Assembly (NCBI RefSeq): GCF_001983935.1
Contig: NZ_CP017641.1
Coordinates: 2,728,001-2,792,000, forward strand
DNA length: 64,000 bases
Source of the DNA: Fuerstiella marisgermanici
GTDB lineage: Bacteria > Planctomycetota > Planctomycetia > Planctomycetales > Planctomycetaceae
Direction of reading: 5' to 3'
Made by a program: the position numbers and the translations under genes. The notes below the pieces were generated by a model. It was not told the origin of the DNA. It searched no databases and saw only the letters and a list, made by a program, of their open reading frames with translations. The stretch's first letter is position 1, and every line of letters starts with the position of its first letter. Shown in pieces: positions 1 through 64,000 of this stretch.

Positions 1-3000
1 ATGACGACCTTCGCGTCCCACGTGACAGCGATCACGCGATCGTCATCAAACTTCTCCATCTCATAAATCCACTGGCCAACATTGTGAGCGTGCACGGTTG
101 CCACCGGATTGGCCGACTGCAAACTACCCGGCGCAAAAACGCTGAAGACTTTATCCGGCGTTGTGTCGTGCAACACCACGCGAGTTCCATCGTCCATCAC
201 GACAACTCGCCCGGAACGACTACCGCCAAAACCGTAGCCATGTTGAGGCAGGAATTCGTAAACAGATGCAGGTGTGGAACCGTAGCGCCCTGTGTCACGC
301 CAGCCAGCGAATGTCAGCATCTTCGCACTCAGCCGATCCAGCAGGATAATTTCGTCATCAGTGATTGTGATGGAATACCATCTTAGCGCGGCATCCACTT
401 CGTAGACTCGATGAATGACGGGCGCCTCCGAATCTGTGACGTCCAGGACCAAAAGGAACTCATCCGCAACAGGTTCGCTGGATATCTTTCGGCCAGCGTG
501 TATCGCGATGTATTCGCGCTTCGAAGTCGGATCAACATACGTGCCCGCGACGCCGCCCCAGTCATTGAGCACCCCGAACTGCGGATCGACAAATTGCGTC
601 GGCAACGTCACTTCGGATATCTGGTTCGTTTCCGCCGAATACTCCACAATCGAACGACGACTGCCACGGTATTCGAACAGCAGTTTGTCGTCAGTGATCA
701 CCGTCGCCTGGTCCACAGGGCTCGCGACGGGAATCGACGTGTAATCACCAACGGTCCAGGTATCGGCGTTCACTTTTTTAGAAAGTTCCGTCAGCACCAG
801 AACGTGCAAGCCGCCGGACGTGCTGATCAGTTTCGCGCCGGTTGATGTTTGCACCAATCGGCCGCTGTAGCCGGAAACCAACGTCGACGAATTGGAGACA
901 CTTAAGCGGCCATCTGGTGTCGCCAATACCTTCAACAGTACGCTGTGTTCACGATTGCTGAAGATGGCGATGTGGCTGTCATCGACATCGGCAATCCGGC
1001 TTGGGTCGACGTAATTGTCGTTGGGGTCACGGTAGTTGAAGTCGCTGGGATCACGTGACGCGTCGGGCAGATAATCGACCAGATCGACGAATCCAAATTC
1101 GTAGGTCTGAGTGTTGTTCCATGTCAAAAACCCGTTGCGATCAGTCGACAGGTAGAACAAGGTGCTCTGGCCATTCGGTAACGCAACCGTTTTTAGCTTC
1201 CCACCAAGGTACGGCCCCGCAAACGGGCTGCGCGAAATGAATGCCACCGCATTTCCAGCTTGGTCTGCGGCGTTCGTCAGCGTTTTTGCGGTCGGATCGT
1301 ACGTCTTGACGACGATTCCAGCGACGGTCGGAGTCGCCAGAAACACGGTGTAGGTGCCGTTATCGCGAGCCACCGCCGACACCTGCATGGCTCGCCCGCT
1401 TGTTAAAATGAAGCCCTGGTCCGTTTCAGTCGCTGCTGGAACTCCCACTTCAAAAAGCTGACCGGCGGCATCCACATCCAGAATTCGCAACCGGTCGCTG
1501 CGGTTGAACACCACCAGAATTTGGCCGTTGGACAGCACTTCGACATCCATCGCGTCCGGCGCGGTGTTGGCTGCTCCGGGCGACAATTGGAACTCCGATA
1601 CAACGCGCCACTGTTTGACGTTGACGATCCGCAGCTCATTGGAACCGCGGCTAAGCACCAGAAGACGATCGTCGTCCAGAAACGTCATGTCGCCGACGTT
1701 GGTTCCCATCGGCAGATCAGCAAACTGCAATTCGTTGCGGCCGGTATCGTTATTCTGGATCACGGGCCGAGCAGGAAATCCCTGATCATCCAGTTCAAAC
1801 CGTGCCAGCACTGAAGCGCCAAACGATTCACCCAGACCATTGGCGACCAGAAGATATTGCTTCCCGTTGTCGTCATAACGCTCGACAAGATTGGGTGAGG
1901 CCAGCGGCAAGGCGGCCGGGTCGTCGACGTCGTAAAGGTCAAGCTGCGTTATTCGAGTCGAATCGACGGTAAACTCAGTTCCGTTACTCCATTCTCCAGC
2001 CAGCCCGAAAGCAGTATTGTGAGCTCGCACCCAAAAACGGTAGCTGCCGTCGGCGAGTCCCTCCTGCAGGGAATAATCGGAATGGCTCGCCACACCAATG
2101 GCGGATGCTGCCACAAATGAGTCGGTACTCAGGTGCAGCAAATTGTCATGAATGTTTGTGGCCAGGAACATGCGGCTGCGAGTCTGCAAAGAAGTGAACC
2201 AGACTTCGTAGCTGGTCGCGTGTTCGACGGGTTGCCAACGCAGTACGGGCCGTCTGTCGCCGATGTCGGAGTTTGGCCCTTCGATCTGCGGAGCCAGCAA
2301 TTGACTTGCTGATAAAGTCGCGGGAACCTTTACCGTGATCGCGGCATAGTTGCCGGCTCGCAAGCCTTCCAGCATACCTTCACTGCCGATCGCGCGAACT
2401 CGCACGTACAGTTCATCACCGGGCTGAAGCGTCAGGTTTGCTCCGTGCTGTTGCAGCTCAGCAGGCGTCACGGCCAACGACGTCCCGGCAACTCGCAGAC
2501 TGACCGGCGCGTGGTTTCCGTAGTCTGGCCCCTGCCACAAACTGACAAGATACGCTTCGGCATGCGCCACGGGAGACCACGAAATCGTGGGTCGTTCACT
2601 GTTCGTCGCTGTCAAATTTGAAGGGACCGCTTCGCCGCCTTCCACCCGATCGAATCGGAAGTCGACCGGAAGACTCCACGCGCCTTTGCCGATCCAGTTG
2701 CGATCGCCGTCGACTGCCGCATTGACGCCTCGCACATAGAACACATAGTCGCCGGATTCCAGTTGAGCCAACCGCGAATCGCTGGCAATTTCACCGTAGA
2801 AAACGGTACGGCCCGCGTCGCCCGCGATCGCCATTTCGCGAAGGCTGATCGATTGGCCGGGCACGTTGCGGATGGTCCGGACTTCAACGACCGTGCCGTC
2901 GGCCAGTTTGCGGCCCAGCCAAACGTCGTACAAAGTCGTGTCACCAACCCATCGAACAGCGCCTTCCGAAAACGCCTGGCCAGCGGCAGCCTGGCCTTCG

Positions 3001-3533
3001 CGAATAACGGTGACGTGAGGACGAATCGGAGGCGAAACCGCGTGCAGCGATGTGGCCGGATTGTTGTCGTCATCAATTTGAAAGCTGTGGCGGTGCCATT
3101 CGCGAGGACCAGCAACGTCATGACGCCGAACGAACGCCGTGTAGACCCCGGCGGACATTTCTTCGGGCAGAGCGTACCGAAACTCACTGCCACTTTGCGT
3201 GAAATCGTCGGCCGTGATCGCGGATCGGTAGTGGGCTCGTGCGTTGTTCGCGAGCGATGAAACGTGCTGGTTGATCCAGACTTCGTAGTGAGCTCCGGTT
3301 GAGTCATCACTGTCATGCCAGTGCAAAGCGATGTTGGCCCGATCAACAGCCTGCCCCGGTTTCGGCGACTGGACTACAGCATGGAAGCCCGCCACCGCCA
3401 GCAGTTGACGAAGCTCCAGTGATTGCACCTCAACCGCATAAGCAGCCCCGTTGCGACGTGCCGATGCCCGCCGCCGATTCCGTTTCCCGACGAAGCCTTC
3501 ACGTGTTGCTCGCAGAAGGGAACGGAGGTTCAT
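1..3533 (-). CDS. Large secreted/surface protein, fibronectin-like modules plus propeller-like region (C-terminus outside window)
   Basis: An open frame of at least 1177 codons runs from the ATG at 3533 off the left edge with no stop. The N-terminus is Arg-rich and then reads VQSLELRQLLA, a form of the LExRxLLA motif found near the N-terminus of many very large secreted planctomycete proteins. About residues 60-520 hold three or four modules resembling fibronectin type III domains, for example PTISWSPVAHAEAYLVSL near 314 and PVLRWQPVEHATSYEVWF near 429. From about 530 the sequence changes to repeated beta-strand segments with phrases such as VLSNGQILVVF, suggesting a beta-propeller. No catalytic motif is visible. 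Inference: extracellular adhesion or matrix protein. No strong ribosome binding site precedes the start. The missing C-terminus may carry an anchor or dockerin-like region. Confidence 0.85.
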   Translation of the reverse strand, partial: MNLRSLLRATREGFVGKRNRRRASARRNGAAYAVEVQSLELRQLLAVAGFHAVVQSPKPGQAVDRANIALHWHDSDDSTGAHYEVWINQHVSSLANNARAHYRSAITADDFTQSGSEFRYALPEEMSAGVYTAFVRRHDVAGPREWHRHSFQIDDDNNPATSLHAVSPPIRPHVTVIREGQAAAGQAFSEGAVRWVGDTTLYDVWLGRKLADGTVVEVRTIRNVPGQSISLREMAIAGDAGRTVFYGEIASDSRLAQLESGDYVFYVRGVNAAVDGDRNWIGKGAWSLPVDFRFDRVEGGEAVPSNLTATNSERPTISWSPVAHAEAYLVSLWQGPDYGNHAPVSLRVAGTSLAVTPAELQQHGANLTLQPGDELYVRVRAIGSEGMLEGLRAGNYAAITVKVPATLSASQLLAPQIEGPNSDIGDRRPVLRWQPVEHATSYEVWFTSLQTRSRMFLATNIHDNLLHLSTDSFVAASAIGVASHSDYSLQEGLADGSYRFWVRAHNTAFGLAGEWSNGTEFTVDSTRITQLDLYDVDDPAALPLASPNLVERYDDNGKQYLLVANGLGESFGASVLARFELDDQGFPARPVIQNNDTGRNELQFADLPMGTNVGDMTFLDDDRLLVLSRGSNELRIVNVKQWRVVSEFQLSPGAANTAPDAMDVEVLSNGQILVVFNRSDRLRILDVDAAGQLFEVGVPAATETDQGFILTSGRAMQVSAVARDNGTYTVFLATPTVAGIVVKTYDPTAKTLTNAADQAGNAVAFISRSPFAGPYLGGKLKTVALPNGQSTLFYLSTDRNGFLTWNNTQTYEFGFVDLVDYLPDASRDPSDFNYRDPNDNYVDPSRIADVDDSHIAIFSNREHSVLLKVLATPDGRLSVSNSSTLVSGYSGRLVQTSTGAKLISTSGGLHVLVLTELSKKVNADTWTVGDYTSIPVASPVDQATVITDDKLLFEYRGSRRSIVEYSAETNQISEVTLPTQFVDPQFGVLNDWGGVAGTYVDPTSKREYIAIHAGRKISSEPVADEFLLVLDVTDSEAPVIHRVYEVDAALRWYSITITDDEIILLDRLSAKMLTFAGWRDTGRYGSTPASVYEFLPQHGYGFGGSRSGRVVVMDDGTRVVLHDTTPDKVFSVFAPGSLQSANPVATVHAHNVGQWIYEMEKFDDDRVIAVTWDAKVV

Positions 3534-3939
3534 GCAGGGGGCTTTCAGTGAACGAACCGGAGTGGGCACCGGATCGAAGCAGCGGCATGCGATTGCCGTT
3601 GACTGCGCGGGAATGAGCCAGAGGACGACGGAGACTGGGCAGAGCGTACTAACACTACGTTGTGACACACGGCGCACAATGGTCAAGCAGTCTCAGCAGC
3701 GGTTGCGAACGGCGGTGCAACGTGAATTCGCCAAGTCCACACAACCGGCATCTTCGCGTCAACCACTACGCAGGAGCCGGCTCGCAAACCTGCGGCGTCA
3801 CACACCCCTCCCACAATTTATTGCGGGAGGGGTCGATCGAGCGAAGCAAGATCGGGGGAGGGCCCGCCACACGGCAGAAACGTACCATATTGAGTATCCC
3901 TCAATCACAACATCACCGTCACGTAGAAGGTGTGCTTCA
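3534..3939. other. Intergenic region upstream of the surface-protein gene
   Basis: About 270 bases next to the surface-protein start contain no gene or clear promoter that I can support. From 3805 the region holds the first copy of the 60-base two-hairpin repeat, followed by an A/T-richer stretch (3890-3940) that corresponds to the leader of the intact DUF559 gene at 4290-4350. Confidence 0.6.
3805..3864 (+). repeat. Two-hairpin repeat, copy A1
   Basis: First half: arms CCCCTCCC and GGGAGGGG around an A/T-rich loop. Second half: GATC, a GAGCGAAGC-type loop, GATC, then GGGGGAGGG. It opens the first DUF559 unit. Two substitutions relative to the other A copies weaken the arms slightly. Confidence 0.9.
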
Positions 3940-4070
3940 ATGCCCCGTCGCAACATCATCGCCGATGCACGTGACCATAAGAATGCGGCAGGCAAAAGCT
4001 AGCTGTCGAGATTGATGGTGGCTACCACGATCAAGAAGCCCGCGAATTGCGAGGTGATCCGCAGCGGTAA
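3940..4070 (+). pseudogene. Decayed copy of the DUF559 nuclease-like gene
   Basis: The first 12 codons (MPRRNIIADARD) and the last codons through TAA match the intact gene at 4351-4797, but two internal blocks are missing. The junctions fall on AAAAGCT (3994-4000; the two parental copies are at 4404 and 4517) and GATCA (4029-4033; parental copies at 4552 and 4756). That removes about 113 and 204 bases by deletion between short direct repeats. The reading frame now stops at 4002. Leader and trailer sequences are also shared, so this is a tandem duplicate of the whole unit that later decayed. Confidence 0.88.
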
Positions 4071-4092
4071 TGTGCTGGCGTTCCGTGCAGAG

Positions 4093-4153
4093 CCCCCTCC
4101 CGGACTTTGCTGCGCTCGTCCGACCTCCCCCTAAGCTTCGCTTGGGAGGAGGT
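4093..4153 (-). repeat. Two-hairpin repeat, copy B1 (inverted relative to A1)
   Basis: Read on the minus strand it has the same plan as copy A1: a purine/pyrimidine hairpin with an AAGC-GAA-GCTT tip, then GGAC, a GAGCGAAGC-type loop and GTCC, then GGGAGGGGG. It closes the decayed DUF559 unit. Confidence 0.88.
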
Positions 4154-4199
4154 GCAAATCATCGCCATTATTTTACGCACCGGCGTTTCACGCCACACA

Positions 4200-4259
4200 C
4201 CCCTCCCGCAATTCATTGCGGGAGGGGTCGATCGAGCGAAGCGAGATCGGGGGAGGGCC
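4200..4259 (+). repeat. Two-hairpin repeat, copy A2
   Basis: Perfect arms CCCCTCCCGCAA and TTGCGGGAGGGG, then GATC, loop GAGCGAAGCGA, GATC. It opens the intact DUF559 unit and lies about 90 bases before the gene start. Confidence 0.9.
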
Positions 4260-4350
4260 TGCCACACGGCGTCAGCATCACGCTGCAAAAGTGTGTCACG
4301 TTGAGTATCTTATAATCAAAACATCACCATCACTTCGAAGGTGCCCCTCA

Positions 4351-4797
4351 ATGCCCCGTCGCAACATTATCGCCGATGCACGTGACCTGAGAATGCGGCA
4401 GACAAAAGCTGAGGCTCTTTTGTGGAGCGTGCTGCGGGGGAAACAGGTGTGCGGCCTTAAGTTTCGACGACAGCATCCGGAGCCACCATGGATTATCGAC
4501 TTCGCATGCCTTGGCAAAAAGCTGGCCGTCGAGATTGACGGTGGCTACCACGATCAGCAGGCCGCAAAGGACGCCAGCCGCACGGCGTTTCTCGAACGCA
4601 AAGGGTGGCGTGTGCTGCGATTCACCAACGAGGACGTGCTACAGGATGTGGAAGCGGTCGCCGTCGCGATTGCTCAGAGTCTTTCGCTGCAGTATGAGTT
4701 CACGCAGCGAAAAGGTGGCGTTTCGAGCGTGCTGGATCGGCGCCGGATTGAGGTTGATCAGGAAGCTCGCGAATCGCGAGGTGGTCCGGAGTCGTAA
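4351..4797 (+). CDS. DUF559 (restriction-endonuclease-like fold) protein
   Basis: A 148-residue protein of the DUF559 family, related to very-short-patch-repair-like nucleases. Visible motifs: MRQTKAEALLWSVLR at the N-terminus, FRRQHP then IIDFAC, VEIDGGYHD and LRFTNEDVL. These give the acidic and Glu-x-Asp residues expected of the PD-(D/E)XK-like core. The start at 4351 is preferred because the decayed copy is conserved from this codon, with GAAGG about ten bases upstream; the longer reading from 4216 would translate repeat DNA. No methyltransferase or other restriction partner is near. The gene lies between inverted copies of the two-hairpin repeat (4200 and 4820). Nuclease activity is inferred from the family only. 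Confidence 0.88.
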   Translation: MPRRNIIADARDLRMRQTKAEALLWSVLRGKQVCGLKFRRQHPEPPWIIDFACLGKKLAVEIDGGYHDQQAAKDASRTAFLERKGWRVLRFTNEDVLQDVEAVAVAIAQSLSLQYEFTQRKGGVSSVLDRRRIEVDQEARESRGGPES

Positions 4798-4819
4798 TGT
4801 GCTGGCGTTCCGTGCAGGG

Positions 4820-4879
4820 CCCCCTCCCGGACATTGCTTCGCTTGTCTGACCTCCCCCTAAGCTTCGCTTGGGGGAGGT
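4820..4879 (-). repeat. Two-hairpin repeat, copy B2
   Basis: Inverted relative to A2 and closes the intact DUF559 unit, 23 bases after the stop codon. First hairpin arms ACCTCCCCC and GGGGGAGGT with AAGC-GAA-GCTT tip. The second stem is AGAC with GTCC, so it has one mismatch. Confidence 0.88.
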
Positions 4880-4924
4880 CAGGTAGCCACATTGAACGTC
4901 CTCGCCATAATTTCACGCCACACA

Positions 4925-4984
4925 CCCCTCCCGCAATTTATTGCGGGAGGGGTCGATCGAGCGAAGCGAGATCGGGGGAGGGCC
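4925..4984 (+). repeat. Two-hairpin repeat, copy A3
   Basis: Nearly identical to A2. It ends six bases from the stop codon of the convergent sulfatase gene and may be the remnant of a third unit or a terminator-like structure for the sulfatase. Confidence 0.9.
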
Positions 4985-4989
4985 TGCGG

Positions 4990-6969
4990 CTATGGCACGG
5001 TGCTTTGCGTGCCTTCCAGGTCGTTCAGCGCCTTGTTCAGAACTCGCACCACATACTTGCCTTTCGCCACAAGTCCGTCGCGGTAATCCTTGTTGCGTTT
5101 CATGGCGTCGATGGCGGGGCGAGCCTTTTCGCCCATTTCGTCCAGCACAATCGCGGCGTGCAGGCGAGCCCATTGGGTGCCTTCATCCAACATTTTTGAC
5201 AGCGAATTTAACGCGAGTTCATCCTGACCGATCTCTGCCAGAACTCGAGCCGCCGCGACACGCACGTTTTCGGACTCATCACTTAGCAACGCGATGAACA
5301 ACGACGTCGGAATAAAGAAGGTCTCTCGCAAGTCGCCTCGATTGCCGATCCCCGTGGCCGCCCAGTAGCGAACGATTGCGTCTTCATGACGGAGCCATGT
5401 TGCCAATTGAGTCAGATCCTCAGCCGCAGTCCCGCCCGCCAAAAATGCAGCGTCGCGAATCGTCTGCATGCGTGTTTCGGCCGCTTCCGCTTCGCCCTCA
5501 TTCAAGATGGCCCATTCGCTGCCCGCTTCGTCGCGCAGGCGGTGAAGTTCGGCCTCCGGAATCAAACCCAGATCGCGAGTTTCCAGCACCCAATTCAAAT
5601 GCTGTGCTCGCAGCTCTTCCAGCTTTTCTGCGAAGGCCGGATCTGCGGCCAGGTTGTTCAGTTCGTGCGGATCAGCATCGACGTCGTACAATTCTTCCAA
5701 CGGCTTGCGAGGCTGTAAGAACTGGGCGACCGCAGGAGCCATCTTTTTGTTGGCTGTTGCCTCTTCTTTTTCCTCTTTGGAATTATCATCATCTTCCGCC
5801 GCAGCAGCCTCCGCGGCGACTCGACGGATTTCCTGCATGGTTCGCCCGGTTTCGGCCGTGTTCATGTATTGAAACCATGTCTTGTACGGTTCGTAATTTC
5901 GGATGTAACGAAACTGCTTGTCGCGGACCATGCGAATGATGTCGTACCGTTCGTCCATTCGGTCTCGCGCGCCGAAGATGTACTTTCGAGCCGCCTGCGA
6001 ATGCGGTCCCATGAACGCTTTCCCCTGCATGTGTTCCGGTGCAGGGACGCCGGCGAGACTTAGCATCGACGGGCCAAGATCAATCATGCTGATCATGCGG
6101 TCACTGCGAGTTCCCGGCTGAAAGCCTTCGCCGACCAGCGATTGCCACCTTTCCGGAACGCGGATAATCAGTGGCACGTGAGTCCCGCTTTCGTACAACC
6201 ACCGCTTGGCTCGCGGAAGCCCGACGCCGTGATCGGACCAGTAGACCACGATGGTGTCGTCCGCCACACCGGCTTCGTCCAGAGCCTTAAGGTGTTCGCC
6301 CACCCAGCGGTCCATGGCGGTGATGACGTCGTAGTAACGGCCCCAGTCTTCACGCGTGACCGGCGTGTCGGGATAGTACGGCGGAAGGCTTGCGGCGACT
6401 TTGCCTCGATCGTGAGGCGTCAAACCTTTGATCGCACTTTTGTATCTGTCCGTGTCGGCGATGCGAGATTCGTGGCATCCGACAAAGTTGAACACGGAGA
6501 AGAACGGCTGGCTGTTGTCCGGTCGCTTGTTCCAGTGAGCCTTCCCGCTGGATTCGTCCCACGTGCCCTTCGGCGTTTTAAACTGATAGTCCTGCTTGCT
6601 GTTGTTGGTGCAGTAATAGCCAGCCTCTTTCATGGCAAACGTGAACGGTTTCACGTGGTCCGGCAAAATGGCCTCGCACCTCATGTGCTGACTGCCAATC
6701 GATGTCTGGTACATGCCCGTGATAATGGCCGACCGACACGGTGCGCAGACACCGGCCGTGGTGTAGGCGTGTTCGAACAGTGTGGCCTGTTGAGCGAAAG
6801 CGTCGACATTGGGAGTCGTCGCGTTGGGATATCCGTAGCAGCCGAGGTGCGGGCTGATGTCTTCGCAGCTAAGCCACAGAATGTTTGGGCGATCAGCGGC
6901 AGAAACTGCCGATACAGTCAGAGCGGCCGTCAGGCAGACAGAAAGCAGGCTACGGGCGTATTGGTTCAT
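4990..6969 (-). CDS. Secreted type I sulfatase with C-terminal HEAT repeats
   Basis: A 659-residue protein. Residues 1-24 are a signal peptide (cleavage likely at AVSAA). The sulfatase domain starts at RPNILWLSCEDISPHLGCYG. The formylglycine motif C-x-P-x-R is CAPCR, with Cys75 the residue to be oxidised. Metal-ligand phrases YWSDHG and the early Asp of SCEDISP are also present. An acidic low-complexity stretch (AAAAEDDDNSKEEKEEA) lies near residue 400, and residues about 520-650 form HEAT-like repeats. Best family match by eye is the sulfamidase / choline-sulfatase-like group that planctomycetes carry in large numbers to degrade sulfated polysaccharides. The substrate cannot be read from sequence. 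It is divergent from the lipoprotein gene at 7101. Confidence 0.95.
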   Translation of the reverse strand: MNQYARSLLSVCLTAALTVSAVSAADRPNILWLSCEDISPHLGCYGYPNATTPNVDAFAQQATLFEHAYTTAGVCAPCRSAIITGMYQTSIGSQHMRCEAILPDHVKPFTFAMKEAGYYCTNNSKQDYQFKTPKGTWDESSGKAHWNKRPDNSQPFFSVFNFVGCHESRIADTDRYKSAIKGLTPHDRGKVAASLPPYYPDTPVTREDWGRYYDVITAMDRWVGEHLKALDEAGVADDTIVVYWSDHGVGLPRAKRWLYESGTHVPLIIRVPERWQSLVGEGFQPGTRSDRMISMIDLGPSMLSLAGVPAPEHMQGKAFMGPHSQAARKYIFGARDRMDERYDIIRMVRDKQFRYIRNYEPYKTWFQYMNTAETGRTMQEIRRVAAEAAAAEDDDNSKEEKEEATANKKMAPAVAQFLQPRKPLEELYDVDADPHELNNLAADPAFAEKLEELRAQHLNWVLETRDLGLIPEAELHRLRDEAGSEWAILNEGEAEAAETRMQTIRDAAFLAGGTAAEDLTQLATWLRHEDAIVRYWAATGIGNRGDLRETFFIPTSLFIALLSDESENVRVAAARVLAEIGQDELALNSLSKMLDEGTQWARLHAAIVLDEMGEKARPAIDAMKRNKDYRDGLVAKGKYVVRVLNKALNDLEGTQSTVP

Positions 6970-7100
6970 TTGGGTGGAAGCAAAGTAGAGATGGCGAATT
7001 TGTGACGTGGCGAGAATCGCGTGTCGTCGCGCGAGTTGACTCGCACTATAGCAAACTGCGGTTTGCGCGTTCTACCGGTTGCTGTAAGGTGCGTCGAATC

Positions 7101-7790
7101 GTGAACATTCTTCGAATCCACATCGTCATTATCTGCCTTATTGCAGCGGCTGGCTGCGCGATGGATGGTGAGCAGCAGACCGTCGAAACGGAACTGCGCG
7201 ACAAGGAATCGACCATTCGGCACCTCGAAAAACGAGTGACCGAATCCGAGCAATTGCTGGCCGATCAGGATCGTGAAATCGAAACGCTGCGGTCTGCCGC
7301 CGACACCACGCGTTCAACCACGGTCGCGAAAGTGGGCGGAAAATCTTCGACCGGGTTCTCGAACGTTTCGGCCACCACGGAAGCGGAAACGGCCTGGGGC
7401 AGCGTGCACTCAGTCCGCATTCATAAGCTGACAACAGGCGTTGTGAAAGATCCCGCCGGCGAAACTCATTCACTTAACGTCGTGCTGCAGCCGCTGGATG
7501 AGGACAACGAACTGGTGAAAGTCGCCGCCACGCTGACACTCACCGCTTCGACGATTTCCGCAGACGGAACGCCAAACCCGTTGGTCACAAAAACGTTTGA
7601 CCTCACAGAAAGCCGCCGTCTGTGGTCGCGAGGCCTGGTGTCGTCCGGGTTCCACATCCAGACACGACTTAGTGATGATCAAATGGCGTCGCTGCAATCA
7701 GACGCCGCTGGCAAGTTGCTGATCCACGCCAAAATGGAGTTGTCGGCGGAACGCGTCTATACGACTTCCGAGCTGATTCTGGTGAAGTAG
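7101..7790 (+). CDS. Putative lipoprotein with N-terminal coiled coil
   Basis: A 229-residue protein from a GTG start. The N-terminus NILRIHIVIICLIAAAGC is a lipoprotein signal with lipobox AAGC, followed by a short coiled coil (residues 25-65, heptad-like Glu/Leu pattern). The C-terminal part is beta-rich (THSLNVVLQPLDEDNELVKV). GTG 7101 is chosen because AAGGTG lies about nine bases upstream and the signal peptide begins directly; an in-frame GTG at 7089 is possible. The protein is not recognised; similar lipoproteins are common in planctomycetes. It is likely anchored in a membrane facing the periplasm. Confidence 0.75.
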   Translation: MNILRIHIVIICLIAAAGCAMDGEQQTVETELRDKESTIRHLEKRVTESEQLLADQDREIETLRSAADTTRSTTVAKVGGKSSTGFSNVSATTEAETAWGSVHSVRIHKLTTGVVKDPAGETHSLNVVLQPLDEDNELVKVAATLTLTASTISADGTPNPLVTKTFDLTESRRLWSRGLVSSGFHIQTRLSDDQMASLQSDAAGKLLIHAKMELSAERVYTTSELILVK

Positions 7791-7948
7791 CAGCCCACCG
7801 ACTGCCGCCGCTGAAGTTGTGCCCGACCCGGCACGCCCGCCGCTCGTTTTGGCAGCCCTGGGAACGAGCCCGTTTGCTGGTACAATGAGGCACACTCACC
7901 CCGCGCCGAATGCGCCGCGACAATTCACGGAGTTGAAAACACCTCGGA

Positions 7949-9346
7949 ATGACGGATCCCAGTCCACTCTCTGACGAAACCGCATCGGACGCCGGTGCGC
8001 CCGCCGACGACAACGCAGAAGCATTGCCGCCGCGTGAAAAAGTTCGGAAGTTTCCCACCGGCCCAGGCGTCTATTTAATGAAGGACGACCAGGCTCGTGT
8101 GATCTACGTCGGCAAGGCCGTCAACCTGCGCAACCGTGCGGGCAGCTACTTTAACAAGGCAGCGGAGACTGATCGGCGGACGGCGGAGCTGGTCACGGAA
8201 ATCGCAGATCTGGATTACATCGAAACCGACAGCGAAGTCGACGCGCTGCTGATGGAAGCTCGCCTGATCAAGGACATTCAGCCACGGTTCAACAACCTTC
8301 TGAAAGACGACAAGACCTTTCCGTACCTGCAGATCACAACGCGAGAGGACTTTCCTCGTGTGGAGTTCACTCGCACCCCCGAAACCAAAGGCGTGCGGCT
8401 ATACGGCCCCTTCACCAGCGCCGGGCAACTGCGAGGCACGATCGCCGTGCTGCAAAAGATCTTTCGCTTTCGCACGTGCACGCTGGACATCGAAGAAAAC
8501 GACGAGCGGTGGCGGTGGTTTCGGCCGTGTCTGTTGGCCAGCATCAACCAATGCACGGCTCCGTGCAACATGCGAATTTCCAAAGAAGACTACAAGCAGG
8601 ACATCCGCCGCCTCAGAATGTTCCTCGACGGCAAAAAGGATCGACTGCTGAAGGACATGCAGAAGGAAATGGTGGCCGCGTCCAAGGAGCTGCTGTTCGA
8701 AAAAGCCGCTCGACTGCGCGACGACATCGAACAATTGAAGACGCTGAATCTGCGAGGCGACCTGGAAGACCACGCTCAACCGGAAGTCTTCTACGTCGAC
8801 CCGCGCAAAGGCCTGACAGGGCTAAAGCAGGTACTGAAGTTGAAAGAACTGCCACGCGTCATCGAAGGCATCGACATCGCTCATCTTCAGGGCGGCGAAA
8901 CCGTGGCCAGCCTTGTGCAATTCATTGACGGGCTGCCCTTCAAGCACGGCTACCGACGCTACAAGATTAATTCCGTGGAAGGCGTGGACGACTTCGCGTC
9001 GATGCGCGAAGTTGTCACTCGCCGGTTTCGGCGTTTGGAACAGGAATCAGAAGCGTTCCCCGATTTGCTGCTCATCGACGGTGGCAAAGGGCAGTTAAAC
9101 GCAGTGATGGAGACGTTTGAAGCCATCGGGATTACTCCGCCAACCACGATTTCGCTGGCCAAACGCGAAGAAGAAATCTACGTGCCCGGTCAGTCAGACC
9201 CTCACCGGTTAAGCCGCCATTCGTTTGCCCTGCGGCTGCTGCAGTATGTCCGAGACGAATCTCACCGGTTCGCTCAGCATTACCACCACATGCTACGGCA
9301 AAAGGCAACGTTTGATGGGACGGGCAAGAAGCGACGGCGGCGTTAA
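7949..9346 (+). CDS. uvrC: Excinuclease UvrC, short form without C-terminal HhH domain
   Basis: A 465-residue nucleotide-excision-repair endonuclease subunit that makes the incisions with UvrB on damaged DNA. After an acidic 34-residue extension comes the GIY-YIG domain (GPGVYLMKD and VIYVGKAVNLRNR), a Cys-containing region (CTAPC), the UVR/UvrB-contact helix (ARLRDDIEQLKTL), and the RNase-H-like nuclease domain (GIDIAHLQGGETVAS, LLLIDGGKGQLNA, YVRDESHRFA). The protein ends soon after DESHRFA with a basic tail GKKRRRR. Full-length UvrC is about 600 residues and continues into two helix-hairpin-helix motifs, which are absent here. The next gene is convergent, 18 bases away. Confidence 0.93.
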   Translation: MTDPSPLSDETASDAGAPADDNAEALPPREKVRKFPTGPGVYLMKDDQARVIYVGKAVNLRNRAGSYFNKAAETDRRTAELVTEIADLDYIETDSEVDALLMEARLIKDIQPRFNNLLKDDKTFPYLQITTREDFPRVEFTRTPETKGVRLYGPFTSAGQLRGTIAVLQKIFRFRTCTLDIEENDERWRWFRPCLLASINQCTAPCNMRISKEDYKQDIRRLRMFLDGKKDRLLKDMQKEMVAASKELLFEKAARLRDDIEQLKTLNLRGDLEDHAQPEVFYVDPRKGLTGLKQVLKLKELPRVIEGIDIAHLQGGETVASLVQFIDGLPFKHGYRRYKINSVEGVDDFASMREVVTRRFRRLEQESEAFPDLLLIDGGKGQLNAVMETFEAIGITPPTTISLAKREEEIYVPGQSDPHRLSRHSFALRLLQYVRDESHRFAQHYHHMLRQKATFDGTGKKRRRR

Positions 9347-9364
9347 GGCGGAGATTCAACTTTG

Positions 9365-9718
9365 CTATGACAGCAGGTCCGCAAACCAGTATGTGAACGG
9401 AGAGAATATCACACCGAAACTGAACATGATCAACCCGAAGAATCCGAGTGAAAATTCCACCAAATCCCGTGAGTCGCTTTCTTCGTTCTTCCCACGTGAC
9501 ATCCGCCAGCTCAGCACGAGGCAAAGAGTACCGGACGGCAACAGAAGTACCATGCCCAGCGAAAAGAACGTTGTTGCAGCCACTTCCAAGACAGGCGGTT
9601 CGAACAGACCTTCGAGCAATAATAATAGAAACGCCAATGCAATCATGCCTGGACTGAATGCGATCGCCAACAACTGAAAAGGGTAATCCTTCATCAGATT
9701 GAGGATCGCTCGCCTCAT
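9365..9718 (-). CDS. Small membrane protein
   Basis: A 117-residue protein with three or four hydrophobic segments (for example MIALAFLLLLLEGLF and FFSLGMVLLLPSGTL). The ATG at 9718 overlaps the TGA of the upstream permease gene in an ATGA arrangement, so translational coupling makes this start more likely than the ATG at 9736. No known domain recognised. Its place at the end of the exporter operon suggests an accessory membrane role, which is inference. Confidence 0.7.
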   Translation of the reverse strand: MRRAILNLMKDYPFQLLAIAFSPGMIALAFLLLLLEGLFEPPVLEVAATTFFSLGMVLLLPSGTLCLVLSWRMSRGKNEESDSRDLVEFSLGFFGLIMFSFGVIFSPFTYWFADLLS

Positions 9719-11910
9719 GGCTTTGGTCGCTTCCACAGAAGAATGCCCGCCACGGCCACCGGAACCGCAGCGTACAACAGCCAGGTGGTGGGCAGGTGTT
9801 GATGAGTCGACATGCCAATGCCGTAGCCGGAGAGCTGGTCTTCGTATTCGGCGATCGTCAGCATCAAGCCATTGTGCAGCACGTGCAGCAGCATGCCTGG
9901 CAACACGCTGCCCGAACGTTCTCGCACGATTCCCAAAACAATGCCCATCAGTGTGCTGGGCAGCAGGCGTTCAAACAGCAAAGCATCCTTCACGATAACG
10001 TGAAACAGGCCGAAGAGAACTCCCGTCGCTAGAATTGCCAAAGCCGCCGATGACTTACTGCGGATCGACGTCTGCAGGAAGCCTCGAAAGAAGAACTCTT
10101 CGCAAATCGCCGGAGCCGCGGCCAAGGAAAGCAGCTTCAACCACAGCGGGATCGACGCCAGGTTCAGATCAAGTTTTTCGAACAACTCCGTCAGGAACGC
10201 GATGCGGTCTTCGGTCAGCGTTCGGATCTGTAGTTCATACAGAAACGGCCACAACGACGCGCCCAGCATCAGAGCCACCAGCCACATGGGCCACTTCGGC
10301 AGTCTTAGAGCGAACCCGGTGGTCGGTCGAACCTTTGCCGCCACTGCAAACAATAACGGAACGCCAACGAACAAAAGCAGCAACACGACGGCGTTCAGTA
10401 GTAGCTGGCTGTAAAGGTTGGCGGTGATTTTTCCGGGCAGCGAGCCGATGACGATGAACAGCGAAAACAGGATCGCCAGGCACGACATCGAAACCGGCAC
10501 GGGCGCGACGACGTTGGGTTCCGTCGGTCGGCGTAGCAAGTCGTTCCACGTTCCGGCGCTGCCGTATAGAACCGCGTCGGAGCCGAAGATTCTGGCCGCC
10601 AGAGACAATGCCAGCACGCCGTACAGCGCCGTGGAAATCAGGACGATGGCAAACATCAGCAGGTTCACGTTTCCCTGCAACAAGTCGCGACCCATCAACA
10701 CGGTGTTGATCAGCGGAGTGACAGCCATCAGCCCATTCATCTTCACTTCGGGCATCAGTGCGAAAATGCCGGGGGACAGCGAAACCAACATCAGCGGCAC
10801 CAGGTACGCCTGAGCTTCCTTAAAGCTGCGAGCCACGCTGGTGATGCTCAACAGCACGGCCGAAAAGAACGCGGCGAAGACGACCATCAGCACGATGACC
10901 TGCACGATCATGGTGGCGTTAAAGCTGCCCAGCACGGTCCCTTCCAGCCCCAGCGCAAACAGTGTGGCGAACATCGAAATCAGATTCATCGACGCCGTCA
11001 ACAATGCCACCACCAGCACCGCGACAAACTTTCCGGCCAGCAAAGTCATCCGCGACACCGGCGCGGCGACCAGAATTTCCATTGTGCCTCGTTCGCGTTC
11101 GCCAGCCGTCAAGTCGATCGCGGGGTAAACGGCTCCGGTCATCGTCATTAGCACCAGCACCAGCGGGATGAAGGTGACCAGCGGCGATGGCGCCTGATAG
11201 GTGGACTTGATCGACCGCGTGCGGATGGTGGACGGACGCACGGGAGGTATTTGCCCGGCTTTGACGAGGCTTTCGAGATAGCGGCGGTTGTACGCTTCCA
11301 GCCGCTTGGTCACCGCATCGAAACACCTTTTACTAAGTGCGGAATCCGATCGTTGAATCAGTTCCCAGTCCTGAAACGGCTGCGGTTCCACGCCGCCAGT
11401 GTCTGCTTCGGGTTCAGAATTTTTCACGCGTACCGCCAGGTCTGCGAAGCCATCGGCCACGGTTTGTTCCAGCGTCAGGCCCTCTCTGTCACGCAGTGGA
11501 AAGACGCTGATTCGCAGATTGGGGTCGGTCGCAAACACGAGGGCGTTGGTCCTGCCGTCAGAGGTCGCTCGAGCCACCGCCTTGACGTCGTCTTCACTCG
11601 GCGGATTTTCGTCGGCCAAAATCTGCTCGCCCATGGCCATTGCCGTGGCGAACCGTTGAGCGTCCTCGGCAGTTTCGACGTAGATGTGGCAGTCGACCGC
11701 TTTCGCCGTCGATAGTGTGCTGAGGACTCCTTTGCTCATGACAGAACCGAGCAACGGGTAGACCAGCAGCGGCATCAGAATCAGCGTGATCACTGTTCGC
11801 CGGTCACGCAGAATTTCGCGCAGTTCTTTGCGAGCCAACCGCCATGCTCGGCCTGTGGATTCGCCCTGCTTTTCTATCGAGTTCGCACCGTCGTCGTCGG
11901 GAACGCTCAT
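9715..11910 (-). CDS. ABC-2 permease fused to CPBP intramembrane protease
   Basis: A 731-residue membrane protein. Residues about 15-420 are an ABC-2/NatB-type permease: a cytoplasmic start WRLARKELREILRDRRT, a first membrane helix, a long extracytoplasmic loop, then five helices including TAGERERGTMEILVAAPVS. The remainder, from about 480, is a CPBP (CAAX protease / bacteriocin-processing) domain with EEFFFR in ICEEFFFRGFLQ, then FGLFHVIV and LLHVLHNG, which supply the Glu and His residues of the active site. The start at 11910 overlaps the ATPase stop (ATGA). Together with the ATPase it probably forms an exporter related to NatAB; the protease may process an exported or membrane substrate. 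Similar fusions are annotated in other planctomycetes. Confidence 0.9.
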   Translation of the reverse strand: MSVPDDDGANSIEKQGESTGRAWRLARKELREILRDRRTVITLILMPLLVYPLLGSVMSKGVLSTLSTAKAVDCHIYVETAEDAQRFATAMAMGEQILADENPPSEDDVKAVARATSDGRTNALVFATDPNLRISVFPLRDREGLTLEQTVADGFADLAVRVKNSEPEADTGGVEPQPFQDWELIQRSDSALSKRCFDAVTKRLEAYNRRYLESLVKAGQIPPVRPSTIRTRSIKSTYQAPSPLVTFIPLVLVLMTMTGAVYPAIDLTAGERERGTMEILVAAPVSRMTLLAGKFVAVLVVALLTASMNLISMFATLFALGLEGTVLGSFNATMIVQVIVLMVVFAAFFSAVLLSITSVARSFKEAQAYLVPLMLVSLSPGIFALMPEVKMNGLMAVTPLINTVLMGRDLLQGNVNLLMFAIVLISTALYGVLALSLAARIFGSDAVLYGSAGTWNDLLRRPTEPNVVAPVPVSMSCLAILFSLFIVIGSLPGKITANLYSQLLLNAVVLLLLFVGVPLLFAVAAKVRPTTGFALRLPKWPMWLVALMLGASLWPFLYELQIRTLTEDRIAFLTELFEKLDLNLASIPLWLKLLSLAAAPAICEEFFFRGFLQTSIRSKSSAALAILATGVLFGLFHVIVKDALLFERLLPSTLMGIVLGIVRERSGSVLPGMLLHVLHNGLMLTIAEYEDQLSGYGIGMSTHQHLPTTWLLYAAVPVAVAGILLWKRPKP

Positions 11911-12674
11911 GACGCGGTGCCTTCGCTGGCTGGTTCGTTTAGCAATTGCAGAAACATATCGGTCAACGTAGCGGCGCCGGTTTCCTGTTGCAGTTCCGCT
12001 AACGTGCCGCAATGCAGTAACGCTCCGTTGTGCAGCAATCCGAAGCGGTCGGCAAAGCGTTCTGCTTCGTCAAGGCGATGAGTGCAAATAATCACAGCTT
12101 TACCTTCGCCGCGCAAATGTTGGATGAAGTCGAACACGACCTGGCTGCCGACAATGTCCAGGCCGCGAGTCGGTTCGTCCAGTAACATCACGGGCGGATC
12201 ATGCATCAATGCACGAGCCAGGTTGACTCGCTGTTTCTGCCCGGTACTCAACACGCCGCAACGCCGGTGGATGTAGGACTTCATGTCCAGCAATTCCGTC
12301 AACTTGCGGATGCGCTGTTCAACAGTGTCAGGCGGCACGTCATACAAATCGCCCACAAAGGAAAGCATCTCGCGCGGCGACAGCCATTGGTAGACGCCGA
12401 CGCTGGTTGACACGAAGCCGACGCGGCGTTTGATTTGATCCGGATGAGCGGCCACGGAAACGCCGTCGATCGTGGAATCGCCGGCGGACGGCTGCATCAG
12501 GCCCAGCATCATCCTAAGAGTCGTTGTCTTACCCGCCCCATTGGGACCCAGAAGTCCGAACACTTCGCTGCGAGCGACTTCGAACGACACGTCGTTGACC
12601 GCTGCCACGGGGACGCCGTCAGATGCGGGAAACGCTTTGGAAAGATGTGAAACGCGAATCAAAGGCCCGCTCAC
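11907..12674 (-). CDS. ABC transporter ATP-binding protein, NatA-like
   Basis: A 255-residue cytoplasmic ATPase. Walker A is GPNGAGKTTT, the signature is LSTGQKQRV, Walker B is VMLLDEPTRGLD and the switch His is in ICTHRLDEAE. The order of motifs and length are normal. It is the first gene of a three-gene minus-strand operon in which each start overlaps the preceding stop by four bases (genes at 11910 and 9718). It should energise the permease-CPBP protein encoded next. The exported substrate is unknown; the NatA resemblance (sodium export) is family-level only. Confidence 0.93.
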   Translation of the reverse strand: MSGPLIRVSHLSKAFPASDGVPVAAVNDVSFEVARSEVFGLLGPNGAGKTTTLRMMLGLMQPSAGDSTIDGVSVAAHPDQIKRRVGFVSTSVGVYQWLSPREMLSFVGDLYDVPPDTVEQRIRKLTELLDMKSYIHRRCGVLSTGQKQRVNLARALMHDPPVMLLDEPTRGLDIVGSQVVFDFIQHLRGEGKAVIICTHRLDEAERFADRFGLLHNGALLHCGTLAELQQETGAATLTDMFLQLLNEPASEGTAS

Positions 12675-13003
12675 GGCGAAATTGTGTCAATTTGGGGAAG
12701 AGATGCCTGTTTTTTGAATAACGACGAAATCGCCGGAGCTGTTGACCACACTTAAGGGAACCGAGTTTCTCGCAATTTCCGCCGTGTGTCGCTTGCTTCC
12801 CGACACACCAGCAAATTTTCAAGTGAATTGTGGTCCATGCCAGTGCGTACGCTGCCGTTGACACCAGATGACGGAAGAGCTTTCCCGAATCTTAATAAAA
12901 TCCTAACACACCAGTGTATGGTACTTTCGGCGCGGTAACATTTGCGGTCTCGTCACCCGATTCAAAACATCAGCTCGTGCGGGCTCCCGGACACAAGCAA
13001 ATA
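12675..13003. other. Divergent promoter region between the exporter operon and the phosphate symporter
   Basis: 329 bases without a gene. A hairpin with 8-base arms GTGTGTCG and CGACACAC lies at 12784-12808. An A/T-rich pair of 7-base blocks four bases apart (CTTAATA, AAAT, CCTAACA at 12891-12908) vaguely resembles a Pho box. Both are weak signals; no certain -10/-35 pair was found. Confidence 0.4.
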
Positions 13004-15091
13004 ATGACATCACCAGTCTTCCGCACTCCAGTCTTTCTGGGGTTGTTAGCAACTGCTCTCTTCAGCTCGGCAACCGCAGTTTCAGCGGATGAAGTTGTCC
13101 CCGTCAAGGACAGCGCAAATGGCCACACCATCAAACTGATTCCCGACCAGCGCGCGTTTTTGGGATCGCCTGATACGCTGATTGATCTGTCGCAGGTATT
13201 TGCCGACACCGAAATCGGCCGGGACAACCAACCGCTGACCATCGAAGTCATCCGCGAAGAAAAACCAGACGTCGCCGCTGCCGAAATCGATGGCGACATT
13301 CTGCGGCTGAAGTGGGGCAAAAAGACGGCAAAGTCGCGTGAGATCATGATTCGCGCATCCACGGAATCCGGTGAGTACGTCGACACCAAGCTGCATGTCG
13401 AACTGTGGGAACCGGATTATTGGAAGCTGATTCTGACAGTCATTGGCGGGCTCGGTCTGTTTTTGCTGGGCATGAAAAATCTGTCCGAAGGGATGCAGGT
13501 CGTCGCGGGCAACAGGCTGCGACGCATGATCAGCGCTGTGACCGATAACCGGTTGATGGCCACAGGTGTCGGCGTCCTTGTCACGATGCTCGTGCAATCC
13601 AGTTCGATTACGACGGTGATGGTGATAGGCTTCGTAAACAGTGGTTTCATGACGCTCTCTCAAGCGGTCGGCGTGATCATGGGAGCGAACATCGGCACAA
13701 CAATCACCGGCTGGATTTTGGTGCTGAAGATCGGCAAGTACGGACTGCCACTGGCTGGCGTAGCGGCGTTCTTCTATCTGTTCTCAAAGCGAGAAAGCCT
13801 TCGATATGCTGCGTTGACTGTGATGGGGTTGGGACTGGTGTTCCTGGGTCTTGAACTGATGAAAGACGGATTCAGCATCATTCAGGAACTTCCTGCATTC
13901 GAAGCATGGTTCAAAACATTTGCCGCCGACAGCTATGTTGGCGTGCTGAAATGTGCTCTGGTCGGCTGCGTGCTGACGTTTATTGTGCAGTCGTCTTCAG
14001 CGACGCTTGGTATCACCATTGGGCTCGCTCAACTTGGCGTCATTCAATTCGAAACGGCCGCTGCACTGGTACTGGGTGAAAACATCGGCACCACAATCAC
14101 GGCCTGGCTGGCTTCGTTCGGAGCAAACACAAACGCCAAGCGAGCGGCCTACTTTCACGTATTGTTCAACCTGCTGGGCGTGGCCTGGGTCACGGCTGCG
14201 TTTGCGCCGTTTCTGATGCTGGTGCGGTACATTGTGGTTGGCGACGCCAATGCCGACATGTCTCTCGGCATCGTTTCTGCGGCACAAATTACCGCCGGAA
14301 TCGCGGCCGCTCACACCGGCTTTAACGTGACCAACACGATCGTCTTTCTGCCGATCGCAGGATACCTGGCGACTTTGCTGCAACGCCTGATTCCTCAGAA
14401 ACCTAATGCTGACGAAGAAGCTTCGCATCTGACGAACCTGGATATCCGCATGCTGGAATCACCCGTTGTTGCGGTTGAGCAGTCTCGGTCGGAAGTTCTT
14501 CGCATGGCGGAAGCATGCCGGAAAATGATGGCGGGCTTGAAAGAGCTGACTCATCAGGAAACGCCCGATCCGGAACTGATGAAGAAGATCCTGAAAATGG
14601 AGGATGAGCAGGACGTCATTCAGGATGAAGTGGTGACATTCATGTCGAACCTGCTGGGCGGCAACATGCCTCACGACATCGTCGATGAAGCTCGCGCCCA
14701 ACTGCGAATGGCGGACGAATACGAATCCGTCAGCGACTGCATCGCCACCGTGTTGAAAGCTCATCGAACGCTTTACAAGCACGATGTTCGCCTCCCGGAA
14801 CCTCAACAGCAGGAACTGTTCGAACTGCATGAGATGGTTTCGGATTACCTGGATTTGGTCACTCATTCGTCCGAAAAATCAGGTCGAGCCGAAGTGGCAG
14901 CGGATGCGGTACCTCGCGGTGAAGTCATCACCAAGCACGCGAAGACTTTGTACAAGCGTTTGCTTGCCAAACCACCGGCCGAACAAATTGAACCTCGAGC
15001 GATGGTGTCCTACAACCGCCAGGTCGCCGCGTACCGCCGCATTCGAGACCACCTCGTGAACGTGGCCGAAGCGCTCGCTGGCGAAAAATAG
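13004..15091 (+). CDS. Na+/phosphate symporter (NptA/PNaS family) with extracytoplasmic Ig-like domain and PhoU-like tail
   Basis: A 695-residue protein. A signal sequence (FLGLLATALFSSATAVSA) leads into a 110-residue beta-rich domain resembling cadherin/dystroglycan-type modules (LIDLSQVFADTEIG and EIMIRASTESGEYVDTKL). The membrane part has the two inverted-repeat QSSS motifs of the family (VQSSSITTVMVIG and VQSSSATLGITIG), each followed by a GxNIGTT or GENIGTT phrase. The C-terminal about 200 residues are helical and PhoU-like. It should import phosphate with sodium across the inner membrane. The ATG at 13004 is chosen because it directly starts the signal peptide; the longer reading from 12914 adds an unlikely leader. 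Confidence 0.9.
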   Translation: MTSPVFRTPVFLGLLATALFSSATAVSADEVVPVKDSANGHTIKLIPDQRAFLGSPDTLIDLSQVFADTEIGRDNQPLTIEVIREEKPDVAAAEIDGDILRLKWGKKTAKSREIMIRASTESGEYVDTKLHVELWEPDYWKLILTVIGGLGLFLLGMKNLSEGMQVVAGNRLRRMISAVTDNRLMATGVGVLVTMLVQSSSITTVMVIGFVNSGFMTLSQAVGVIMGANIGTTITGWILVLKIGKYGLPLAGVAAFFYLFSKRESLRYAALTVMGLGLVFLGLELMKDGFSIIQELPAFEAWFKTFAADSYVGVLKCALVGCVLTFIVQSSSATLGITIGLAQLGVIQFETAAALVLGENIGTTITAWLASFGANTNAKRAAYFHVLFNLLGVAWVTAAFAPFLMLVRYIVVGDANADMSLGIVSAAQITAGIAAAHTGFNVTNTIVFLPIAGYLATLLQRLIPQKPNADEEASHLTNLDIRMLESPVVAVEQSRSEVLRMAEACRKMMAGLKELTHQETPDPELMKKILKMEDEQDVIQDEVVTFMSNLLGGNMPHDIVDEARAQLRMADEYESVSDCIATVLKAHRTLYKHDVRLPEPQQQELFELHEMVSDYLDLVTHSSEKSGRAEVAADAVPRGEVITKHAKTLYKRLLAKPPAEQIEPRAMVSYNRQVAAYRRIRDHLVNVAEALAGEK

Positions 15092-15538
15092 TTTGCGGCA
15101 CGCTGTAGACGTTTCGAGCGATGGGCGTCCGAGCTGTATCGCTCGCGAGCTGGGCACTGAGCCGATCCTTGTGGAAACGGCAGCGAATTGGGTGGCCAAG
15201 GTTGGAGCGAGGCACGAGTGAACCCCCGGGGTTTCCTTCGCTTCGCTCAGTCCAACCCCGGCCAAACGCGAAGGAACCGTGCTCCCATTTTGATGGGGAG
15301 TCAGTTCGGTCTTTACGCACCAATCGCTAAGATCAGAGCAGTTTTCCTTTTGTTGTGGACGGTTCGGGCTCGTGGCAAACAGCCTTCATCGTCCGAACCG
15401 CATGTCCCGCGGCCACAAAGCAGCGAGATTCGCTGAAGTCCATAAATGGCGTGATCCGACGCTGCGCTTCGTCCGTTGGGCCGAAGGTCGACCGATTTCC
15501 TTGACGCAATCGTCTTTCCACGCACGGAGCAGACAACG
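15092..15538. other. Intergenic region containing a palindromic repeat
   Basis: 447 bases. The part at 15200-15257 is a copy of a 58-base palindromic repeat that recurs inverted at 43470. The rest (15260-15538) shows no gene I can support; GGAG at about 15526 serves as ribosome binding site for the next gene. Confidence 0.55.
15200..15257 (+). repeat. 58-base palindromic repeat, copy 1
   Basis: Starts GGTTGGAGCGAGG and ends TCAGTCCAACC, so the ends can pair, with an inner palindrome AACCCCCGGGGTT. An inverted copy lies at 43470-43528. Confidence 0.85.
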
Positions 15539-16861
15539 ATGCCTCCAGCCGCCGATTCAAAGCCATACTACAAGCAGCCGTCGAAATGGCTGCTCGTCTT
15601 TTTTGCGTTGGGCTGTCTTGCGCTGTTTCTGCTTTGGCTTTCCGGGCGGTCAACGCTCGGCAAGAAGCTGGCTGAGTTACGCAAACAGGGCCTGCCGACA
15701 ACCTCAACGGAACTAAACGATTACTACAAGGTGCCCGAAGGCGAAAAGGACACAACAGATCTGTGGGTCGCGGCGATCGACGCTGTCACGAATGTAGATC
15801 TGGATTCGGTTCCAAAGGATATGCCAGTTCTGGGGTTTGATGCCGAGCCGGTTCCTTCGCCCGACGAAGAATGGGAGAAGCTGGATGAGTCTCGTGAGTT
15901 TCTGGAAACACTCTCTGATGAAATGAAGCTGGTGTACGCAGCTGCTGAAGCGGGCGGAGTGGCTCGGTATCCGGTCGATTTCACGCCGGGCTTCAATGCT
16001 GTACTTCCGTACGCTCAGGACGCCCGCAGCGTGGCCAGACTGTTCACTTTGCAGGCTCATGTCCACGCGCATGACCGAGCCTTCGATCAGAGTCACACAG
16101 ATATTCTGGCCATTTTTGCACTGCGGAATTCGTTCCAGGCGGAACCCACCATGATCTCGCAACTGATCGTCAACGCGTTTCACGCGATCGGGTGCGAGGC
16201 GACTGAAGACCTGTTGCCGCATTGTGGTTGGAACGATGAGAAGTTGAGTAAACTGCAGACGGTCGTCGCTGCTATGGATTTCATGCATGGTGCACGCACC
16301 GGTTTGATTGGCGAACGTACATTTGTGCTAACCGGAATGGGCAGCTTTCCATTGGGGCCGTTTCGACAGTCGGCGTCGCGCGACGTGCTGGCGCATTTCG
16401 AAGATTGTCTGGAAGCCACAGAACAGCCGTGGTCCGAAGCCATTGTTCGCATGGAAGCCATTGACGCCAATCTGAAGCAACGCTCGCAAGGGACCATCGG
16501 TCGGTTTGCCACGATGCCACTCACTATGCTTGCTCCCGCGACGACTCAATGTTTTGTTGCAGGCGCACGATCGGACTGCCGAAAGAATTTCACCGTGCTC
16601 GCACTTGCCGCACAACGCTATCGCCTGAAACACGGCCACCTGCCCGATAGCCTTGACGACATGACTTCTGAGTTCCTGCCGTCCACCGAAGCAGACCTGA
16701 AGCTTGACCACTTCGACGGCCAGCCGCTGCGTTTTAAAAGCGACAACACCGGCATTACGATCTACAGCATCGGGTTCGATCAGAAAGACGATGGCGGCGA
16801 CATTGAAACCACCGAAGAAGGCCTGCAACCACAGGATGCAGGCGTCTTCATCGCGAGTTAG
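15539..16861 (+). CDS. Membrane-anchored protein with C-terminal pseudopilin-like region
   Basis: A 440-residue protein with one N-terminal membrane helix (WLLVFFALGCLALFLLWLSG, residues about 14-33) and a large, mostly helical extracytoplasmic domain. Near the C-terminus NFTVLALAAQRYRLKHGHLP, then a DGQPLRFKSDNTGITIYSIG phrase and DDGGD resemble the C-terminal region of type II secretion pseudopilins and of several planctomycete-specific proteins. The start at 15539 has GGAG nine bases upstream. Not recognised as a named family; no enzyme motif seen. It stands alone between two intergenic regions. Confidence 0.75.
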   Translation: MPPAADSKPYYKQPSKWLLVFFALGCLALFLLWLSGRSTLGKKLAELRKQGLPTTSTELNDYYKVPEGEKDTTDLWVAAIDAVTNVDLDSVPKDMPVLGFDAEPVPSPDEEWEKLDESREFLETLSDEMKLVYAAAEAGGVARYPVDFTPGFNAVLPYAQDARSVARLFTLQAHVHAHDRAFDQSHTDILAIFALRNSFQAEPTMISQLIVNAFHAIGCEATEDLLPHCGWNDEKLSKLQTVVAAMDFMHGARTGLIGERTFVLTGMGSFPLGPFRQSASRDVLAHFEDCLEATEQPWSEAIVRMEAIDANLKQRSQGTIGRFATMPLTMLAPATTQCFVAGARSDCRKNFTVLALAAQRYRLKHGHLPDSLDDMTSEFLPSTEADLKLDHFDGQPLRFKSDNTGITIYSIGFDQKDDGGDIETTEEGLQPQDAGVFIAS

Positions 16862-17218
16862 ATGGCAGCCTCCGGAATTCCGAGCACCACCGATCGGCAC
16901 TTTGTCGACCTTCACAGATTTATGCTGCGAACAGTCACTGATCGCATGCCGACTCGTGGCTGATTGCCTGCTTTGCGATTTGACCGCTCGCCAAATTCGA
17001 CGCATCCTGCTATCGTCCCGCCCGGAAAATTCCGCATTCGAACTCAGCGGGTGACCGGCACCTATCACAAAAGTCGAGTTGTTCTGTCGTCAGAAAATCG
17101 TGCTGACAGGCGACTCAACGCAATGCCGGACGGCCGCCAGGTCCGAGCCGATTTTGTGTGATTTTTCCGCCCGTGCGGGAGTTTTGCGCCCTCAAGATCA
17201 GACCTGGAATTATCACAC
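16862..17218. other. Intergenic region upstream of the RNase III fusion gene
   Basis: 357 bases with no gene, repeat copy or clear promoter that I can support. The G/C-rich stretch near 17165-17195 might form a weak hairpin. Confidence 0.5.
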
Positions 17219-18976
17219 GTGGACGAAAATCAGCGAGAAGACATTTTTCGCCGTTGCGAAGAAGCGATCGGTTATCAGTTTAAGGATCGCGATGTCCTGC
17301 GTCGCGGTTTGACTCACAGTTCGTGCGCGACGTCTCGCCTGGACTGCAACGAACGCATGGAATTCCTCGGCGACGCTGTGCTGGGGCTGGTCGTTTGTGA
17401 ATTCCTGTATCTCAAATATCCCGATCGTCGTGAAGGGCAGCTCACGCAACAAAAGTCGCACCTTGTCAGCCGCACCGTTTGCACGCAAGTCGGCAATCGG
17501 CTTGGCTTGAAGGACCTGATTCTGGTTGGAAAGGGCCTGCAGACGATCCCCGATTCGTTGATTGCCGCCGGAGTGGAATCGCTGGTGGCGGCCATATATC
17601 TGGACGGTGGATTCGCGGCGGCGGTCGATTTTATTATGCGAGTCTTCGAGGAAGAACTGCAGAACACCGACGAGGCCGACCAGGAAAACTACAAAAGCAT
17701 CCTGCAGGAAGAAACTCAGCGTGACGGCAGCGATCCGCCCAGCTATGTGGTGATCGAACACCGCGGCCCCGATCATGCTCGGGAGTTTTGTGTGGCCGTT
17801 GAAATTGCAGAAACTCAATTCGAATCCGCGTGGGGCCGCAGCAAAAAAGAAGCCGAACAAAAGGCGGCCATGCACGCTCTTGAAGGAATTTCGCTGGACG
17901 GTGGATCGACCACCACAACAGCTTCGAAACCAGACTCACAAGGAAACACAGACGTGCCCGAATCGAACTCCGACAGCTCAAACCCGCCGACCAATCAGTC
18001 CACGACTTCGACGCAGGCTAACGTACCGACGACGGAATGCCGCGTTCTGTTTCAGCCGCCGACGGACGAGCTTCGTTTTTTACCTGAAGGCCCTTATTCG
18101 CTGCCGAATGGCAACATCAGCTGGGTGGGAATTCAACACGGCAGCAATTCTACGGTCGGTTCGCTGAACATTCTTGATCCGGCCTCCGGCACGAACCAGT
18201 CCTTCAACCTGCCGGGCCGACCGGGGTTCGCATTCCCCACGACGAAGCAGAACGTATTCGTGTGCGGCGTTGAGCGGTCGCTGGGGCTGTATGATGTCAG
18301 CGATGGTTCGTGGACGGAAATCCTGAGCGGCATCGACAGTGACGTCGACAACACGATCATCAACGACGGTGTCGTGTTCGACGACAACCTCATCTTCGGC
18401 TGCAAAGAACTGGAATTCAAAACGAAGAAGGCAGGCCTGTATTTGTGGCGCGGCCGCGACAAAAAACTGTTCCAGCTTAGAAACGATCAGATCTGTTCAA
18501 ATGGCAAAGCGGTCATCAGGAACCCCGACCAAACATTGACGCTGGTCGACATTGATTCGCCGTCAAAGACAATCACCAAGTGCTGGCTGGAAGTCGCCGT
18601 CGGCACCGTGGGCAAGCCGGAAGTCATTGTCGATTTGTCGTCTGAAGACGTGTTCCCGGACGGCATGATCGTGACGCCGGACGGAAAAAGTCTGATCGTG
18701 GCGTTGTACGATCCAGGCGATCCAGCCTACGGAATGGCGCGTCAATACGGCATCGAATCGGGCGAACTGGAAGCTGTCTGGACGTGTCCGGGTTCGCCGC
18801 GAGTCACGTGCCCACAGCTTGTGAAGGTCGATGGTCGAGTGCATTTGCTGCTGACAACGGCCGTCGAACACATGGACGCCGAACAGCAGTCGCGGCATCC
18901 GAACGCGGGCTCGCTTTTCCTTGGCGAAGCATTGCTGGGGGCGTTGGGCGAACAGCCGTTGTTTCCCGTGGGGTAA
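17219..18976 (+). CDS. rnc: Ribonuclease III fused to an SMP-30/gluconolactonase-like beta-propeller
   Basis: A 585-residue protein from a GTG start. Residues 1-150 are the RNase III domain: LTHSSCA, the signature ERMEFLGDAVLGL and the second catalytic Glu in VESLVAAIYLDGG. Residues about 157-225 are the dsRNA-binding domain (NYKSILQEETQR to KKEAEQKAAMHAL). A Ser/Thr/Asn-rich linker (about 226-270) follows, then about 300 residues resembling SMP-30/regucalcin: GPYSLPNGNISWVG, DDNLIFGCKELEF, VFPDGMIVTPDGKSLIVAL, and LLLTTAVEHMDAEQQ followed by PNAGSLF. The first part should cut double-stranded RNA (rRNA and mRNA processing). The role of the propeller on a cytoplasmic nuclease is unknown. No stop codon separates the halves; a GTG at 17954 with AAGGAA eight bases upstream could also start the propeller alone. 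Confidence 0.9.
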   Translation: MDENQREDIFRRCEEAIGYQFKDRDVLRRGLTHSSCATSRLDCNERMEFLGDAVLGLVVCEFLYLKYPDRREGQLTQQKSHLVSRTVCTQVGNRLGLKDLILVGKGLQTIPDSLIAAGVESLVAAIYLDGGFAAAVDFIMRVFEEELQNTDEADQENYKSILQEETQRDGSDPPSYVVIEHRGPDHAREFCVAVEIAETQFESAWGRSKKEAEQKAAMHALEGISLDGGSTTTTASKPDSQGNTDVPESNSDSSNPPTNQSTTSTQANVPTTECRVLFQPPTDELRFLPEGPYSLPNGNISWVGIQHGSNSTVGSLNILDPASGTNQSFNLPGRPGFAFPTTKQNVFVCGVERSLGLYDVSDGSWTEILSGIDSDVDNTIINDGVVFDDNLIFGCKELEFKTKKAGLYLWRGRDKKLFQLRNDQICSNGKAVIRNPDQTLTLVDIDSPSKTITKCWLEVAVGTVGKPEVIVDLSSEDVFPDGMIVTPDGKSLIVALYDPGDPAYGMARQYGIESGELEAVWTCPGSPRVTCPQLVKVDGRVHLLLTTAVEHMDAEQQSRHPNAGSLFLGEALLGALGEQPLFPVG

Positions 18977-19230
18977 CGGTCAGCCACGTTTGCTGCCGTT
19001 TGTGAACGCCCTAAATCCGGCCCTGTTGCTAGGCTTTTCTTAAGCTCAGGCCGTCACTCGCCTGGCTTTCTGCAAAATGTGAAGCAGACTTAAAACGTGT
19101 CAGAACGGGGATTCGGAGCGGCTCTGAACGTCAGCGCCGTTCCGTTTCCGCCCCGACAAATGCAATGAGATCGCGTGGTTTTCACCGTGCCTGCTCTTTC
19201 GCTGGGGCGAGGTAGGCAAAACGTCCGTCG

Positions 19231-19291
19231 CCCCTCCCAGCCGAAGGCAAGGGAGGGGTCGAACGAGCGGAGCGATGTTCGGGGGAGGGCC
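19231..19291 (+). repeat. Two-hairpin repeat, divergent copy A
   Basis: Arms CCCCTCCC and GGGAGGGG with a GCC-GAA-GGC tip; second stem GAAC with GTTC around GAGCGGAGC. The stems differ from the DUF559-linked copies but still pair, a compensating change. Confidence 0.85.
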
Positions 19292-19326
19292 GTCTGCGCA
19301 AGCGGGGCTGTGCGCTGAAATGCTCG

Positions 19327-19386
19327 CCCCCTCCCGGACGTTGCTTCGCTCCGTCCGACCTCCCCCGACGCTGCGCTGGGAGAGGT
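19327..19386 (-). repeat. Two-hairpin repeat, divergent copy B
   Basis: Inverted relative to the copy 35 bases to its left. On the plus strand the second stem is GGACG with CGTCC around a TTGCTTCGCTC-type loop; the last bases are GGGAGAGGT. Confidence 0.85.
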
Positions 19387-19467
19387 GAATGCACACGGCC
19401 AACGCTCGAACTTGAGGCAGCGTTATCTCCAATGCTTGGCGCTCCGCCTGCCGATGCCGCAGCCGCT

Positions 19468-19890
19468 TCAATCATTCATCGATGGCTTACGGCGTTGCTG
19501 CTTCTTTTGCGACGTCTGTTTTTTGCTGGTCAAACGCCGCTGTTTCGCGCCGCGCGATGGTTTTGTGGGGCGTCGCTGAGTCGGTGGCGTGATGATGTCC
19601 AGAATCATCTGACGCAGGCGGTCCATGCAGTCAGCTGTATTGCGGCCCTGATCGCGGTACTTCTGGCTTCGCAGAATCAGCACGCCGTCTTTGGTGAATC
19701 GGTGCTGATACTTGTTTATGAATCGCTGTCGGACGCCGTGGGGGAGAGCGTCTGATTCACCGGGATTCCAGCGCAGCATCGCCTTCGAATTGACTTTGTT
19801 GACGTTCTGACCGCCGGGTCCGCCGCTGCGAGCGAATGAGAAATCAAATTCTGATTCGTCGATTTGAATGTTACTGGTGATTTCTAACAT
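19468..19890 (-). CDS. arfB: Alternative ribosome-rescue factor ArfB (YaeJ-like)
   Basis: A 140-residue protein, the usual length of ArfB. It contains the peptidyl-tRNA hydrolase GGQ motif in SGGPGGQNVNKVNSK and the domain-1 phrases of class I release factors (FINKYQHRF, ILRSQKYRDQGRN). The C-terminal tail is Lys/Arg/Gln-rich, as needed to enter the empty mRNA channel of stalled ribosomes. The ATG at 19890 has AGGAAG upstream and gives the standard start LEITSNIQID; the longer reading from 19950 is less likely. It is divergent from acpS and convergent with rnc. Confidence 0.92.
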   Translation of the reverse strand: MLEITSNIQIDESEFDFSFARSGGPGGQNVNKVNSKAMLRWNPGESDALPHGVRQRFINKYQHRFTKDGVLILRSQKYRDQGRNTADCMDRLRQMILDIITPPTQRRPTKPSRGAKQRRLTSKKQTSQKKQQRRKPSMND

Positions 19891-19965
19891 GGATCCGCTT
19901 CCTGGCGTGGACATCAAAACTGTATTGTGAGCGGCAAGTCGTTCGCTCAATGGTACTCACTTTGT

Positions 19966-20044
19966 CACGTAGGTCAGTCTCTCCGAGACTGACACAGCGA
20001 CAATGGCGCGGCTTTTTCGAGTCTCGGAGAGACTCGACTACGTG
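19966..20044. repeat. Inverted pair of REP-like hairpins (BIME-like)
   Basis: Two REP-like units face each other. The left begins GTAG at 19969 and forms a hairpin GTCAGTCT, loop CTCCG-like, AGACTGAC. The right (minus strand) also begins GTAG and forms CGAGTCT with AGACTCG. CACGTAG and CTACGTG bound the element. It lies between the divergent arfB and acpS genes. Confidence 0.8.
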
Positions 20045-20164
20045 AAAATCGCAAATCGCAAATCGAGTGGCATTGACCGTTCGCCGCAGGTTTTGCAGGG
20101 TTCCCCACGGCGGCTGGTGGCTCATCGACGGGCGGGACGGCGAGAGAGGTTGAAGGTTGACTTT

Positions 20165-20584
20165 ATGATCATCGGACTTGGTACGGATATTGTTGAGATT
20201 GATCGTATTCGCGACATGATCGACCGTCACGGCGACAATTTTTTGCAGCGCTGTTTTACAACGCCTGAGATTGCCTACGCGGACAAGCACCGCGACGCAG
20301 CGGTTCGCTTTGCCGGTCGCTGGGCAGCCAAAGAAGCGGTCGTCAAAGTTTTAGGAACCGGCTTTGTGAAGGGAATCACGTTCCACGATATCCAGGTCCT
20401 GCCGCTGGATTCCGGCCAGCCACGAATCGAACTCTCCGGCGGCGCTGCACAGATCGCAGCCAGCATGAGCATCGGTTCTGTGCTGATCACGATTTCTCAT
20501 GCCAAATTATACGCCACCGCGACGGCCGTAGGGGTCGGTCGGGAGATAAATTTTGGCGACAATTCAGCCGCTGCCGACGGTTAA
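20165..20584 (+). CDS. acpS: Holo-[acyl-carrier-protein] synthase
   Basis: A 139-residue AcpS-type phosphopantetheinyl transferase that moves 4'-phosphopantetheine from CoA to the serine of acyl carrier protein for lipid synthesis. The two Mg-binding motifs are present: GLGTDIVEIDRI at the N-terminus and RWAAKEAVVKVLGTG in the middle; a late SVLITISHAKLYATATAV strand completes the fold. The start at 20165 begins exactly at the conserved MIIGLGTDI; the longer reading from 20003 crosses the REP-like element. Slightly longer than the typical 120-130 residues. Confidence 0.94.
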   Translation: MIIGLGTDIVEIDRIRDMIDRHGDNFLQRCFTTPEIAYADKHRDAAVRFAGRWAAKEAVVKVLGTGFVKGITFHDIQVLPLDSGQPRIELSGGAAQIAASMSIGSVLITISHAKLYATATAVGVGREINFGDNSAAADG

Positions 20585-20824
20585 ACGAAGTCATCCGATC
20601 GCGTACCATCCGGACGGATTTGGCGGAACCTGCCATGAACACATCTTACGACTGGGGCGGTTCGAGCGGACACCCGCTTTCGAGAAACCTTGCAAATTTG
20701 AACAGCGATCGGCCCAAAATTGGCCACAACAAGATTTCGCCCCTTTTTTTTCGACGCCAGATCGTCAATAGTTCCGCGTCTCACCATGTGCAAAATCCCA
20801 CCTTCAACACCGAAAGCTGCGTTC

Positions 20825-21526
20825 ATGCGTTTGTTACTCACCGCCTTTTCAGTCTTGCTGATCGCTCTGCCACTTCAGGCTCAGGATAAGCCAGAAGCCG
20901 CGTCCGAACTGAAAACGAATAAAGACAAAGTCAGCTACGCCATCGGGCTGAACATCGGTCGCCAGTTCAAAAGCCAGGGCATGGACCTTGATCCAGCCAT
21001 TGTTGCTCAAGGCATCGCCGCGATTCTTAACGATGTGGAGCCGGCTTTGACTCAGCAGGAAATGCAGGCTGCGTTTCAGGTCATGCAGCAGGAACAGGAA
21101 AAGCTCCAGCGTGAAGCGGCCACCAACAACCAGGCCGCCGCTAAGAAGTTTCTTGCTGAGAATGCTGAGAAAAAAGGCGTGAAGCAGACGAAGTCTGGGC
21201 TGCAATACATGGTTCTAAAAGAAGGCACCGGCAAGACTCCAACGGCAGAAAGTGAAGTCAGCACACACTACCGAGGCAAGCTGATCAGCGGCAAAGTGTT
21301 TGACGAATCCTACGAAGGCAAGGAACCAACGGCTGAAGATGAGCCCACCTCGTTCCCGGTTAACCGAGTGATCCCTGGTTGGACAGAAGCTCTGCAGTTG
21401 ATGAAAGTCGGTGCCAAGTACCGTCTGTTCGTCCCCCCTGCTCTGGCCTATGGCGAAAACGGACCACCCAGCATTGGTCCGAACAGCCTGCTGATTTTCG
21501 ATATCGAACTGGTCGACGTGAAGTAA
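20825..21526 (+). CDS. FKBP-type peptidyl-prolyl isomerase, exported
   Basis: A 233-residue protein: signal peptide RLLLTAFSVLLIALPLQAQ, then an N-terminal helical dimerisation region as in FkpA/Mip (VSYAIGLNIGRQFKSQG, EMQAAFQVMQQEQEKLQ), and a C-terminal FKBP domain (VSTHYRGKLISGKVFDES, VIPGWTEALQLMKVGAKY, LLIFDIELVDV). It should catalyse prolyl isomerisation and act as a folding aid in the periplasm. The ATG at 20825 starts the signal peptide directly; ATG 20786 would add 13 residues. It ends 12 bases before the next gene, so the two may be co-transcribed. Confidence 0.92.
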   Translation: MRLLLTAFSVLLIALPLQAQDKPEAASELKTNKDKVSYAIGLNIGRQFKSQGMDLDPAIVAQGIAAILNDVEPALTQQEMQAAFQVMQQEQEKLQREAATNNQAAAKKFLAENAEKKGVKQTKSGLQYMVLKEGTGKTPTAESEVSTHYRGKLISGKVFDESYEGKEPTAEDEPTSFPVNRVIPGWTEALQLMKVGAKYRLFVPPALAYGENGPPSIGPNSLLIFDIELVDVK

Positions 21527-21538
21527 CCGTTTTTAACC

Positions 21539-22711
21539 ATGACCAAAACTACCACGTCCCGCCTCGACAAATTGAAGGCTGCGTTGCCTGAGTCACCTTC
21601 GCCTCAGGACTTAATCGCGTCGCTGCAACAAACGCTGACGGACCAAAAGGATTTCCATCGATTGTTCGATGCGAAGTTGCTTGAGGTCCGTCAACGGATG
21701 GGGCTGCCGCTGGCTCAGCCCACGTCGTTGGAAAATGTGCCTGCCGAACAGGAACAGGATTTCCGCGATGCATACGTCGTTGCAGCGCGGGAAGTGGGTA
21801 AGTTGTTTCTGGAAGATGGTCAGCTCGGCGACGCGTGGGCCTACTTTCGCACCATCGGCGAACCAGAACCAGTCAAAGCCGCGATCGATAAGATCTCCGT
21901 TCCTCGTGAACCGGATGAAGAATTCGATCAGGTGATGAACGTCGCGTTGTACGAAGGAGCCCACATCGCTCGCGGCCTGGAATTCCTGCTGAAGACGCAC
22001 GGCACGTGCAACACCGTCACCGCGTACAGTCAGTTGCAACAACAAATGACGCCGGACGAACGTCGGGCAGCGGCCGCCATGATGGTGCGGAATATCTACG
22101 ACGACCTGCAGGCCACAATCCGTCGCGATGTAGAATCACGGATGCCCGTGCTGACACCGAATGCGTCAATTGCCGAACTGATCAGCGGTCGGGAATGGCT
22201 GTTTGCAGAAGGCAATTATCACATCGACGTGTCTCACCTGCATTCGACCGTGGGATTTGCTCGAGCTTTAAAACAGGGAGACCCGGAACTGCTGCTGGCG
22301 GTCGAATTGTGCGACTACGGTTCGAAGCTGGCGACACAGTTACAGTATCCGGCCGACGTCCCGTTCGACGATTACTACAAAGCGAATCGCTTTTTCCTGA
22401 CAGCAATCGCCGGCGAAGATACTGACGCGGGCATCGACTACTTCCTGCAACGGCTGAAAGACGCACCGGACGAACAGGATCAGCAGTTGATCGCTTTCGT
22501 GCTGCTGGACCTGGCTCAGCGAGTTGGCCAGACAGAACGCGTGCTGGCTCAGACGGCAGCGTTTGTCAGCAAGATGGAAGATCCCAACGGGTTTTCGTTT
22601 ACCAAACTTTGCCTGGAACTTGGCATGGCCGACAAGCTGGAAGAAGCGGCAGCGGCCAACGACGATTTGCTGGGCTATACCATTGCAAAACTGTCTCAAG
22701 CCAAAGCATGA
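21539..22711 (+). CDS. Conserved helical protein of unknown function
   Basis: A 390-residue soluble protein, predicted all-helical, with TPR/HEAT-like helix pairs (LFLEDGQLGDAWAYFRTIGE) and a segment HIARGLEFLLKTHGTCNTVT followed by a possible His-rich region (NYHIDVSHLHSTVGFA). No signal peptide or membrane helix. I do not recognise a family. The gene sits 12 bases after the FKBP gene and its TGA overlaps the ATG of yjbQ (ATGA), so it belongs to the unit FKBP - this gene - yjbQ - tdk. Confidence 0.8.
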   Translation: MTKTTTSRLDKLKAALPESPSPQDLIASLQQTLTDQKDFHRLFDAKLLEVRQRMGLPLAQPTSLENVPAEQEQDFRDAYVVAAREVGKLFLEDGQLGDAWAYFRTIGEPEPVKAAIDKISVPREPDEEFDQVMNVALYEGAHIARGLEFLLKTHGTCNTVTAYSQLQQQMTPDERRAAAAMMVRNIYDDLQATIRRDVESRMPVLTPNASIAELISGREWLFAEGNYHIDVSHLHSTVGFARALKQGDPELLLAVELCDYGSKLATQLQYPADVPFDDYYKANRFFLTAIAGEDTDAGIDYFLQRLKDAPDEQDQQLIAFVLLDLAQRVGQTERVLAQTAAFVSKMEDPNGFSFTKLCLELGMADKLEEAAAANDDLLGYTIAKLSQAKA

Positions 22712-23133
22712 CAGACTGGGTTCAGAAACAGGTGACTTTGCAGGCCGTGTCGCGCGGCTGCCATCTGGTGACGTCCGAAATTCTTCAGCAGGTGCCGGAA
22801 GTTGCCGAATTCAAAGTCGGCCTGCTCAACGTATTTATTCAGCACACGTCGGCGTCTCTTACGCTAAACGAAAATGCCGACCCCGATGTGTTGGTCGACA
22901 TGAACATGGCGTTTAACAAACTCGCGCCCGAATCGTGGCCGTACGTGCATACGTGCGAAGGGCCGGATGACATGCCGGCTCATATCAAAACCGCGTTGAC
23001 GGATTCCTCGATCACCATTCCAATCGGCAACGGACGCTTGCTGACCGGCACATGGCAAGGCATCTATCTGTGCGAACACCGCGACCGTGGTGGACGCCGT
23101 CGACTGGTGGTGACCATTCAGGGAACTCGATAA
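22708..23133 (+). CDS. yjbQ: YjbQ / UPF0047 family protein
   Basis: A 141-residue protein, the usual size. Conserved family phrases: FIQHTSASLTLNENADP, HTCEGPDDMPAHIK and GTWQGIYLCEHR, which provide the His, Glu and Asp residues of the active pocket. E. coli YjbQ has weak thiamine-phosphate synthase activity, but the main role is unsettled. The start overlaps the previous stop by four bases and the next gene (tdk) begins six bases after its stop, so it is cotranslated in an operon. Confidence 0.93.
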   Translation: MTDWVQKQVTLQAVSRGCHLVTSEILQQVPEVAEFKVGLLNVFIQHTSASLTLNENADPDVLVDMNMAFNKLAPESWPYVHTCEGPDDMPAHIKTALTDSSITIPIGNGRLLTGTWQGIYLCEHRDRGGRRRLVVTIQGTR

Positions 23134-23139
23134 ACCGTC

Positions 23140-23748
23140 ATGGCGAAGCTGTACTTCTACTATTCGGCCATGAACGCCGGCAAGTCGACAACGTTGCTGC
23201 AGGCGGCTTATAACTACAAAGAACGAGGCCTGCGGCCACTGCTGCTGACCCCGGCACTCGATACGCGAGCGGGCGTGGGGACGATCGGTTCACGAATCGG
23301 CCTGCAGTCAGAAGCGATTGCCTTTTCGCAAACCGATTCGTTGTACGACATCTGCGACGAACAGCACCAGCAAAACCCGGTCGCCTGCGTGTTTGTGGAT
23401 GAAGCTCAGTTTTTGACAAAGAAGCAAGTCCACGATCTGGGCGAAATTGCGGATCGTCTGAGTATCCCTGTGCTGTCCTACGGCCTTCGGACTGATTTTC
23501 AGGGGAACCTGTTCGAAGGCAGTCAGTACCTGCTGGCGTGGGCCGACGCGATTACCGAAATCAAAACGATTTGCCACTGCGGCCGCAAAGCGTCGATGGT
23601 GCTGCGGATCGATTCCAGCGGCAAGCCCATTCGTGGCGGTGAACAGATCAAAGTCGGCGGAAACGAAAGCTACGTTTCGGTGTGCCGACAGCATTTTAAG
23701 GAAGGTCTTAGCGAAAAAGACCAGCCGACACTGCCGTTTGAAGGGTAG
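23140..23748 (+). CDS. tdk: Thymidine kinase (type II)
   Basis: A 202-residue enzyme that phosphorylates thymidine with ATP in nucleotide salvage. P-loop [13 protein letters not shown], Walker B-like VFVDEAQFL, substrate region [17 protein letters not shown], and the zinc-binding cysteines: CHCGRKASM plus a C-terminal CRQHF. These are all standard for bacterial type II Tdk, as is the length. Last gene of the unit beginning at 20825; a separate promoter follows at 23797. Confidence 0.96.
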
Positions 23749-23796
23749 TTGGCCGCCGACGACCAGTCCAAAACGACTTCGCCGCTGTTTGTATAT

Positions 23797-23824
23797 TTGA
23801 TAACGGCTGATTCTGTCGTACAAT
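23797..23824 (+). promoter_or_regulatory. Sigma-70-like promoter of the toxin-antitoxin candidate
   Basis: -35 TTGATA at 23797-23802, 16-base spacer, -10 TACAAT at 23819-23824. The first start codon (23844) lies about 20 bases after the -10, so the leader would be very short. Confidence 0.5.
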
Positions 23825-23843
23825 AGGCTGGCGTTGTGAGGGC

Positions 23844-24101
23844 ATGTCGGAAATGAGTTGGGATTCAATCATCTGGGATTTTGAAGCAGGCGGAAACGTC
23901 GACAAAGTTCACGAGCACGGCCTGACCCAGGATGACGTCGAGAATGCATTGATTGATCCGGTTAGTCACGGCATCAGTCGAAGCAGCGGTCGAGATATAA
24001 TCTGGGGATTTGCATTGGACGGCCGTTTGATCGCTGTTCCTTATGATGAAATCGATGAGTTTACGGTGAAGCCAGTGACGGCGTGGTATGACGAGGATTG
24101 A
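23844..24101 (+). CDS. BrnT-like toxin candidate
   Basis: An 85-residue acidic protein. IIWDF, then VDKVHEHGLTQDDVENALIDP and a later GRLIAVPYDEIDEFTVKPVT follow the pattern of BrnT-type RNase toxins (W/F-D, N/D-x-x-K-x-x-x-HG, then a beta-sheet with VKPxxA). The final segment AWYDED replaces the usual A-R-x-A motif, so activity is uncertain. The start may be 23844 or 23853. It is followed four bases later by an XRE-type regulator, a typical toxin-antitoxin order. DUF4258-like proteins are an alternative. Confidence 0.6.
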   Translation: MSEMSWDSIIWDFEAGGNVDKVHEHGLTQDDVENALIDPVSHGISRSSGRDIIWGFALDGRLIAVPYDEIDEFTVKPVTAWYDED

Positions 24102-24104
24102 GAC

Positions 24105-24464
24105 ATGAAGAAGCTTAAACGATTGGATGCCAAAGACCTTCCCCCGGTTTCAGCAACTCAGCGACAAGCAGACCAGAAGTTACATTGCGACGGACCGACG
24201 GACACGGATTTGATACGCCAGGGGCGACGGATCAAGTCGAAACTTGCATCACGCCAACATTCGTTTGCGGACGTGACTTCGGCTCTTAAGGAAGCTCGCG
24301 AAGCGGCGGGCATGTCGCTGCAGGATGTGTCGGACGCATGCGGGATCACGAAAGCGAACTTGTCACTGCTGGAAAACGGCAAGGGAAATCCAACCATCGA
24401 GACACTGGAGAGAATTGCCAAAGCGATCGATGCTGAGATCCTTGTCACCGTGCAGCGAAATTGA
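24105..24464 (+). CDS. XRE-family helix-turn-helix protein, antitoxin candidate
   Basis: A 119-residue protein. The C-terminal half is a clear XRE/Cro domain: LKEAREAAGMSLQDVSDACG, then ITKANLSLLENGKGNPTIET, then LERIAKAIDAEIL. The N-terminal half is basic and probably disordered (it would be the toxin-binding part of a toxin-antitoxin pair). A GAGG ribosome binding site precedes the ATG, three bases after the toxin-like gene's stop. BrnT usually pairs with BrnA, a ribbon-helix-helix type protein, so an XRE partner is less usual. Likely represses the promoter at 23797. Confidence 0.75.
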   Translation: MKKLKRLDAKDLPPVSATQRQADQKLHCDGPTDTDLIRQGRRIKSKLASRQHSFADVTSALKEAREAAGMSLQDVSDACGITKANLSLLENGKGNPTIETLERIAKAIDAEILVTVQRN

Positions 24465-24622
24465 CGTAGACCGACGGCATCGCAATCTTGCGAGCCACCG
24501 CCGGATAGTGGACGGACCTGCGCTTGCCACGCTGCCCCTTGGGCCTGTATCTTGCCTGTCCCGCTGCGGTAAGATCAGATCGCCGTTTGTTCAGTTGTTT
24601 CAACAACCAATAAAGGAACCCA

Positions 24623-25432
24623 ATGCCGTCCGTCCCCACCACAATTGACGGGCCTGTTGCCGTGATTGGCGATGTGCATGGTCAGGTTGATAAGCTAAAA
24701 GCAATCGTCCAGAAGCTGTCTCACCTGCCCGACATTCGCCATCGCTGGATTGTGTTCATCGGCGATTTGGTAGACCGCGGCCCCGACCCCAAAGGCGCTG
24801 TCGACATCTATTGCGACATCGCGTCGAAGCATGACAAGGTGACGTGGGTTTGCGGCAACCATGAACTGGCAATGGCCGGTTCGCTGAAGCTGATCGACGT
24901 GCCGGACTTCGTCGACTGGCCCGGCCGCTGGCTGCCTCATTACGATTCTGACAAAACCTTCGCTTCCTACAATGTCCCGTTCGGAGAACTGGACGCTTTG
25001 CGAGAAGCTCTGCCGGAAGAACACGCTCGGCTGATGTCGGATCTGCCGTGGAGTGTCGAGCACGCCAAGTATCTATTCGTGCATGCGGGGCTGGATAACA
25101 ACCTGCCGTTCGACATGCAGGTCAACATTCTGAGGCAGCGCGATTACACGTTGGCTCACCCGCCGTGGCTGTATGACAAGGCGTTTGTGCGAGGTTCCGC
25201 GGCTCCGGATTGCCCCGTCACCGTCGTCGTCGGCCACACGCCGCTGCCGGAAGTTCGTTTTGGTAATCGAGTCATCGGGACAGACACAACCGGCGGCGTG
25301 TACGGCGACCTTAGCTGCGTGCTGCTGCCGGAAAATATCGTGATCACGTCGGGCGCAGACCCGCCCGGCGGTTATCAACAAATGGCACCGCCAGTTCGTG
25401 GGAAGAAGAAGTCATGGTGGAAACCGTGGTAA
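24623..25432 (+). CDS. PPP-type serine/threonine protein phosphatase / metallophosphoesterase
   Basis: A 269-residue cytoplasmic enzyme with the PPP metal motifs in order: GDVHGQ (residues 16-21), GDLVDRGPDP, GNHE, then a His in FVHAGL and GHTPLPE. Close in plan to bacterial PrpA/diadenosine tetraphosphatase-like enzymes; it should hydrolyse phosphoserine/threonine or nucleotide substrates using two metal ions. AAGGAA lies upstream of the ATG. The last residues are Lys/Trp-rich (KKKSWWKPW). Its 3' end overlaps the long reading of the next gene (from 25414), which is another reason to place that start further downstream. Confidence 0.9.
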   Translation: MPSVPTTIDGPVAVIGDVHGQVDKLKAIVQKLSHLPDIRHRWIVFIGDLVDRGPDPKGAVDIYCDIASKHDKVTWVCGNHELAMAGSLKLIDVPDFVDWPGRWLPHYDSDKTFASYNVPFGELDALREALPEEHARLMSDLPWSVEHAKYLFVHAGLDNNLPFDMQVNILRQRDYTLAHPPWLYDKAFVRGSAAPDCPVTVVVGHTPLPEVRFGNRVIGTDTTGGVYGDLSCVLLPENIVITSGADPPGGYQQMAPPVRGKKKSWWKPW

Positions 25433-25512
25433 CAAACACTCCGCCCGCGGGAGCCCGATTGGCGTCTGATAGGCGAAGGCATGTCGGCGTGAACGCACCG
25501 CTCCTGAATCAA

Positions 25513-25572
25513 CCCCTCCCGCAATTTATTACGGGAGGGGTCGATCGAGCGGAGCAAGATCGGGGGAGGGCC
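25513..25572 (+). repeat. Two-hairpin repeat, copy A in the leader of the cytochrome gene
   Basis: Arms CCCCTCCCG and CGGGAGGGG, second stem GATC with GATC around GAGCGGAGCAA. With the facing copy at 25625 it forms a pair 52 bases apart. Confidence 0.88.
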
Positions 25573-25624
25573 GCGGCGCAGCTTGCCGGTAAGCGGCACG
25601 TTGTTGCTACCTCAAAGTGTGCTT

Positions 25625-25685
25625 CCCCCTCCCGCACCTCGCTTCGCTGGTGCGACCTCCCCCTACGCTTCGCGTGGGAGAAGGT
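25625..25685 (-). repeat. Two-hairpin repeat, copy B at the 5' end of the cytochrome gene
   Basis: Inverted relative to 25513. The second stem is GCACC with GGTGC, the first-hairpin tip ACGC-GAA-GCGT, both compensated. Its right end GGGAGAAGGT lies directly on the likely start of the following gene and can serve as its ribosome binding site. Confidence 0.88.
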
Positions 25686-28600
25686 GGTCGAAGCCTTGTT
25701 CCGTTTCCAGTTCGCGGCCTTGGGTTTGCTGTTGTGCTTCGCCACTGCCACCCATGCTCAGGACAATGCACCCGCCGACGAATTCGCGAAAGTCGTTCGC
25801 ACCACCGAACCGCTGTCCCCCGCCGATGAGATGGCAACATTCACGCTGCCAGAAGGTTTCAAAGCGAGTCTGGTCGTGGCCGAACCGGACATCGCCAAAC
25901 CCATGAACATGGCCTTCGACGCACGAGGCCGGTTGTGGGTAACGACGTCCGAAGAATACCCAATTCCCGCGCCGGCGGATCGAGCTGGCAAAGATCGCAT
26001 TGTGGTCCTCGAAGACAAAGACGGCGACGGAATTCGCGAAACCGTCACCACATTCGCGGATGGCCTGAATATTCCGATGGGCGTGTATCCGTACAAGGAC
26101 GGCGTCATCTGTTTTAGCATTCCCAACATCTGGTTTCTGCAAGACACCGACGGCGACGGCAAATGCGATGAACGCAAAGAGCTGTACGGTCCGATGGGCT
26201 TCGAACGCGACACTCACGGCATGTGCAACGGCTTTACGCGAGGCTTCGACGGATGGCTTTACGCGTGCCACGGATTCAATAATCACACTACTGTGGCGGG
26301 CGCAGACGGGCACGAAATCACGATGCAGTCCGGCAATACGTTTCGGTTTCGACTGGACGGGTCGCGCATCGAACACTTCACTCACGGCCTGGTCAACCCT
26401 TTCGGGATGACTCAAAGTCCGGCCGCAGATCTCTTCGTCGCCGACTGCCACACGAAGCCGGTCAGCCTGCTGTTGCCGGGCGGTTACTACGAAAGTTTCG
26501 GCAAGCCTCACGATGGCCTTGGCTACGTGCCGCCCATGATGGATCACCTGCATGGCAGCACGGCCATCGGCGGGATCGCTCAATACAACGCCGACGTCTT
26601 CCCTGCCGAATATCATGGCAACACGTTCGGCGGCAACGTGATGACCGGCTGCGTGAACCGCAATTCGTTGCAACAAATCGGCAGCAGTTTTCGAGCGAAA
26701 GAAGAGGCCGACTTTCTGGTTTCCACGGACCCGTGGTTCCGACCAATGGACTTGCAGGTCGGTCCTGACGGAGCGATGTATATCGCCGACTTCTACAACC
26801 GCATTATTGGGCACTACGAAGTTGGCCTCGATCATCCCGGCCGCGATCGCAAGCGTGGGCGAATCTGGAAGGTCGAATACCAGGGCAACAACGGCAACAC
26901 AAAGTCGGTCCCAATGCCAGGTGAATCAGCGACGCCTGACGAATTGCTTGCCGAACTGGCATCGCCGAATATGCCTCGCCGCACGCTGGCGATGAATCGA
27001 TTGCTGGACAGCTATCGTAACGCAGCCAGTCCATCGCAAAGCAGCGATGCCGCAGAAAGTGTCGACGCTCAGGTACACGCCTTGTGGCTTCAACAACGAC
27101 AAGGCAACCTCAATGATCAGGCAATCCGCATCAGCGCCGAAGCTGAATCAGAACTTGTTCGCGTGCATGCGTTCCGAATCATTGCCGACCGGGACGAAGC
27201 CGTCGCGAACAGCGGTACCATCATGCAGCAGGGCTTCCGGGATGCATCGCCGCTGGTTCGTCGAGCCGCCGTGCTGGCCGCTGCAAAGCACGTCCATTTT
27301 TCGCAGCTGCGACCGCTAATCGATTTGTATCACGACACGCCAGCGGAAGATGTCTACCTGCAGCACAGCGTTCGCATGGCTTTGCGGAATCACCTGCAAT
27401 CGCCGGAACTGTTTCAGCAGTTGGATCGGGAACTCACCGATCGCGACATTAAACTGGTCGCCGCAATTTGTCTGGCATTGAACACGCCCGACGCCGGTTC
27501 GTTTTTGATCCGACACATCCGAGTACTCAGCGACGCACCGCCTGATGAATTCGCAAACTACACTCGCTTTGCCGTGCGACATGTGTCGGCCCAGAACGTG
27601 GGCACGCTGACCGCGGTGGTTCGCGAAAGATTCGCCGACAACCCATCGATGCAGCTGGAACTGCTGAAAGCCGCTTCCGACGGTCTGAAGCAGCGTGGAG
27701 CGTCGACGCCGGAAGTGATCCGAAACTGGGCCGCGACGCTGGCCGCAGAACTAATCGGCCTGAAAAACGGAAAACTACCTGCCGCGGATGCTGACCCAAT
27801 TGTTTGGTCGTACGTTCCATATCCCGGCGGCAAGGACCAGGGCAGTCCATTTCAGGTAACCCATCGTCGAACGTCGACTGACGGCATGAAAGAGACTCCA
27901 CTTTACAGCAGCCTTCCGAAGGGCGAGCAGCAAACAGGGATCTATCGATCGGGCAGCTTCAATCCCGGCGAGCAGTTTTCGTTTTACATGGCCGGCCATG
28001 ATGGCGTTCCCAAAGATCCCGCGGGCGGCAAGAACCTTGTCCGACTTCGCGATGCGGCGACTCACGAAACGCTGCACACCTGGCCCCCACCTCGCAACGA
28101 TACGGCTCATCAATTCAATTGGACCAACACTGACGACGTCCAATGTACCTACATCGAAGTCGTCGACGGCGACTCCGGGAATGCGTTTGCATGGCTGGCA
28201 GTCGGGCGTTTTTCTGTTGAGGGCTTGAACCCGAACACTCGCATCGAACAGCGGCGAGAAGGGATTGAGCTGATTGGCTTGTTCCAACTTGCAGACTTCA
28301 GAGATGTGCTGTCCATCCTTTTGCGGCGATCAAACTCAGACGTCACGACCGGCGAACTCCTCGGAAAAGCCATCGCGGGCATGCAGGCCGATAGCCGGTT
28401 TCATGCTCTGGCGGCGGCGTGCGGCGTCACCGACTTGGCGGCGACCGTCCGTTCGTCTGTACATAACGCGCTGCTATCCGATTCGACCGACAACATTGAA
28501 GAGACACTCGGCAAAGTCATGGCGTCAGCGACGTCAGCTCAACAACTGCGAGTCGCCGAGCCACTGTGTTCAGACCTTACCGGCGCAAAGTTGCTGGTAG

Positions 28601-29196
28601 CTTTGGTGGATAAAGGCAAGGCTTCTGCAGAATTGCTGCGACGGCCCACGGTCGCGGATGCTCTAAAGGCGGTTGCGGATGAATCGCTAAACAGTCGAGT
28701 CCAGCAGCTGCTAAACAGCTTGCCTGACCAGAATGCCGAACGCGATGCCCTCATCGCCTCGCGGACTCAAAACTACGTGCAACAGCCAGGATCGGCCGTA
28801 GCCGGTGAAGCAGTCTTCGCCAAGAACTGTTCGGTGTGCCATCAGGTGGCGGGCAAGGGGAAAAAAGTCGGCCCCAATCTGGACGGCATTGGTAGTCGAG
28901 GAGCCAATCGGCTGATCGAAGACATGCTGGCTCCCAACCGCAACGTTGATATCGCCTTCCGGACGTCAACGGTCGTGACAACAAGCGGCAAGGTCGCCAG
29001 CGGACTCAGCCGCGGCTACGATGGAGCTCGCCTAATTTTGATAGACAGCAAGGGCGCAGAAATTTCCATCCCACGCGACGACATCGAAGAATTAGTCGTG
29101 TCGCGTCGTTCGCCGATGCCTGACAACGTGGCGGAAATTCTGACGGAACAGCAGTTCCGCGACCTGACAGCGTGGTTGTTAAGTCTGCGGAATTAG
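25684..29196 (+). CDS. PVC-type membrane-bound dehydrogenase with HEAT repeats and C-type heme domain
   Basis: About 1170 residues from GTG 25684. A signal peptide (RFQFAALGLLLCFATATHAQ) leads into the PVC-type propeller domain (FTLPEGFKASLVVAEPD, MAFDARGRLWVTTSEEYP, DGAMYIADFYNRIIGHYE), HEAT-like repeats (about residues 420-640), a further domain, and a C-terminal cytochrome c domain with C-x-x-C-H (CSVCH, Cys1049) and a late Met (RRSPMPDN). Such proteins, numerous in planctomycetes, are thought to oxidise a periplasmic substrate and pass electrons to heme; the substrate is unknown. The frame is open back to 25414, but that part is translated repeat DNA. GTG 25684 or TTG 25696, right after the repeat's purine-rich end, is favoured because the signal peptide follows. 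Confidence 0.88.
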   Translation: MVEALFRFQFAALGLLLCFATATHAQDNAPADEFAKVVRTTEPLSPADEMATFTLPEGFKASLVVAEPDIAKPMNMAFDARGRLWVTTSEEYPIPAPADRAGKDRIVVLEDKDGDGIRETVTTFADGLNIPMGVYPYKDGVICFSIPNIWFLQDTDGDGKCDERKELYGPMGFERDTHGMCNGFTRGFDGWLYACHGFNNHTTVAGADGHEITMQSGNTFRFRLDGSRIEHFTHGLVNPFGMTQSPAADLFVADCHTKPVSLLLPGGYYESFGKPHDGLGYVPPMMDHLHGSTAIGGIAQYNADVFPAEYHGNTFGGNVMTGCVNRNSLQQIGSSFRAKEEADFLVSTDPWFRPMDLQVGPDGAMYIADFYNRIIGHYEVGLDHPGRDRKRGRIWKVEYQGNNGNTKSVPMPGESATPDELLAELASPNMPRRTLAMNRLLDSYRNAASPSQSSDAAESVDAQVHALWLQQRQGNLNDQAIRISAEAESELVRVHAFRIIADRDEAVANSGTIMQQGFRDASPLVRRAAVLAAAKHVHFSQLRPLIDLYHDTPAEDVYLQHSVRMALRNHLQSPELFQQLDRELTDRDIKLVAAICLALNTPDAGSFLIRHIRVLSDAPPDEFANYTRFAVRHVSAQNVGTLTAVVRERFADNPSMQLELLKAASDGLKQRGASTPEVIRNWAATLAAELIGLKNGKLPAADADPIVWSYVPYPGGKDQGSPFQVTHRRTSTDGMKETPLYSSLPKGEQQTGIYRSGSFNPGEQFSFYMAGHDGVPKDPAGGKNLVRLRDAATHETLHTWPPPRNDTAHQFNWTNTDDVQCTYIEVVDGDSGNAFAWLAVGRFSVEGLNPNTRIEQRREGIELIGLFQLADFRDVLSILLRRSNSDVTTGELLGKAIAGMQADSRFHALAAACGVTDLAATVRSSVHNALLSDSTDNIEETLGKVMASATSAQQLRVAEPLCSDLTGAKLLVALVDKGKASAELLRRPTVADALKAVADESLNSRVQQLLNSLPDQNAERDALIASRTQNYVQQPGSAVAGEAVFAKNCSVCHQVAGKGKKVGPNLDGIGSRGANRLIEDMLAPNRNVDIAFRTSTVVTTSGKVASGLSRGYDGARLILIDSKGAEISIPRDDIEELVVSRRSPMPDNVAEILTEQQFRDLTAWLLSLRN

Positions 29197-29313
29197 GGAC
29201 TGCCACTGTTAGAGCCGCGCGTCGTGCGAGCATCATCGCAGTACGACCAACCGGAGTGTTTCGGAGCGGCAGCTCCAATCGGCTATGGGGCCGCCCACGT
29301 TAGAGACTCAATC

Positions 29314-29790
29314 ATGAATGACCAACCACCCCCATGGTCCAGCAAAGCCTGGATTGCATGGACGACACGACTGCTAAATTCTTACCGTAAGTTTGTCGGG
29401 AAGGATCTGATTCCGCGAACCTCAGCTGATCAGGATTCGCAGACGCTGTACCACGCTCCGTTTGTGGTCGTGGCACACGGAACGGAAGACGACCCGTTGC
29501 TGAACTACGGCAACCAGGCAGCACTTGATTTGTGGCAAATGTCGCTCGACGAACTCATTGGCACTCCGTCTCGCAAAACAGCCGAACCCGTGCATCGCGA
29601 TGAACGAGCCGAATTGTTGCGGCGGACTCGCGAACACGGATACATCGACGACTACACCGGCATTCGAATTGCATCTACCGGGCAACGGTTTCGCATCCAT
29701 CAGGCAACGGTGTGGAACGTCGTCGACGGGAACGACGCCTACGTCGGACAGGCGGCCGCGTTTGCGGACTGGACGATGCTCACAGAATAA
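29314..29790 (+). CDS. MEKHLA domain protein
   Basis: A 158-residue protein with a PAS-related MEKHLA domain: YHAPFVVVAHGTEDDPLLNY, GNQAALDLWQMSLDELIGTP, SRKTAEPVHRDERAELL, YIDDYTGIRIASTGQRFRI and a final VGQAAAFADW. In plants this domain ends HD-ZIP III factors; in bacteria it is a stand-alone protein of unknown, possibly sensory, function. The ATG at 29314 starts just before the domain. It lies 117 bases after the cytochrome gene and 61 bases before the dehydratase. Confidence 0.88.
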   Translation: MNDQPPPWSSKAWIAWTTRLLNSYRKFVGKDLIPRTSADQDSQTLYHAPFVVVAHGTEDDPLLNYGNQAALDLWQMSLDELIGTPSRKTAEPVHRDERAELLRRTREHGYIDDYTGIRIASTGQRFRIHQATVWNVVDGNDAYVGQAAAFADWTMLTE

Positions 29791-29851
29791 TTAAGGCTTG
29801 CCTGCCGCTGTCATCTCATTCCTTACTTTAGACATCCACCACAAGTACACC

Positions 29852-31588
29852 ATGTTTCAACGCACAAAACGCACTCACGAACAACTTCGCAGTTACCGCT
29901 ATTTCGGACCGGACGATCTGCGTTCGTTCGGGCATCGGTCTCGCCAAAAACAGTCGGGATTCGGCACCGAGGAATTCGAAGGCAAGCCGGTCATTGGAAT
30001 TCTGAACACGTGGAACGATCTGATCAGCTGCCACGCTCACTTTAAGCAGCGAGTCGAAGACGTCAAACGAGGCATCTGGCAGGCGGGCGGGTTTCCGGTG
30101 GAGGTTCCTGTTATGGGCCTGTCGGAAACCTTCATGAAACCGACGTCCATGTACTATCGCAACTTCCTTGCGATGGAAGCGGAAGAAGTTCTGCGCACGT
30201 ACCCCATCGACGCCGCCGTGCTGATGGGCGGCTGCGACAAGACAACTCCGGCACTGCTGATGGGAGCCGTCACTGCTGACGTGCCTTCCATCTTTATGCC
30301 CGGCGGCCCGATGAACAAAACCAGCTGGCGCGGCGATCAGCTCGGCAGCGGCAGCGACGTGTGGAAGTACTGGGCCGAACGAAGCGCCGGGCGACTGGGC
30401 TGCGAAGCATGGTGCGAACTGGAAGACCACATCGCCGCATCGCCGGGACACTGTATGACGATGGGCACAGCATCGACCATGACTTCCATCACTGAAACGA
30501 TGGGGATGAGTCTCCCTGGTTCGGCGTCTGTCCCGGCCACTCATTCTTCGCATTCGCGTATGGCATCTGCCACCGGTCAGCAAGCTGTGGAACTCGCGTG
30601 GTACAACGTCAAACCTTCCGAAATCATGACGGCCGATGCCTTCGATAACGGCATCACGGCTCTGATGGCGATGGGCGGATCAACCAATGCCATCGTTCAT
30701 CTAATGGCTCTGGCCGGACGCTGCCAGGTCCCGCTAACGCTCGAACGATTCGATCAGATTTCGCAAACCACGCCCGTCGTCGGCAACATACGGCCGGCTG
30801 GTAAATATGTGATGGGTGACTTCTTCGAAGCCGGTGGCCTGCGAGCGCTTCTGGCTCGAATCGCCGATCTGCTGAAACTGACCGCCCCCAACGTTGCCGG
30901 CTCCACGCTGGCCGACGCGATCAAAGACGCAGAAGTCTACGACGAAGACGTAATCCGTCCTCGCGATAGCCCGATCTGCGAAAACAACAGCCTGGCCGTG
31001 CTGCGAGGCAACCTGTGTCCGGACGGAGCGGTCATCAAACCGGCGGCTGCCGAAAAACAGCTGCACCAGCATCGTGGCCCGGCCGTCGTCTTCAAAAACT
31101 ACCCGGACCTGAAAGCTCGCATCGACGATCCGTCCCTGGCACTCACCAAAGACCATGTGATCGTGTTGCAAAACGCCGGTCCGCTGGGAGCACCCGGCAT
31201 TCCCGAATGGGGCATGCTGCCGATCCCGAAGTACCTTCTGGAACAGGGCGTCCGCGACATGGTCCGTATCAGCGACGCTCGCATGAGTGGCACCAGTTAC
31301 GGAGCGTGCGTGTTACACGTCGCGCCGGAATCCTTCGTGGGCGGGCCGCTGGCCTTCGTTCAGAACGGCGACATGATTACTCTTGACGTCACCGGCCGCA
31401 CGCTGCAACTGGAAATCAGCGACGAGGAACTTGCTTCCCGCAAAGCCGCGTGGAAGCAGCCCGAACACCGATTCACTCGCGGCTACGGAAAGCTCTATTT
31501 TGATGAAACCACTCAAGCCAACATCGGCTGCGATTTCCGATTCCTTCACGCCGACGGCTCAACCGACCCCGAACCCAGCATCTACTGA
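29852..31588 (+). CDS. IlvD/Edd family dehydratase (sugar-acid or dihydroxy-acid dehydratase)
   Basis: A 578-residue iron-sulfur dehydratase. Cluster cysteines sit in NTWNDLISCHAHF, LMGGCDKTTPALLMG and SPGHCMTMGTASTM; the Mg/substrate region is MGGSTNAIVHLMALAGR and the C-terminal catalytic loop DARMSGTSYGACVLHVAPES. The opening RSYRYFGPDDLRSFGHRSR resembles the L-arabinonate/pentonate dehydratase branch more than branched-chain IlvD; that distinction is inference. It should remove water from a sugar acid or dihydroxy acid to give a 2-keto acid. No pathway partners are adjacent. The ATG at 29852 is chosen over the upstream reading at 29798. Confidence 0.9.
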   Translation: MFQRTKRTHEQLRSYRYFGPDDLRSFGHRSRQKQSGFGTEEFEGKPVIGILNTWNDLISCHAHFKQRVEDVKRGIWQAGGFPVEVPVMGLSETFMKPTSMYYRNFLAMEAEEVLRTYPIDAAVLMGGCDKTTPALLMGAVTADVPSIFMPGGPMNKTSWRGDQLGSGSDVWKYWAERSAGRLGCEAWCELEDHIAASPGHCMTMGTASTMTSITETMGMSLPGSASVPATHSSHSRMASATGQQAVELAWYNVKPSEIMTADAFDNGITALMAMGGSTNAIVHLMALAGRCQVPLTLERFDQISQTTPVVGNIRPAGKYVMGDFFEAGGLRALLARIADLLKLTAPNVAGSTLADAIKDAEVYDEDVIRPRDSPICENNSLAVLRGNLCPDGAVIKPAAAEKQLHQHRGPAVVFKNYPDLKARIDDPSLALTKDHVIVLQNAGPLGAPGIPEWGMLPIPKYLLEQGVRDMVRISDARMSGTSYGACVLHVAPESFVGGPLAFVQNGDMITLDVTGRTLQLEISDEELASRKAAWKQPEHRFTRGYGKLYFDETTQANIGCDFRFLHADGSTDPEPSIY

Positions 31589-31698
31589 CCGGGTCGGTAC
31601 GCACCGACAGGCGATTGGCGTGGTGAGCGGGTGACGTTGTTCGGGCTGATGCGCCGGCGGTGCTCCCGTTGGTCGCTGCAGGTGACTCTTCCCTACCC

Positions 31699-31740
31699 TT
31701 CATTCTTCATTCTTCATTCTTCATTCTTCATTCTTCATTC
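31699..31740 (+). repeat. Heptanucleotide tandem repeat, six copies of TTCATTC
   Basis: Six perfect TTCATTC units end three bases before the ATG of the acetyltransferase gene and occupy the place of its ribosome binding site. An open frame reads through the repeat from 31660 into the gene; gain or loss of a unit would break that frame. Confidence 0.95.
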
Positions 31741-31743
31741 CCA

Positions 31744-32196
31744 ATGAACACTCTTGCGATAATCAACGCGACCGAAAAGCATGCGGCTGAGGTCGCGAGG
31801 CTGTTTGATGCGTACCGAGTTTGGTACGGCAAGGCATCGGACGCCGACGGAGCTTTGAACTATATCACTCAGCGTCTGCGACAAAACGAATCGGTCATCT
31901 TTCTCGCAACGGTGGATGGAGCGGCTGCCGGATTCGTTCAGTTGTATCCGCTGTTTTCATCGATTTCGATGGGCCCCGTGTGGATCCTGAATGACCTGTT
32001 CGTCGCGGAGGATTTTCGGCAGCAGGGCATTGGCACTCTTCTGCTGGAAACGGCGACCGAATTTGGCCGCGAATCCGGAGCACTCAGACTGCACCTGGAA
32101 ACCGGCCCGCAAAACTTTGGTGCTCAGAAATTGTATGAAGCTCATGGCTGGAAGAAGGACGACGAGTTCTTCTGCTACAGCTTGGAACTTTCGTAG
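31744..32196 (+). CDS. GNAT family N-acetyltransferase
   Basis: A 150-residue protein with the GNAT core: VWILNDLFVAEDFRQQGIGT supplies the acetyl-CoA-binding Q/R-x-x-G-x-G/A motif (RQQGIG), followed by LLLETATEFG and GAQKLYEAHGWKKDD. Length and order are normal for small-molecule or protein acetylation enzymes; the substrate is unknown. The start at 31744 begins with the usual first strand (LAIINATEKHAAEVARLF) but has no Shine-Dalgarno sequence, since TTCATTC repeats precede it. It ends 31 bases from the convergent CobW-like gene. Confidence 0.88.
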   Translation: MNTLAIINATEKHAAEVARLFDAYRVWYGKASDADGALNYITQRLRQNESVIFLATVDGAAAGFVQLYPLFSSISMGPVWILNDLFVAEDFRQQGIGTLLLETATEFGRESGALRLHLETGPQNFGAQKLYEAHGWKKDDEFFCYSLELS

Positions 32197-32227
32197 CTTT
32201 CAACCACTGCGATCAGCTTCTGCAGTG

Positions 32228-33322
32228 TTACTCCGTAATCCGATGAGTCGGCACTGGCCGTCCTGGGCGGAAACTTTGCAGCGACACCACTTCGTGCTGC
32301 AGGTTCATCGCTTCGCACACGGCCGCCAGTTCTTTGCGGACCATGTCTTCAAGTTCCGTGGGATCGGTTCCCACGCGAGCGTTCACGACCACGTTCGCCG
32401 ATGGTGTTTTTGTCGAAGACGCCAGCGAAAGTTCGGGGCCCGTCGCGTTACTGACCAGATTCGCCACTGCATAACTGGCGTCGCTTAGCCCGATCACTTT
32501 CAGATGAGCGGCCTCAGCACTGGACGCCAGTAATCGCCCGTGAAGCCGCCCGATCAGATCCATCAGGAAGTCGTCCAATGCAAATTCGCCAGCGGCGGTC
32601 ACATTCACCTGACTGTTTAACCAGCCGAGTTCCGCTTCGCCTTCGGCATACACGTCGTAATCCACGTCCATGACTCGACGACCGAATTCGCCTCGCTGTT
32701 CCAGCATGCTCACCAGCAAATCTATGCCTTCCCCCGTTTTGGCAGAACACTTCAGAATTGGCCGGCCAGGATATTCCGCTTCAATCAGCGACTCCAGTTC
32801 GTCAACCTGCTCTTTAGAAAGTTCGTCCACGCGGTTGATGACCACAAAGTCCGCTTCTTCGATCTGCTTGCGAAAAATGTAATCCGCCTTCGCTGAAAAT
32901 CCGCTGCCGCTGGTCCCTTTCAGAATGCGTTGCCCGTGACTCGGTTTGAGGATCACTCCGTATGGAGCCACATCGAGTGGCACGCCGTACACTTCTGTTA
33001 ACGGCCGCAACACGGTGGCGACAAGGTCCGTACAACTGCCGACCGGTTCGGCCAGAATGATCTCCGGCAACTCGTCTTCGCCCAGTCGTTCGACCGTGGC
33101 CGTCAGTTCGTTGAAGTTGCAGCAAAAGCATGATCCAGCCACTTCGCCGACGTCAAAGCCCTGTGATCGTAGGCTGTGAGTGTCGACGAGATCCGTCGTC
33201 TGATCGTTGGTCACAATCCCGATCCGCTTGCCTTGCGACGTATAATGCCTGGCCAGTTGAGCAACCGTTGTGGTTTTCCCAGCGCCCAAAAAGCCGCCGA
33301 TCATGATGTAAACTGGTTTCAT
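32228..33322 (-). CDS. CobW/P47K-like G3E GTPase
   Basis: A 364-residue GTPase with Walker A GGFLGAGKTTT, the metal-binding CxCC motif in SCFCCNF, a Walker B-like IILAEPVGSC and a guanine-recognition-like NRVDEL. This belongs to the G3E class of metallochaperone GTPases (CobW, COG0523), which deliver zinc or cobalt or assist cobalamin enzymes. The C-terminal part (about residues 220-364) is not the usual CobW_C domain by eye and contains segments such as FLMDLIGRLHGRLLASS. The partner metal enzyme is not nearby. Confidence 0.88.
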   Translation of the reverse strand: MKPVYIMIGGFLGAGKTTTVAQLARHYTSQGKRIGIVTNDQTTDLVDTHSLRSQGFDVGEVAGSCFCCNFNELTATVERLGEDELPEIILAEPVGSCTDLVATVLRPLTEVYGVPLDVAPYGVILKPSHGQRILKGTSGSGFSAKADYIFRKQIEEADFVVINRVDELSKEQVDELESLIEAEYPGRPILKCSAKTGEGIDLLVSMLEQRGEFGRRVMDVDYDVYAEGEAELGWLNSQVNVTAAGEFALDDFLMDLIGRLHGRLLASSAEAAHLKVIGLSDASYAVANLVSNATGPELSLASSTKTPSANVVVNARVGTDPTELEDMVRKELAAVCEAMNLQHEVVSLQSFRPGRPVPTHRITE

Positions 33323-33369
33323 GGGACCTCGCCAATTCGATCTAAGATTCTGATTCGTTCGTACAGTTT

Positions 33370-33392
33370 GTGGCTCGACTCTCCGAGTCGAG
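33370..33392 (+). repeat. REP-like hairpin, GTGG head
   Basis: Head GTGG then arms CTCGACT and AGTCGAG around loop CTCCG. An exact inverted copy lies at 33534-33556. Confidence 0.88.
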
Positions 33393-33533
33393 TACCTTCA
33401 GCTCAACAAAACATAGCCTGACACATGCTCAACAGGTACGACCAAGCCAATGCTGGCCGCAATAAATAAAGTTCATAGCGGACGACTTCCGCTGCGGGTT
33501 CGGTAGTTTTTAACGTGATCCGGCCCGCAACTT

Positions 33534-33556
33534 CTCGACTCGGAGAGTCGAGCCAC
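33534..33556 (-). repeat. REP-like hairpin, GTGG head, inverted copy
   Basis: Exact reverse complement of 33370-33392 (23 of 23 bases), 141 bases away, giving a facing pair upstream of the ECF sigma gene. Confidence 0.88.
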
Positions 33557-33881
33557 AATTGTCGCAAGGCCGTTGTGATGCTGAATATTTCCGCAACAAA
33601 ATCGACACGACTGAACTCGGTATCCCAGTGAGGTTCGCCCGCGTGCCAGATCCTATCGGTGACGGACGTCGATCTCAATCATTTGGCCATCAACTTCCTG
33701 CCGTCGCCCCGGCACTGGTCGTTTGTGAGTCCTGAATTTAAACTCTGGCATCGACCATTGCCTGAACCAATCTGGCGATGAAGCCGATGGAACCCAACAA
33801 TTTCTGCGGCCGCAGCGAACGCGCCCAATCAATTTCAGAAAACCTGTCAAACATTGCGGCAGCGTGTGTGTAGTACCATAG

Positions 33882-34475
33882 ATGACCGTGCCTGATACAC
33901 GTCCGAGTCTGCTTCTGAGGGTTCGTGATCCTGACGATCGCGAGGCATGGGCTGAGTTTTCGTACATTTATCGGCCGGTCATCTGCCGGATTGCGACGTT
34001 CAAAGGCATGCAGGCGGCCGACGCAGACGACCTGGCTCAACAGGTGCTGCTGGCGATTTCACAAGCTATCGAACGCTGGACGCCTCAACCCGGCGGACCG
34101 AAATTCCGGTCATGGGTGCGACGGATTGCTGAAAATGCAATTCTGAATGCCATCACGCGAGGTATCCCGGACAAGGGTTCGGGGGATGACGCAATGAGGT
34201 CCTTTCTGGAACAGCGAGCAGCCAAAGACGGGCCTGAGACTGATTTATTGAAAACCGAATACCGTCGCGAAGTCTTCCACGTGGCGGCTCAACGAATACG
34301 CGGAGAATTCTCTGACGACACATGGAACAGCTTCTGGCTGACTGCCGTCGACGGTCTCGATCCGGACACGGCCGGCACGCAGCTTGGCCGATCACGAGGC
34401 AGCGTGTACGCGTCACGAAGCCGAGTCATGAAACGCCTGCGGCAGGTGGTGGAAGAAATGGACGGTGGACAGTGA
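33882..34475 (+). CDS. ECF-type RNA polymerase sigma factor
   Basis: A 197-residue sigma factor. Region 2: REAWAEFSYIYRPVICRIAT, ADADDLAQQVLLAISQAIER and FRSWVRRIAENAILN. Region 4: DTWNSFWLTAVDGLDPDTAG, then TQLGRSRGSVYASRSRVMKR. Such ECF factors in planctomycetes occur beside a serine/threonine kinase with a zinc-finger N-terminus, which here follows 370 bases downstream (34846). No separate anti-sigma gene is present. It should direct RNA polymerase to a small regulon controlled by the kinase. Confidence 0.92.
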   Translation: MTVPDTRPSLLLRVRDPDDREAWAEFSYIYRPVICRIATFKGMQAADADDLAQQVLLAISQAIERWTPQPGGPKFRSWVRRIAENAILNAITRGIPDKGSGDDAMRSFLEQRAAKDGPETDLLKTEYRREVFHVAAQRIRGEFSDDTWNSFWLTAVDGLDPDTAGTQLGRSRGSVYASRSRVMKRLRQVVEEMDGGQ

Positions 34476-34551
34476 ATAGTTGGTGGCCATTGTTAGGGCC
34501 GAAGCACATAGCGAACCTCATGAGAGGTTGTTCGAATTAAAGACAAGTACA

Positions 34552-34611
34552 CCCCTCCCGCAATTGATTGCGGAAGGGGTCGATCGAGCGCAGCAAGATC
34601 GGGGGAGGGCC
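34552..34611 (+). repeat. Two-hairpin repeat, single copy A
   Basis: Arms CCCCTCCCGCAA and TTGCGGAAGGGG with one mismatch, second stem GATC with GATC around GAGCGCAGCAA. It has no facing partner. Confidence 0.88.
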
Positions 34612-34650
34612 GAGTGCACAGTGCGAACGGAAGGCGATATCGTGCCCGTT

Positions 34651-34673
34651 CACGACTCGGAGAGTCGTGCCAC
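34651..34673 (-). repeat. REP-like hairpin, GTGG head, compensated stem
   Basis: On the minus strand: GTGG, arm CACGACT partly overlapping the head, loop CTCCG, arm AGTCGTG. Relative to 33370 one base pair is changed on both sides, so pairing is kept. Confidence 0.85.
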
Positions 34674-34845
34674 ACTTTCCGGCGGCAGCTTGTGGCGCGG
34701 CAACTTCCCGAAAAGGACAGTCATTCATGATATTGGTCAACTTCCCACGAGACTCGCAACAGCCGCGACGCACGGATGCGTAAATTCACTGCGACTGATC
34801 AACGGAACAATTCGGCCCTTTGCCTTCTGATTTCTGCTTTTTGAA

Positions 34846-36282
34846 ATGTCCACTTCCACCTGCAACCCGAAGCTCATCGACGACTTCCTCGCTGATCGAC
34901 TGGACGATGCTGCTCAGCGATTGCTGGAACGGCATCTGGATGAATGCGATCAGTGTTGTGAGCGGCTGAATGATCGCACGGCGGATCCAGTTTTGTGGCA
35001 TGACACGCGAGCGTTTCTTAGTTCCACCGAAATCGTACCAACGCTATGCAATGACGCTAAGCACCCGACGCACGCTTCCGAAATTGTGCGGCTCGATTTC
35101 CTGAACCCGACCGACGATCCTCATATGCTCGGGCGGTTCGGCGGCTACGAAATCAGTGGCGTGATCGGCTGCGGCGGCATGGGCATCGTGCTGAAAGGCT
35201 TCGACGCTGCGTTGAATCGCTACTCAGCCATCAAAGTTCTGTCACCTCACTATGCCAGCAGCGGAGCGGCCCGGCAGCGGTTCGCGAGAGAAGCTCAAGC
35301 AGCAGCGGCCGTCGTCCACGACAACGTGATCGGCATTCACGGAGTCAGCGAATGCAACGGCCTGCCATATCTGGAAATGCCGTACGTCAAAGGCGAATCG
35401 CTGCAAAAGCGGATCGACCGCGAAGGATCACTGACCACTGCGGAAACCCTGCGGATCGCTTTGCAAACGGCGAAGGGGCTGGCCGCTGCCCACGACCAGG
35501 GATTAGTGCACCGCGACATCAAGCCAGCCAACATTCTGCTGCCGGAAAATGTCGAACGAGTGCTCATCACAGACTTCGGTCTGGCTCGAGCCGCCGACGA
35601 TGCCAGTCTGACTCGCAGCGGCGTCATCGCAGGCACGCCGCAATACATGAGCCCCGAACAGGCACGAGGCGAAGGCATCGACCACCGCAGCGATTTGTTC
35701 AGCCTCGGCAGCGTGATGTACACGATGACCACCGGGCACCCGCCGTTCCGAGCCGAAACGCCCTACGGAATTCTGCGGCGAATCACCGACGACGCTCACC
35801 GCCCCATCCGCGACCTCAACCCCGACGTACCCGGCTGGCTGAGTCACGTGATCGACAGATTGCTGGCGAAACATCCGTCGCAGAGATTCACATCGGCGGA
35901 CGAAGTCGCGTCCCTGCTGGAAGACTGCCTGGCTCACGTGCAGCACCCCGCAACGGCCGCGCTGCCCGCAAGTCTAAAGGCACGAGAAGAAGCAAGGCTG
36001 CTGAAGAAGACCGGGCTTATGACGGCAGCGTTTCTCCTGTTCGCGAGCGTCATCAGCTTTGCGATATTCCTGCAGCCAGACGAACAAACAGACATGGCCG
36101 CTGATCCGGCTGATCCCACCGAAGTCGTTGAAGTTCCTTCGCCGACGCCGGAGGCACCCGTCAGTGATTCAGAACTGGAATGGCAGCCCGATCCGCAGCT
36201 CGATGAACTGGAACGAACACTGAACGAACTAAATCAGGACATTCAAGAACCGCCGCAGTTGAACGCAGAATCGCCGTTTTAA
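34846..36282 (+). CDS. Serine/threonine protein kinase with zinc-finger anti-sigma-like N-terminus
   Basis: A 478-residue protein. Residues 25-40 (LERHLDECDQCCERL) form an H-x-x-x-C-x-x-C motif as in zinc-binding anti-sigma domains. The Pknb-like kinase domain follows: GCGGMG near residue 108, the Lys of SAIKVL, VHRDIKPANILL, ITDFGLAR and GTPQYMSPEQARGEG. One membrane helix (GLMTAAFLLFASVISFAIFL, about residues 393-412) is followed by a short acidic extracytoplasmic tail. The start lacks a good ribosome binding site. With the ECF factor upstream it forms the sigma-kinase pair typical of planctomycetes: the zinc finger could hold the sigma factor and the kinase release it, which is inference. 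Confidence 0.93.
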   Translation: MSTSTCNPKLIDDFLADRLDDAAQRLLERHLDECDQCCERLNDRTADPVLWHDTRAFLSSTEIVPTLCNDAKHPTHASEIVRLDFLNPTDDPHMLGRFGGYEISGVIGCGGMGIVLKGFDAALNRYSAIKVLSPHYASSGAARQRFAREAQAAAAVVHDNVIGIHGVSECNGLPYLEMPYVKGESLQKRIDREGSLTTAETLRIALQTAKGLAAAHDQGLVHRDIKPANILLPENVERVLITDFGLARAADDASLTRSGVIAGTPQYMSPEQARGEGIDHRSDLFSLGSVMYTMTTGHPPFRAETPYGILRRITDDAHRPIRDLNPDVPGWLSHVIDRLLAKHPSQRFTSADEVASLLEDCLAHVQHPATAALPASLKAREEARLLKKTGLMTAAFLLFASVISFAIFLQPDEQTDMAADPADPTEVVEVPSPTPEAPVSDSELEWQPDPQLDELERTLNELNQDIQEPPQLNAESPF

Positions 36283-36347
36283 CCACAGTGGACACAGAGA
36301 GCACCGCGCCGCACCCAACCTCTGTGCTCTCTGTGTCCACTGTGGTT
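36281..36347. terminator. Perfect 24-base inverted repeat at the kinase stop codon
   Basis: Arms at 36281-36304 and 36324-36347 are exact reverse complements (24 of 24), with a 19-base loop, TTTT before and AATAAAA after. The kinase stop codon overlaps the first arm. It could end transcription in both directions; a related imperfect element is at 39703. Confidence 0.75.
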
Positions 36348-36453
36348 AATAAAACCGAATCAGTGCCGCCGAAAAAACGTGCTATCTCCGTCCGGTGCAG
36401 AGAACAGCGCTAATCGCCCCCATAACGACAAACTTCATTCGGATATCGACATC

Positions 36454-39400
36454 ATGCACAAACTGATTTTTGCTACCTTCATGACTTTGTGCCTTACCAA
36501 GACAGTCTATGCGGACGAACCAGCGGGTCGTCAACAAGGCAATTCAGCAGCGCTGGATCGAATACCACTGGCAGCACTCTGTGCCGACGCTTTCGAGTTG
36601 TCGCGGCAGCGGCACCTGAATACGGCTTACCATACGCCGTGGCAAATCATGCAGATGCTGTACGGCGTTGGTCCGGAGTTCCAGCTCCGCGACGGCGGCG
36701 AAGTAGTTTCCGGTCTCTCGTGGATTAGTGCGGGGCCAAAGTTCGAGGGGAAGGCGTGGTTCGAAGTCACTGAGCACGGCGGTCGTGTCCATCCCTCTTC
36801 AAGACCGTATGGATTTGAAGTCTTCCCCAACCAGTTTCTGGCGGCGTTCGCGATCGCGGGCGTCAAGCGATCCCAAGTTCTTAAAACGGATGGAGACTCC
36901 ATCACCGTGGGCGATTGCGTAAATCAAGCACAGTTCACCGTCGACGCTAAGCAAAATCTAATCTGGACGCTGATGGCTCTGAGCCACTATCTCCCCGCGG
37001 GTGCGACGTGGGAAAACAAAGCTGGGGAAGTGTGGAGTATTGAACGTGTAGCGGAGCAGGTCTCGAGGTCACTGCTGTCAGGCCAGGAACGCGGTCTCGG
37101 GCCACAGGAGCTAGTGGCTTTGGCGTTCGCGAAACGTTATCAGCCAGACGAGGTTCTCGCGGGTTCCCCTACGTGGAAAGCGATTACGGCGCAGATTGAC
37201 TCCAAAATCGACGGTCTAAACCAATCCCATCACCCGGGTGGTTCCGTCGTTAACCGGGACGTGCTTCTTGAGCGGCTTGCCGACACAGGGCATGCAGCAG
37301 AATTCGTGATGTACGCGGCTTCTAAAGCTGACCGGAAAGAAGAATGGTTTCAGCAGGTCATTCGCAACGCAGCGCAAGCGCTGGTGGATTCCGAATCGAA
37401 ACATCTGCCGACGTCTGGGTTGATTCATAACGTGGCGGCGGTGCGAATGTTTTTGGTAGGCGCGATTCCTGCGACTGCCAAGCCAGCGACAGATGACGCC
37501 GGTCAATCCACTTCCAGCGGACAATCAGTTTCGAAGAACAACGGTTTGCGAAAGGCTTCACCTGCCGACGCCGTGGAAGCTGATGCTAGTCAATCGAAGG
37601 TCGACCAGAGACCACTACCTCAAGCACAGGCTTCCGGCTGGGACAAACTGCGACTCCAATTGGTGGACGGAGAAATCGAACTGCTGGATCTTATCAACGA
37701 GCACGGTGAACAGCATCCTTCCGTCGTTGGATTCAAGAAGCGGCTGCAAATCCTAAAGGAAAACCTGGCGAAACATGATGCGGACCAGTCCCCGGCTTCA
37801 CAGCAGTCGCCGGACGCGGTCGAAGATTTTCTGAAACTGGAACTCGTGAAATTGGAAATCCAGAAATCGTCGTTGATGGAAAAACTCGGAGCAGAACACC
37901 CCATCATGATCAGGAAGTCGAAGCAAGTTAAGCTGCTGAAGGAAAAGCTGGCGGAGCACGCCGCACACCACGAGGATCTGCAACTGCAGGCTTTGATTGA
38001 CCGCAAGTATGAACAGCCGAATATAGCGGCAGAAGGCGATCAGACACATCGCGACGCCACTCGGAAAGAACTGATCAGTGAGCTGGCCAAAGTCGAATCT
38101 GACCTTGCCGCTCAGAGTAAACAGTACGGCGAGAAGCATCCCAGCATTCAAGATCTTAAACAACGAGCGGCCGCTCTGCGTGCGGCTTTGGCCGCTGCGG
38201 GAAACCAAACAGCAAATGAAAAGAACGAAGCTGGACAACAGCGTGTGCCAGATTCAGCCAGCAGTATTCAGGCAGCGTACGAACAGGCCATGCTGTATAT
38301 GTCGAGTTCAGATCGAGGTGCTAAGAGTTTCGTTCCTCCGGCGGACCGCAAGTTCGCGGAACGAAAGCGAGATCTGTTCGAAGTCACATTTCGTGAGACC
38401 GAGCAGGAAAGCCTCGCGGCCGCAGCGGCCTACCGTGCCGAGGCCGCTCAGAAGTCCCCGGACGCCGACGCCCTGAAGAACCTTCAGAGGCGTTTGCAAA
38501 TGGCGGTTAAGAAGTCGTTTGAAGCTCAATCACGATTTCAGGAAGCTCGGCTGCACCTCGCTGAACTGGAGCTTAAGACCGTGAAAGCCAGGCTGGAACT
38601 CAGAAAGGCACTGTCCAAACAGGTGATCGAACGCCGGGTTGAAGAACTGAAAGTAGGTACCGAGTTGTCATGGCAAATGACGGAAAACTCTAACGGGACT
38701 GAACGTGCTGCTACCGTTGATGCAGTTCCCAATTACGTAAAGTCTGCTAAGGAAGTCCCAAAGCAGGATACCCAGAAGTTGCTGGAAGACTGGCTGAAGG
38801 ATGCTCGTCCTTTGGGTGACGATGCGGATGCGAAACGGGATTCGACCATTGAGCAGATCCGGGAGGCGTTGAATTCTGAACAGCACAGTCTGCAGATCGT
38901 CGCCGCGACGGCATTGGCTCAACTGGGCGACGTGAAGTTCGACAAGAAACAGTTTCGGCCTCGGATTTTGGAATTGTGTCGTTCTAACAATGCAGAAGTG
39001 CAGCGTTGGGCCTTCTACGCTTTACTGAACAACGAACGTCAGGACGGTGATCTTGCTCTGCTGCAGGAAGTGATGGCGGAACCGGTTTCCGGACGACTGG
39101 CTGAATCCGCATCTCATCTGCTGCAGTCGTTTGACAAAGGCGTGATCCGAGGCAAGTCGGAAGTGATCGTACTGCGATTGCTGAATTCTTCCGACAAGAG
39201 CCTTCGTCGAGAAGTTTTACGAGGCCTTTGGGGAGCGAAGTACGGGGAGAAGATTACCAATCGTGTAATCGAACTGGTCGACAACAAAGAATCGCATCAC
39301 GACGCCATTTACTACGCATTGTCGACATCGCCGGAAAAAACGCCCGCCGCGATCGACAAGCTGATTGAAGTGTTGAGCGATCCCGACTGGAACAACTGGG

Positions 39401-39705
39401 GCCGAGCGATCTGGGGGATGGGGTATGGCGTGCCGGAAGACCAGCAGACGAAAGTGGCGGCCGCAATGCTGCAAATGTATGAACTCCGCAGCGACCCAAA
39501 AACGCGAGGCAAGTGCGAACGGCTGGTCCGTGTGTACGGCGATGCGAAGCAGATTAAGAAGCTGGAAACGCTGACCGGGAATTCTACCTCTGCCGTTAAC
39601 AAGCCGAAAGAAGGGGCCGCAACGACGGAACCGCAGCCGGACCAGAAGGACAAACTGCCTGACGAGAAAGTGGAGAATCAGGTGATTGATGAGAGTGATT
39701 CCTGA
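36454..39705 (+). CDS. Large exported protein: conserved planctomycete N-domain, coiled-coil repeats and HEAT-like C-terminus
   Basis: A 1083-residue protein. Signal peptide HKLIFATFMTLCLTKTVYA, then a domain of about 300 residues conserved by eye among planctomycete hypothetical proteins (YGVGPEFQLRDGGEVVSG, PYGFEVFPNQFLAAFAIAG). The middle has three repeats built on a HP motif: EHGEQHPSVVGFKKRLQILK (near 415), KLGAEHPIMIRKSKQVKLLK (near 478), QYGEKHPSIQDLKQRAAALR (near 557). These resemble the coiled-coil of polysaccharide chain-length regulators. A long coiled coil (620-760) and HEAT-like repeats (820-1040) follow. No enzymatic motif recognised. The start at 36454 begins the signal peptide. 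Confidence 0.78.
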   Translation: MHKLIFATFMTLCLTKTVYADEPAGRQQGNSAALDRIPLAALCADAFELSRQRHLNTAYHTPWQIMQMLYGVGPEFQLRDGGEVVSGLSWISAGPKFEGKAWFEVTEHGGRVHPSSRPYGFEVFPNQFLAAFAIAGVKRSQVLKTDGDSITVGDCVNQAQFTVDAKQNLIWTLMALSHYLPAGATWENKAGEVWSIERVAEQVSRSLLSGQERGLGPQELVALAFAKRYQPDEVLAGSPTWKAITAQIDSKIDGLNQSHHPGGSVVNRDVLLERLADTGHAAEFVMYAASKADRKEEWFQQVIRNAAQALVDSESKHLPTSGLIHNVAAVRMFLVGAIPATAKPATDDAGQSTSSGQSVSKNNGLRKASPADAVEADASQSKVDQRPLPQAQASGWDKLRLQLVDGEIELLDLINEHGEQHPSVVGFKKRLQILKENLAKHDADQSPASQQSPDAVEDFLKLELVKLEIQKSSLMEKLGAEHPIMIRKSKQVKLLKEKLAEHAAHHEDLQLQALIDRKYEQPNIAAEGDQTHRDATRKELISELAKVESDLAAQSKQYGEKHPSIQDLKQRAAALRAALAAAGNQTANEKNEAGQQRVPDSASSIQAAYEQAMLYMSSSDRGAKSFVPPADRKFAERKRDLFEVTFRETEQESLAAAAAYRAEAAQKSPDADALKNLQRRLQMAVKKSFEAQSRFQEARLHLAELELKTVKARLELRKALSKQVIERRVEELKVGTELSWQMTENSNGTERAATVDAVPNYVKSAKEVPKQDTQKLLEDWLKDARPLGDDADAKRDSTIEQIREALNSEQHSLQIVAATALAQLGDVKFDKKQFRPRILELCRSNNAEVQRWAFYALLNNERQDGDLALLQEVMAEPVSGRLAESASHLLQSFDKGVIRGKSEVIVLRLLNSSDKSLRREVLRGLWGAKYGEKITNRVIELVDNKESHHDAIYYALSTSPEKTPAAIDKLIEVLSDPDWNNWGRAIWGMGYGVPEDQQTKVAAAMLQMYELRSDPKTRGKCERLVRVYGDAKQIKKLETLTGNSTSAVNKPKEGAATTEPQPDQKDKLPDEKVENQVIDESDS

Positions 39706-39775
39706 ACCACGGATAGACACGGATTCAGGACGCAACGAAAATCTGCGGCCATCTGTGTTCGTCAGTGGCTCTTTT
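39703..39775. repeat. Imperfect inverted repeat at the stop codon, related in design to 36281
   Basis: AACCACGGATAGACACGGAT starts at the stop codon and pairs imperfectly with ATCTGTGTTCGTCAGTGGC near 39750-39770. Such AACCAC-type elements recur after planctomycete genes; a role as terminator is inference. Confidence 0.5.
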
Positions 39776-39872
39776 CCGTTGTGCCCGCCTCAGATCGAAC
39801 TGGCTGCTGAAGCCCTCATCGCCTAAAATCAGGTTTCTCTTCCTGCCGCGAATTAACAGCCACCAAACTCGC

Positions 39873-40826
39873 ATGGATGCAAAGCGAATTAGATATCGGA
39901 TGGAATACGCGTTCTTCTGCGCGATTCTGTTTATCTTGCGAAGCCTGCCAGTGTCGACGTCGGTCCGTCTGGGCAACTTTGTCGCGTGGTGCGTGCACAG
40001 CGTTGTGCCTCGACGGATGACTCGCTACGAAGTAGCCGCGGGCAATATTCGCACGGCGTTCGGCGAAGATCTGCCGGAAGACCAAGTCGACAAAATCATC
40101 CTCGGAATGTGGCAGCACCTGGCGAAGATGGTGATTGAAGTTGTCCAGATGGAACGCCGGGTCCGGCTGTACAACTGTGGCGACGTGATGAGATTCAGCG
40201 GTCGCAACCAGGGCGTCGCGGCGGCGGTGTCAGGTCGACCAATTCTGTTTTTGGGTGGACATTTCGGGAACTGGGAAGTGAGCGTCAACACGTTCGGTGA
40301 CTTCGGTTTTCCGATGGGTGTGGTCGCTCGAGATTTAGACAACCCGTGGCTGCATCAGTGGTTCAAACGGTTTCGGGAATCGACTGGAAGCTGGATCATT
40401 TCCAAAAGTGGTGCCACAACAGAACTGGTAGCCGCAATGGAAGCGGGCCGCAACGCAACTTTGCTGGGCGATCAGGACGCCGGTCGTCGCGGCGTCTTTG
40501 TCGACTTCTTCGGCAAACCGGCCTCCACCTTCAAATCCATCGCGTTGTTGGCTTTGCAGCATGACGCCATTATCGTTGTCGGCGGCGCATGGCGGTTGCC
40601 TCATGAAGAACAATATGGCAGTCGCTGGGTACAATTCGATTTAACGACAGAAGCCGTGATCGATAGTCGTGACTTCCAGACTGCCGACGCGGTGCCGGAG
40701 ATGACTCAGGCATACACATGTGCGATTGAAGCGATGATCCGTCGAGCTCCCGAGCAGTACTTCTGGGTACACCGACGCTGGAAGACACCAGTAAATGCGA
40801 AACGCCGCAAACGCGTTGCCGCGTAG
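39873..40826 (+). CDS. LpxL/HtrB-like lipid A acyltransferase
   Basis: A 317-residue membrane-associated enzyme. The catalytic H-x4-E motif is in LGGHFGNWEVSVN, followed by VVARDLDNPWL, ATLLGDQDAGRRGVFVDFFG and a C-terminal PEQYFWVHRRWK. The N-terminal segment EYAFFCAILFILRSLPVSTS anchors it to the inner membrane. It should transfer a secondary acyl chain to lipid A, consistent with lpxC and lpxA at 51203-53155. The start at 39873 is the first ATG with a sensible N-terminus; the longer reading from 39765 crosses the inverted repeat. It ends five bases from the convergent eboE gene. Confidence 0.9.
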   Translation: MDAKRIRYRMEYAFFCAILFILRSLPVSTSVRLGNFVAWCVHSVVPRRMTRYEVAAGNIRTAFGEDLPEDQVDKIILGMWQHLAKMVIEVVQMERRVRLYNCGDVMRFSGRNQGVAAAVSGRPILFLGGHFGNWEVSVNTFGDFGFPMGVVARDLDNPWLHQWFKRFRESTGSWIISKSGATTELVAAMEAGRNATLLGDQDAGRRGVFVDFFGKPASTFKSIALLALQHDAIIVVGGAWRLPHEEQYGSRWVQFDLTTEAVIDSRDFQTADAVPEMTQAYTCAIEAMIRRAPEQYFWVHRRWKTPVNAKRRKRVAA

Positions 40827-40831
40827 TTCTT

Positions 40832-42013
40832 CTAGCTCAAGTCGCTCAACAGCCGATACGCTGATTCCAGTTCCTGAGTGATCTGATCCGCCAGCGATTG
40901 CTGTTCGACGCCGGAATCTGGCATCACGGGCCATGTGTACGTTTCCACTTCCAGATGTGGTGCGTAATCCAGCGTCTGGATTTTTCTGAGAGCCGCTTTC
41001 AGGTCGCGCCGCGTCGTGTTCAGCGGTCCCAGAGTGTCGGCGAAGACAGGGACGTGGAAGTGAACCCGCCACGTATCGGCCTGCAGAAACTTGTCCGGCG
41101 GCAAACGATTGATGTCCTCGGTCAGCAAATCCGGGCGATACAGCACTCGACCATCCGGCATTTTTCCATACGTCTGATGCAAATAACGAGGTTCCACAAA
41201 ATCACACAACGCCGCCAGCCCGGCCGGATTGTTGTGAGGTTCTTCCAGTTCCACAGCGTTGGTGATATGCACCTTGTTGATGCGAATGCCGTTGCTAACA
41301 ACCAGTTCAATCGATTCCGCCACATCTTCAAACACCACGGCCTGATGACACACGTCAAAGCACAGGCCAATGAAAGTTTGAACGGTTTCCAGACAGCCGA
41401 GCGCTTCGGCCATCTCGAACAGCATGTGGAAAATGGGGACTGTGGTTTCCGCTGTAAATGATAGCTGACACATCGGTTCAGGTTCGATTGCCAACCTAAT
41501 CATGCGCCCCGTTTTGTCGTGCAGGTCTTTCAGGAACTTGGCCGTTTCAATCAGGTTGTGACAGCAGGTTGCGTAAAAGTCGCGACCGCCCGAGTTCATG
41601 TTGCCGCCTAACGGCACGGTGGAAATGCTGCCTTCGGCGGTTTCCGGGATCAGCTTTGCCAGGATCTTTGCACAGTCACACGTGTACTTCATGCGGTCGG
41701 TCGATGCCCAGTCCGGAAGATAAACCTGTTCTTTCACTCGTTCAGAATGGAAGTCACCATACGGAAACGCATTCAGCGTGTAGCACACAAGATCGTGCTG
41801 CCACAGCGTTTGGCCAAGTCGTTCCAGTTCGCTTTCGGTCTTCAACAATTCCGAAGCCACGCCGCGCGACAGCCACAATCCTGCGGCCATCGGGCTGTTC
41901 AATTGTTGCCGGACCGTGGCCGTATGTTCGACCAGCCCATCCACAACCTCATCGACCGTGCGGCCCGGATGTACGTTGGTGCAATAGCTTAGCGGGAGTG
42001 TTGAAAAGGCCAT
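40832..42013 (-). CDS. eboE: EboE-like protein (xylose-isomerase-like TIM barrel)
   Basis: A 393-residue protein matching EboE by eye: LSYCTNVHPGRTVDEVVDGL, GLWLSRGVASELL, YTLNAFPYGDFHSERVKEQV, VYLPDWASTDRMKYTCD and GSISTVPLGGNMNS. Further on, RLAIEPEPMCQLS and CFDVCHQAVVFED supply the Glu, His and Asp residues of a TIM-barrel metal site. EboE belongs to the ebo operon, needed for transport of terpenoid or indole pigments from the cytoplasm in cyanobacteria and other phyla. The other ebo genes are not in the window. The start at 42013 opens the conserved N-terminus; the reading from 42121 adds an unlikely leader. Confidence 0.85.
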   Translation of the reverse strand: MAFSTLPLSYCTNVHPGRTVDEVVDGLVEHTATVRQQLNSPMAAGLWLSRGVASELLKTESELERLGQTLWQHDLVCYTLNAFPYGDFHSERVKEQVYLPDWASTDRMKYTCDCAKILAKLIPETAEGSISTVPLGGNMNSGGRDFYATCCHNLIETAKFLKDLHDKTGRMIRLAIEPEPMCQLSFTAETTVPIFHMLFEMAEALGCLETVQTFIGLCFDVCHQAVVFEDVAESIELVVSNGIRINKVHITNAVELEEPHNNPAGLAALCDFVEPRYLHQTYGKMPDGRVLYRPDLLTEDINRLPPDKFLQADTWRVHFHVPVFADTLGPLNTTRRDLKAALRKIQTLDYAPHLEVETYTWPVMPDSGVEQQSLADQITQELESAYRLLSDLS

Positions 42014-42241
42014 AAATATTACTTCAAATGCAAACCGAGGTGTTCTGTGTTCGACGGTGGACGATAGCGAACAACGGCCGCGTTGAGAATCCGTCGGGCC
42101 GCTGGCGACGGGTTCGACCACAAATCCGGTGCAATTTTGAGGGTTGCCTGGTTTCGTTCTGAATTTTGGCGTAAAGCGGAGGGAAGAATCCGTTAAGTTA
42201 GGCGGACACCAAAGCGAACACCACGCACTCAGGAATTCATA

Positions 42242-42514
42242 ATGAATCAGGCCATCGTCGATCCCGCCGAACTACGCCGCTTCGCTCAAACATTGCGACG
42301 TTTTAACGAGGAACTCAATGACAAGTCCGCTGCCATCGCCGGGCAGCTAAACGCACTCGGGCAGACGTGGCGTGATAAAGAGCACCTGAAATTTTCTGAG
42401 GACTTTTCAGGCAACATGAAGGCACTGGGCCGGTTTGTGGAATCCAACGAAAGCTACATTCCGTACCTGATGCGGAAGGCTCAACTGATCGAAGAATATC
42501 TGCAACAGCAGTAG
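42242..42514 (+). CDS. WXG100-like small helical protein
   Basis: A 90-residue protein made of two helices (about 5-38 and 45-88) joined by a turn containing TWRD in the place of W-x-G. The size, lack of signal peptide and helix-turn-helix plan fit the WXG100 family, small proteins exported by type VII-like systems as dimers. AGGAA precedes the ATG by six bases. The next gene starts 11 bases after its stop. No EssC/FtsK-like ATPase is in the window, so export is inference. Confidence 0.75.
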   Translation: MNQAIVDPAELRRFAQTLRRFNEELNDKSAAIAGQLNALGQTWRDKEHLKFSEDFSGNMKALGRFVESNESYIPYLMRKAQLIEEYLQQQ

Positions 42515-42525
42515 TCGGAGTAACC

Positions 42526-43086
42526 ATGCCGGAATCTGCCAACGTACGATCTGTTGACGCCATCAAACGATTTCAGGCCGCCGTCCTGCAGTTTCAGGAG
42601 GACGCTCGGCAGTGCGTGACTGCATTGGAACTGCAGCTTCACAGAATGATCGGCTGGCTGGAACGCGATCGGCCCGGGTTCTGGAAGCGCGAAATCGAAA
42701 ACTGCTACCGCGAAATGGGCGAAGCGAGAATCCGCTTGCACCGCTGCAAGATGCGACGGGTGGGCGACTTTCGACCAACGTGCTACGAAGAAGGGAAAGC
42801 GGTCGAAAAGGCTAAGAAAGATCTTGAGTTCGCTCAAAAACAGGTGCCGGTGATCAAGTTCTGGCACTCCAACGCACAACACGAAGCCAACGAATACCAC
42901 GGCCGCACATCGCAGCTTACTCAGATTCTGGAACGAGAGATTCCGCAACTGTTGGCTCTGCTACAGGCCGCCGTCACGCAACTTGAAGCGTATGGCAACG
43001 TTCAGTTGCCGGATGCAAAAGTGGCCCCCGTCTACAAATCCGCCGCCGAAGAACCCGAATCGACTGAAGAAGGAGACGTCGAATGA
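42526..43086 (+). CDS. Helical protein of unknown function in the WXG100-like cluster
   Basis: A 186-residue soluble protein, predicted entirely helical, no signal peptide. An opening helix (DAIKRFQAAVLQFQEDARQC) is followed by a long coiled-coil-like stretch (YEEGKAVEKAKKDLEFAQKQ) and a C-terminal helix, then an acidic tail. GGAG lies a few bases before the ATG. The TGA overlaps the next ATG (43083). I do not recognise the family; it may be a partner or substrate of the WXG100-like protein encoded just upstream. Confidence 0.75.
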   Translation: MPESANVRSVDAIKRFQAAVLQFQEDARQCVTALELQLHRMIGWLERDRPGFWKREIENCYREMGEARIRLHRCKMRRVGDFRPTCYEEGKAVEKAKKDLEFAQKQVPVIKFWHSNAQHEANEYHGRTSQLTQILEREIPQLLALLQAAVTQLEAYGNVQLPDAKVAPVYKSAAEEPESTEEGDVE

Positions 43087-43331
43087 AGAACGCCGACTTT
43101 CTATCCCCCGCCGCGCGGCTTGAGGATTCGCTGAAACAGTTGGAAAAGGCGTGGAGCGATACGAAAGAAGAATGGTCGGACCCGGTCAGCCGCCGCGTCG
43201 AAGATCAATACCTGCTTCCGCTGAAGTCCCAGATTCGAGCGATGATGGACACGGTCGAAAAGCTGTCCGGCGTGATGGCGAAAGCCGAACGGCAATGCTC
43301 GCATCCTCGCGAACTTCATTCCGGCCTGTAG
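43083..43331 (+). CDS. Small helical protein with WSD turns, third gene of the WXG100-like cluster
   Basis: An 82-residue protein of two helices. Two WSD phrases (KAWSDTKEEWSDPVSRRVED) sit where the turn of a WXG100 protein would be, followed by QYLLPLKSQIRAMMDTVEKL. The ATG overlaps the stop of the preceding gene (ATGA), so production is coupled. Like the 90-residue protein it has Trp-x-Asp rather than Trp-x-Gly. Unknown function. Confidence 0.72.
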   Translation: MKNADFLSPAARLEDSLKQLEKAWSDTKEEWSDPVSRRVEDQYLLPLKSQIRAMMDTVEKLSGVMAKAERQCSHPRELHSGL

Positions 43332-43469
43332 ATTGCAGCGTGTTTGGGGTGGAACTGGACTTCGTCGCTTGACTCGATCGGGCGCGCGGCAGCCAGTTTT
43401 GTGTGGCGAAATGGGCAGCTCGGAATAGCTCCCCAGCAATGTGAGCACTATTACTCAAAGTGTGGCAGG

Positions 43470-43528
43470 GGGTGGACTGAGTGAAGCGAAGGAACCCCCG
43501 AGGTTTCACTCGCGCCTCGCTCCAACCT
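43470..43528 (-). repeat. 58-base palindromic repeat, copy 2
   Basis: Inverted copy of the repeat at 15200. On the minus strand it begins GGTTGGAGCGAGG and has inner palindrome AACCTCGGGGGTT. It lies between the convergent WXG-like cluster and the LysM gene. Confidence 0.85.
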
Positions 43529-43547
43529 TCGCCACACAACAGGGCGT

Positions 43548-43567
43548 TGGATCGCGGAGCGATCCAC
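43548..43567 (-). repeat. REP-like hairpin, GTGG head
   Basis: On the minus strand: GTGG, arm ATCG, loop CTCCG, arm CGAT, then CCA. The head and loop match the REP-like units at 33370 and 34651 while the stem differs yet still pairs. Confidence 0.7.
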
Positions 43568-43582
43568 GACATTGAGTCGCCG

Positions 43583-45505
43583 CTACGGCGCGATGTTGAC
43601 GGCCGTTGCGTCATCTGGCATCGCTAGCACGGTTCCCGGTTTCAGGCGGTTGGGGTCTGTCATTCGCTGCTGATTCATCCGGTAGATCTCCATCCAGCGA
43701 GACGCTCGGCCAAGGTGCTTCTGCGAAATTTCAGACAGCGTTTCCTTTTCGCCAACTCGGTAGGCCGGTTTGCCATCCTTCTGCAGAAAGAAGCCGCGTG
43801 GCTTCGTTTCCTTTTGCTGGAACTCACGGAACAGTTCCGGATACTTCTCTTCCAACCGCTTGGGGTCGGGGATGAGCACCTTCATACCGGGTCGAATCTT
43901 TTTCGGGTCTTTGATCCGATGCTGGTTGAACAATGCCAATGCCGAAAAGTACCGAGCCGTACCATACATGCGTTTGGAAATGGTCCAGTAGTTGTCGTTG
44001 TGCTTAACGACGCAAATGTCACAGTCTTCTGACGACGCAGCGACCTGGCGGATTCCGTTTTCGTACGCGTACTGAGCCATCCCGAACTGCGGTTGCGGTG
44101 CAGCCGTCGGTAGGGGAGCGGGTTCGTCAGACGGAATCTCCACGGGCGCGAACATGAACGCAGGGTCTGACGCCATGCTGTTTTCGTCGGCCGCGGTCTT
44201 TGGTTGACTGGCGGTGGTCGGCGTCGCGTCCTGCGATTGGCTGGGTGACGTTTGAACGAGCGTTTGTGTCTGCGTGTCGCGGTCGAATCGGTTGTCGCCG
44301 CCGAATTGTCGCGTATCAGATGCGGGCTCAGAACGTTGGTACGGCTGAGGATCCGGATCAATCTTCATCGGCGTCGGATCCGGTGTCACGACCAAAGCCG
44401 GGCGTTCCACTGACGAAGTTTTGTCGCTGGTTGGCGAGGCATCCGTTTTGGCCGCTGACGATGCGGCAGCTTCTTCAAACAGATTGACGTCTGGCTTTGG
44501 TTCAGCAAACGCAACCATCGGCGAATCCTGTAACGTTGGCTGTGCAGGTTCGTCGGTGCCTGCAAAAGAGGGCAACGCTGTTGCTTCGTTATCCAGCGTG
44601 TCGAACGCCGGTTCTGGTGCCGTCGGCAAAGGTGGCAGCTCGCGAGACCGCGACACGGAAGCGGCCGGTGGTAGCCCCTGAACCTTCGCTACAGTTGTTT
44701 CTTCCGGCTGCGCGGACGGTGCCGGTGGTTCTTCAGCCGCATCGAAGCTTGGAAACAGGTCGCCCATCGCCACATCATCGGTCTTCACCGGAGCAGAATT
44801 CTGTTTGGGATCGGCGACGGCTACGTCCCGGCTGGGAGGCGTTTCATCGGCCGCATCGAAAGACGGGAACAGAGGCGCCGATGGCTGGGCTTCAGTCGTG
44901 GCAGCAGCCGCGAATGGGTCTGACTGGTCAGGAGCCGGTATGTTGGCTGCCAGAGCTTGTTCGCTGTGAAAAGGTTTCGGCGGCTCAGCAGTTGTCGGAA
45001 ACGGCTGTGGAGTCGTTTCTTCGCGTGCGCTGTTCTTAGCGGCAAGCACGGCAAACGGATCTTCCGTTGGCTGAGGCGTCGGGATGACCTCGTCGCTGGC
45101 GACCATCGCTGACGACTGATCGGCGGTAACATCGTATGGCGGTGAAGTGGGTTCGCTGAGATCAAACAGAGGAGCGTCCTGCTGCGGCGCAGTGCTGTCA
45201 GCAACCGAAGCGGCCACGGTTGACGGCGTTTCGTCTACCGCTCGCCAGGCTCCGCTGTCCGGATTCGCTTCCTGCACCTCAAGCATAGCAGAAGCGGGTG
45301 CAAGCTCCGTCGGGCCTGCTTGCGCAGGATTCTTGCCCTCGATGTTCGCCTGCAACAACGCTCGCTGTTTGAGGTCAAACTTGTGGTAGACAAGGAACCC
45401 GAAGGCGCACACGAGGATCACGATAACGGCCATGCCCATTTTGGCTTCGACCGCCATTCCCCCTTTTCCAGCTTCAAAGCCCCATTCTTCGTCCCGCTTT
45501 TTCAT
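43583..45505 (-). CDS. Single-pass membrane protein with two C-terminal LysM domains
   Basis: A 640-residue protein. One membrane helix near the N-terminus (MGMAVIVILVCAFGFLVYHK, about residues 23-42), then about 400 residues of Pro/Ala/Ser/Thr/Asp-rich linker, then two LysM domains: DICVVKHNDNYWTISKRMYG to PGMKVLIPDP, and YRVGEKETLSEISQKHLG to PGTVLAMPDD. LysM binds peptidoglycan N-acetylglucosamine chains. The ATG at 45505 overlaps the rsmH stop (ATGA), so the start is well supported; the reading from 45610 would overlap rsmH by about 100 bases. In most bacteria the gene after rsmH is ftsL, a small bitopic division protein; here a bitopic LysM protein takes that place. Confidence 0.88.
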   Translation of the reverse strand: MKKRDEEWGFEAGKGGMAVEAKMGMAVIVILVCAFGFLVYHKFDLKQRALLQANIEGKNPAQAGPTELAPASAMLEVQEANPDSGAWRAVDETPSTVAASVADSTAPQQDAPLFDLSEPTSPPYDVTADQSSAMVASDEVIPTPQPTEDPFAVLAAKNSAREETTPQPFPTTAEPPKPFHSEQALAANIPAPDQSDPFAAAATTEAQPSAPLFPSFDAADETPPSRDVAVADPKQNSAPVKTDDVAMGDLFPSFDAAEEPPAPSAQPEETTVAKVQGLPPAASVSRSRELPPLPTAPEPAFDTLDNEATALPSFAGTDEPAQPTLQDSPMVAFAEPKPDVNLFEEAAASSAAKTDASPTSDKTSSVERPALVVTPDPTPMKIDPDPQPYQRSEPASDTRQFGGDNRFDRDTQTQTLVQTSPSQSQDATPTTASQPKTAADENSMASDPAFMFAPVEIPSDEPAPLPTAAPQPQFGMAQYAYENGIRQVAASSEDCDICVVKHNDNYWTISKRMYGTARYFSALALFNQHRIKDPKKIRPGMKVLIPDPKRLEEKYPELFREFQQKETKPRGFFLQKDGKPAYRVGEKETLSEISQKHLGRASRWMEIYRMNQQRMTDPNRLKPGTVLAMPDDATAVNIAP

Positions 45506-46389
45506 GGATGCTTTCGCGTCGCCGCTCGCAGTTTTGCCGAGCGACTTCGGGGATTCAGCCGGATCTCGGCGGGTGTGGCTTCGATCGGAGTTTTCGTTAG
45601 AGGCTGCCATTGTTGCTGTCCTTTGAACGCCGACTTAACAATGCGATCTTCCAGAGAATGAAAAGTCAGAATCACAGCGATACCGTCCGGTTTCAAAATG
45701 GACGGAAGCACCGAATTCATCATGTCCTGTACATGTTTGAGTTCATCGTTGACCGCAATCCGCAACGCCTGAAACGCGCGGGTTGCCGGGTTTCGACTGC
45801 CGGCCGCACCACGAGGGATCGCGGAACGAATGCAGTCTTCAAGGTCCTGAGTTGTCGTGATGCGATTGGTTGATTTCCGCCGACAGACCTCGTCGGCAAT
45901 TTGGCGAGCGAATTTTTCTTCGCCGAAGTCGGTCAGTATTTGAGCGATTTTTGCCTGGTCAGATGTTTGCAAGAGTTCCGCCGCCGTTTGGCCGCGTGAG
46001 GTATCGAACCTCATATCCAATGGTCCGCCCGCATCAAAGCCGAAGCCACGTTCGCGGTCGGAAAGTTGATCCGAAGACAAACCGAGATCCAACAGAACTC
46101 GGTCAACGCCCTCAACACCGGCTTCCGCCAGAAGTTCCTGAGCGTTTGTGTATGACGAATGAAAAAGGGTGACGTTATCTTCCGGCAGTTTTTCGCGAGC
46201 GAACTGCAGCATCATGGGGTCGCGATCAAAACCAAACAGCCGTCCGGCCGATCCGATTTTTTCGACGATCTTTGAGCTGTGTCCGGCCGCTCCAACAGTT
46301 CCATCCAGCACCGTCAGACCGTCCGAAAGCTGCAGATAGTGCAACACTTCGCGAGGCATCACGGGAACGTGAACGGACCTTGAAGACAT
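45502..46389 (-). CDS. rsmH: 16S rRNA (cytosine1402-N4)-methyltransferase RsmH (MraW)
   Basis: A 295-residue SAM-dependent methyltransferase modifying C1402 of 16S rRNA. Family motifs: HVPVMPREVLHYL, VLDGTVGAAGHS, LFGFDRDPMML, VLLDLGLSSDQLSDRERGFG and GGPLDMRFD, ending with VILTFHSLEDRIVK. Full length. In the usual division and cell-wall cluster it precedes ftsL and ftsI; here the following gene is the LysM protein, coupled by a four-base overlap, and mraZ is not upstream. A purine-rich stretch lies upstream at 46425-46477. Confidence 0.95.
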   Translation of the reverse strand: MSSRSVHVPVMPREVLHYLQLSDGLTVLDGTVGAAGHSSKIVEKIGSAGRLFGFDRDPMMLQFAREKLPEDNVTLFHSSYTNAQELLAEAGVEGVDRVLLDLGLSSDQLSDRERGFGFDAGGPLDMRFDTSRGQTAAELLQTSDQAKIAQILTDFGEEKFARQIADEVCRRKSTNRITTTQDLEDCIRSAIPRGAAGSRNPATRAFQALRIAVNDELKHVQDMMNSVLPSILKPDGIAVILTFHSLEDRIVKSAFKGQQQWQPLTKTPIEATPAEIRLNPRSRSAKLRAATRKHP

Positions 46390-46582
46390 AGATAGGATGA
46401 CCGTCCGGTGTACCCGGCGATCACAGTGAGGAGAGGAGAATGGAGAGAGGAAAATTCGACGAGGAGAGCGGCAGCGTAATCTTTAACTCAATTTGCGCGA
46501 AGACGTATTTACGCGTGAGTTGCTGTTTGCCATTGGCCGATCAACCGGCAAATCCTGCCGCAAAACGTCGAGCGGACGCTGC

Positions 46583-49500
46583 CTAGCGCTGCCGTTTGTT
46601 TCGAATGAACCTCAGCAAACCGAATCCCTGAGTGCTGTCGTTGCCAGCGTCCGGGTCAGGGTTCACCAGCGACTGTTCAAGCACACCGGGAACAAGGCGT
46701 TGAATGCGGATCGCCCACAAATCGCCAGCCGAAATCGGGAGTTGCCGAAGCTCGGCCTGAGGAATCGCCAGCTCAAAACGCCACACGGTTTCGTCAGCCT
46801 GCTCAGCAACAAACCATTCCGGATTCCACGACGTCGCGCGCCAGCAGCGTTCACTGGTCTGGCCCGCTTCGTCAATCGTGAATTCATACGCGGAGGTAAA
46901 ATCGCGATCGGCGTCGAACGAAACCTTCACGCGGTCTCGCAACTTGTGATCCGTGTCGTGGTGACGGGCAATCGATTTGTCGAGCTGATTACTGTGTCCG
47001 TCGAGCAACTCAATTCGCCCCGCGACGTACAAGTGGTCCTCATCCCACGCCAGCATAATCAGACAGTCGGACTTTGCGTCTGATGAATCCGTTCTGTCCG
47101 CCAGATGCAGTTCGAAGGCTTCCTGCCAGCACAGTTCCGTGATGTCACCATCCAGCACCGGCTTCGACAGGATCTTAGGAAGATTGATGACAGGGACCGG
47201 CGTTTGGTTTGCGCCATGAGTCGACTGCAACTCGGCCCGCGCCAGTAGTGCATACAATCCATCGCCCGCCGCGGCCTTCGACAGAACCGTGCTGTTGTCG
47301 CCCAATGTGCCTCGCCGGCGAACGTTGGCTGCGTGACGCAGCAGCGTGCGGGGTGAAGTCGCGCGATTGGGAGCCAGCGTGTAAAGCAATTGCAAAGCGG
47401 CGTCAGCGTTGCGGTCCCAGGCCTCGTCGATCGCCGCCGTAGCGCGGCCGTTGCTTTTGGGGAGTCGCACGCCCTGCCCCAGCCGTTCGTCTGCCTGCAG
47501 AATTAGCCCTTTCCGAGGCACCGGGTTGTTATCGTTTTGCAATGTCGCTGACGATGTGACAGAGATTCCCGGAATTCTTTCCAGTGCCTGCTGCCCGAAG
47601 TCTTCTCGGTCGACAAGCAAACTCGTGTCGCCTTCACGCCGTCGAAGAAATCGAAGTTCTTCGGACGAATAGAATTGAAAAAGCAGCTCTGCCGCGTCGG
47701 CAGATTCCGGCGCCTCGGGAAAACGCCGCGTGATTTCTCTGAGTACAGCAATTTGCCCTTCCAGGTTTTCCAGCGATTCGTACAGCGACGCCAGGTGCTG
47801 CAATTGTTGCAGGGCAAGTCTCGCAGGCAGGTTTCGGCCCAGAGTCTGCAGGTCGGCAATTAGACTTAGCGGTGTTTCGGCCGACGCCAAATGGCCTTTT
47901 AACGCGGCTCGCTTGGTGCGATCCTGCTGAGCGATTTGCTGCCATTGTTCCTGCTGTTCGGGGGAGATTAACGCCGTCCGACGACGTGCGTCCGATCCTG
48001 GAGTGTGCATCACGCCAGCCAGAAGATGAGACGGCGTAGCGGCGGCTTGCCCGTTCTCAATCACAGCGTACGCGACGGTGGTGGACTGGTTGGCTGCGGA
48101 ATCTGCATCAATCGCATCGGACAGTTCGGCGGCGGCTTCGCAGTATTCCGCGACGAGGTCTGACGTGGTGCCGAGATTCTCCAGCAGCGAATCGCCGGCA
48201 AAATTTAGTGGCGATGTGTCTGCACCAGTGAGCTTGACCACCGTGCGTGACACTGACCATTTTCGCAGCCCAACCTGATCCAGAATCGCTCCGCGCGGAT
48301 TTGCGCCGGCCGCGATCGCAGTGGCGGGCTCCAGAGCCTGCAGCCAAATTTTGGCGACTTCGTCTGTGTCGGAAGATCGATCGATGCAGATCGCGTCCGG
48401 TCGCCAAATCCGAATCAGCTGAGCCAGTCGCTGCGGCAGAATTTCAGTTAACCGACCGTCCGTTTGCATTCCCCACGTCTTCAGTAGTTCGGGTTGCACT
48501 TGGTGCTGCATAGGCTGAGTTCGCGAGAACATCCAGTCCTGCGAAAACACGTTCGCCCCGGCCATCGGCAAGGCAATTCGTAGCCGGTCGGCGGCCACTG
48601 AATCGTCGATTCCGTCCCGTGGCAAGCTGGCGGACGGTTGGACAACCACCGACCGAAATCCCTGATCGCCACTGATATTAGTCAGCATGCGAAACGAAGT
48701 GTCATTCACATCCGTCGCCAGGCACAGCACGGCTGCTCGATAATTGCCGTTCCGCGTGGCAGACCATGTGAGACCGGCGTCGTTTGAACGTTGGATGACA
48801 CCAAACGCTCCAACGGCCAGAACAGTCGACTTCCCGACAAACCGAATTCGGTTAATGGGTGCAGAACTGGTGAGTTGCCGAAATTTCCAGGAAGCACCTC
48901 CGTCTGCGCTGTGCAGAACAACGCTGCCCGGACTTCCGGCAACGCAAACATTGAGGCCGTCGTGATCGACGGTGCGGCAGTCGAATACATCGTTGAGCGC
49001 TGGGGCCAATCTTCCCACGGGCGGCGGCCATGTGACACCGCCGTCCATCGTGGTCCGCAGCAGCCCGCCATCGCCGACCATCCATCCGGATCCGTCAGAA
49101 GAAAGACTCGCGTCGCGGCGACGTCTCAACGTGCGTTGTGGCTGGCGCAACGTGATGACTCGGTCACCAACGACCGAACCGGCGGCGTCCCCGAGTCCCA
49201 CGACGATCCCGTCGTTCGGTGAGAAGAAGGCGGCACTTTGCCAGCGTGTTGAGTTTTGTTCGCTGGACAAGGCATTCCATGTTCGTCCCCCGTCCGCGGT
49301 TCGCAGCACCAGCGAACCTGAGTTGGCAACGTCAGGCATCGCAATCGCGACGGCGTGTTGCAGATCGAAGTATTTGACGAACGAAATCGGCGGCAACGAA
49401 TCTGCGGGGATCACACCAACTGCCGTTCCAACATTGGCGTTCCCATTCGATGAAGGTGCGCCGAGCACGGTCCACGATTCGCCTCCATCACGAGTCGTCA

Positions 49501-49897
49501 GCAGCACGCCAACGTGTTGTTTCTGGAACGCGTCGAACCGTGAACCCGCGACGAAACCGATCTGATTGGTCAAAAAGCATACACTCGTGAGACTACATTC
49601 CGCGGGCACGAGTGCCGTTTTCCATGTGGCGCCGGCATCGTTACTGCGAACAATGACGCCTCGTTCACCAACAGCCCAGCAATCGCTACCGATCCCGCAA
49701 ACGTCATTCAGCGAGGCGTCGTCGGCAATGTGTTCCGTTCGAGCAACCGGGCCGGAATAAAACGGTGTCGGAGCCGGATCATGTGTTCGCACGGCATGAG
49801 CAGGGGAAGTCTCACCAAGCTGCGCCACGGTACGCACGTTGGGACTCAGCAGGCAAAAACAAATTGCGAAAGCGAGGCGGCCGTTCCACAGCTTCAT
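46583..49897 (-). CDS. Exported Ycf48/BNR-like propeller protein with C-terminal CBM9/DOMON-like domain
   Basis: A 1104-residue protein. Signal peptide LWNGRLAFAICFCLL, then a Ycf48-like propeller of BNR-type repeats with the SxDxGxTW pattern (RSNDAGATWKTAL, TTRDGGESWTVLG, RTADGGRTWNALS, HSADGGASWKFRQL, RSNDAGLTWSATR), ending near residue 400. A helical middle (600-800) with TPR-like character follows. The last about 180 residues (PVLDGDITELCWQEAFELHL to RRW-type beta strands, VKVSFDADRDFTSAYEFTID) look like a CBM9/DOMON-like domain. No catalytic motif seen. The start at 49897 begins the signal peptide; GGAACC lies just upstream. Confidence 0.82.
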   Translation of the reverse strand: MKLWNGRLAFAICFCLLSPNVRTVAQLGETSPAHAVRTHDPAPTPFYSGPVARTEHIADDASLNDVCGIGSDCWAVGERGVIVRSNDAGATWKTALVPAECSLTSVCFLTNQIGFVAGSRFDAFQKQHVGVLLTTRDGGESWTVLGAPSSNGNANVGTAVGVIPADSLPPISFVKYFDLQHAVAIAMPDVANSGSLVLRTADGGRTWNALSSEQNSTRWQSAAFFSPNDGIVVGLGDAAGSVVGDRVITLRQPQRTLRRRRDASLSSDGSGWMVGDGGLLRTTMDGGVTWPPPVGRLAPALNDVFDCRTVDHDGLNVCVAGSPGSVVLHSADGGASWKFRQLTSSAPINRIRFVGKSTVLAVGAFGVIQRSNDAGLTWSATRNGNYRAAVLCLATDVNDTSFRMLTNISGDQGFRSVVVQPSASLPRDGIDDSVAADRLRIALPMAGANVFSQDWMFSRTQPMQHQVQPELLKTWGMQTDGRLTEILPQRLAQLIRIWRPDAICIDRSSDTDEVAKIWLQALEPATAIAAGANPRGAILDQVGLRKWSVSRTVVKLTGADTSPLNFAGDSLLENLGTTSDLVAEYCEAAAELSDAIDADSAANQSTTVAYAVIENGQAAATPSHLLAGVMHTPGSDARRRTALISPEQQEQWQQIAQQDRTKRAALKGHLASAETPLSLIADLQTLGRNLPARLALQQLQHLASLYESLENLEGQIAVLREITRRFPEAPESADAAELLFQFYSSEELRFLRRREGDTSLLVDREDFGQQALERIPGISVTSSATLQNDNNPVPRKGLILQADERLGQGVRLPKSNGRATAAIDEAWDRNADAALQLLYTLAPNRATSPRTLLRHAANVRRRGTLGDNSTVLSKAAAGDGLYALLARAELQSTHGANQTPVPVINLPKILSKPVLDGDITELCWQEAFELHLADRTDSSDAKSDCLIMLAWDEDHLYVAGRIELLDGHSNQLDKSIARHHDTDHKLRDRVKVSFDADRDFTSAYEFTIDEAGQTSERCWRATSWNPEWFVAEQADETVWRFELAIPQAELRQLPISAGDLWAIRIQRLVPGVLEQSLVNPDPDAGNDSTQGFGLLRFIRNKRQR

Positions 49898-50423
49898 GGT
49901 TCCATCCCATTCATTGTTCTGCCAAAGGCAGCGAATCCTGCCGGCAATGCACCTGCACCGCTGCGAGGTCGCTTCCATGCGATATTGTTTGGACACGCAG
50001 CACTTGAAATCGCATTGACGGACATTCCATTCGCAGCAAGGGGCAACTGATTGCCAGCTGGTGTCCTGCAGCCGTCACTGCTTATTGCCGCGGCCAGTTT
50101 ATTGCCGAGACCTGTCAAAACAGAGTTTGAACTGCCTTTCGGCGACACGGGCAAGCTATCACATACGAGGAAATCGCTGGAGACGAATCTTCAACCTCGC
50201 AGAATGTGCCGATTCGCGAGTCGCCGCCACGATTAGCGGACAAATTTGCCATCAGGAGGGGGCAGAGATCTTGACCAGACAGGCCGCGTCTGGGACATTT
50301 CGGCTGCGTCCAAAAATTGTGGCCGCACCCCATCTGAAATCTCACCTCAAAGAACTCACAAAGCATTTTGCGTTCAAACGCCCCACGGATCGGGGCTGCA
50401 ACCGGCAAAGGAGTGCCCATCCC
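49898..50423. other. Divergent intergenic region upstream of ompH
   Basis: 526 bases. An open frame from 50061 runs in phase into ompH but lacks coding character, and the perfect ribosome binding site at 50407 places the ompH start at 50424. No repeat or gene supported here. Confidence 0.55.
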
Positions 50424-51077
50424 GTGAAAAAACTCATTCTCTCGCTGCTCGCCCTCGCGGTCATTGCTACGACATCGACCGCCACTGTTCAGGCGCAGAC
50501 CGCCGCCAAGACGCCACATCGCATTGGCGTGATCGACATGGCTCATGTCTTCCAGAACTACAAAAAGTTCGAAGCACTGCGCACCGATCTGCAGGCGGAA
50601 ATTGTCAAAAGTGACGCCGAAGCCAAAAAGATGGTAGAACGCCTGCAGCAGATGCAGACCGAAATGAAAAAGTACGACGCCGGTGGGCCTCAGTACGAAA
50701 CAGCAGAAAAGAACATTCTGGATCAGAAGGGCAAGTTCGATTCCTTCCGAGCCAGCACGCAGCGTCAGCTTGCTCGCCGCGAATCTGAAATGTTCAAAGT
50801 GATCTACACAGACGTCACTGCTGCTGTGACCGCTTACGCAAAGCATGCGGAATTCGACCACATCCTGCGATTCAATCGCAAGGGCATCGACGACACGACC
50901 AATCCTCAGGACGCTGTGCAGACAATGAACAAAACGTTCATCTACACGACTCCTGAAAACGACATCACGGATGTTGTGCTGAACTACCTGAACCAGCAGT
51001 ACGAAAAGTCACCTGGCTACAAGCCGGTTCCAGCCAAGGCTGTTTCTAACTCTGGCGGAACGCCAATTCGGAAATAG
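50424..51077 (+). CDS. OmpH/Skp family periplasmic chaperone
   Basis: A 217-residue protein from GTG 50424, with a perfect AAAGGAG ten bases upstream. Signal peptide KKLILSLLALAVIATTSTAT, then IGVIDMAHVFQNYKKFEALR, the typical OmpH opening, and a long coiled coil (LQAEIVKSDAEAKKMVERLQ, then ESEMFKVIYTDVTAAVTAYA). Skp guides outer-membrane proteins through the periplasm. Its neighbours lpxC and lpxA fit the classic ompH-lpx envelope cluster. A strong terminator-like hairpin separates it from lpxC. Confidence 0.9.
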   Translation: MKKLILSLLALAVIATTSTATVQAQTAAKTPHRIGVIDMAHVFQNYKKFEALRTDLQAEIVKSDAEAKKMVERLQQMQTEMKKYDAGGPQYETAEKNILDQKGKFDSFRASTQRQLARRESEMFKVIYTDVTAAVTAYAKHAEFDHILRFNRKGIDDTTNPQDAVQTMNKTFIYTTPENDITDVVLNYLNQQYEKSPGYKPVPAKAVSNSGGTPIRK

Positions 51078-51134
51078 TGCCGTCTGTGTCGCAGACCAAT
51101 GGCCTGCCGACCAAACCTGACGGCTGAATCCAGT

Positions 51135-51180
51135 CCGACAGCGACTCCCCACCTGTGGGAGTCGCGTGTCGGCTTTTGCA
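51135..51180 (+). terminator. Rho-independent terminator-like hairpin between ompH and lpxC
   Basis: Stem CCGACA-GCGACTCCC with GGGAGTCGC-G-TGTCGG, one bulged G and a 7-base loop, followed by CTTTTGC. It should end most ompH transcripts. Confidence 0.75.
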
Positions 51181-51202
51181 TGTTCCAGCGGAAAACAGAC
51201 CT

Positions 51203-52153
51203 GTGTCAGTGATCGAAGCCGAATCTTCGCAACACACTCACGCCGATTCTCAGTCGACGTTAAGAATCCCCACGCTTCGGCGCTACCAGAATACGGTTAG
51301 CAAGCCGGTTGAATTCCGTGGGCTGAGCCTGTTTCACGGATACGACGCGACGGCCAGGCTAATTCCCGCGCCTGCGAACACGGGGATTGTGTTTCGCAGA
51401 ACTGATCTGGTCGATCGGCCAGACATCCCAGCCACCACCGACTTTCTGGTTCGAGAACCACGTCGCACTGTTTTGGCTTCGACGCCGGACTGCCGAATCG
51501 AAACAACCGAACATCTGATGGCCGCACTGGCCGGATTACAAATCGACAACGTTATCGTCGAAGTTACATGCCCCGAACTTCCTGCGTATGACGGTTCGTG
51601 CCGAGCATTTTGTGACGGAATTCTGGACGCTGGTATTGAAGGTCAGGACCACGGCGCCGCCATCGTGCAGGTGGATGACGTCTACACCGTCCGTAGCTCA
51701 AACCGCAAACAAACTCTCACTGTGCGGCCTTATCTATTTCCCTGCACGGCAATTACTTACCACTTCGACTACGGAGTGCGGTCGCTGGTCCCACCGCAGC
51801 AACTGTCCGTCGAAATCACCCCCGCCTTCTTCTATCACGAAATCTCGCCAGCCAGAACATTCGTGCTGGAATCCGAAGTCAGTGCTCTGAAAAAGCTGGG
51901 CTACGGCAAACACCTTACAACAAAGGACCTTGTGGTAATCGGCCAGGATGGCCCAATTGACAATCCGTTGCGCTGGTCCGATGAGGGCGTTCGGCACAAA
52001 ATACTGGATTGCGTCGGCGATCTGGCGTTAAATGGTTCGGGTTTTTACGGCCACGTGACAGCATCTCGCAGTGGCCACGAATTAAATCACGAAATGGCGA
52101 AAGTCCTGTCGATGATGGGGAAGAGCAATTCTCTATTGTCTAAGGCAGCGTAG
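51203..52153 (+). CDS. lpxC: UDP-3-O-acyl-N-acetylglucosamine deacetylase LpxC
   Basis: A 316-residue zinc enzyme that removes the acetyl group in the first committed step of lipid A synthesis. Zinc ligands: the His of CRIETTEHLMAALAGL and the His/Asp of EGVRHKILDCVGDLAL; the catalytic His region is SRSGHELNHEMAKVL. Substrate contacts lie in LIPAPANTGIVFRRTD. The GTG at 51203 is preferred: GGAAAA lies seven bases upstream, and the longer reading from 51155 starts inside the terminator hairpin. Starts at GTG 51209 also possible. Confidence 0.94.
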   Translation: MSVIEAESSQHTHADSQSTLRIPTLRRYQNTVSKPVEFRGLSLFHGYDATARLIPAPANTGIVFRRTDLVDRPDIPATTDFLVREPRRTVLASTPDCRIETTEHLMAALAGLQIDNVIVEVTCPELPAYDGSCRAFCDGILDAGIEGQDHGAAIVQVDDVYTVRSSNRKQTLTVRPYLFPCTAITYHFDYGVRSLVPPQQLSVEITPAFFYHEISPARTFVLESEVSALKKLGYGKHLTTKDLVVIGQDGPIDNPLRWSDEGVRHKILDCVGDLALNGSGFYGHVTASRSGHELNHEMAKVLSMMGKSNSLLSKAA

Positions 52154-52303
52154 TGCTTTGTTTGCATCAGAACTTGGGCTAAGCATGCAGTCAACGCAAC
52201 ATGCACGCATCAGCCCGTGACAAATGGTTTGAAAAAGCACTGACAACTTGGCGAACCGAACGGATTCGATTCGCCAGATAATACACCGATCAGGATGATC
52301 ACC

Positions 52304-53155
52304 ATGGAACCACAGATTTCGCCTCTTTCTCAGGTCGATCCTTCCGCCAGACTTGGAAAGGGAGTCGTTGTTGGTCCATTTTGTCTGGTCGGCCCCAACG
52401 TCACTGTTGGCGACTTCACAGAACTCACCAGCCACGTCGTATTGACGGGCCGCACCACGCTCGGGTGCCACAACAAACTTTATCCCGGCTGCGTCATCGG
52501 CGGTGAGCCTCAGGATATCAGTTATCAGGATTCCGAAACGGAAGTCCACATCGGCGACCACAACATCTTCCGCGAAGGTGTGACGGTTAATCGCGGTGCC
52601 GAAAAAGAAGACTGCGTGACTCGCATAGGCAATCGCAACATGCTGATGGCGAACGCCCATGTCGCTCATAACTGCCGTATTTACGACGACGTGATTCTGG
52701 TGAATGGTGTGCTGCTGGGCGGGCACGTTCACGTGCAGGATCGAGCCATCGTCTCCGGCAACACCGTCGTGCATCACTTCAGTACGATTGGTCGGCTTAG
52801 CTTTGTGAGTGGCGGTTGCCGAGTGCCCCACGACATTCCGCCCTTCATGCTGGCGGCAGGCAGCGACAATCCGACTCTGAAAACAATCAACATCGTCGGA
52901 ATGCGTCGAGCCGGAATTTCTGAACACGCCATCGAAGTGGTACGCACAGCGTTTCGCATGCTGTACCGCAAACGAAAAACGCTGGCTGAAGTGGCCGCTC
53001 ACTTCGACGAAACGCTGGACGGAATATTGCCGCTCGAATTATCTCAACTGTTGAACTTCATTGAAGCTCAGCGAGCCGGCCGACTTGGTCGAGCACGCGA
53101 AGCGGTTCGCCGCACCCCACCTCAGGACAACGCAGACGAGCGAAAAGCAGCATGA
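52304..53155 (+). CDS. lpxA: UDP-N-acetylglucosamine acyltransferase LpxA
   Basis: A 283-residue left-handed beta-helix enzyme built of hexapeptide repeats (ARLGKGVVVGPFCLVGPNVT), with the catalytic His in MLMANAHVAHNCRIYDDV and GGCRVPHDIPPFMLAAG near the acyl site. The C-terminal helices (GMRRAGISEHAIEVVRTAFR) are normal. It acylates UDP-GlcNAc at the start of lipid A synthesis. The ATG at 52304 is favoured because AGGA lies eight bases upstream; ATG 52295 would add three residues. The stop overlaps the next gene's start (ATGA). Confidence 0.94.
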   Translation: MEPQISPLSQVDPSARLGKGVVVGPFCLVGPNVTVGDFTELTSHVVLTGRTTLGCHNKLYPGCVIGGEPQDISYQDSETEVHIGDHNIFREGVTVNRGAEKEDCVTRIGNRNMLMANAHVAHNCRIYDDVILVNGVLLGGHVHVQDRAIVSGNTVVHHFSTIGRLSFVSGGCRVPHDIPPFMLAAGSDNPTLKTINIVGMRRAGISEHAIEVVRTAFRMLYRKRKTLAEVAAHFDETLDGILPLELSQLLNFIEAQRAGRLGRAREAVRRTPPQDNADERKAA

Positions 53156-54231
53156 CTTCACCCAAAATCGCTTCCTTCCAAACACCTACCCTGCGAATGG
53201 CTGTTGTCGGCGTCGGGTCACTCGGCCAACACCACGCTCGCAAACTGGCAAACGCCTCGGACGTCGATCTGATTGGCGTTGTCGACCCGGCTGAGGTTCC
53301 GGGCCGCAAGCTGGCTGAAGAACTTGGGACGGAGTGGTTTCCGACGGCCGCAGGTCTGCATCGGCAAGTTGACGGCGTCGTCATTGCCGCCCCGACAATC
53401 TACCACGTCGACGCGGCCACTGACTTTCTGGAAGCGGGCATCGCGACGTTCATCGAAAAGCCGCTGGCAGCGACAGTCGAACAGGCTGAATCACTGTGGC
53501 AACTGGCCGCTCGACACGATGCTCTGCTGCAGGTCGGTCACATCGAACGCTTCAACCCGGCCTACACAGAAGCGAAAGAACGCTGCGGGCATCCACTGTA
53601 CATTCGAGCTCAACGCGTCGCCCCGTACACGTTTCGGTCGACCGATATCGGCGTCGTGCACGACCTGATGATTCACGACATCGATCTGGCCCTCGACCTG
53701 ACCGGCGAAATGCCGTCGGACGTCGACGCCTTTGGTGCTGTTGGCATTGGGCCTCACGAAGACATGGCGGTCGCTCGCCTGAAGATGCCTTCCGGAACCA
53801 TTGTCGATATTACCTCCAGTCGAATGAGTCCCGAAGCGGAACGCAGTTTGATGCTATGGGGAACGACGGGCTGCGTGCAGGCGGATCTGCAAACTCGAAC
53901 CGTCCGTCATTGGCAGGCTCAGGGGCAGTTCCGTTCCAACCCGGCTCTTGTCCACGCCATTGCCGCTGCGACGTCCGATCCGCGAACGCTGAAGGACCAG
54001 GTATTCGGCCAGTGGATCGCGGCAGAAGAAGTGCAGGCCGATTCGTCGGATGCCATGAGCCTTGAGCTGGAAGACTTCAAAGCCGCCATTCGCGGTCAGC
54101 ACGCACCTCGAGTCGGCGGCAAAGAAGCTGTGGACGCGATGGTCGTGGCCGATCAGGTTTTGCAGTCGTTGCAGGTGTGGTCGTACCAGAATGCAGCGGC
54201 CACCGGGCAGTCTGCTCGCCGAGCGGCATAG
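53152..54231 (+). CDS. Gfo/Idh/MocA-family oxidoreductase, GnnA-like candidate
   Basis: A 359-residue NAD(P)-dependent enzyme: Rossmann motif MAVVGVGSLGQHHARKLA, VVIAAPTIYH, FIEKPLAATVEQAE with the catalytic Lys of the EKP motif, and VGHIERFNPAYTEAKER; DLMIHDIDLALDL supplies His/Asp of the active site. It is translationally coupled to lpxA (ATGA overlap). In several bacteria the lpxA-linked enzyme of this family is GnnA, which oxidises UDP-GlcNAc at C3 so that GnnB can aminate it, giving amide-linked lipid A. No gnnB is visible here, so this role is inference from position. Confidence 0.88.
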   Translation: MTSPKIASFQTPTLRMAVVGVGSLGQHHARKLANASDVDLIGVVDPAEVPGRKLAEELGTEWFPTAAGLHRQVDGVVIAAPTIYHVDAATDFLEAGIATFIEKPLAATVEQAESLWQLAARHDALLQVGHIERFNPAYTEAKERCGHPLYIRAQRVAPYTFRSTDIGVVHDLMIHDIDLALDLTGEMPSDVDAFGAVGIGPHEDMAVARLKMPSGTIVDITSSRMSPEAERSLMLWGTTGCVQADLQTRTVRHWQAQGQFRSNPALVHAIAAATSDPRTLKDQVFGQWIAAEEVQADSSDAMSLELEDFKAAIRGQHAPRVGGKEAVDAMVVADQVLQSLQVWSYQNAAATGQSARRAA

Positions 54232-54357
54232 GCCTGGGCGATGGGAACAGGAGTCTGCAAGGGTACTCACTGGTCCCATTGGCTGGATTCTCCACCGAAA
54301 ATAGCTCCCGCCCCTCATCGATCCTGCTAACGCGGCGGAACACGCTACAATCCCGGC

Positions 54358-55467
54358 ATGACTGCCGAAACGCCGCAACTGAACATTATTTCCGACACCA
54401 GCGACCGCCTGCGCCCGATTTTGGACGTACCGGAAAGTGAGTTGCTGGCGTGGCTGGCGGCGGCTGGGGAAAAGAAGTTCCGAGCCAAACAGATCCGGAA
54501 ATGGCTGATCGAACGCCGCATCACGTCCTTTGACGAAATGACGGATCTGTCCGCGGCTCTGCGAACGAAACTGGCAGCTGAGTTCTCGTTCTCCAGTTTC
54601 GACCAGGTCGGCCACCAGATTGCCAGCGACCAAACGGAAAAGCTGCTGCTAAAGCTGCACGACGGCGAACTGGTCGAATGTGTCCTCATGCGAGACCCCG
54701 GGCGTCGCACCGTTTGCATTAGCACTCAGGTCGGCTGCGCGATGGGGTGCGTCTTCTGCGCCAGCGGGCTGCTGGGTGTGAAGCGAGACCTGACTCAAAC
54801 CGAAATTTTCGAACAGGTCCTCGTCCTGCACCGTCTGATGAAGGACGACGAAAAGATCACCAACCTTGTCGTCATGGGTATCGGCGAACCGTTCGCGAAC
54901 TACGGCAACTTAATGCGAGCGTTGAACTTTCTGACGGATGAAAACGGATTCGGCCTGGGAGCTCGCCGCGTCACTGTTTCCACCGTCGGCATCCCGAAAC
55001 GTATTCGTCAGTTTGCCGACTGCGGCAAAGCCTTCAACCTGGCCGTTTCGCTACACGCGCCCAACGAAAAATTGCGCAGTGAAATCGTGCCGGTCAACAA
55101 GGGCACCGGGTTGCGTGAGATTCTGGCCGCGGCGGACGAATTCTTCAGCAAGACGGGGCGGCGAGTGTCCTACGAATACGTGTTGATGTCCGGAATCAAT
55201 GACCAGCCGGAGCACGCCGAGGAACTGGCCAAGCTGCTGCGCGGCCGCAACGCTCACGTGAATCTGATCCCGATGAACGGCGTCAACGAACTAATAATGA
55301 CGGCGCCCGGCGACCCGATGACACGCAAGTTCCAACAGATTCTGGATCATCGAGGCATCGCCACGACCGTCCGAAAACGCAAAGGCGCGGATATTGACGC
55401 CGCATGCGGCCAGCTACGGCTGAACCGTAGCGGCGATGCGACAGCGAACGAGGCGGCGACAGTCTAG
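54358..55467 (+). CDS. rlmN: Dual-specificity 23S rRNA/tRNA (adenine-C2) methyltransferase RlmN
   Basis: A 369-residue radical SAM enzyme. The cluster motif C-x3-C-x2-C is CAMGCVFC; the reactive cysteine of RlmN is in the late ADIDAACGQLR. Other phrases: LLKLHDGELVECVLMRDPGR, VVMGIGEPFANYGNLMRALN, VTVSTVGIPKRI, NLAVSLHAPNEKLRSEIVP and HVNLIPMNGVNE. It methylates A2503 of 23S rRNA and A37 of tRNAs. Full length. Ends 14 bases from a convergent gene. Confidence 0.95.
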   Translation: MTAETPQLNIISDTSDRLRPILDVPESELLAWLAAAGEKKFRAKQIRKWLIERRITSFDEMTDLSAALRTKLAAEFSFSSFDQVGHQIASDQTEKLLLKLHDGELVECVLMRDPGRRTVCISTQVGCAMGCVFCASGLLGVKRDLTQTEIFEQVLVLHRLMKDDEKITNLVVMGIGEPFANYGNLMRALNFLTDENGFGLGARRVTVSTVGIPKRIRQFADCGKAFNLAVSLHAPNEKLRSEIVPVNKGTGLREILAAADEFFSKTGRRVSYEYVLMSGINDQPEHAEELAKLLRGRNAHVNLIPMNGVNELIMTAPGDPMTRKFQQILDHRGIATTVRKRKGADIDAACGQLRLNRSGDATANEAATV

Positions 55468-55481
55468 ACGGCGACGGCGAT

Positions 55482-57734
55482 TCACAGTTGGGCTTTCAAC
55501 GAATCGGGCAGATCTTCGGACGGCACTTCCTGAACGAATACATGCAGTTCGTCGCGAGGTACGAAATCGCTGCGGGTCTCATCGACATTCAGGGATTGTG
55601 ACGTGTCGATGCGACCAACCAGCCTTGCCTCAAGATTGCCTTCTCGCGAAACGGCAGGCAGTGTCATCTGGCCAGCATACCAGGTCGAAATGCGCGAACG
55701 GTCATTCTGATAAAGCCGAAAGCTTGCCGCGCTAGAGTGTCGGTACTCGGCACCCGCTTCCAGGTTTGCTATCGGCAGGGTGTGGTAAAATTCAAACGGC
55801 ACTGGTGAGCCCGCTTGCGATTGTTGGATCAGGTTGCCGAAGCGGTCGACTTGGTAACTATTGGTCTCCTGAACGGACGCTTCTTCCGATGGGGCTGGAC
55901 GAGCGAAACCCAAAACCAAGGTGCAATCGGAAACTCGAAACGGTAGGTGGTTCACGATTGTTACTTCGATCGTGCCAACAGGTATCGGCATCTCAGTTTT
56001 CGGCAGTTCAACAGCCAGCGGGTTCGGCTGGAATTCAATCGTGATGTCCATCGGCCGCATCTGAGGATCGAAGCCAGTCGCATACAGCTGCCGTCGTCCC
56101 CACGGCGTCATTGGGACGTTGATCTGATAAGTGTTCTCGACGTCACGCACCAGGTTGGGCTGCCATGTGAAGGCCGGAAAACCAGGACTGGCGGGACTCC
56201 AACGGTAGTGGTACTGCTGCACTCGTCCGGTGAACTGCAGGTCCGGTCGGTTGCCGGTGATGGCCATCTTCGTGTTCCGCCCGCCCGCTGATTCAGCTGT
56301 CAGCTTTGCCATTTGTACCACGCCACCAGCGCCGGCCTGAGTGACTGAGAAAACATTCACGTCGCCGGAACTCATTCGAAGCATGCCGCCCAGCGACCCG
56401 GCCGCTACGGAGGCCACCACCACGATGCCGATCGTGTAGGCGGCGATGCGGCGTCGAGGCTGTCGGAACATCGCCAGAACGACCAGCCCCGAAAACAGCG
56501 TGTAGAGACAAAAGAAGCCGACCACCAGAAACCGATTCCGGACCGCTCGCCCCTGGTCGCGCCGATAACTTGTTGTGTGGCCGGACGCGACAAGCGTTGT
56601 GATATGATTGCGCGAAAGTCGCGCGATCGTGTCTGCGATCTGTTGCCGTGTCGCCGCTCCGTCGTCTCGAAACAGCTGACCTGTGTATTGGTGTATCGAC
56701 CCCAGTCCCATTCGCCGAACAGCGAAGTGCTTTTGCTGCAGGATTGGTTCCGCACTTAAAGGAGTTGAATTCGTCAGCTGCTGGATCACATCGTTGGAAT
56801 CTTCGTGAGCGAAAACCGCACCGCCCATGCAGACCCATTCCGCGATCGCTCGCCACTGCCCCTGGTTGATGTCCTGCAGTGGAGTGTCTTCCGGAAAGAT
56901 CATCGCCTGAACCGCCGTTAACGGCGCATGGTGGACGGGGATCTGCCACGATTTTGCCTGCAGGTACTGCACAGGACGGCCAGATTCGGCAGCAATCTCC
57001 TGAGACGACAACACTCGCCGTTCCACCTCAGCTGGCAACTCCGGAAAGGATGGCTTTCGACTGCTGTCGTTGATCACCAGGGCGAAATTCTTGCTGGTGT
57101 CAAATTCCAATCCGGTCGTCAGCGGCAATTCACGTCGCCATAGAACTCGGTTGCCGGACCGAAATTCGGCCAGACAGCTGCTCCAGTCTTCCAGGCCCTG
57201 CACCGAGCTAAAGCTGCGCGTTGCGCCTTCGCTGAGATAGATTTCGCCGAGATCCGCTTCTGTACCATTCCAGGGATCTCGCAGCACCAGCCGTCCTTCG
57301 ATGACGGTGTTTGAAAAGTTGCTTAGCAGAAACGACACAGGGACCGGCATCATGCGGTCGACCGTTCCTTCCCAACCAGCCGTCGCTTCGACAACAAGAG
57401 TGGGCGTATCAACGTCGGCATCGTCTCGATTGCGTTGAGCGAACGCCGACGGAGCAGCCTGCGCCATGAACAGAATCGCGACGACCACAAAGCTCGCCCG
57501 CAACACATTCCACCTCCCCGCAGCGCAGCGTAGGGGGAGGTCGGACGAACGAAGCAAAGTCCGGGAGGGGGTGCCGCTGCGTTGCGCGGCGCTGACGTCC
57601 AATGTATGTTGCGCGGACGGCCCTCCCCCGAGCATCGCTTCGCTTGCTCGCCGCCTCCCGCAATGAATTGCGGGAGGGGTGGTTGGTGTGCTGTCGCGGT
57701 GTATTGCGGCAGCGAGCATGCGGCGAACCTTCAT
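55482..57734 (-). CDS. Exported/membrane protein of an ABC operon, 5' end invaded by repeat pair
   Basis: Up to 750 residues. The ATG at 57734 overlaps the permease stop by one base (TGATG), so the original gene was coupled. A facing pair of two-hairpin repeats (57512-57679) lies in frame after about 18 codons. After it comes GTG 57506, with GGGGAGG from the repeat six bases upstream, directly opening a signal peptide (LRASFVVVAILFMAQAAPSA). Either the repeat is translated or initiation has moved to 57506. The rest shows an N-terminal beta domain, a glutamine-amidotransferase-like region (WRAIAEWVCMGGAVFAHED), two membrane helices (LVVGFFCLYTLFSGLVVLA and AYTIGIVVVASVAAGSLGG), and a C-terminal beta domain. 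Not recognised further; it resembles the extracytoplasmic partner proteins of GldAFG-like transporters. Confidence 0.8.
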   Translation of the reverse strand: MKVRRMLAAAIHRDSTPTTPPAIHCGRRRASEAMLGGGPSAQHTLDVSAAQRSGTPSRTLLRSSDLPLRCAAGRWNVLRASFVVVAILFMAQAAPSAFAQRNRDDADVDTPTLVVEATAGWEGTVDRMMPVPVSFLLSNFSNTVIEGRLVLRDPWNGTEADLGEIYLSEGATRSFSSVQGLEDWSSCLAEFRSGNRVLWRRELPLTTGLEFDTSKNFALVINDSSRKPSFPELPAEVERRVLSSQEIAAESGRPVQYLQAKSWQIPVHHAPLTAVQAMIFPEDTPLQDINQGQWRAIAEWVCMGGAVFAHEDSNDVIQQLTNSTPLSAEPILQQKHFAVRRMGLGSIHQYTGQLFRDDGAATRQQIADTIARLSRNHITTLVASGHTTSYRRDQGRAVRNRFLVVGFFCLYTLFSGLVVLAMFRQPRRRIAAYTIGIVVVASVAAGSLGGMLRMSSGDVNVFSVTQAGAGGVVQMAKLTAESAGGRNTKMAITGNRPDLQFTGRVQQYHYRWSPASPGFPAFTWQPNLVRDVENTYQINVPMTPWGRRQLYATGFDPQMRPMDITIEFQPNPLAVELPKTEMPIPVGTIEVTIVNHLPFRVSDCTLVLGFARPAPSEEASVQETNSYQVDRFGNLIQQSQAGSPVPFEFYHTLPIANLEAGAEYRHSSAASFRLYQNDRSRISTWYAGQMTLPAVSREGNLEARLVGRIDTSQSLNVDETRSDFVPRDELHVFVQEVPSEDLPDSLKAQL
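57512..57572 (+). repeat. Two-hairpin repeat, copy B inside the 5' end of the ABC-operon gene
   Basis: Arms ACCTCCCC and GGGGGAGGT; second stem GGAC with GTCC around GAACGAAGCAAA. Faces the copy at 57619. Read with the gene (minus strand) it ends GGGGAGG, a perfect ribosome-binding sequence for the GTG at 57506. Confidence 0.88.
57619..57679 (-). repeat. Two-hairpin repeat, copy A inside the 5' end of the ABC-operon gene
   Basis: On the minus strand: arms CCCCTCCCGCAA and TTGCGGGAGG, then second stem GAGC with GCTC around AAGCGAAGCGAT. The stem is changed on both sides relative to copy A2. Confidence 0.85.
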
Positions 57735-59503
57735 CACGTGGCCTCCTGATACAACCGCCGCACGCGCCGCCCATGCCAGCGGATGGCGAACAACAGCAGC
57801 ACCAACAGCACGCCGTGAGCCATGTAGAACGGTAGCGTTGATGTGCCGACCAGGATCTGTCGTCCGAATTCGTGGAACAAATCGAGTATCAGTGCAAACG
57901 GAGAGATCAGCATGAACGGCGGCCCCCATGGCATCTCCCATGGCCCCTGCCGGAACTCAAACACTTGAGCCACCGACATCACAATGAACAACGGAGCGAT
58001 GCAGCACACGGCCACATAGACAGCGGCCGACGCCATAAAGCCCACTGTCCGCATCCACGTCGACAGGCAAGCCAAACGATGGATGGCATATAGCACGAAG
58101 CCCGCGACCAAAAGCACCATGGTTGACTGAATGGATATGCTGGCAAGGTCGAGCGTTTCCTGTGGGTAGCCCATCAGACCGTGGGGAAAAACCGTGAAAC
58201 CATTCGGAACGGCCGCAAAGTGTTCAAACAACTGCGGCGTATAGATCGCTGCAATTGCCGACACAATCGCGAAGGCGACGTAGCACACGGTGTCCAGCGT
58301 CGCGACCTCGGCCGTCTTGCCACGTACGACTGGTATTCTCAGGAACGTGGAATTCTTCGGATGTGAAAATACGAGCATCGCCAACGCCAAACCCACTCCG
58401 TGGATCACCTGGCACACGACATGAAAGCCATATCCGAACCGGCGACTTGCCAAACCACCGCCGAAGTTTGTCACCATCCACCAAATAAACAATGAGAACC
58501 CTGCAAAGCAGCCGAGCGACAAAACAAGCATTCCCACCAGCCCGACGCCCCAACGAATCAAGCCTTCCATTCGGCGAAATCGCTCGCTGCGGTTTTCGTA
58601 GAAGAACGCAATTTCCGAAGGCCGTTGGATGTGCAGTCGCAGTCGAAACCATCGCTTTCGTTTGCTGTCGCCCGCTCGAACAACTTCGCCGAACGTGCTG
58701 TTTTCCTGAATGATGCCGTACAGCGGTCCCAGATAAATCGCGAACACGGAAAAGCAAATCACCACTGTCATGCCAGCCGCACACGACAGGAAGACGGGAA
58801 GAAAACCGGTCGTGATTTCGTTCTGAAAATAGGGCACCGACCGATAAACCGGATGAATCAGTGCTGGAAACGGAGTCACAATAAACGGCTGAATCGGCAG
58901 CGGCGCGAACCCGAATCCGCCCAGGATGGCCGCGCAGCCAATCACCAGCCCCGCTGCCAGAATGTCGTTCATGTACAGCGACACCCACAGCGTCACCACA
59001 GCCAACGCCATGCAGTACAGCCACACAAGGAACAGCCCTGCCAGAAACGTTCCGAAGTCGACTCCGCCTAAAGTGAGACTCAACACGAGATACGGCTGCA
59101 GCAGAAACAGGATCAGGCACAGAAACAAATTCTGAGATGTCGCTTTGCCGATCACGAATCGCAGCGGCGATATACCGCTTAACACGATCTGATCAAAATA
59201 GCGTCCGACTCGCGGCCCCAGAAACACGCCCATCAATCGCAACGGAATTAGAAACGTCGCGAACGCGGCCGCACCGCCCAGCAGCGCCAGCGCGAGTAAC
59301 TGACCGAATTCCACGTTCTCCGTCAGCATCCGGAAGTCGCGGTCGTCCGGGTCCAGCATCAGAGGCAGCACTAAGAACAAGACGGCCCCGTTTAGCAGTA
59401 AAGCCGTGACACCGATCGTAAACGCCGACACAAGGTTGGCTCGATCGCGCCCATAGGTCGGGCTATCCTGAAATAACACCAGAAAGCTGCGCAACGCGTT
59501 CAT
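57734..59503 (-). CDS. ABC-2-type transporter permease, large
   Basis: A 589-residue membrane protein with about twelve helices. It opens LRSFLVLFQDSPTYGRDRAN, then VSAFTIGVTALLLNGAVLFL, and includes VGRYFDQIVLSGISPLRFVI, which resembles the coupling region of ABC-2 permeases that contact the ATPase. The ATG at 59503 overlaps the ATPase stop (ATGA). It should form an exporter with the ATPase encoded just upstream and the protein encoded next. Substrate unknown. Confidence 0.85.
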   Translation of the reverse strand: MNALRSFLVLFQDSPTYGRDRANLVSAFTIGVTALLLNGAVLFLVLPLMLDPDDRDFRMLTENVEFGQLLALALLGGAAAFATFLIPLRLMGVFLGPRVGRYFDQIVLSGISPLRFVIGKATSQNLFLCLILFLLQPYLVLSLTLGGVDFGTFLAGLFLVWLYCMALAVVTLWVSLYMNDILAAGLVIGCAAILGGFGFAPLPIQPFIVTPFPALIHPVYRSVPYFQNEITTGFLPVFLSCAAGMTVVICFSVFAIYLGPLYGIIQENSTFGEVVRAGDSKRKRWFRLRLHIQRPSEIAFFYENRSERFRRMEGLIRWGVGLVGMLVLSLGCFAGFSLFIWWMVTNFGGGLASRRFGYGFHVVCQVIHGVGLALAMLVFSHPKNSTFLRIPVVRGKTAEVATLDTVCYVAFAIVSAIAAIYTPQLFEHFAAVPNGFTVFPHGLMGYPQETLDLASISIQSTMVLLVAGFVLYAIHRLACLSTWMRTVGFMASAAVYVAVCCIAPLFIVMSVAQVFEFRQGPWEMPWGPPFMLISPFALILDLFHEFGRQILVGTSTLPFYMAHGVLLVLLLFAIRWHGRRVRRLYQEAT

Positions 59504-60438
59504 GTGACTTTTCCCGCCGTGGAACGCATGAAGATTTCTTCCAGGTTGGGAGCGTCCTCCGCGAACTGCAGAATGCGAATGTCATGCTGCAGCAATTCCG
59601 CCAGTACGAAGTTTCCGGTCGGCTCATCGGTATCGATCACCAAAAACTGCTCGCGCAGCTCGCAACTTTTCACGCCATCAAGCGACCGCAAAACTGAAAT
59701 AGCCAAATCACGCTGTTCCGGCAGCACTCGAACTTTGATGACTCGCTGAGCCGCGCCGTAGTGCGATCGCAGGGAATCGAGGTTGCCGTCGAGTACCAGG
59801 CGCCCGGCTTCCATGATGCCGATTTGGTCGCTGATTTCTTCAATGTCGGGCAGAATGTGCGAACTAATGATGATGGTCTTTCCCATCGACGCCAGTTCTC
59901 GCACGATGGCTCGAAGTTCGGTGCGTGCTCGAGGATCAAGGCCGCTGGCGGGTTCGTCCAGGACCAGCAATTGAGGATCATGCAGCAGCGTTTTGGCCAG
60001 CAGCAATCGCTGACGGTTGCCGGTCGACAGCCCCTTCACCATGACTTCTTCGCGGCCGTTTAGATCGGTGAGCGTACAGACGTCGCCAATTCTGCGTTGG
60101 CGTTCGGTTTTGGGAATGCCGTACATGCAGCCGAAGTACTCAAGGTATTCGCCGATGTTCAGATTGCGTGGGCTGCCGAATTCAGCAGGCATGAAGCCAA
60201 GCTGCATTCTGACGGCGCGAGGCGACGTTCGGACGGATGTTCCGTGAATACGAATATCGCCGCTGTCGGGCTTGGCCAGCGAAGAAATCAGCCGCAGCAG
60301 AGTCGTCTTGCCCGCTCCGTTGGGACCGATCAACCCCAACGTCTGACCTTGCTCAACGCGCAGGCTTACGTGACTGACGGCGACGAGATTGTCGAACGTT
60401 TTCGTGACATCATCAATTTCGACGACGGCGCTGGTCAA
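59500..60438 (-). CDS. ABC transporter ATP-binding protein
   Basis: A 312-residue ATPase: Walker A GPNGAGKTTLL, signature LSTGNRQRLLLAK, Walker B LLVLDEPASGLDPRA and switch His in IIISSHILPDIEE. A C-terminal about 90 residues (VRVLPEQRDLAISVLRSLDG) resemble the DUF4162-like tail of CcmA/GldA-type ATPases. First gene of a three-gene unit with overlapping starts (59503, 57734). Likely drives the large permease. Confidence 0.93.
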   Translation of the reverse strand: MTSAVVEIDDVTKTFDNLVAVSHVSLRVEQGQTLGLIGPNGAGKTTLLRLISSLAKPDSGDIRIHGTSVRTSPRAVRMQLGFMPAEFGSPRNLNIGEYLEYFGCMYGIPKTERQRRIGDVCTLTDLNGREEVMVKGLSTGNRQRLLLAKTLLHDPQLLVLDEPASGLDPRARTELRAIVRELASMGKTIIISSHILPDIEEISDQIGIMEAGRLVLDGNLDSLRSHYGAAQRVIKVRVLPEQRDLAISVLRSLDGVKSCELREQFLVIDTDEPTGNFVLAELLQHDIRILQFAEDAPNLEEIFMRSTAGKVT

Positions 60439-60620
60439 ATGGGTTCCGTCACTAAGTAGATTTGAGGAAGTGCCCCTGAAAGCACGGTGGTCAGTCTACT
60501 CGTCCGCCGCGTTCGCCGTCAAAGAACTGGCATGTGCTTGCAGCCAGGGGTGAAACTGTTTTAACTGCGAATCCATGCTCGTGGTCCCACGCTGTTCCTG
60601 CCACTGCCGCGGATAGTTCG

Positions 60621-61226
60621 ATGGACGAAGAAAATCCTTATGCTGTTTCCGCAGAATGCATGGGCAAAGGTGAGAGTGACACCAGCACCAACGATCCGTA
60701 CTCGTTTCAGGTTGTCGGCAACGCGGTCGTTTGCGGGCGCGAGGTCATCTTGCCTTCGATTTGTCCGCTCACCAGCGACACCGAAGATCTGGTGCCCGCA
60801 TCAGTGACGGCTGAGTATGCGATTTTTAGCCTCGTGATCAGGCAGCGGTCCTGCCGTGTCATCTATTGGCTATCCCGTCAAACGCGCCGCAAGCAGCGAT
60901 GGACGAAGGCGGGCTTCCTGGTGCTGTTCTGGGTCGGAATCGCAAGCATGTTTGTCGGCATCCCACTCGAAAGCCCCGACGTTCCGCTGAACACAGTGCT
61001 GGGAATCATATGCATCTTCGCCTCCGTTGTCGGGCTGCGCAGAACTGGGATACGCTTGCATGTGGCTCGCTACGAAGCCCCAAACACGTATTGGATCTCC
61101 GGATTCCCCAAAGCCTACGTCGCGCTTCTCGCCCATTGCGATTCGCTGATCAGCTCCGCACAAGAGTCAAAGCCATTCGCCATGCGACCGGAAAACGTCG
61201 CGCAGTTCGATGACGAAAACGGGTAG
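60621..61226 (+). CDS. Small membrane protein with NPY start
   Basis: A 201-residue protein beginning DEENPYAVSAE, like many planctomycete membrane proteins that start with an NPY-type sequence. Two hydrophobic helices (AGFLVLFWVGIASMFVGIPL and VLGIICIFASVVGLRR, around residues 115-160) separate two soluble parts. ATG 60621 is the likely start; a reading from 60534 has no signal. Function unknown. Confidence 0.7.
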   Translation: MDEENPYAVSAECMGKGESDTSTNDPYSFQVVGNAVVCGREVILPSICPLTSDTEDLVPASVTAEYAIFSLVIRQRSCRVIYWLSRQTRRKQRWTKAGFLVLFWVGIASMFVGIPLESPDVPLNTVLGIICIFASVVGLRRTGIRLHVARYEAPNTYWISGFPKAYVALLAHCDSLISSAQESKPFAMRPENVAQFDDENG

Positions 61227-61697
61227 TGGATCGCCACCACATTTGGCTCGGCAGCGACGGAGGAGAGCGCCCTATTTGGTGCAAAGTGCCTGTTGTGGCG
61301 ATTTCTGAATTCCTGAGCGAACGAATCGAACATTCTTCGTTGTAAGAAATTCAATTGTGCACGATCAATTTCACAGACCGGCGAAGTTCCCGACGAACAC
61401 ATTTTATGCGGCGATGCGTTGATTTGTTGGTCAGAAGTGGCGGGTGCGGTCGTGTCGCGTCGATTATCCGACCAGTTCCGAATCCGTAAACTGGACGATC
61501 GAGGAAATCCTTGACTGGACAGTTTGTCATTCCCCTAATAATAACAAGGGGACGGGATTTTCGGTCACGATAGCGAGCCGGTTATCGGCTACGCTGAATG
61601 AGGAGAACGCTCGGTTCACGCACGGATGCGGTCTCCAGTGAGTGTAACCATTTTCGTCTGTTCCCTCAGATTCCTTTCCCATTGGGAGAATCAGGTC
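61227..61697. other. Intergenic region upstream of the VKOR-DsbA gene
   Basis: 471 bases. No gene or repeat copy seen. A candidate promoter lies at 61511-61541, which leaves a leader of about 155 bases before the GTG at 61698. Confidence 0.5.
61511..61541 (+). promoter_or_regulatory. Candidate sigma-70 promoter of the VKOR-DsbA gene
   Basis: -35 TTGACT at 61511-61516, then 17-19 bases, then CTAATAA as -10. A CCCC/GGGG pair flanks the -10 area. Only pattern-based. Confidence 0.4.
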
Positions 61698-63392
61698 GTG
61701 ACGTCCTCAGTCAGCCCAGATCAATCAGCTTCTTCACTTCTGCCGTCCCGGCCATTGTTATGGACCTGTCGGTTGTTGTGCAGTTTGGCCCTGTGCATCA
61801 GCGGCTATCTTGCATGGACCGCATTCCAGGCATCGGAAGTGTATGGCTGCGGCGGCGGCAGCGTGTTCGACTGTGGTCACGTTCTGACCAGCAAATACGC
61901 CAAGGTGTTTGGCCTGTCCGTCAGCGTGCCCGCGTTCGGTCTGTATGCCAGCCTGCTGGCGGTACTCGCGTTCATTCGCCCGAGCGTTCCTGAACAACTG
62001 CTGAAGACAGGATGGAGCATTCTAACGGTCGGCGCATTGGCGGCCGGAATGGCAGCGCTGTGGTTCATCGGCATTCAGGTGTTCGTGGTCGAGCACCTGT
62101 GCTCTTACTGCCTTGCGGCTCACACGTGCGGACTGCTGCTGGCGGGAATCGTGCTGTGGAAGCACCCGCTGGGAGCAAAGCAGACGGGCTTGTTGTCCTC
62201 CATCAGCCTGGCTGGGATCGGCGCGCTGATGACGGCTCAAATTTTGGCCAAGCCCCCTCAAACTTTCACCGTCGAGCGATTCGACGATTCAAGTGATCCG
62301 GCTGAAGTTGTTGACGGTGCAGAATTTGACGCACCAATCGATTTCGCACCGCCGGGTGCCGTTGCCTCTGCCGACGACGATGGACTGTTCGCTCCACCAG
62401 CGATTGAAGAGACCTCCGTTTTCGAACCGCCTGCAGTTATCGAACCACCAGTTGTCACCGACAATGAATTCGTGCCGCCGACAGGTGCGATCCCCACAAA
62501 GTCGCCTAATGCTGTAGCTGGTGAAGGAAATTCGACGGACAGCACCACAGATTCAACTGGCAAGAAAACAGCGACTGACAAACCGGACGTGACCGCCAAC
62601 GAGGCGAACGATGATCAGAAGCCGTCAGCAGAGGAAGATCCCGGTGCCACCGCAGCCACAGCCGCGTTGTTGTTCATCAGCCCATCGACTGCCTCAGCGC
62701 TGGCTCAGCTGCTACCGTTCGACGACAAGAAGCCAGCCGGCACGGGCGCTGACGAAAACGCCAAACAAACAGAAGCGGAAACCACCAGAGTTCAGAAGCC
62801 CGTGATCCCGACCACTCGGTTAGTGTCGGTTTCAGGCAACAAGTTTCGCCTCAACAGCCGACAATGGCCGATTCTTGGCAACCCAGATGCCAAGTACATC
62901 TTCGTCGAAATGTTCGACTACACGTGCCCGCATTGCCGCAATACTCATCGAGCAATCGATGGAGCGTTCGAAAAGCTGGGCGACGATCTGGCCGTCATTG
63001 CTTTGCCAGTGCCACTGGATGGAAGCTGCAATAGCACAGTTCGAAATACCGGTCCGGCTCACCGAGAAGCCTGCGAGTTGGCTCGCATTTCAGTCGCTGT
63101 TTGGCGAGTCGATCGGGAGAAGTTCAAGACCTTCCACGATTGGATGTTCGAAGGTCACCGCTCTGCTGCTCAGGCGCGACAAAAGGCGGCGGAACTTGTT
63201 GGGCAAAAGCAGCTTGCAGCCGAACTGGCTCTGCCACACGCCCAAAGTTACGTGGCCAAGCATGTGGAGCTGTACAAGCGAGTCGGCCAGGGAACGGTTC
63301 CTAAACTAATGTTCCCTCAATCGACAATCACGGGTGAGGTTTCGTCACCGACGACGCTGGTCAAAGCGATTCGCCGCGAATTAGGTCAGTAG
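61698..63392 (+). CDS. VKOR-DsbA fusion (disulfide-forming membrane protein)
   Basis: A 564-residue protein from GTG 61698, with GGGAG nine bases upstream. The N-terminal half is a vitamin-K-epoxide-reductase-like membrane domain: loop cysteines in YGCGGGSVFDCGHVLTSK, then VFGLSVSVPAFGLYASLL, and the active C-x-x-C in VEHLCSYCLAAH. A long Pro/Glu/Asp/Thr-rich linker of about 200 residues follows. The C-terminal DsbA-like thioredoxin domain has CPHC in EMFDYTCPHCRNTH and a cis-Pro region GQGTVPKLMFPQ. The two domains together should oxidise exported proteins in the periplasm, with electrons going to quinone. Confidence 0.92.
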   Translation: MTSSVSPDQSASSLLPSRPLLWTCRLLCSLALCISGYLAWTAFQASEVYGCGGGSVFDCGHVLTSKYAKVFGLSVSVPAFGLYASLLAVLAFIRPSVPEQLLKTGWSILTVGALAAGMAALWFIGIQVFVVEHLCSYCLAAHTCGLLLAGIVLWKHPLGAKQTGLLSSISLAGIGALMTAQILAKPPQTFTVERFDDSSDPAEVVDGAEFDAPIDFAPPGAVASADDDGLFAPPAIEETSVFEPPAVIEPPVVTDNEFVPPTGAIPTKSPNAVAGEGNSTDSTTDSTGKKTATDKPDVTANEANDDQKPSAEEDPGATAATAALLFISPSTASALAQLLPFDDKKPAGTGADENAKQTEAETTRVQKPVIPTTRLVSVSGNKFRLNSRQWPILGNPDAKYIFVEMFDYTCPHCRNTHRAIDGAFEKLGDDLAVIALPVPLDGSCNSTVRNTGPAHREACELARISVAVWRVDREKFKTFHDWMFEGHRSAAQARQKAAELVGQKQLAAELALPHAQSYVAKHVELYKRVGQGTVPKLMFPQSTITGEVSSPTTLVKAIRRELGQ

Positions 63393-63537
63393 ATACTGGC
63401 GTAGACATTTGTCTGTTCACCGGACATCAGTTTTCTGGATTGCTGACGATTTCGCGCAGCCAGCAAAAAATCCTCGCGTTGAGACCTGTCGCTTCTGGCT
63501 TTGTGACTGTACGATGAAATCAGATGTACAGTAAACC

Positions 63538-64000
63538 ATGGGGCCACACGTGACAAAAACCGGTTTCAACATACCTCCACAAGACGACCCTGATGATGAA
63601 GGTTCGATCACCCGCATCATTCGGCGCATGCAAAGTGGCGACGAAGATGGCGCGGACTTTCTGTGGAAACGGTTTTACGCTCGGCTGAAGTTTCTGGTGA
63701 AAAACCGACTGCGGTCGCAGATGCGAGGTGTGTCTGACGAAGAAGACGTGGCTCTGGAATCAATCAGTGAACTGTTTCGCGGGCTTCTGGACGGCAAATA
63801 CCCTTCGTTACATAACCGAGAAGCGTTCTGGCGATTGCTGGTCACGGTAGCCACACGCAACGTGATTGACGAAATCAACCGCGAAAACCGCCTCAAACGT
63901 GGTGCTGGCAAAGTGTATCACGAATCCGCATTCGATTCGTCAGAAGGCAGCCGGACGGCTCTGTTTGAACGGATCGCGTCATCAACGCAGGCCCCGGACA
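63538..64000 (+). CDS. ECF-type sigma factor, partial (C-terminus outside window)
   Basis: The open frame from ATG 63538 continues past the right edge, 154 codons visible. After a short extension, SITRIIRRMQSGDEDGADFL, VSDEEDVALESISELFRGLL and REAFWRLLVTVATRNVIDEI match region 2 of planctomycete ECF factors. Region 4 is outside the window. GTG 63550 is an alternative start. Confidence 0.85.
   Translation, partial: MGPHVTKTGFNIPPQDDPDDEGSITRIIRRMQSGDEDGADFLWKRFYARLKFLVKNRLRSQMRGVSDEEDVALESISELFRGLLDGKYPSLHNREAFWRLLVTVATRNVIDEINRENRLKRGAGKVYHESAFDSSEGSRTALFERIASSTQAPD

Follow-up and report, generated by a model that had tools for sequence, protein, structure and literature searches.

An RNase III fused to an SMP-30/gluconolactonase-like propeller in Fuerstiella marisgermanici, and its apparent recurrence in related Planctomycetaceae

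RNase III is a housekeeping enzyme that dimerises throughout its family. In Escherichia coli, its gene (rnc) shares an operon with era, and acpS is part of the same operon. The locus described here resembles the E. coli rnc operon in having a gene behind rnc that is able to share its mRNA. The partner differs, however, being era in E. coli and, here, a lactonase-like protein that becomes fused to the nuclease. On the other side of the comparison stands the SMP-30/gluconolactonase/regucalcin family (PF08450), whose nearest solved members are 7plb and 7plc from Caulobacter crescentus and 2ghs from Agrobacterium.

We analyzed a 64,000-nucleotide stretch of the F. marisgermanici genome (hereafter, the window) in which the original prediction had noticed a complete RNase III, with its double-stranded RNA-binding domain (dsRBD), running on into such a propeller, and had named no described link between the two families. 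The first point was borne out by one stop-free frame on which Pfam and TIGR02191 agree. As to the second, our literature search of open-licence papers found no description of an RNase III fused to a gluconolactonase/SMP-30 protein. Both domains are of known kinds; the fusion and its recurrence appear to be new.

One reading frame with two enzyme-like domains

The open reading frame at 17219-18976 (+) encodes 585 residues from a GTG start to a TAA stop codon (18974-18976, +), with zero internal stops. We confirmed that this single frame comprises an RNase III, a linker and an SMP-30/gluconolactonase propeller. The RNase III part (17219-17890, +; residues 1-224) contains the catalytic domain at residues 24-142 (Ribonucleas_3_3, 1.2e-24) and the dsRBD at residues 158-222 (dsrm, 8.5e-17), both above the curated Pfam cut-offs, and matches the NCBIfam RNase III equivalog TIGR02191 at 5.6e-61 (205.9 bits against a cut-off of 166.25). 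A Ser/Thr-rich linker (17891-18025, +; residues 225-269) leads into the propeller (18026-18973, +; residues 270-585), in which Pfam places SGL (PF08450) at residues 288-548 (1.8e-29; 103.5 bits against a cut-off of 26.3). All of the families that the original prediction had expected were found, with PF14622, PF00636 and PF00035 likewise exceeding their cut-offs. No second match to the fused protein was present in the genome (one contig of 8,920,478 bases) at E <= 0.001.

The window protein shares with bacterial class I RNase III (TIGR02191) the catalytic domain, the dsRBD, a score well above the cut-off and five of the six acidic positions; it differs by the C-terminal lactonase-type propeller and by an alanine at the position of E. 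coli D114. E45, E48, D52, E72 and E120 correspond to E. coli E38, E41, D45, E65 and E117 and are kept in all 148 distinct sequences, the window included. The D114 position is A117 in the window (17567-17569). Across the same 148 distinct, mainly planctomycete sequences, it is Ala in 72, Asp in 39, Gly in 25, Asn in 8, Thr in 2 and Cys in 2, and is thus non-acidic in 109. Because a non-acidic residue is so common there, A117 was not treated as excluding the protein from RNase III. According to PMC8708148, the E. coli D114A variant is weakly active in vitro.

Five propeller residues, E290, R334, N382, N428 and D481, do not vary across the 50 sequences aligned. A profile alignment to solved members matched N428 and D481 to SMP30 Asn154 and Asp204, and N382 (through the xylonolactonase) to Asn103; E290 was matched to Glu18 by motif. 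SMP30 is described as binding its metal through Glu18, Asn154 and Asp204, with Asn103 in the pocket (PMC3551927). From these correspondences, E290, N428 and D481 are likely metal ligands and N382 is likely a pocket residue. SMP30 Arg101 is not kept, the window propeller having Ile at this position by motif reading. The fold is shared with 7plb/7plc and 2ghs (TM-score by target 0.86-0.88), but the window propeller is only ~23-24% identical to them and, in contrast to the solved members of the family, is attached to a nuclease. We take the propeller as cytosolic because its stand-alone relatives have no obvious signal peptide by eye. Since both active sites are retained, apart from the RNase III metal-site acid replaced by A117, both activities look possible, which favors a bifunctional protein over a dead scaffold.

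An AlphaFold2 model of the protein (alignment of 12 sequences; mean pLDDT 83, pTM 0.54) consists of two confident modules joined by a linker with pLDDT under 50 at residues 228-266. The propeller region, for which the original prediction had proposed such modeling, forms one of these modules, and Foldseek matched it best, among solved structures, to the Caulobacter xylonolactonase 7plc (TM-score by target 0.88). The best solved match of the front part was E. coli RNase III 7r97. Because the linker is predicted to be disordered and the pTM is only 0.54, the model supports no fixed contact between the domains.

Fused, adjacent and unlinked genes in the family

The window fusion was seen in one genome of its species. 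In the same-genus relatives examined first, rnc stops shortly past the dsRBD and the propeller gene begins at its own ATG ~5 to 200 nt further on. A fusion unique to the window species, as these unfused relatives suggested, was overturned by a survey of 170 genomes of the family, which detected the propeller in 53 (E <= 1e-60) and RNase III in 160 (E <= 1e-30). In the 29 genomes that were classified (genera g1, g53, g300 and g318), the two genes are fused in one stop-free frame in 9 (the window, G516, G509, G519, G512, G518, G513, G505 and G515), adjacent but separated by a stop or frame change in 11 (G005, G007, G002, G386, G487, G488, G507, G511, G510, G514 and G506) and unlinked in 9, lying on different contigs in G003, G004, G006, G508, G520, G504, G517 and G440 and ~130 kb apart in G442. 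Linkage is therefore not required. This count omits G001, G012 and G439 (neither of the latter two gave an rnc match), G441 (lactonase absent at the cut-off) and G503 (without a listed match for either gene). In G001, rnc and the lactonase gene are on different contigs; the DNA upstream of the lactonase matches the rnc-lactonase spacer of G002 over 171 nt at 70%, and the rnc side has no match to that spacer.

The eight fusions outside the window all belong to the sister genus g318, and RNase III, dsRBD and SGL were confirmed by Pfam in 8 of 8. The survey of rnc genes that the original prediction had suggested for Planctomycetota thus recovered, at the level of the family, the same architecture in eight further genomes. 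The same prediction had reasoned that relatives with two separate genes would speak against the fusion. Such relatives do exist (11 of 29), but because eight other relatives are fused too, we regard the separate genes as the origin of the fusion and not as its refutation. The fused gene of G519 is cut by a contig end inside the propeller, so that a survey of RNase III tails requiring a stop codon gives eight fusions instead of nine. Outside g1, g53, g300, g318 and G012, the propeller occurs in 21 genomes, and in the 19 of these with RNase III among the matches listed, the two genes are on different contigs. When 392 genomes were drawn from across the phylum, the matches listed placed the whole query at a single site only in the window and in G386, where stops lie between the genes. 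A phage origin was rejected: not one of 12 matching phage records spans 80% of the query, and the best 5 of the 12 align to the RNase III part only.

We built trees of the RNase III part, of the propeller and of the joined domains, counting once those contigs that, judging by length and place, occur in two collections (L031/L111, L032/L243, L033/L249 and L034/L115). On all three, the most parsimonious history contains 4 changes of the fused label, with gains and losses counted alike, and the starred branches of the joined-domain tree force at least 3 changes. A single clade of all nine fused genomes is rejected (AU p 1.3e-5), as is one of the eight fused g318 genomes (AU p 0.0012). On these trees, the fusion seems to have arisen repeatedly, about four times, within one family. 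G514, whose genes are separate, groups next to G516 and G509 and might have arisen by the splitting of an earlier fusion.

The gene upstream of the pair varies. In ten genomes from three genera (loci L113, L112, L111, L153, L248, L249, L119, L121, L250 and L253), a gene for an HtrA-like protease (trypsin-like and PDZ domains) is found upstream of rnc in divergent orientation, whether or not the propeller gene is present: six have adjacent genes (g1 and g53) and four have unlinked genes (G003, G006, G440 and G442). The protease gene gives way to an M24 peptidase gene (methionine-aminopeptidase-like) in nine g318 genomes, of which five are fused and four are adjacent. Neither gene was found upstream in the window, G506, G512 and others, the flanking DNA being short for some of these. 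The rnc-propeller pair therefore outlives changes of its upstream gene. The pair is nevertheless breakable, and the order of protease and rnc lasts about as well. Scanning the upstream ORF against PHROGs gave no match. An RNase III self-cleavage hairpin upstream of rnc was considered and discarded, as the folding of the leader does not stand out from that of its shuffles (z -0.91). About 1.2 kb beyond the fused gene, on its downstream side, acpS is found at 20168-20584 (+), with an RF-1-domain gene between them on the opposite strand.

In unfused relatives, the tail measured from residue 221 is 6-80 aa long, and among 147 distinct RNase III genes, the sole long tail besides the propeller fusions is that of L168 (370 aa). 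In this survey, RNase III is joined to another recognized domain only in the propeller fusions. The L168 extension is arginine-rich at its start and has no Pfam domain besides RNase III and the dsRBD. The tails and linkers of g318 (e.g., L229, L238, L233 and L234) carry, by eye, a short motif such as PES.TDGRDV.L or LPE..GDIRLRL, which is also present where the propeller gene is separate (G514).

The linker as a likely coding sequence

The linker was described in the original prediction as Ser/Thr-rich, and residues 224-270 are indeed 40% Ser+Thr. Of 5000 base shuffles of the corresponding DNA, 3923 contained a stop; among the remaining 1077, not one reached the Ser/Thr content or the hydrophilicity of the real sequence. 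The published description of the F. marisgermanici NH11 genome gives one chromosome of 8.9 Mb, built from PacBio reads and corrected with Illumina data, and states a finishing quality of QV 60 (PMC5177795). Together with the substitution ratios (dN/dS) of relatives' linkers given below, the shuffle test and this correction make a sequencing error hiding a stop near 17880-18000, against which the original prediction had cautioned, very unlikely.

In the linkers of the three other fused groups, each taken with a few flanking codons, dN/dS was 0.27-0.44 in six pairs: 0.27 for G516/G509, 0.33-0.44 for the three pairs of G519, G512 and G518, 0.28 for G505/G515 and 0.38 for G513/G515. When only the 30 codons immediately preceding the propeller were taken, five close fused pairs had ratios of 0.29-0.62, with few changes (1 to 5.5 silent), compared with 0.82-1.81 for five pairs of unfused spacers; taken whole, with the coding tail of rnc included, the unfused spacers gave 0.51-0.94. 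Whole-linker indels in the five close fused pairs are multiples of three (9, 3, 3 or none), whereas every unfused spacer pair contains an indel of some other length. For the divergent pairs G513/G515 and G513/G505, the ratios over the last 30 codons were 1.12 and 0.50, in poor alignments with indels that are not multiples of three, and the whole linker of G513/G505 does not favor the coding frame (0.79 against 0.67 in another frame). On these small counts, the linkers of the three other fused groups favor silent in-frame changes more than the unfused spacers do.

An ATG within 10 codons of the usual start point of the propeller gene is kept in 22 of 22 unfused genes examined, whereas 7 of 9 fused genes have some other codon where the lactonase ATG usually stands. 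A nearby in-frame ATG, no more than 13 codons from the propeller, occurs in 7 of the 9 fused genes and is absent from the window and G513. The sole in-frame start codon found in the window linker is a GTG at 17954-17956 (+), 9 nt after AAGGA. The sequence upstream of it matches the 16S tail modestly, and because 47 of 386 internal GTGs in long ORFs of the window match equally well or better, it is a weak start candidate. A shorter propeller product from this codon is possible, as is one from the nearby ATG in the seven fused genes that have it. No internal sigma-70-type promoter was found in the linker, and the propeller region has two weak matches against 0.9 expected.

Explanations for the fusion

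Overall, we consider it fairly probable that an inherited rnc-lactonase gene pair has been repeatedly fused into a bifunctional two-enzyme protein. The ancestor of this group of Planctomycetaceae would have carried an SMP-30-type lactonase gene, probably cytosolic in its product, directly behind rnc, as the gene order in three genera suggests. In several lineages, the rnc stop would then have been lost, and the former spacer, now coding, would have come to link RNase III to the lactonase; nine genomes have the open frame, and the trees point to about four such events. Because RNase III dimerises, the fused product should be a dimer, presumably with two propellers on flexible tethers. Judging from the retained active sites, the RNase part would carry out its usual processing of rRNA and other dsRNA, and the propeller would use a divalent metal of its own to hydrolyze a sugar-type lactone. 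In all probability, these activities are independent of each other and share their expression. Most likely, the fusion fixes common expression and a ratio of the two enzymes rather than making a new activity, and this is the likeliest gain; direct control of the nuclease by the propeller is possible. The unlinked genes of nine genomes and the metal-site acid missing at A117 speak against this overall explanation.

A serious rival, although we think it unlikely, is that functionally unrelated neighbors fused neutrally, as one of the two readings in the original prediction had it; RNase III would tolerate C-terminal tails, so that the loss of the stop led to a fusion that brings no benefit. The tails of unfused relatives are free in length, the genes are unlinked in nine genomes, and no common pathway is evident. 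A pathway drawn from the neighbors of unlinked lactonases was set aside, as even the most frequent neighbor family is present at no more than 5 of 29 such loci (ORFs overlapping rnc or the propeller gene being omitted). The divergent protease-rnc neighborhood, moreover, is conserved as well, without co-transcription. However, neutrality has to account for about four separate fusions, for a gene pair that survives upstream-gene changes and for linkers that favor silent changes. By a crude count, a co-directional ORF lies within 300 nt downstream of 58 of the 131 RNase III genes with enough DNA, 41 of them outside the clade, yet none of these 41 is fused to a recognized domain, and the sole other long tail lacks a further Pfam domain. 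Because the fusion recurs, pure chance is less likely.

More speculatively, convergent fusion might reflect selection for physical coupling, with a metabolite- or metal-responsive propeller adjusting the activity, location or partners of RNase III. We find this quite doubtful; if true, it would tie sugar-acid metabolism to RNA processing. More doubtful still is a propeller that, close to the other reading in the original prediction, serves as a sensing or targeting module, binding metal, a sugar lactone or a partner and altering where or when RNase III cuts. Repeated fusion, the long-kept gene pair and the conserved metal and pocket residues are consistent with such a module. The retained catalytic residues, however, fit plain enzyme activity equally well, the genes are apart in many relatives, and the disordered linker and low pTM also argue against it. 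Finally, an assembly or sequencing artefact, or two products made through GTG 17954 or a linker frame error, is highly improbable: in its favor is a single candidate internal start whose ribosome-site match is modest, and against it stand the Illumina-corrected sequence at its published QV 60, a Ser/Thr-rich linker that keeps to one frame before and after the GTG, and the fused frame in eight other genomes.

Since fused, adjacent and unlinked states coexist in close relatives, they form a natural experiment whose members are directly comparable. The fusion points either to an unforeseen connection of RNA processing with sugar-acid chemistry or to a clean case of repeated gene fusion from co-expression alone. 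Elsewhere in the window, we observed a second fused gene at 9715-12012 (-), which joins an ABC-2 permease to a CAAX-type (Rce1-like) protease and overlaps an ABC ATPase gene at 11907-12674.
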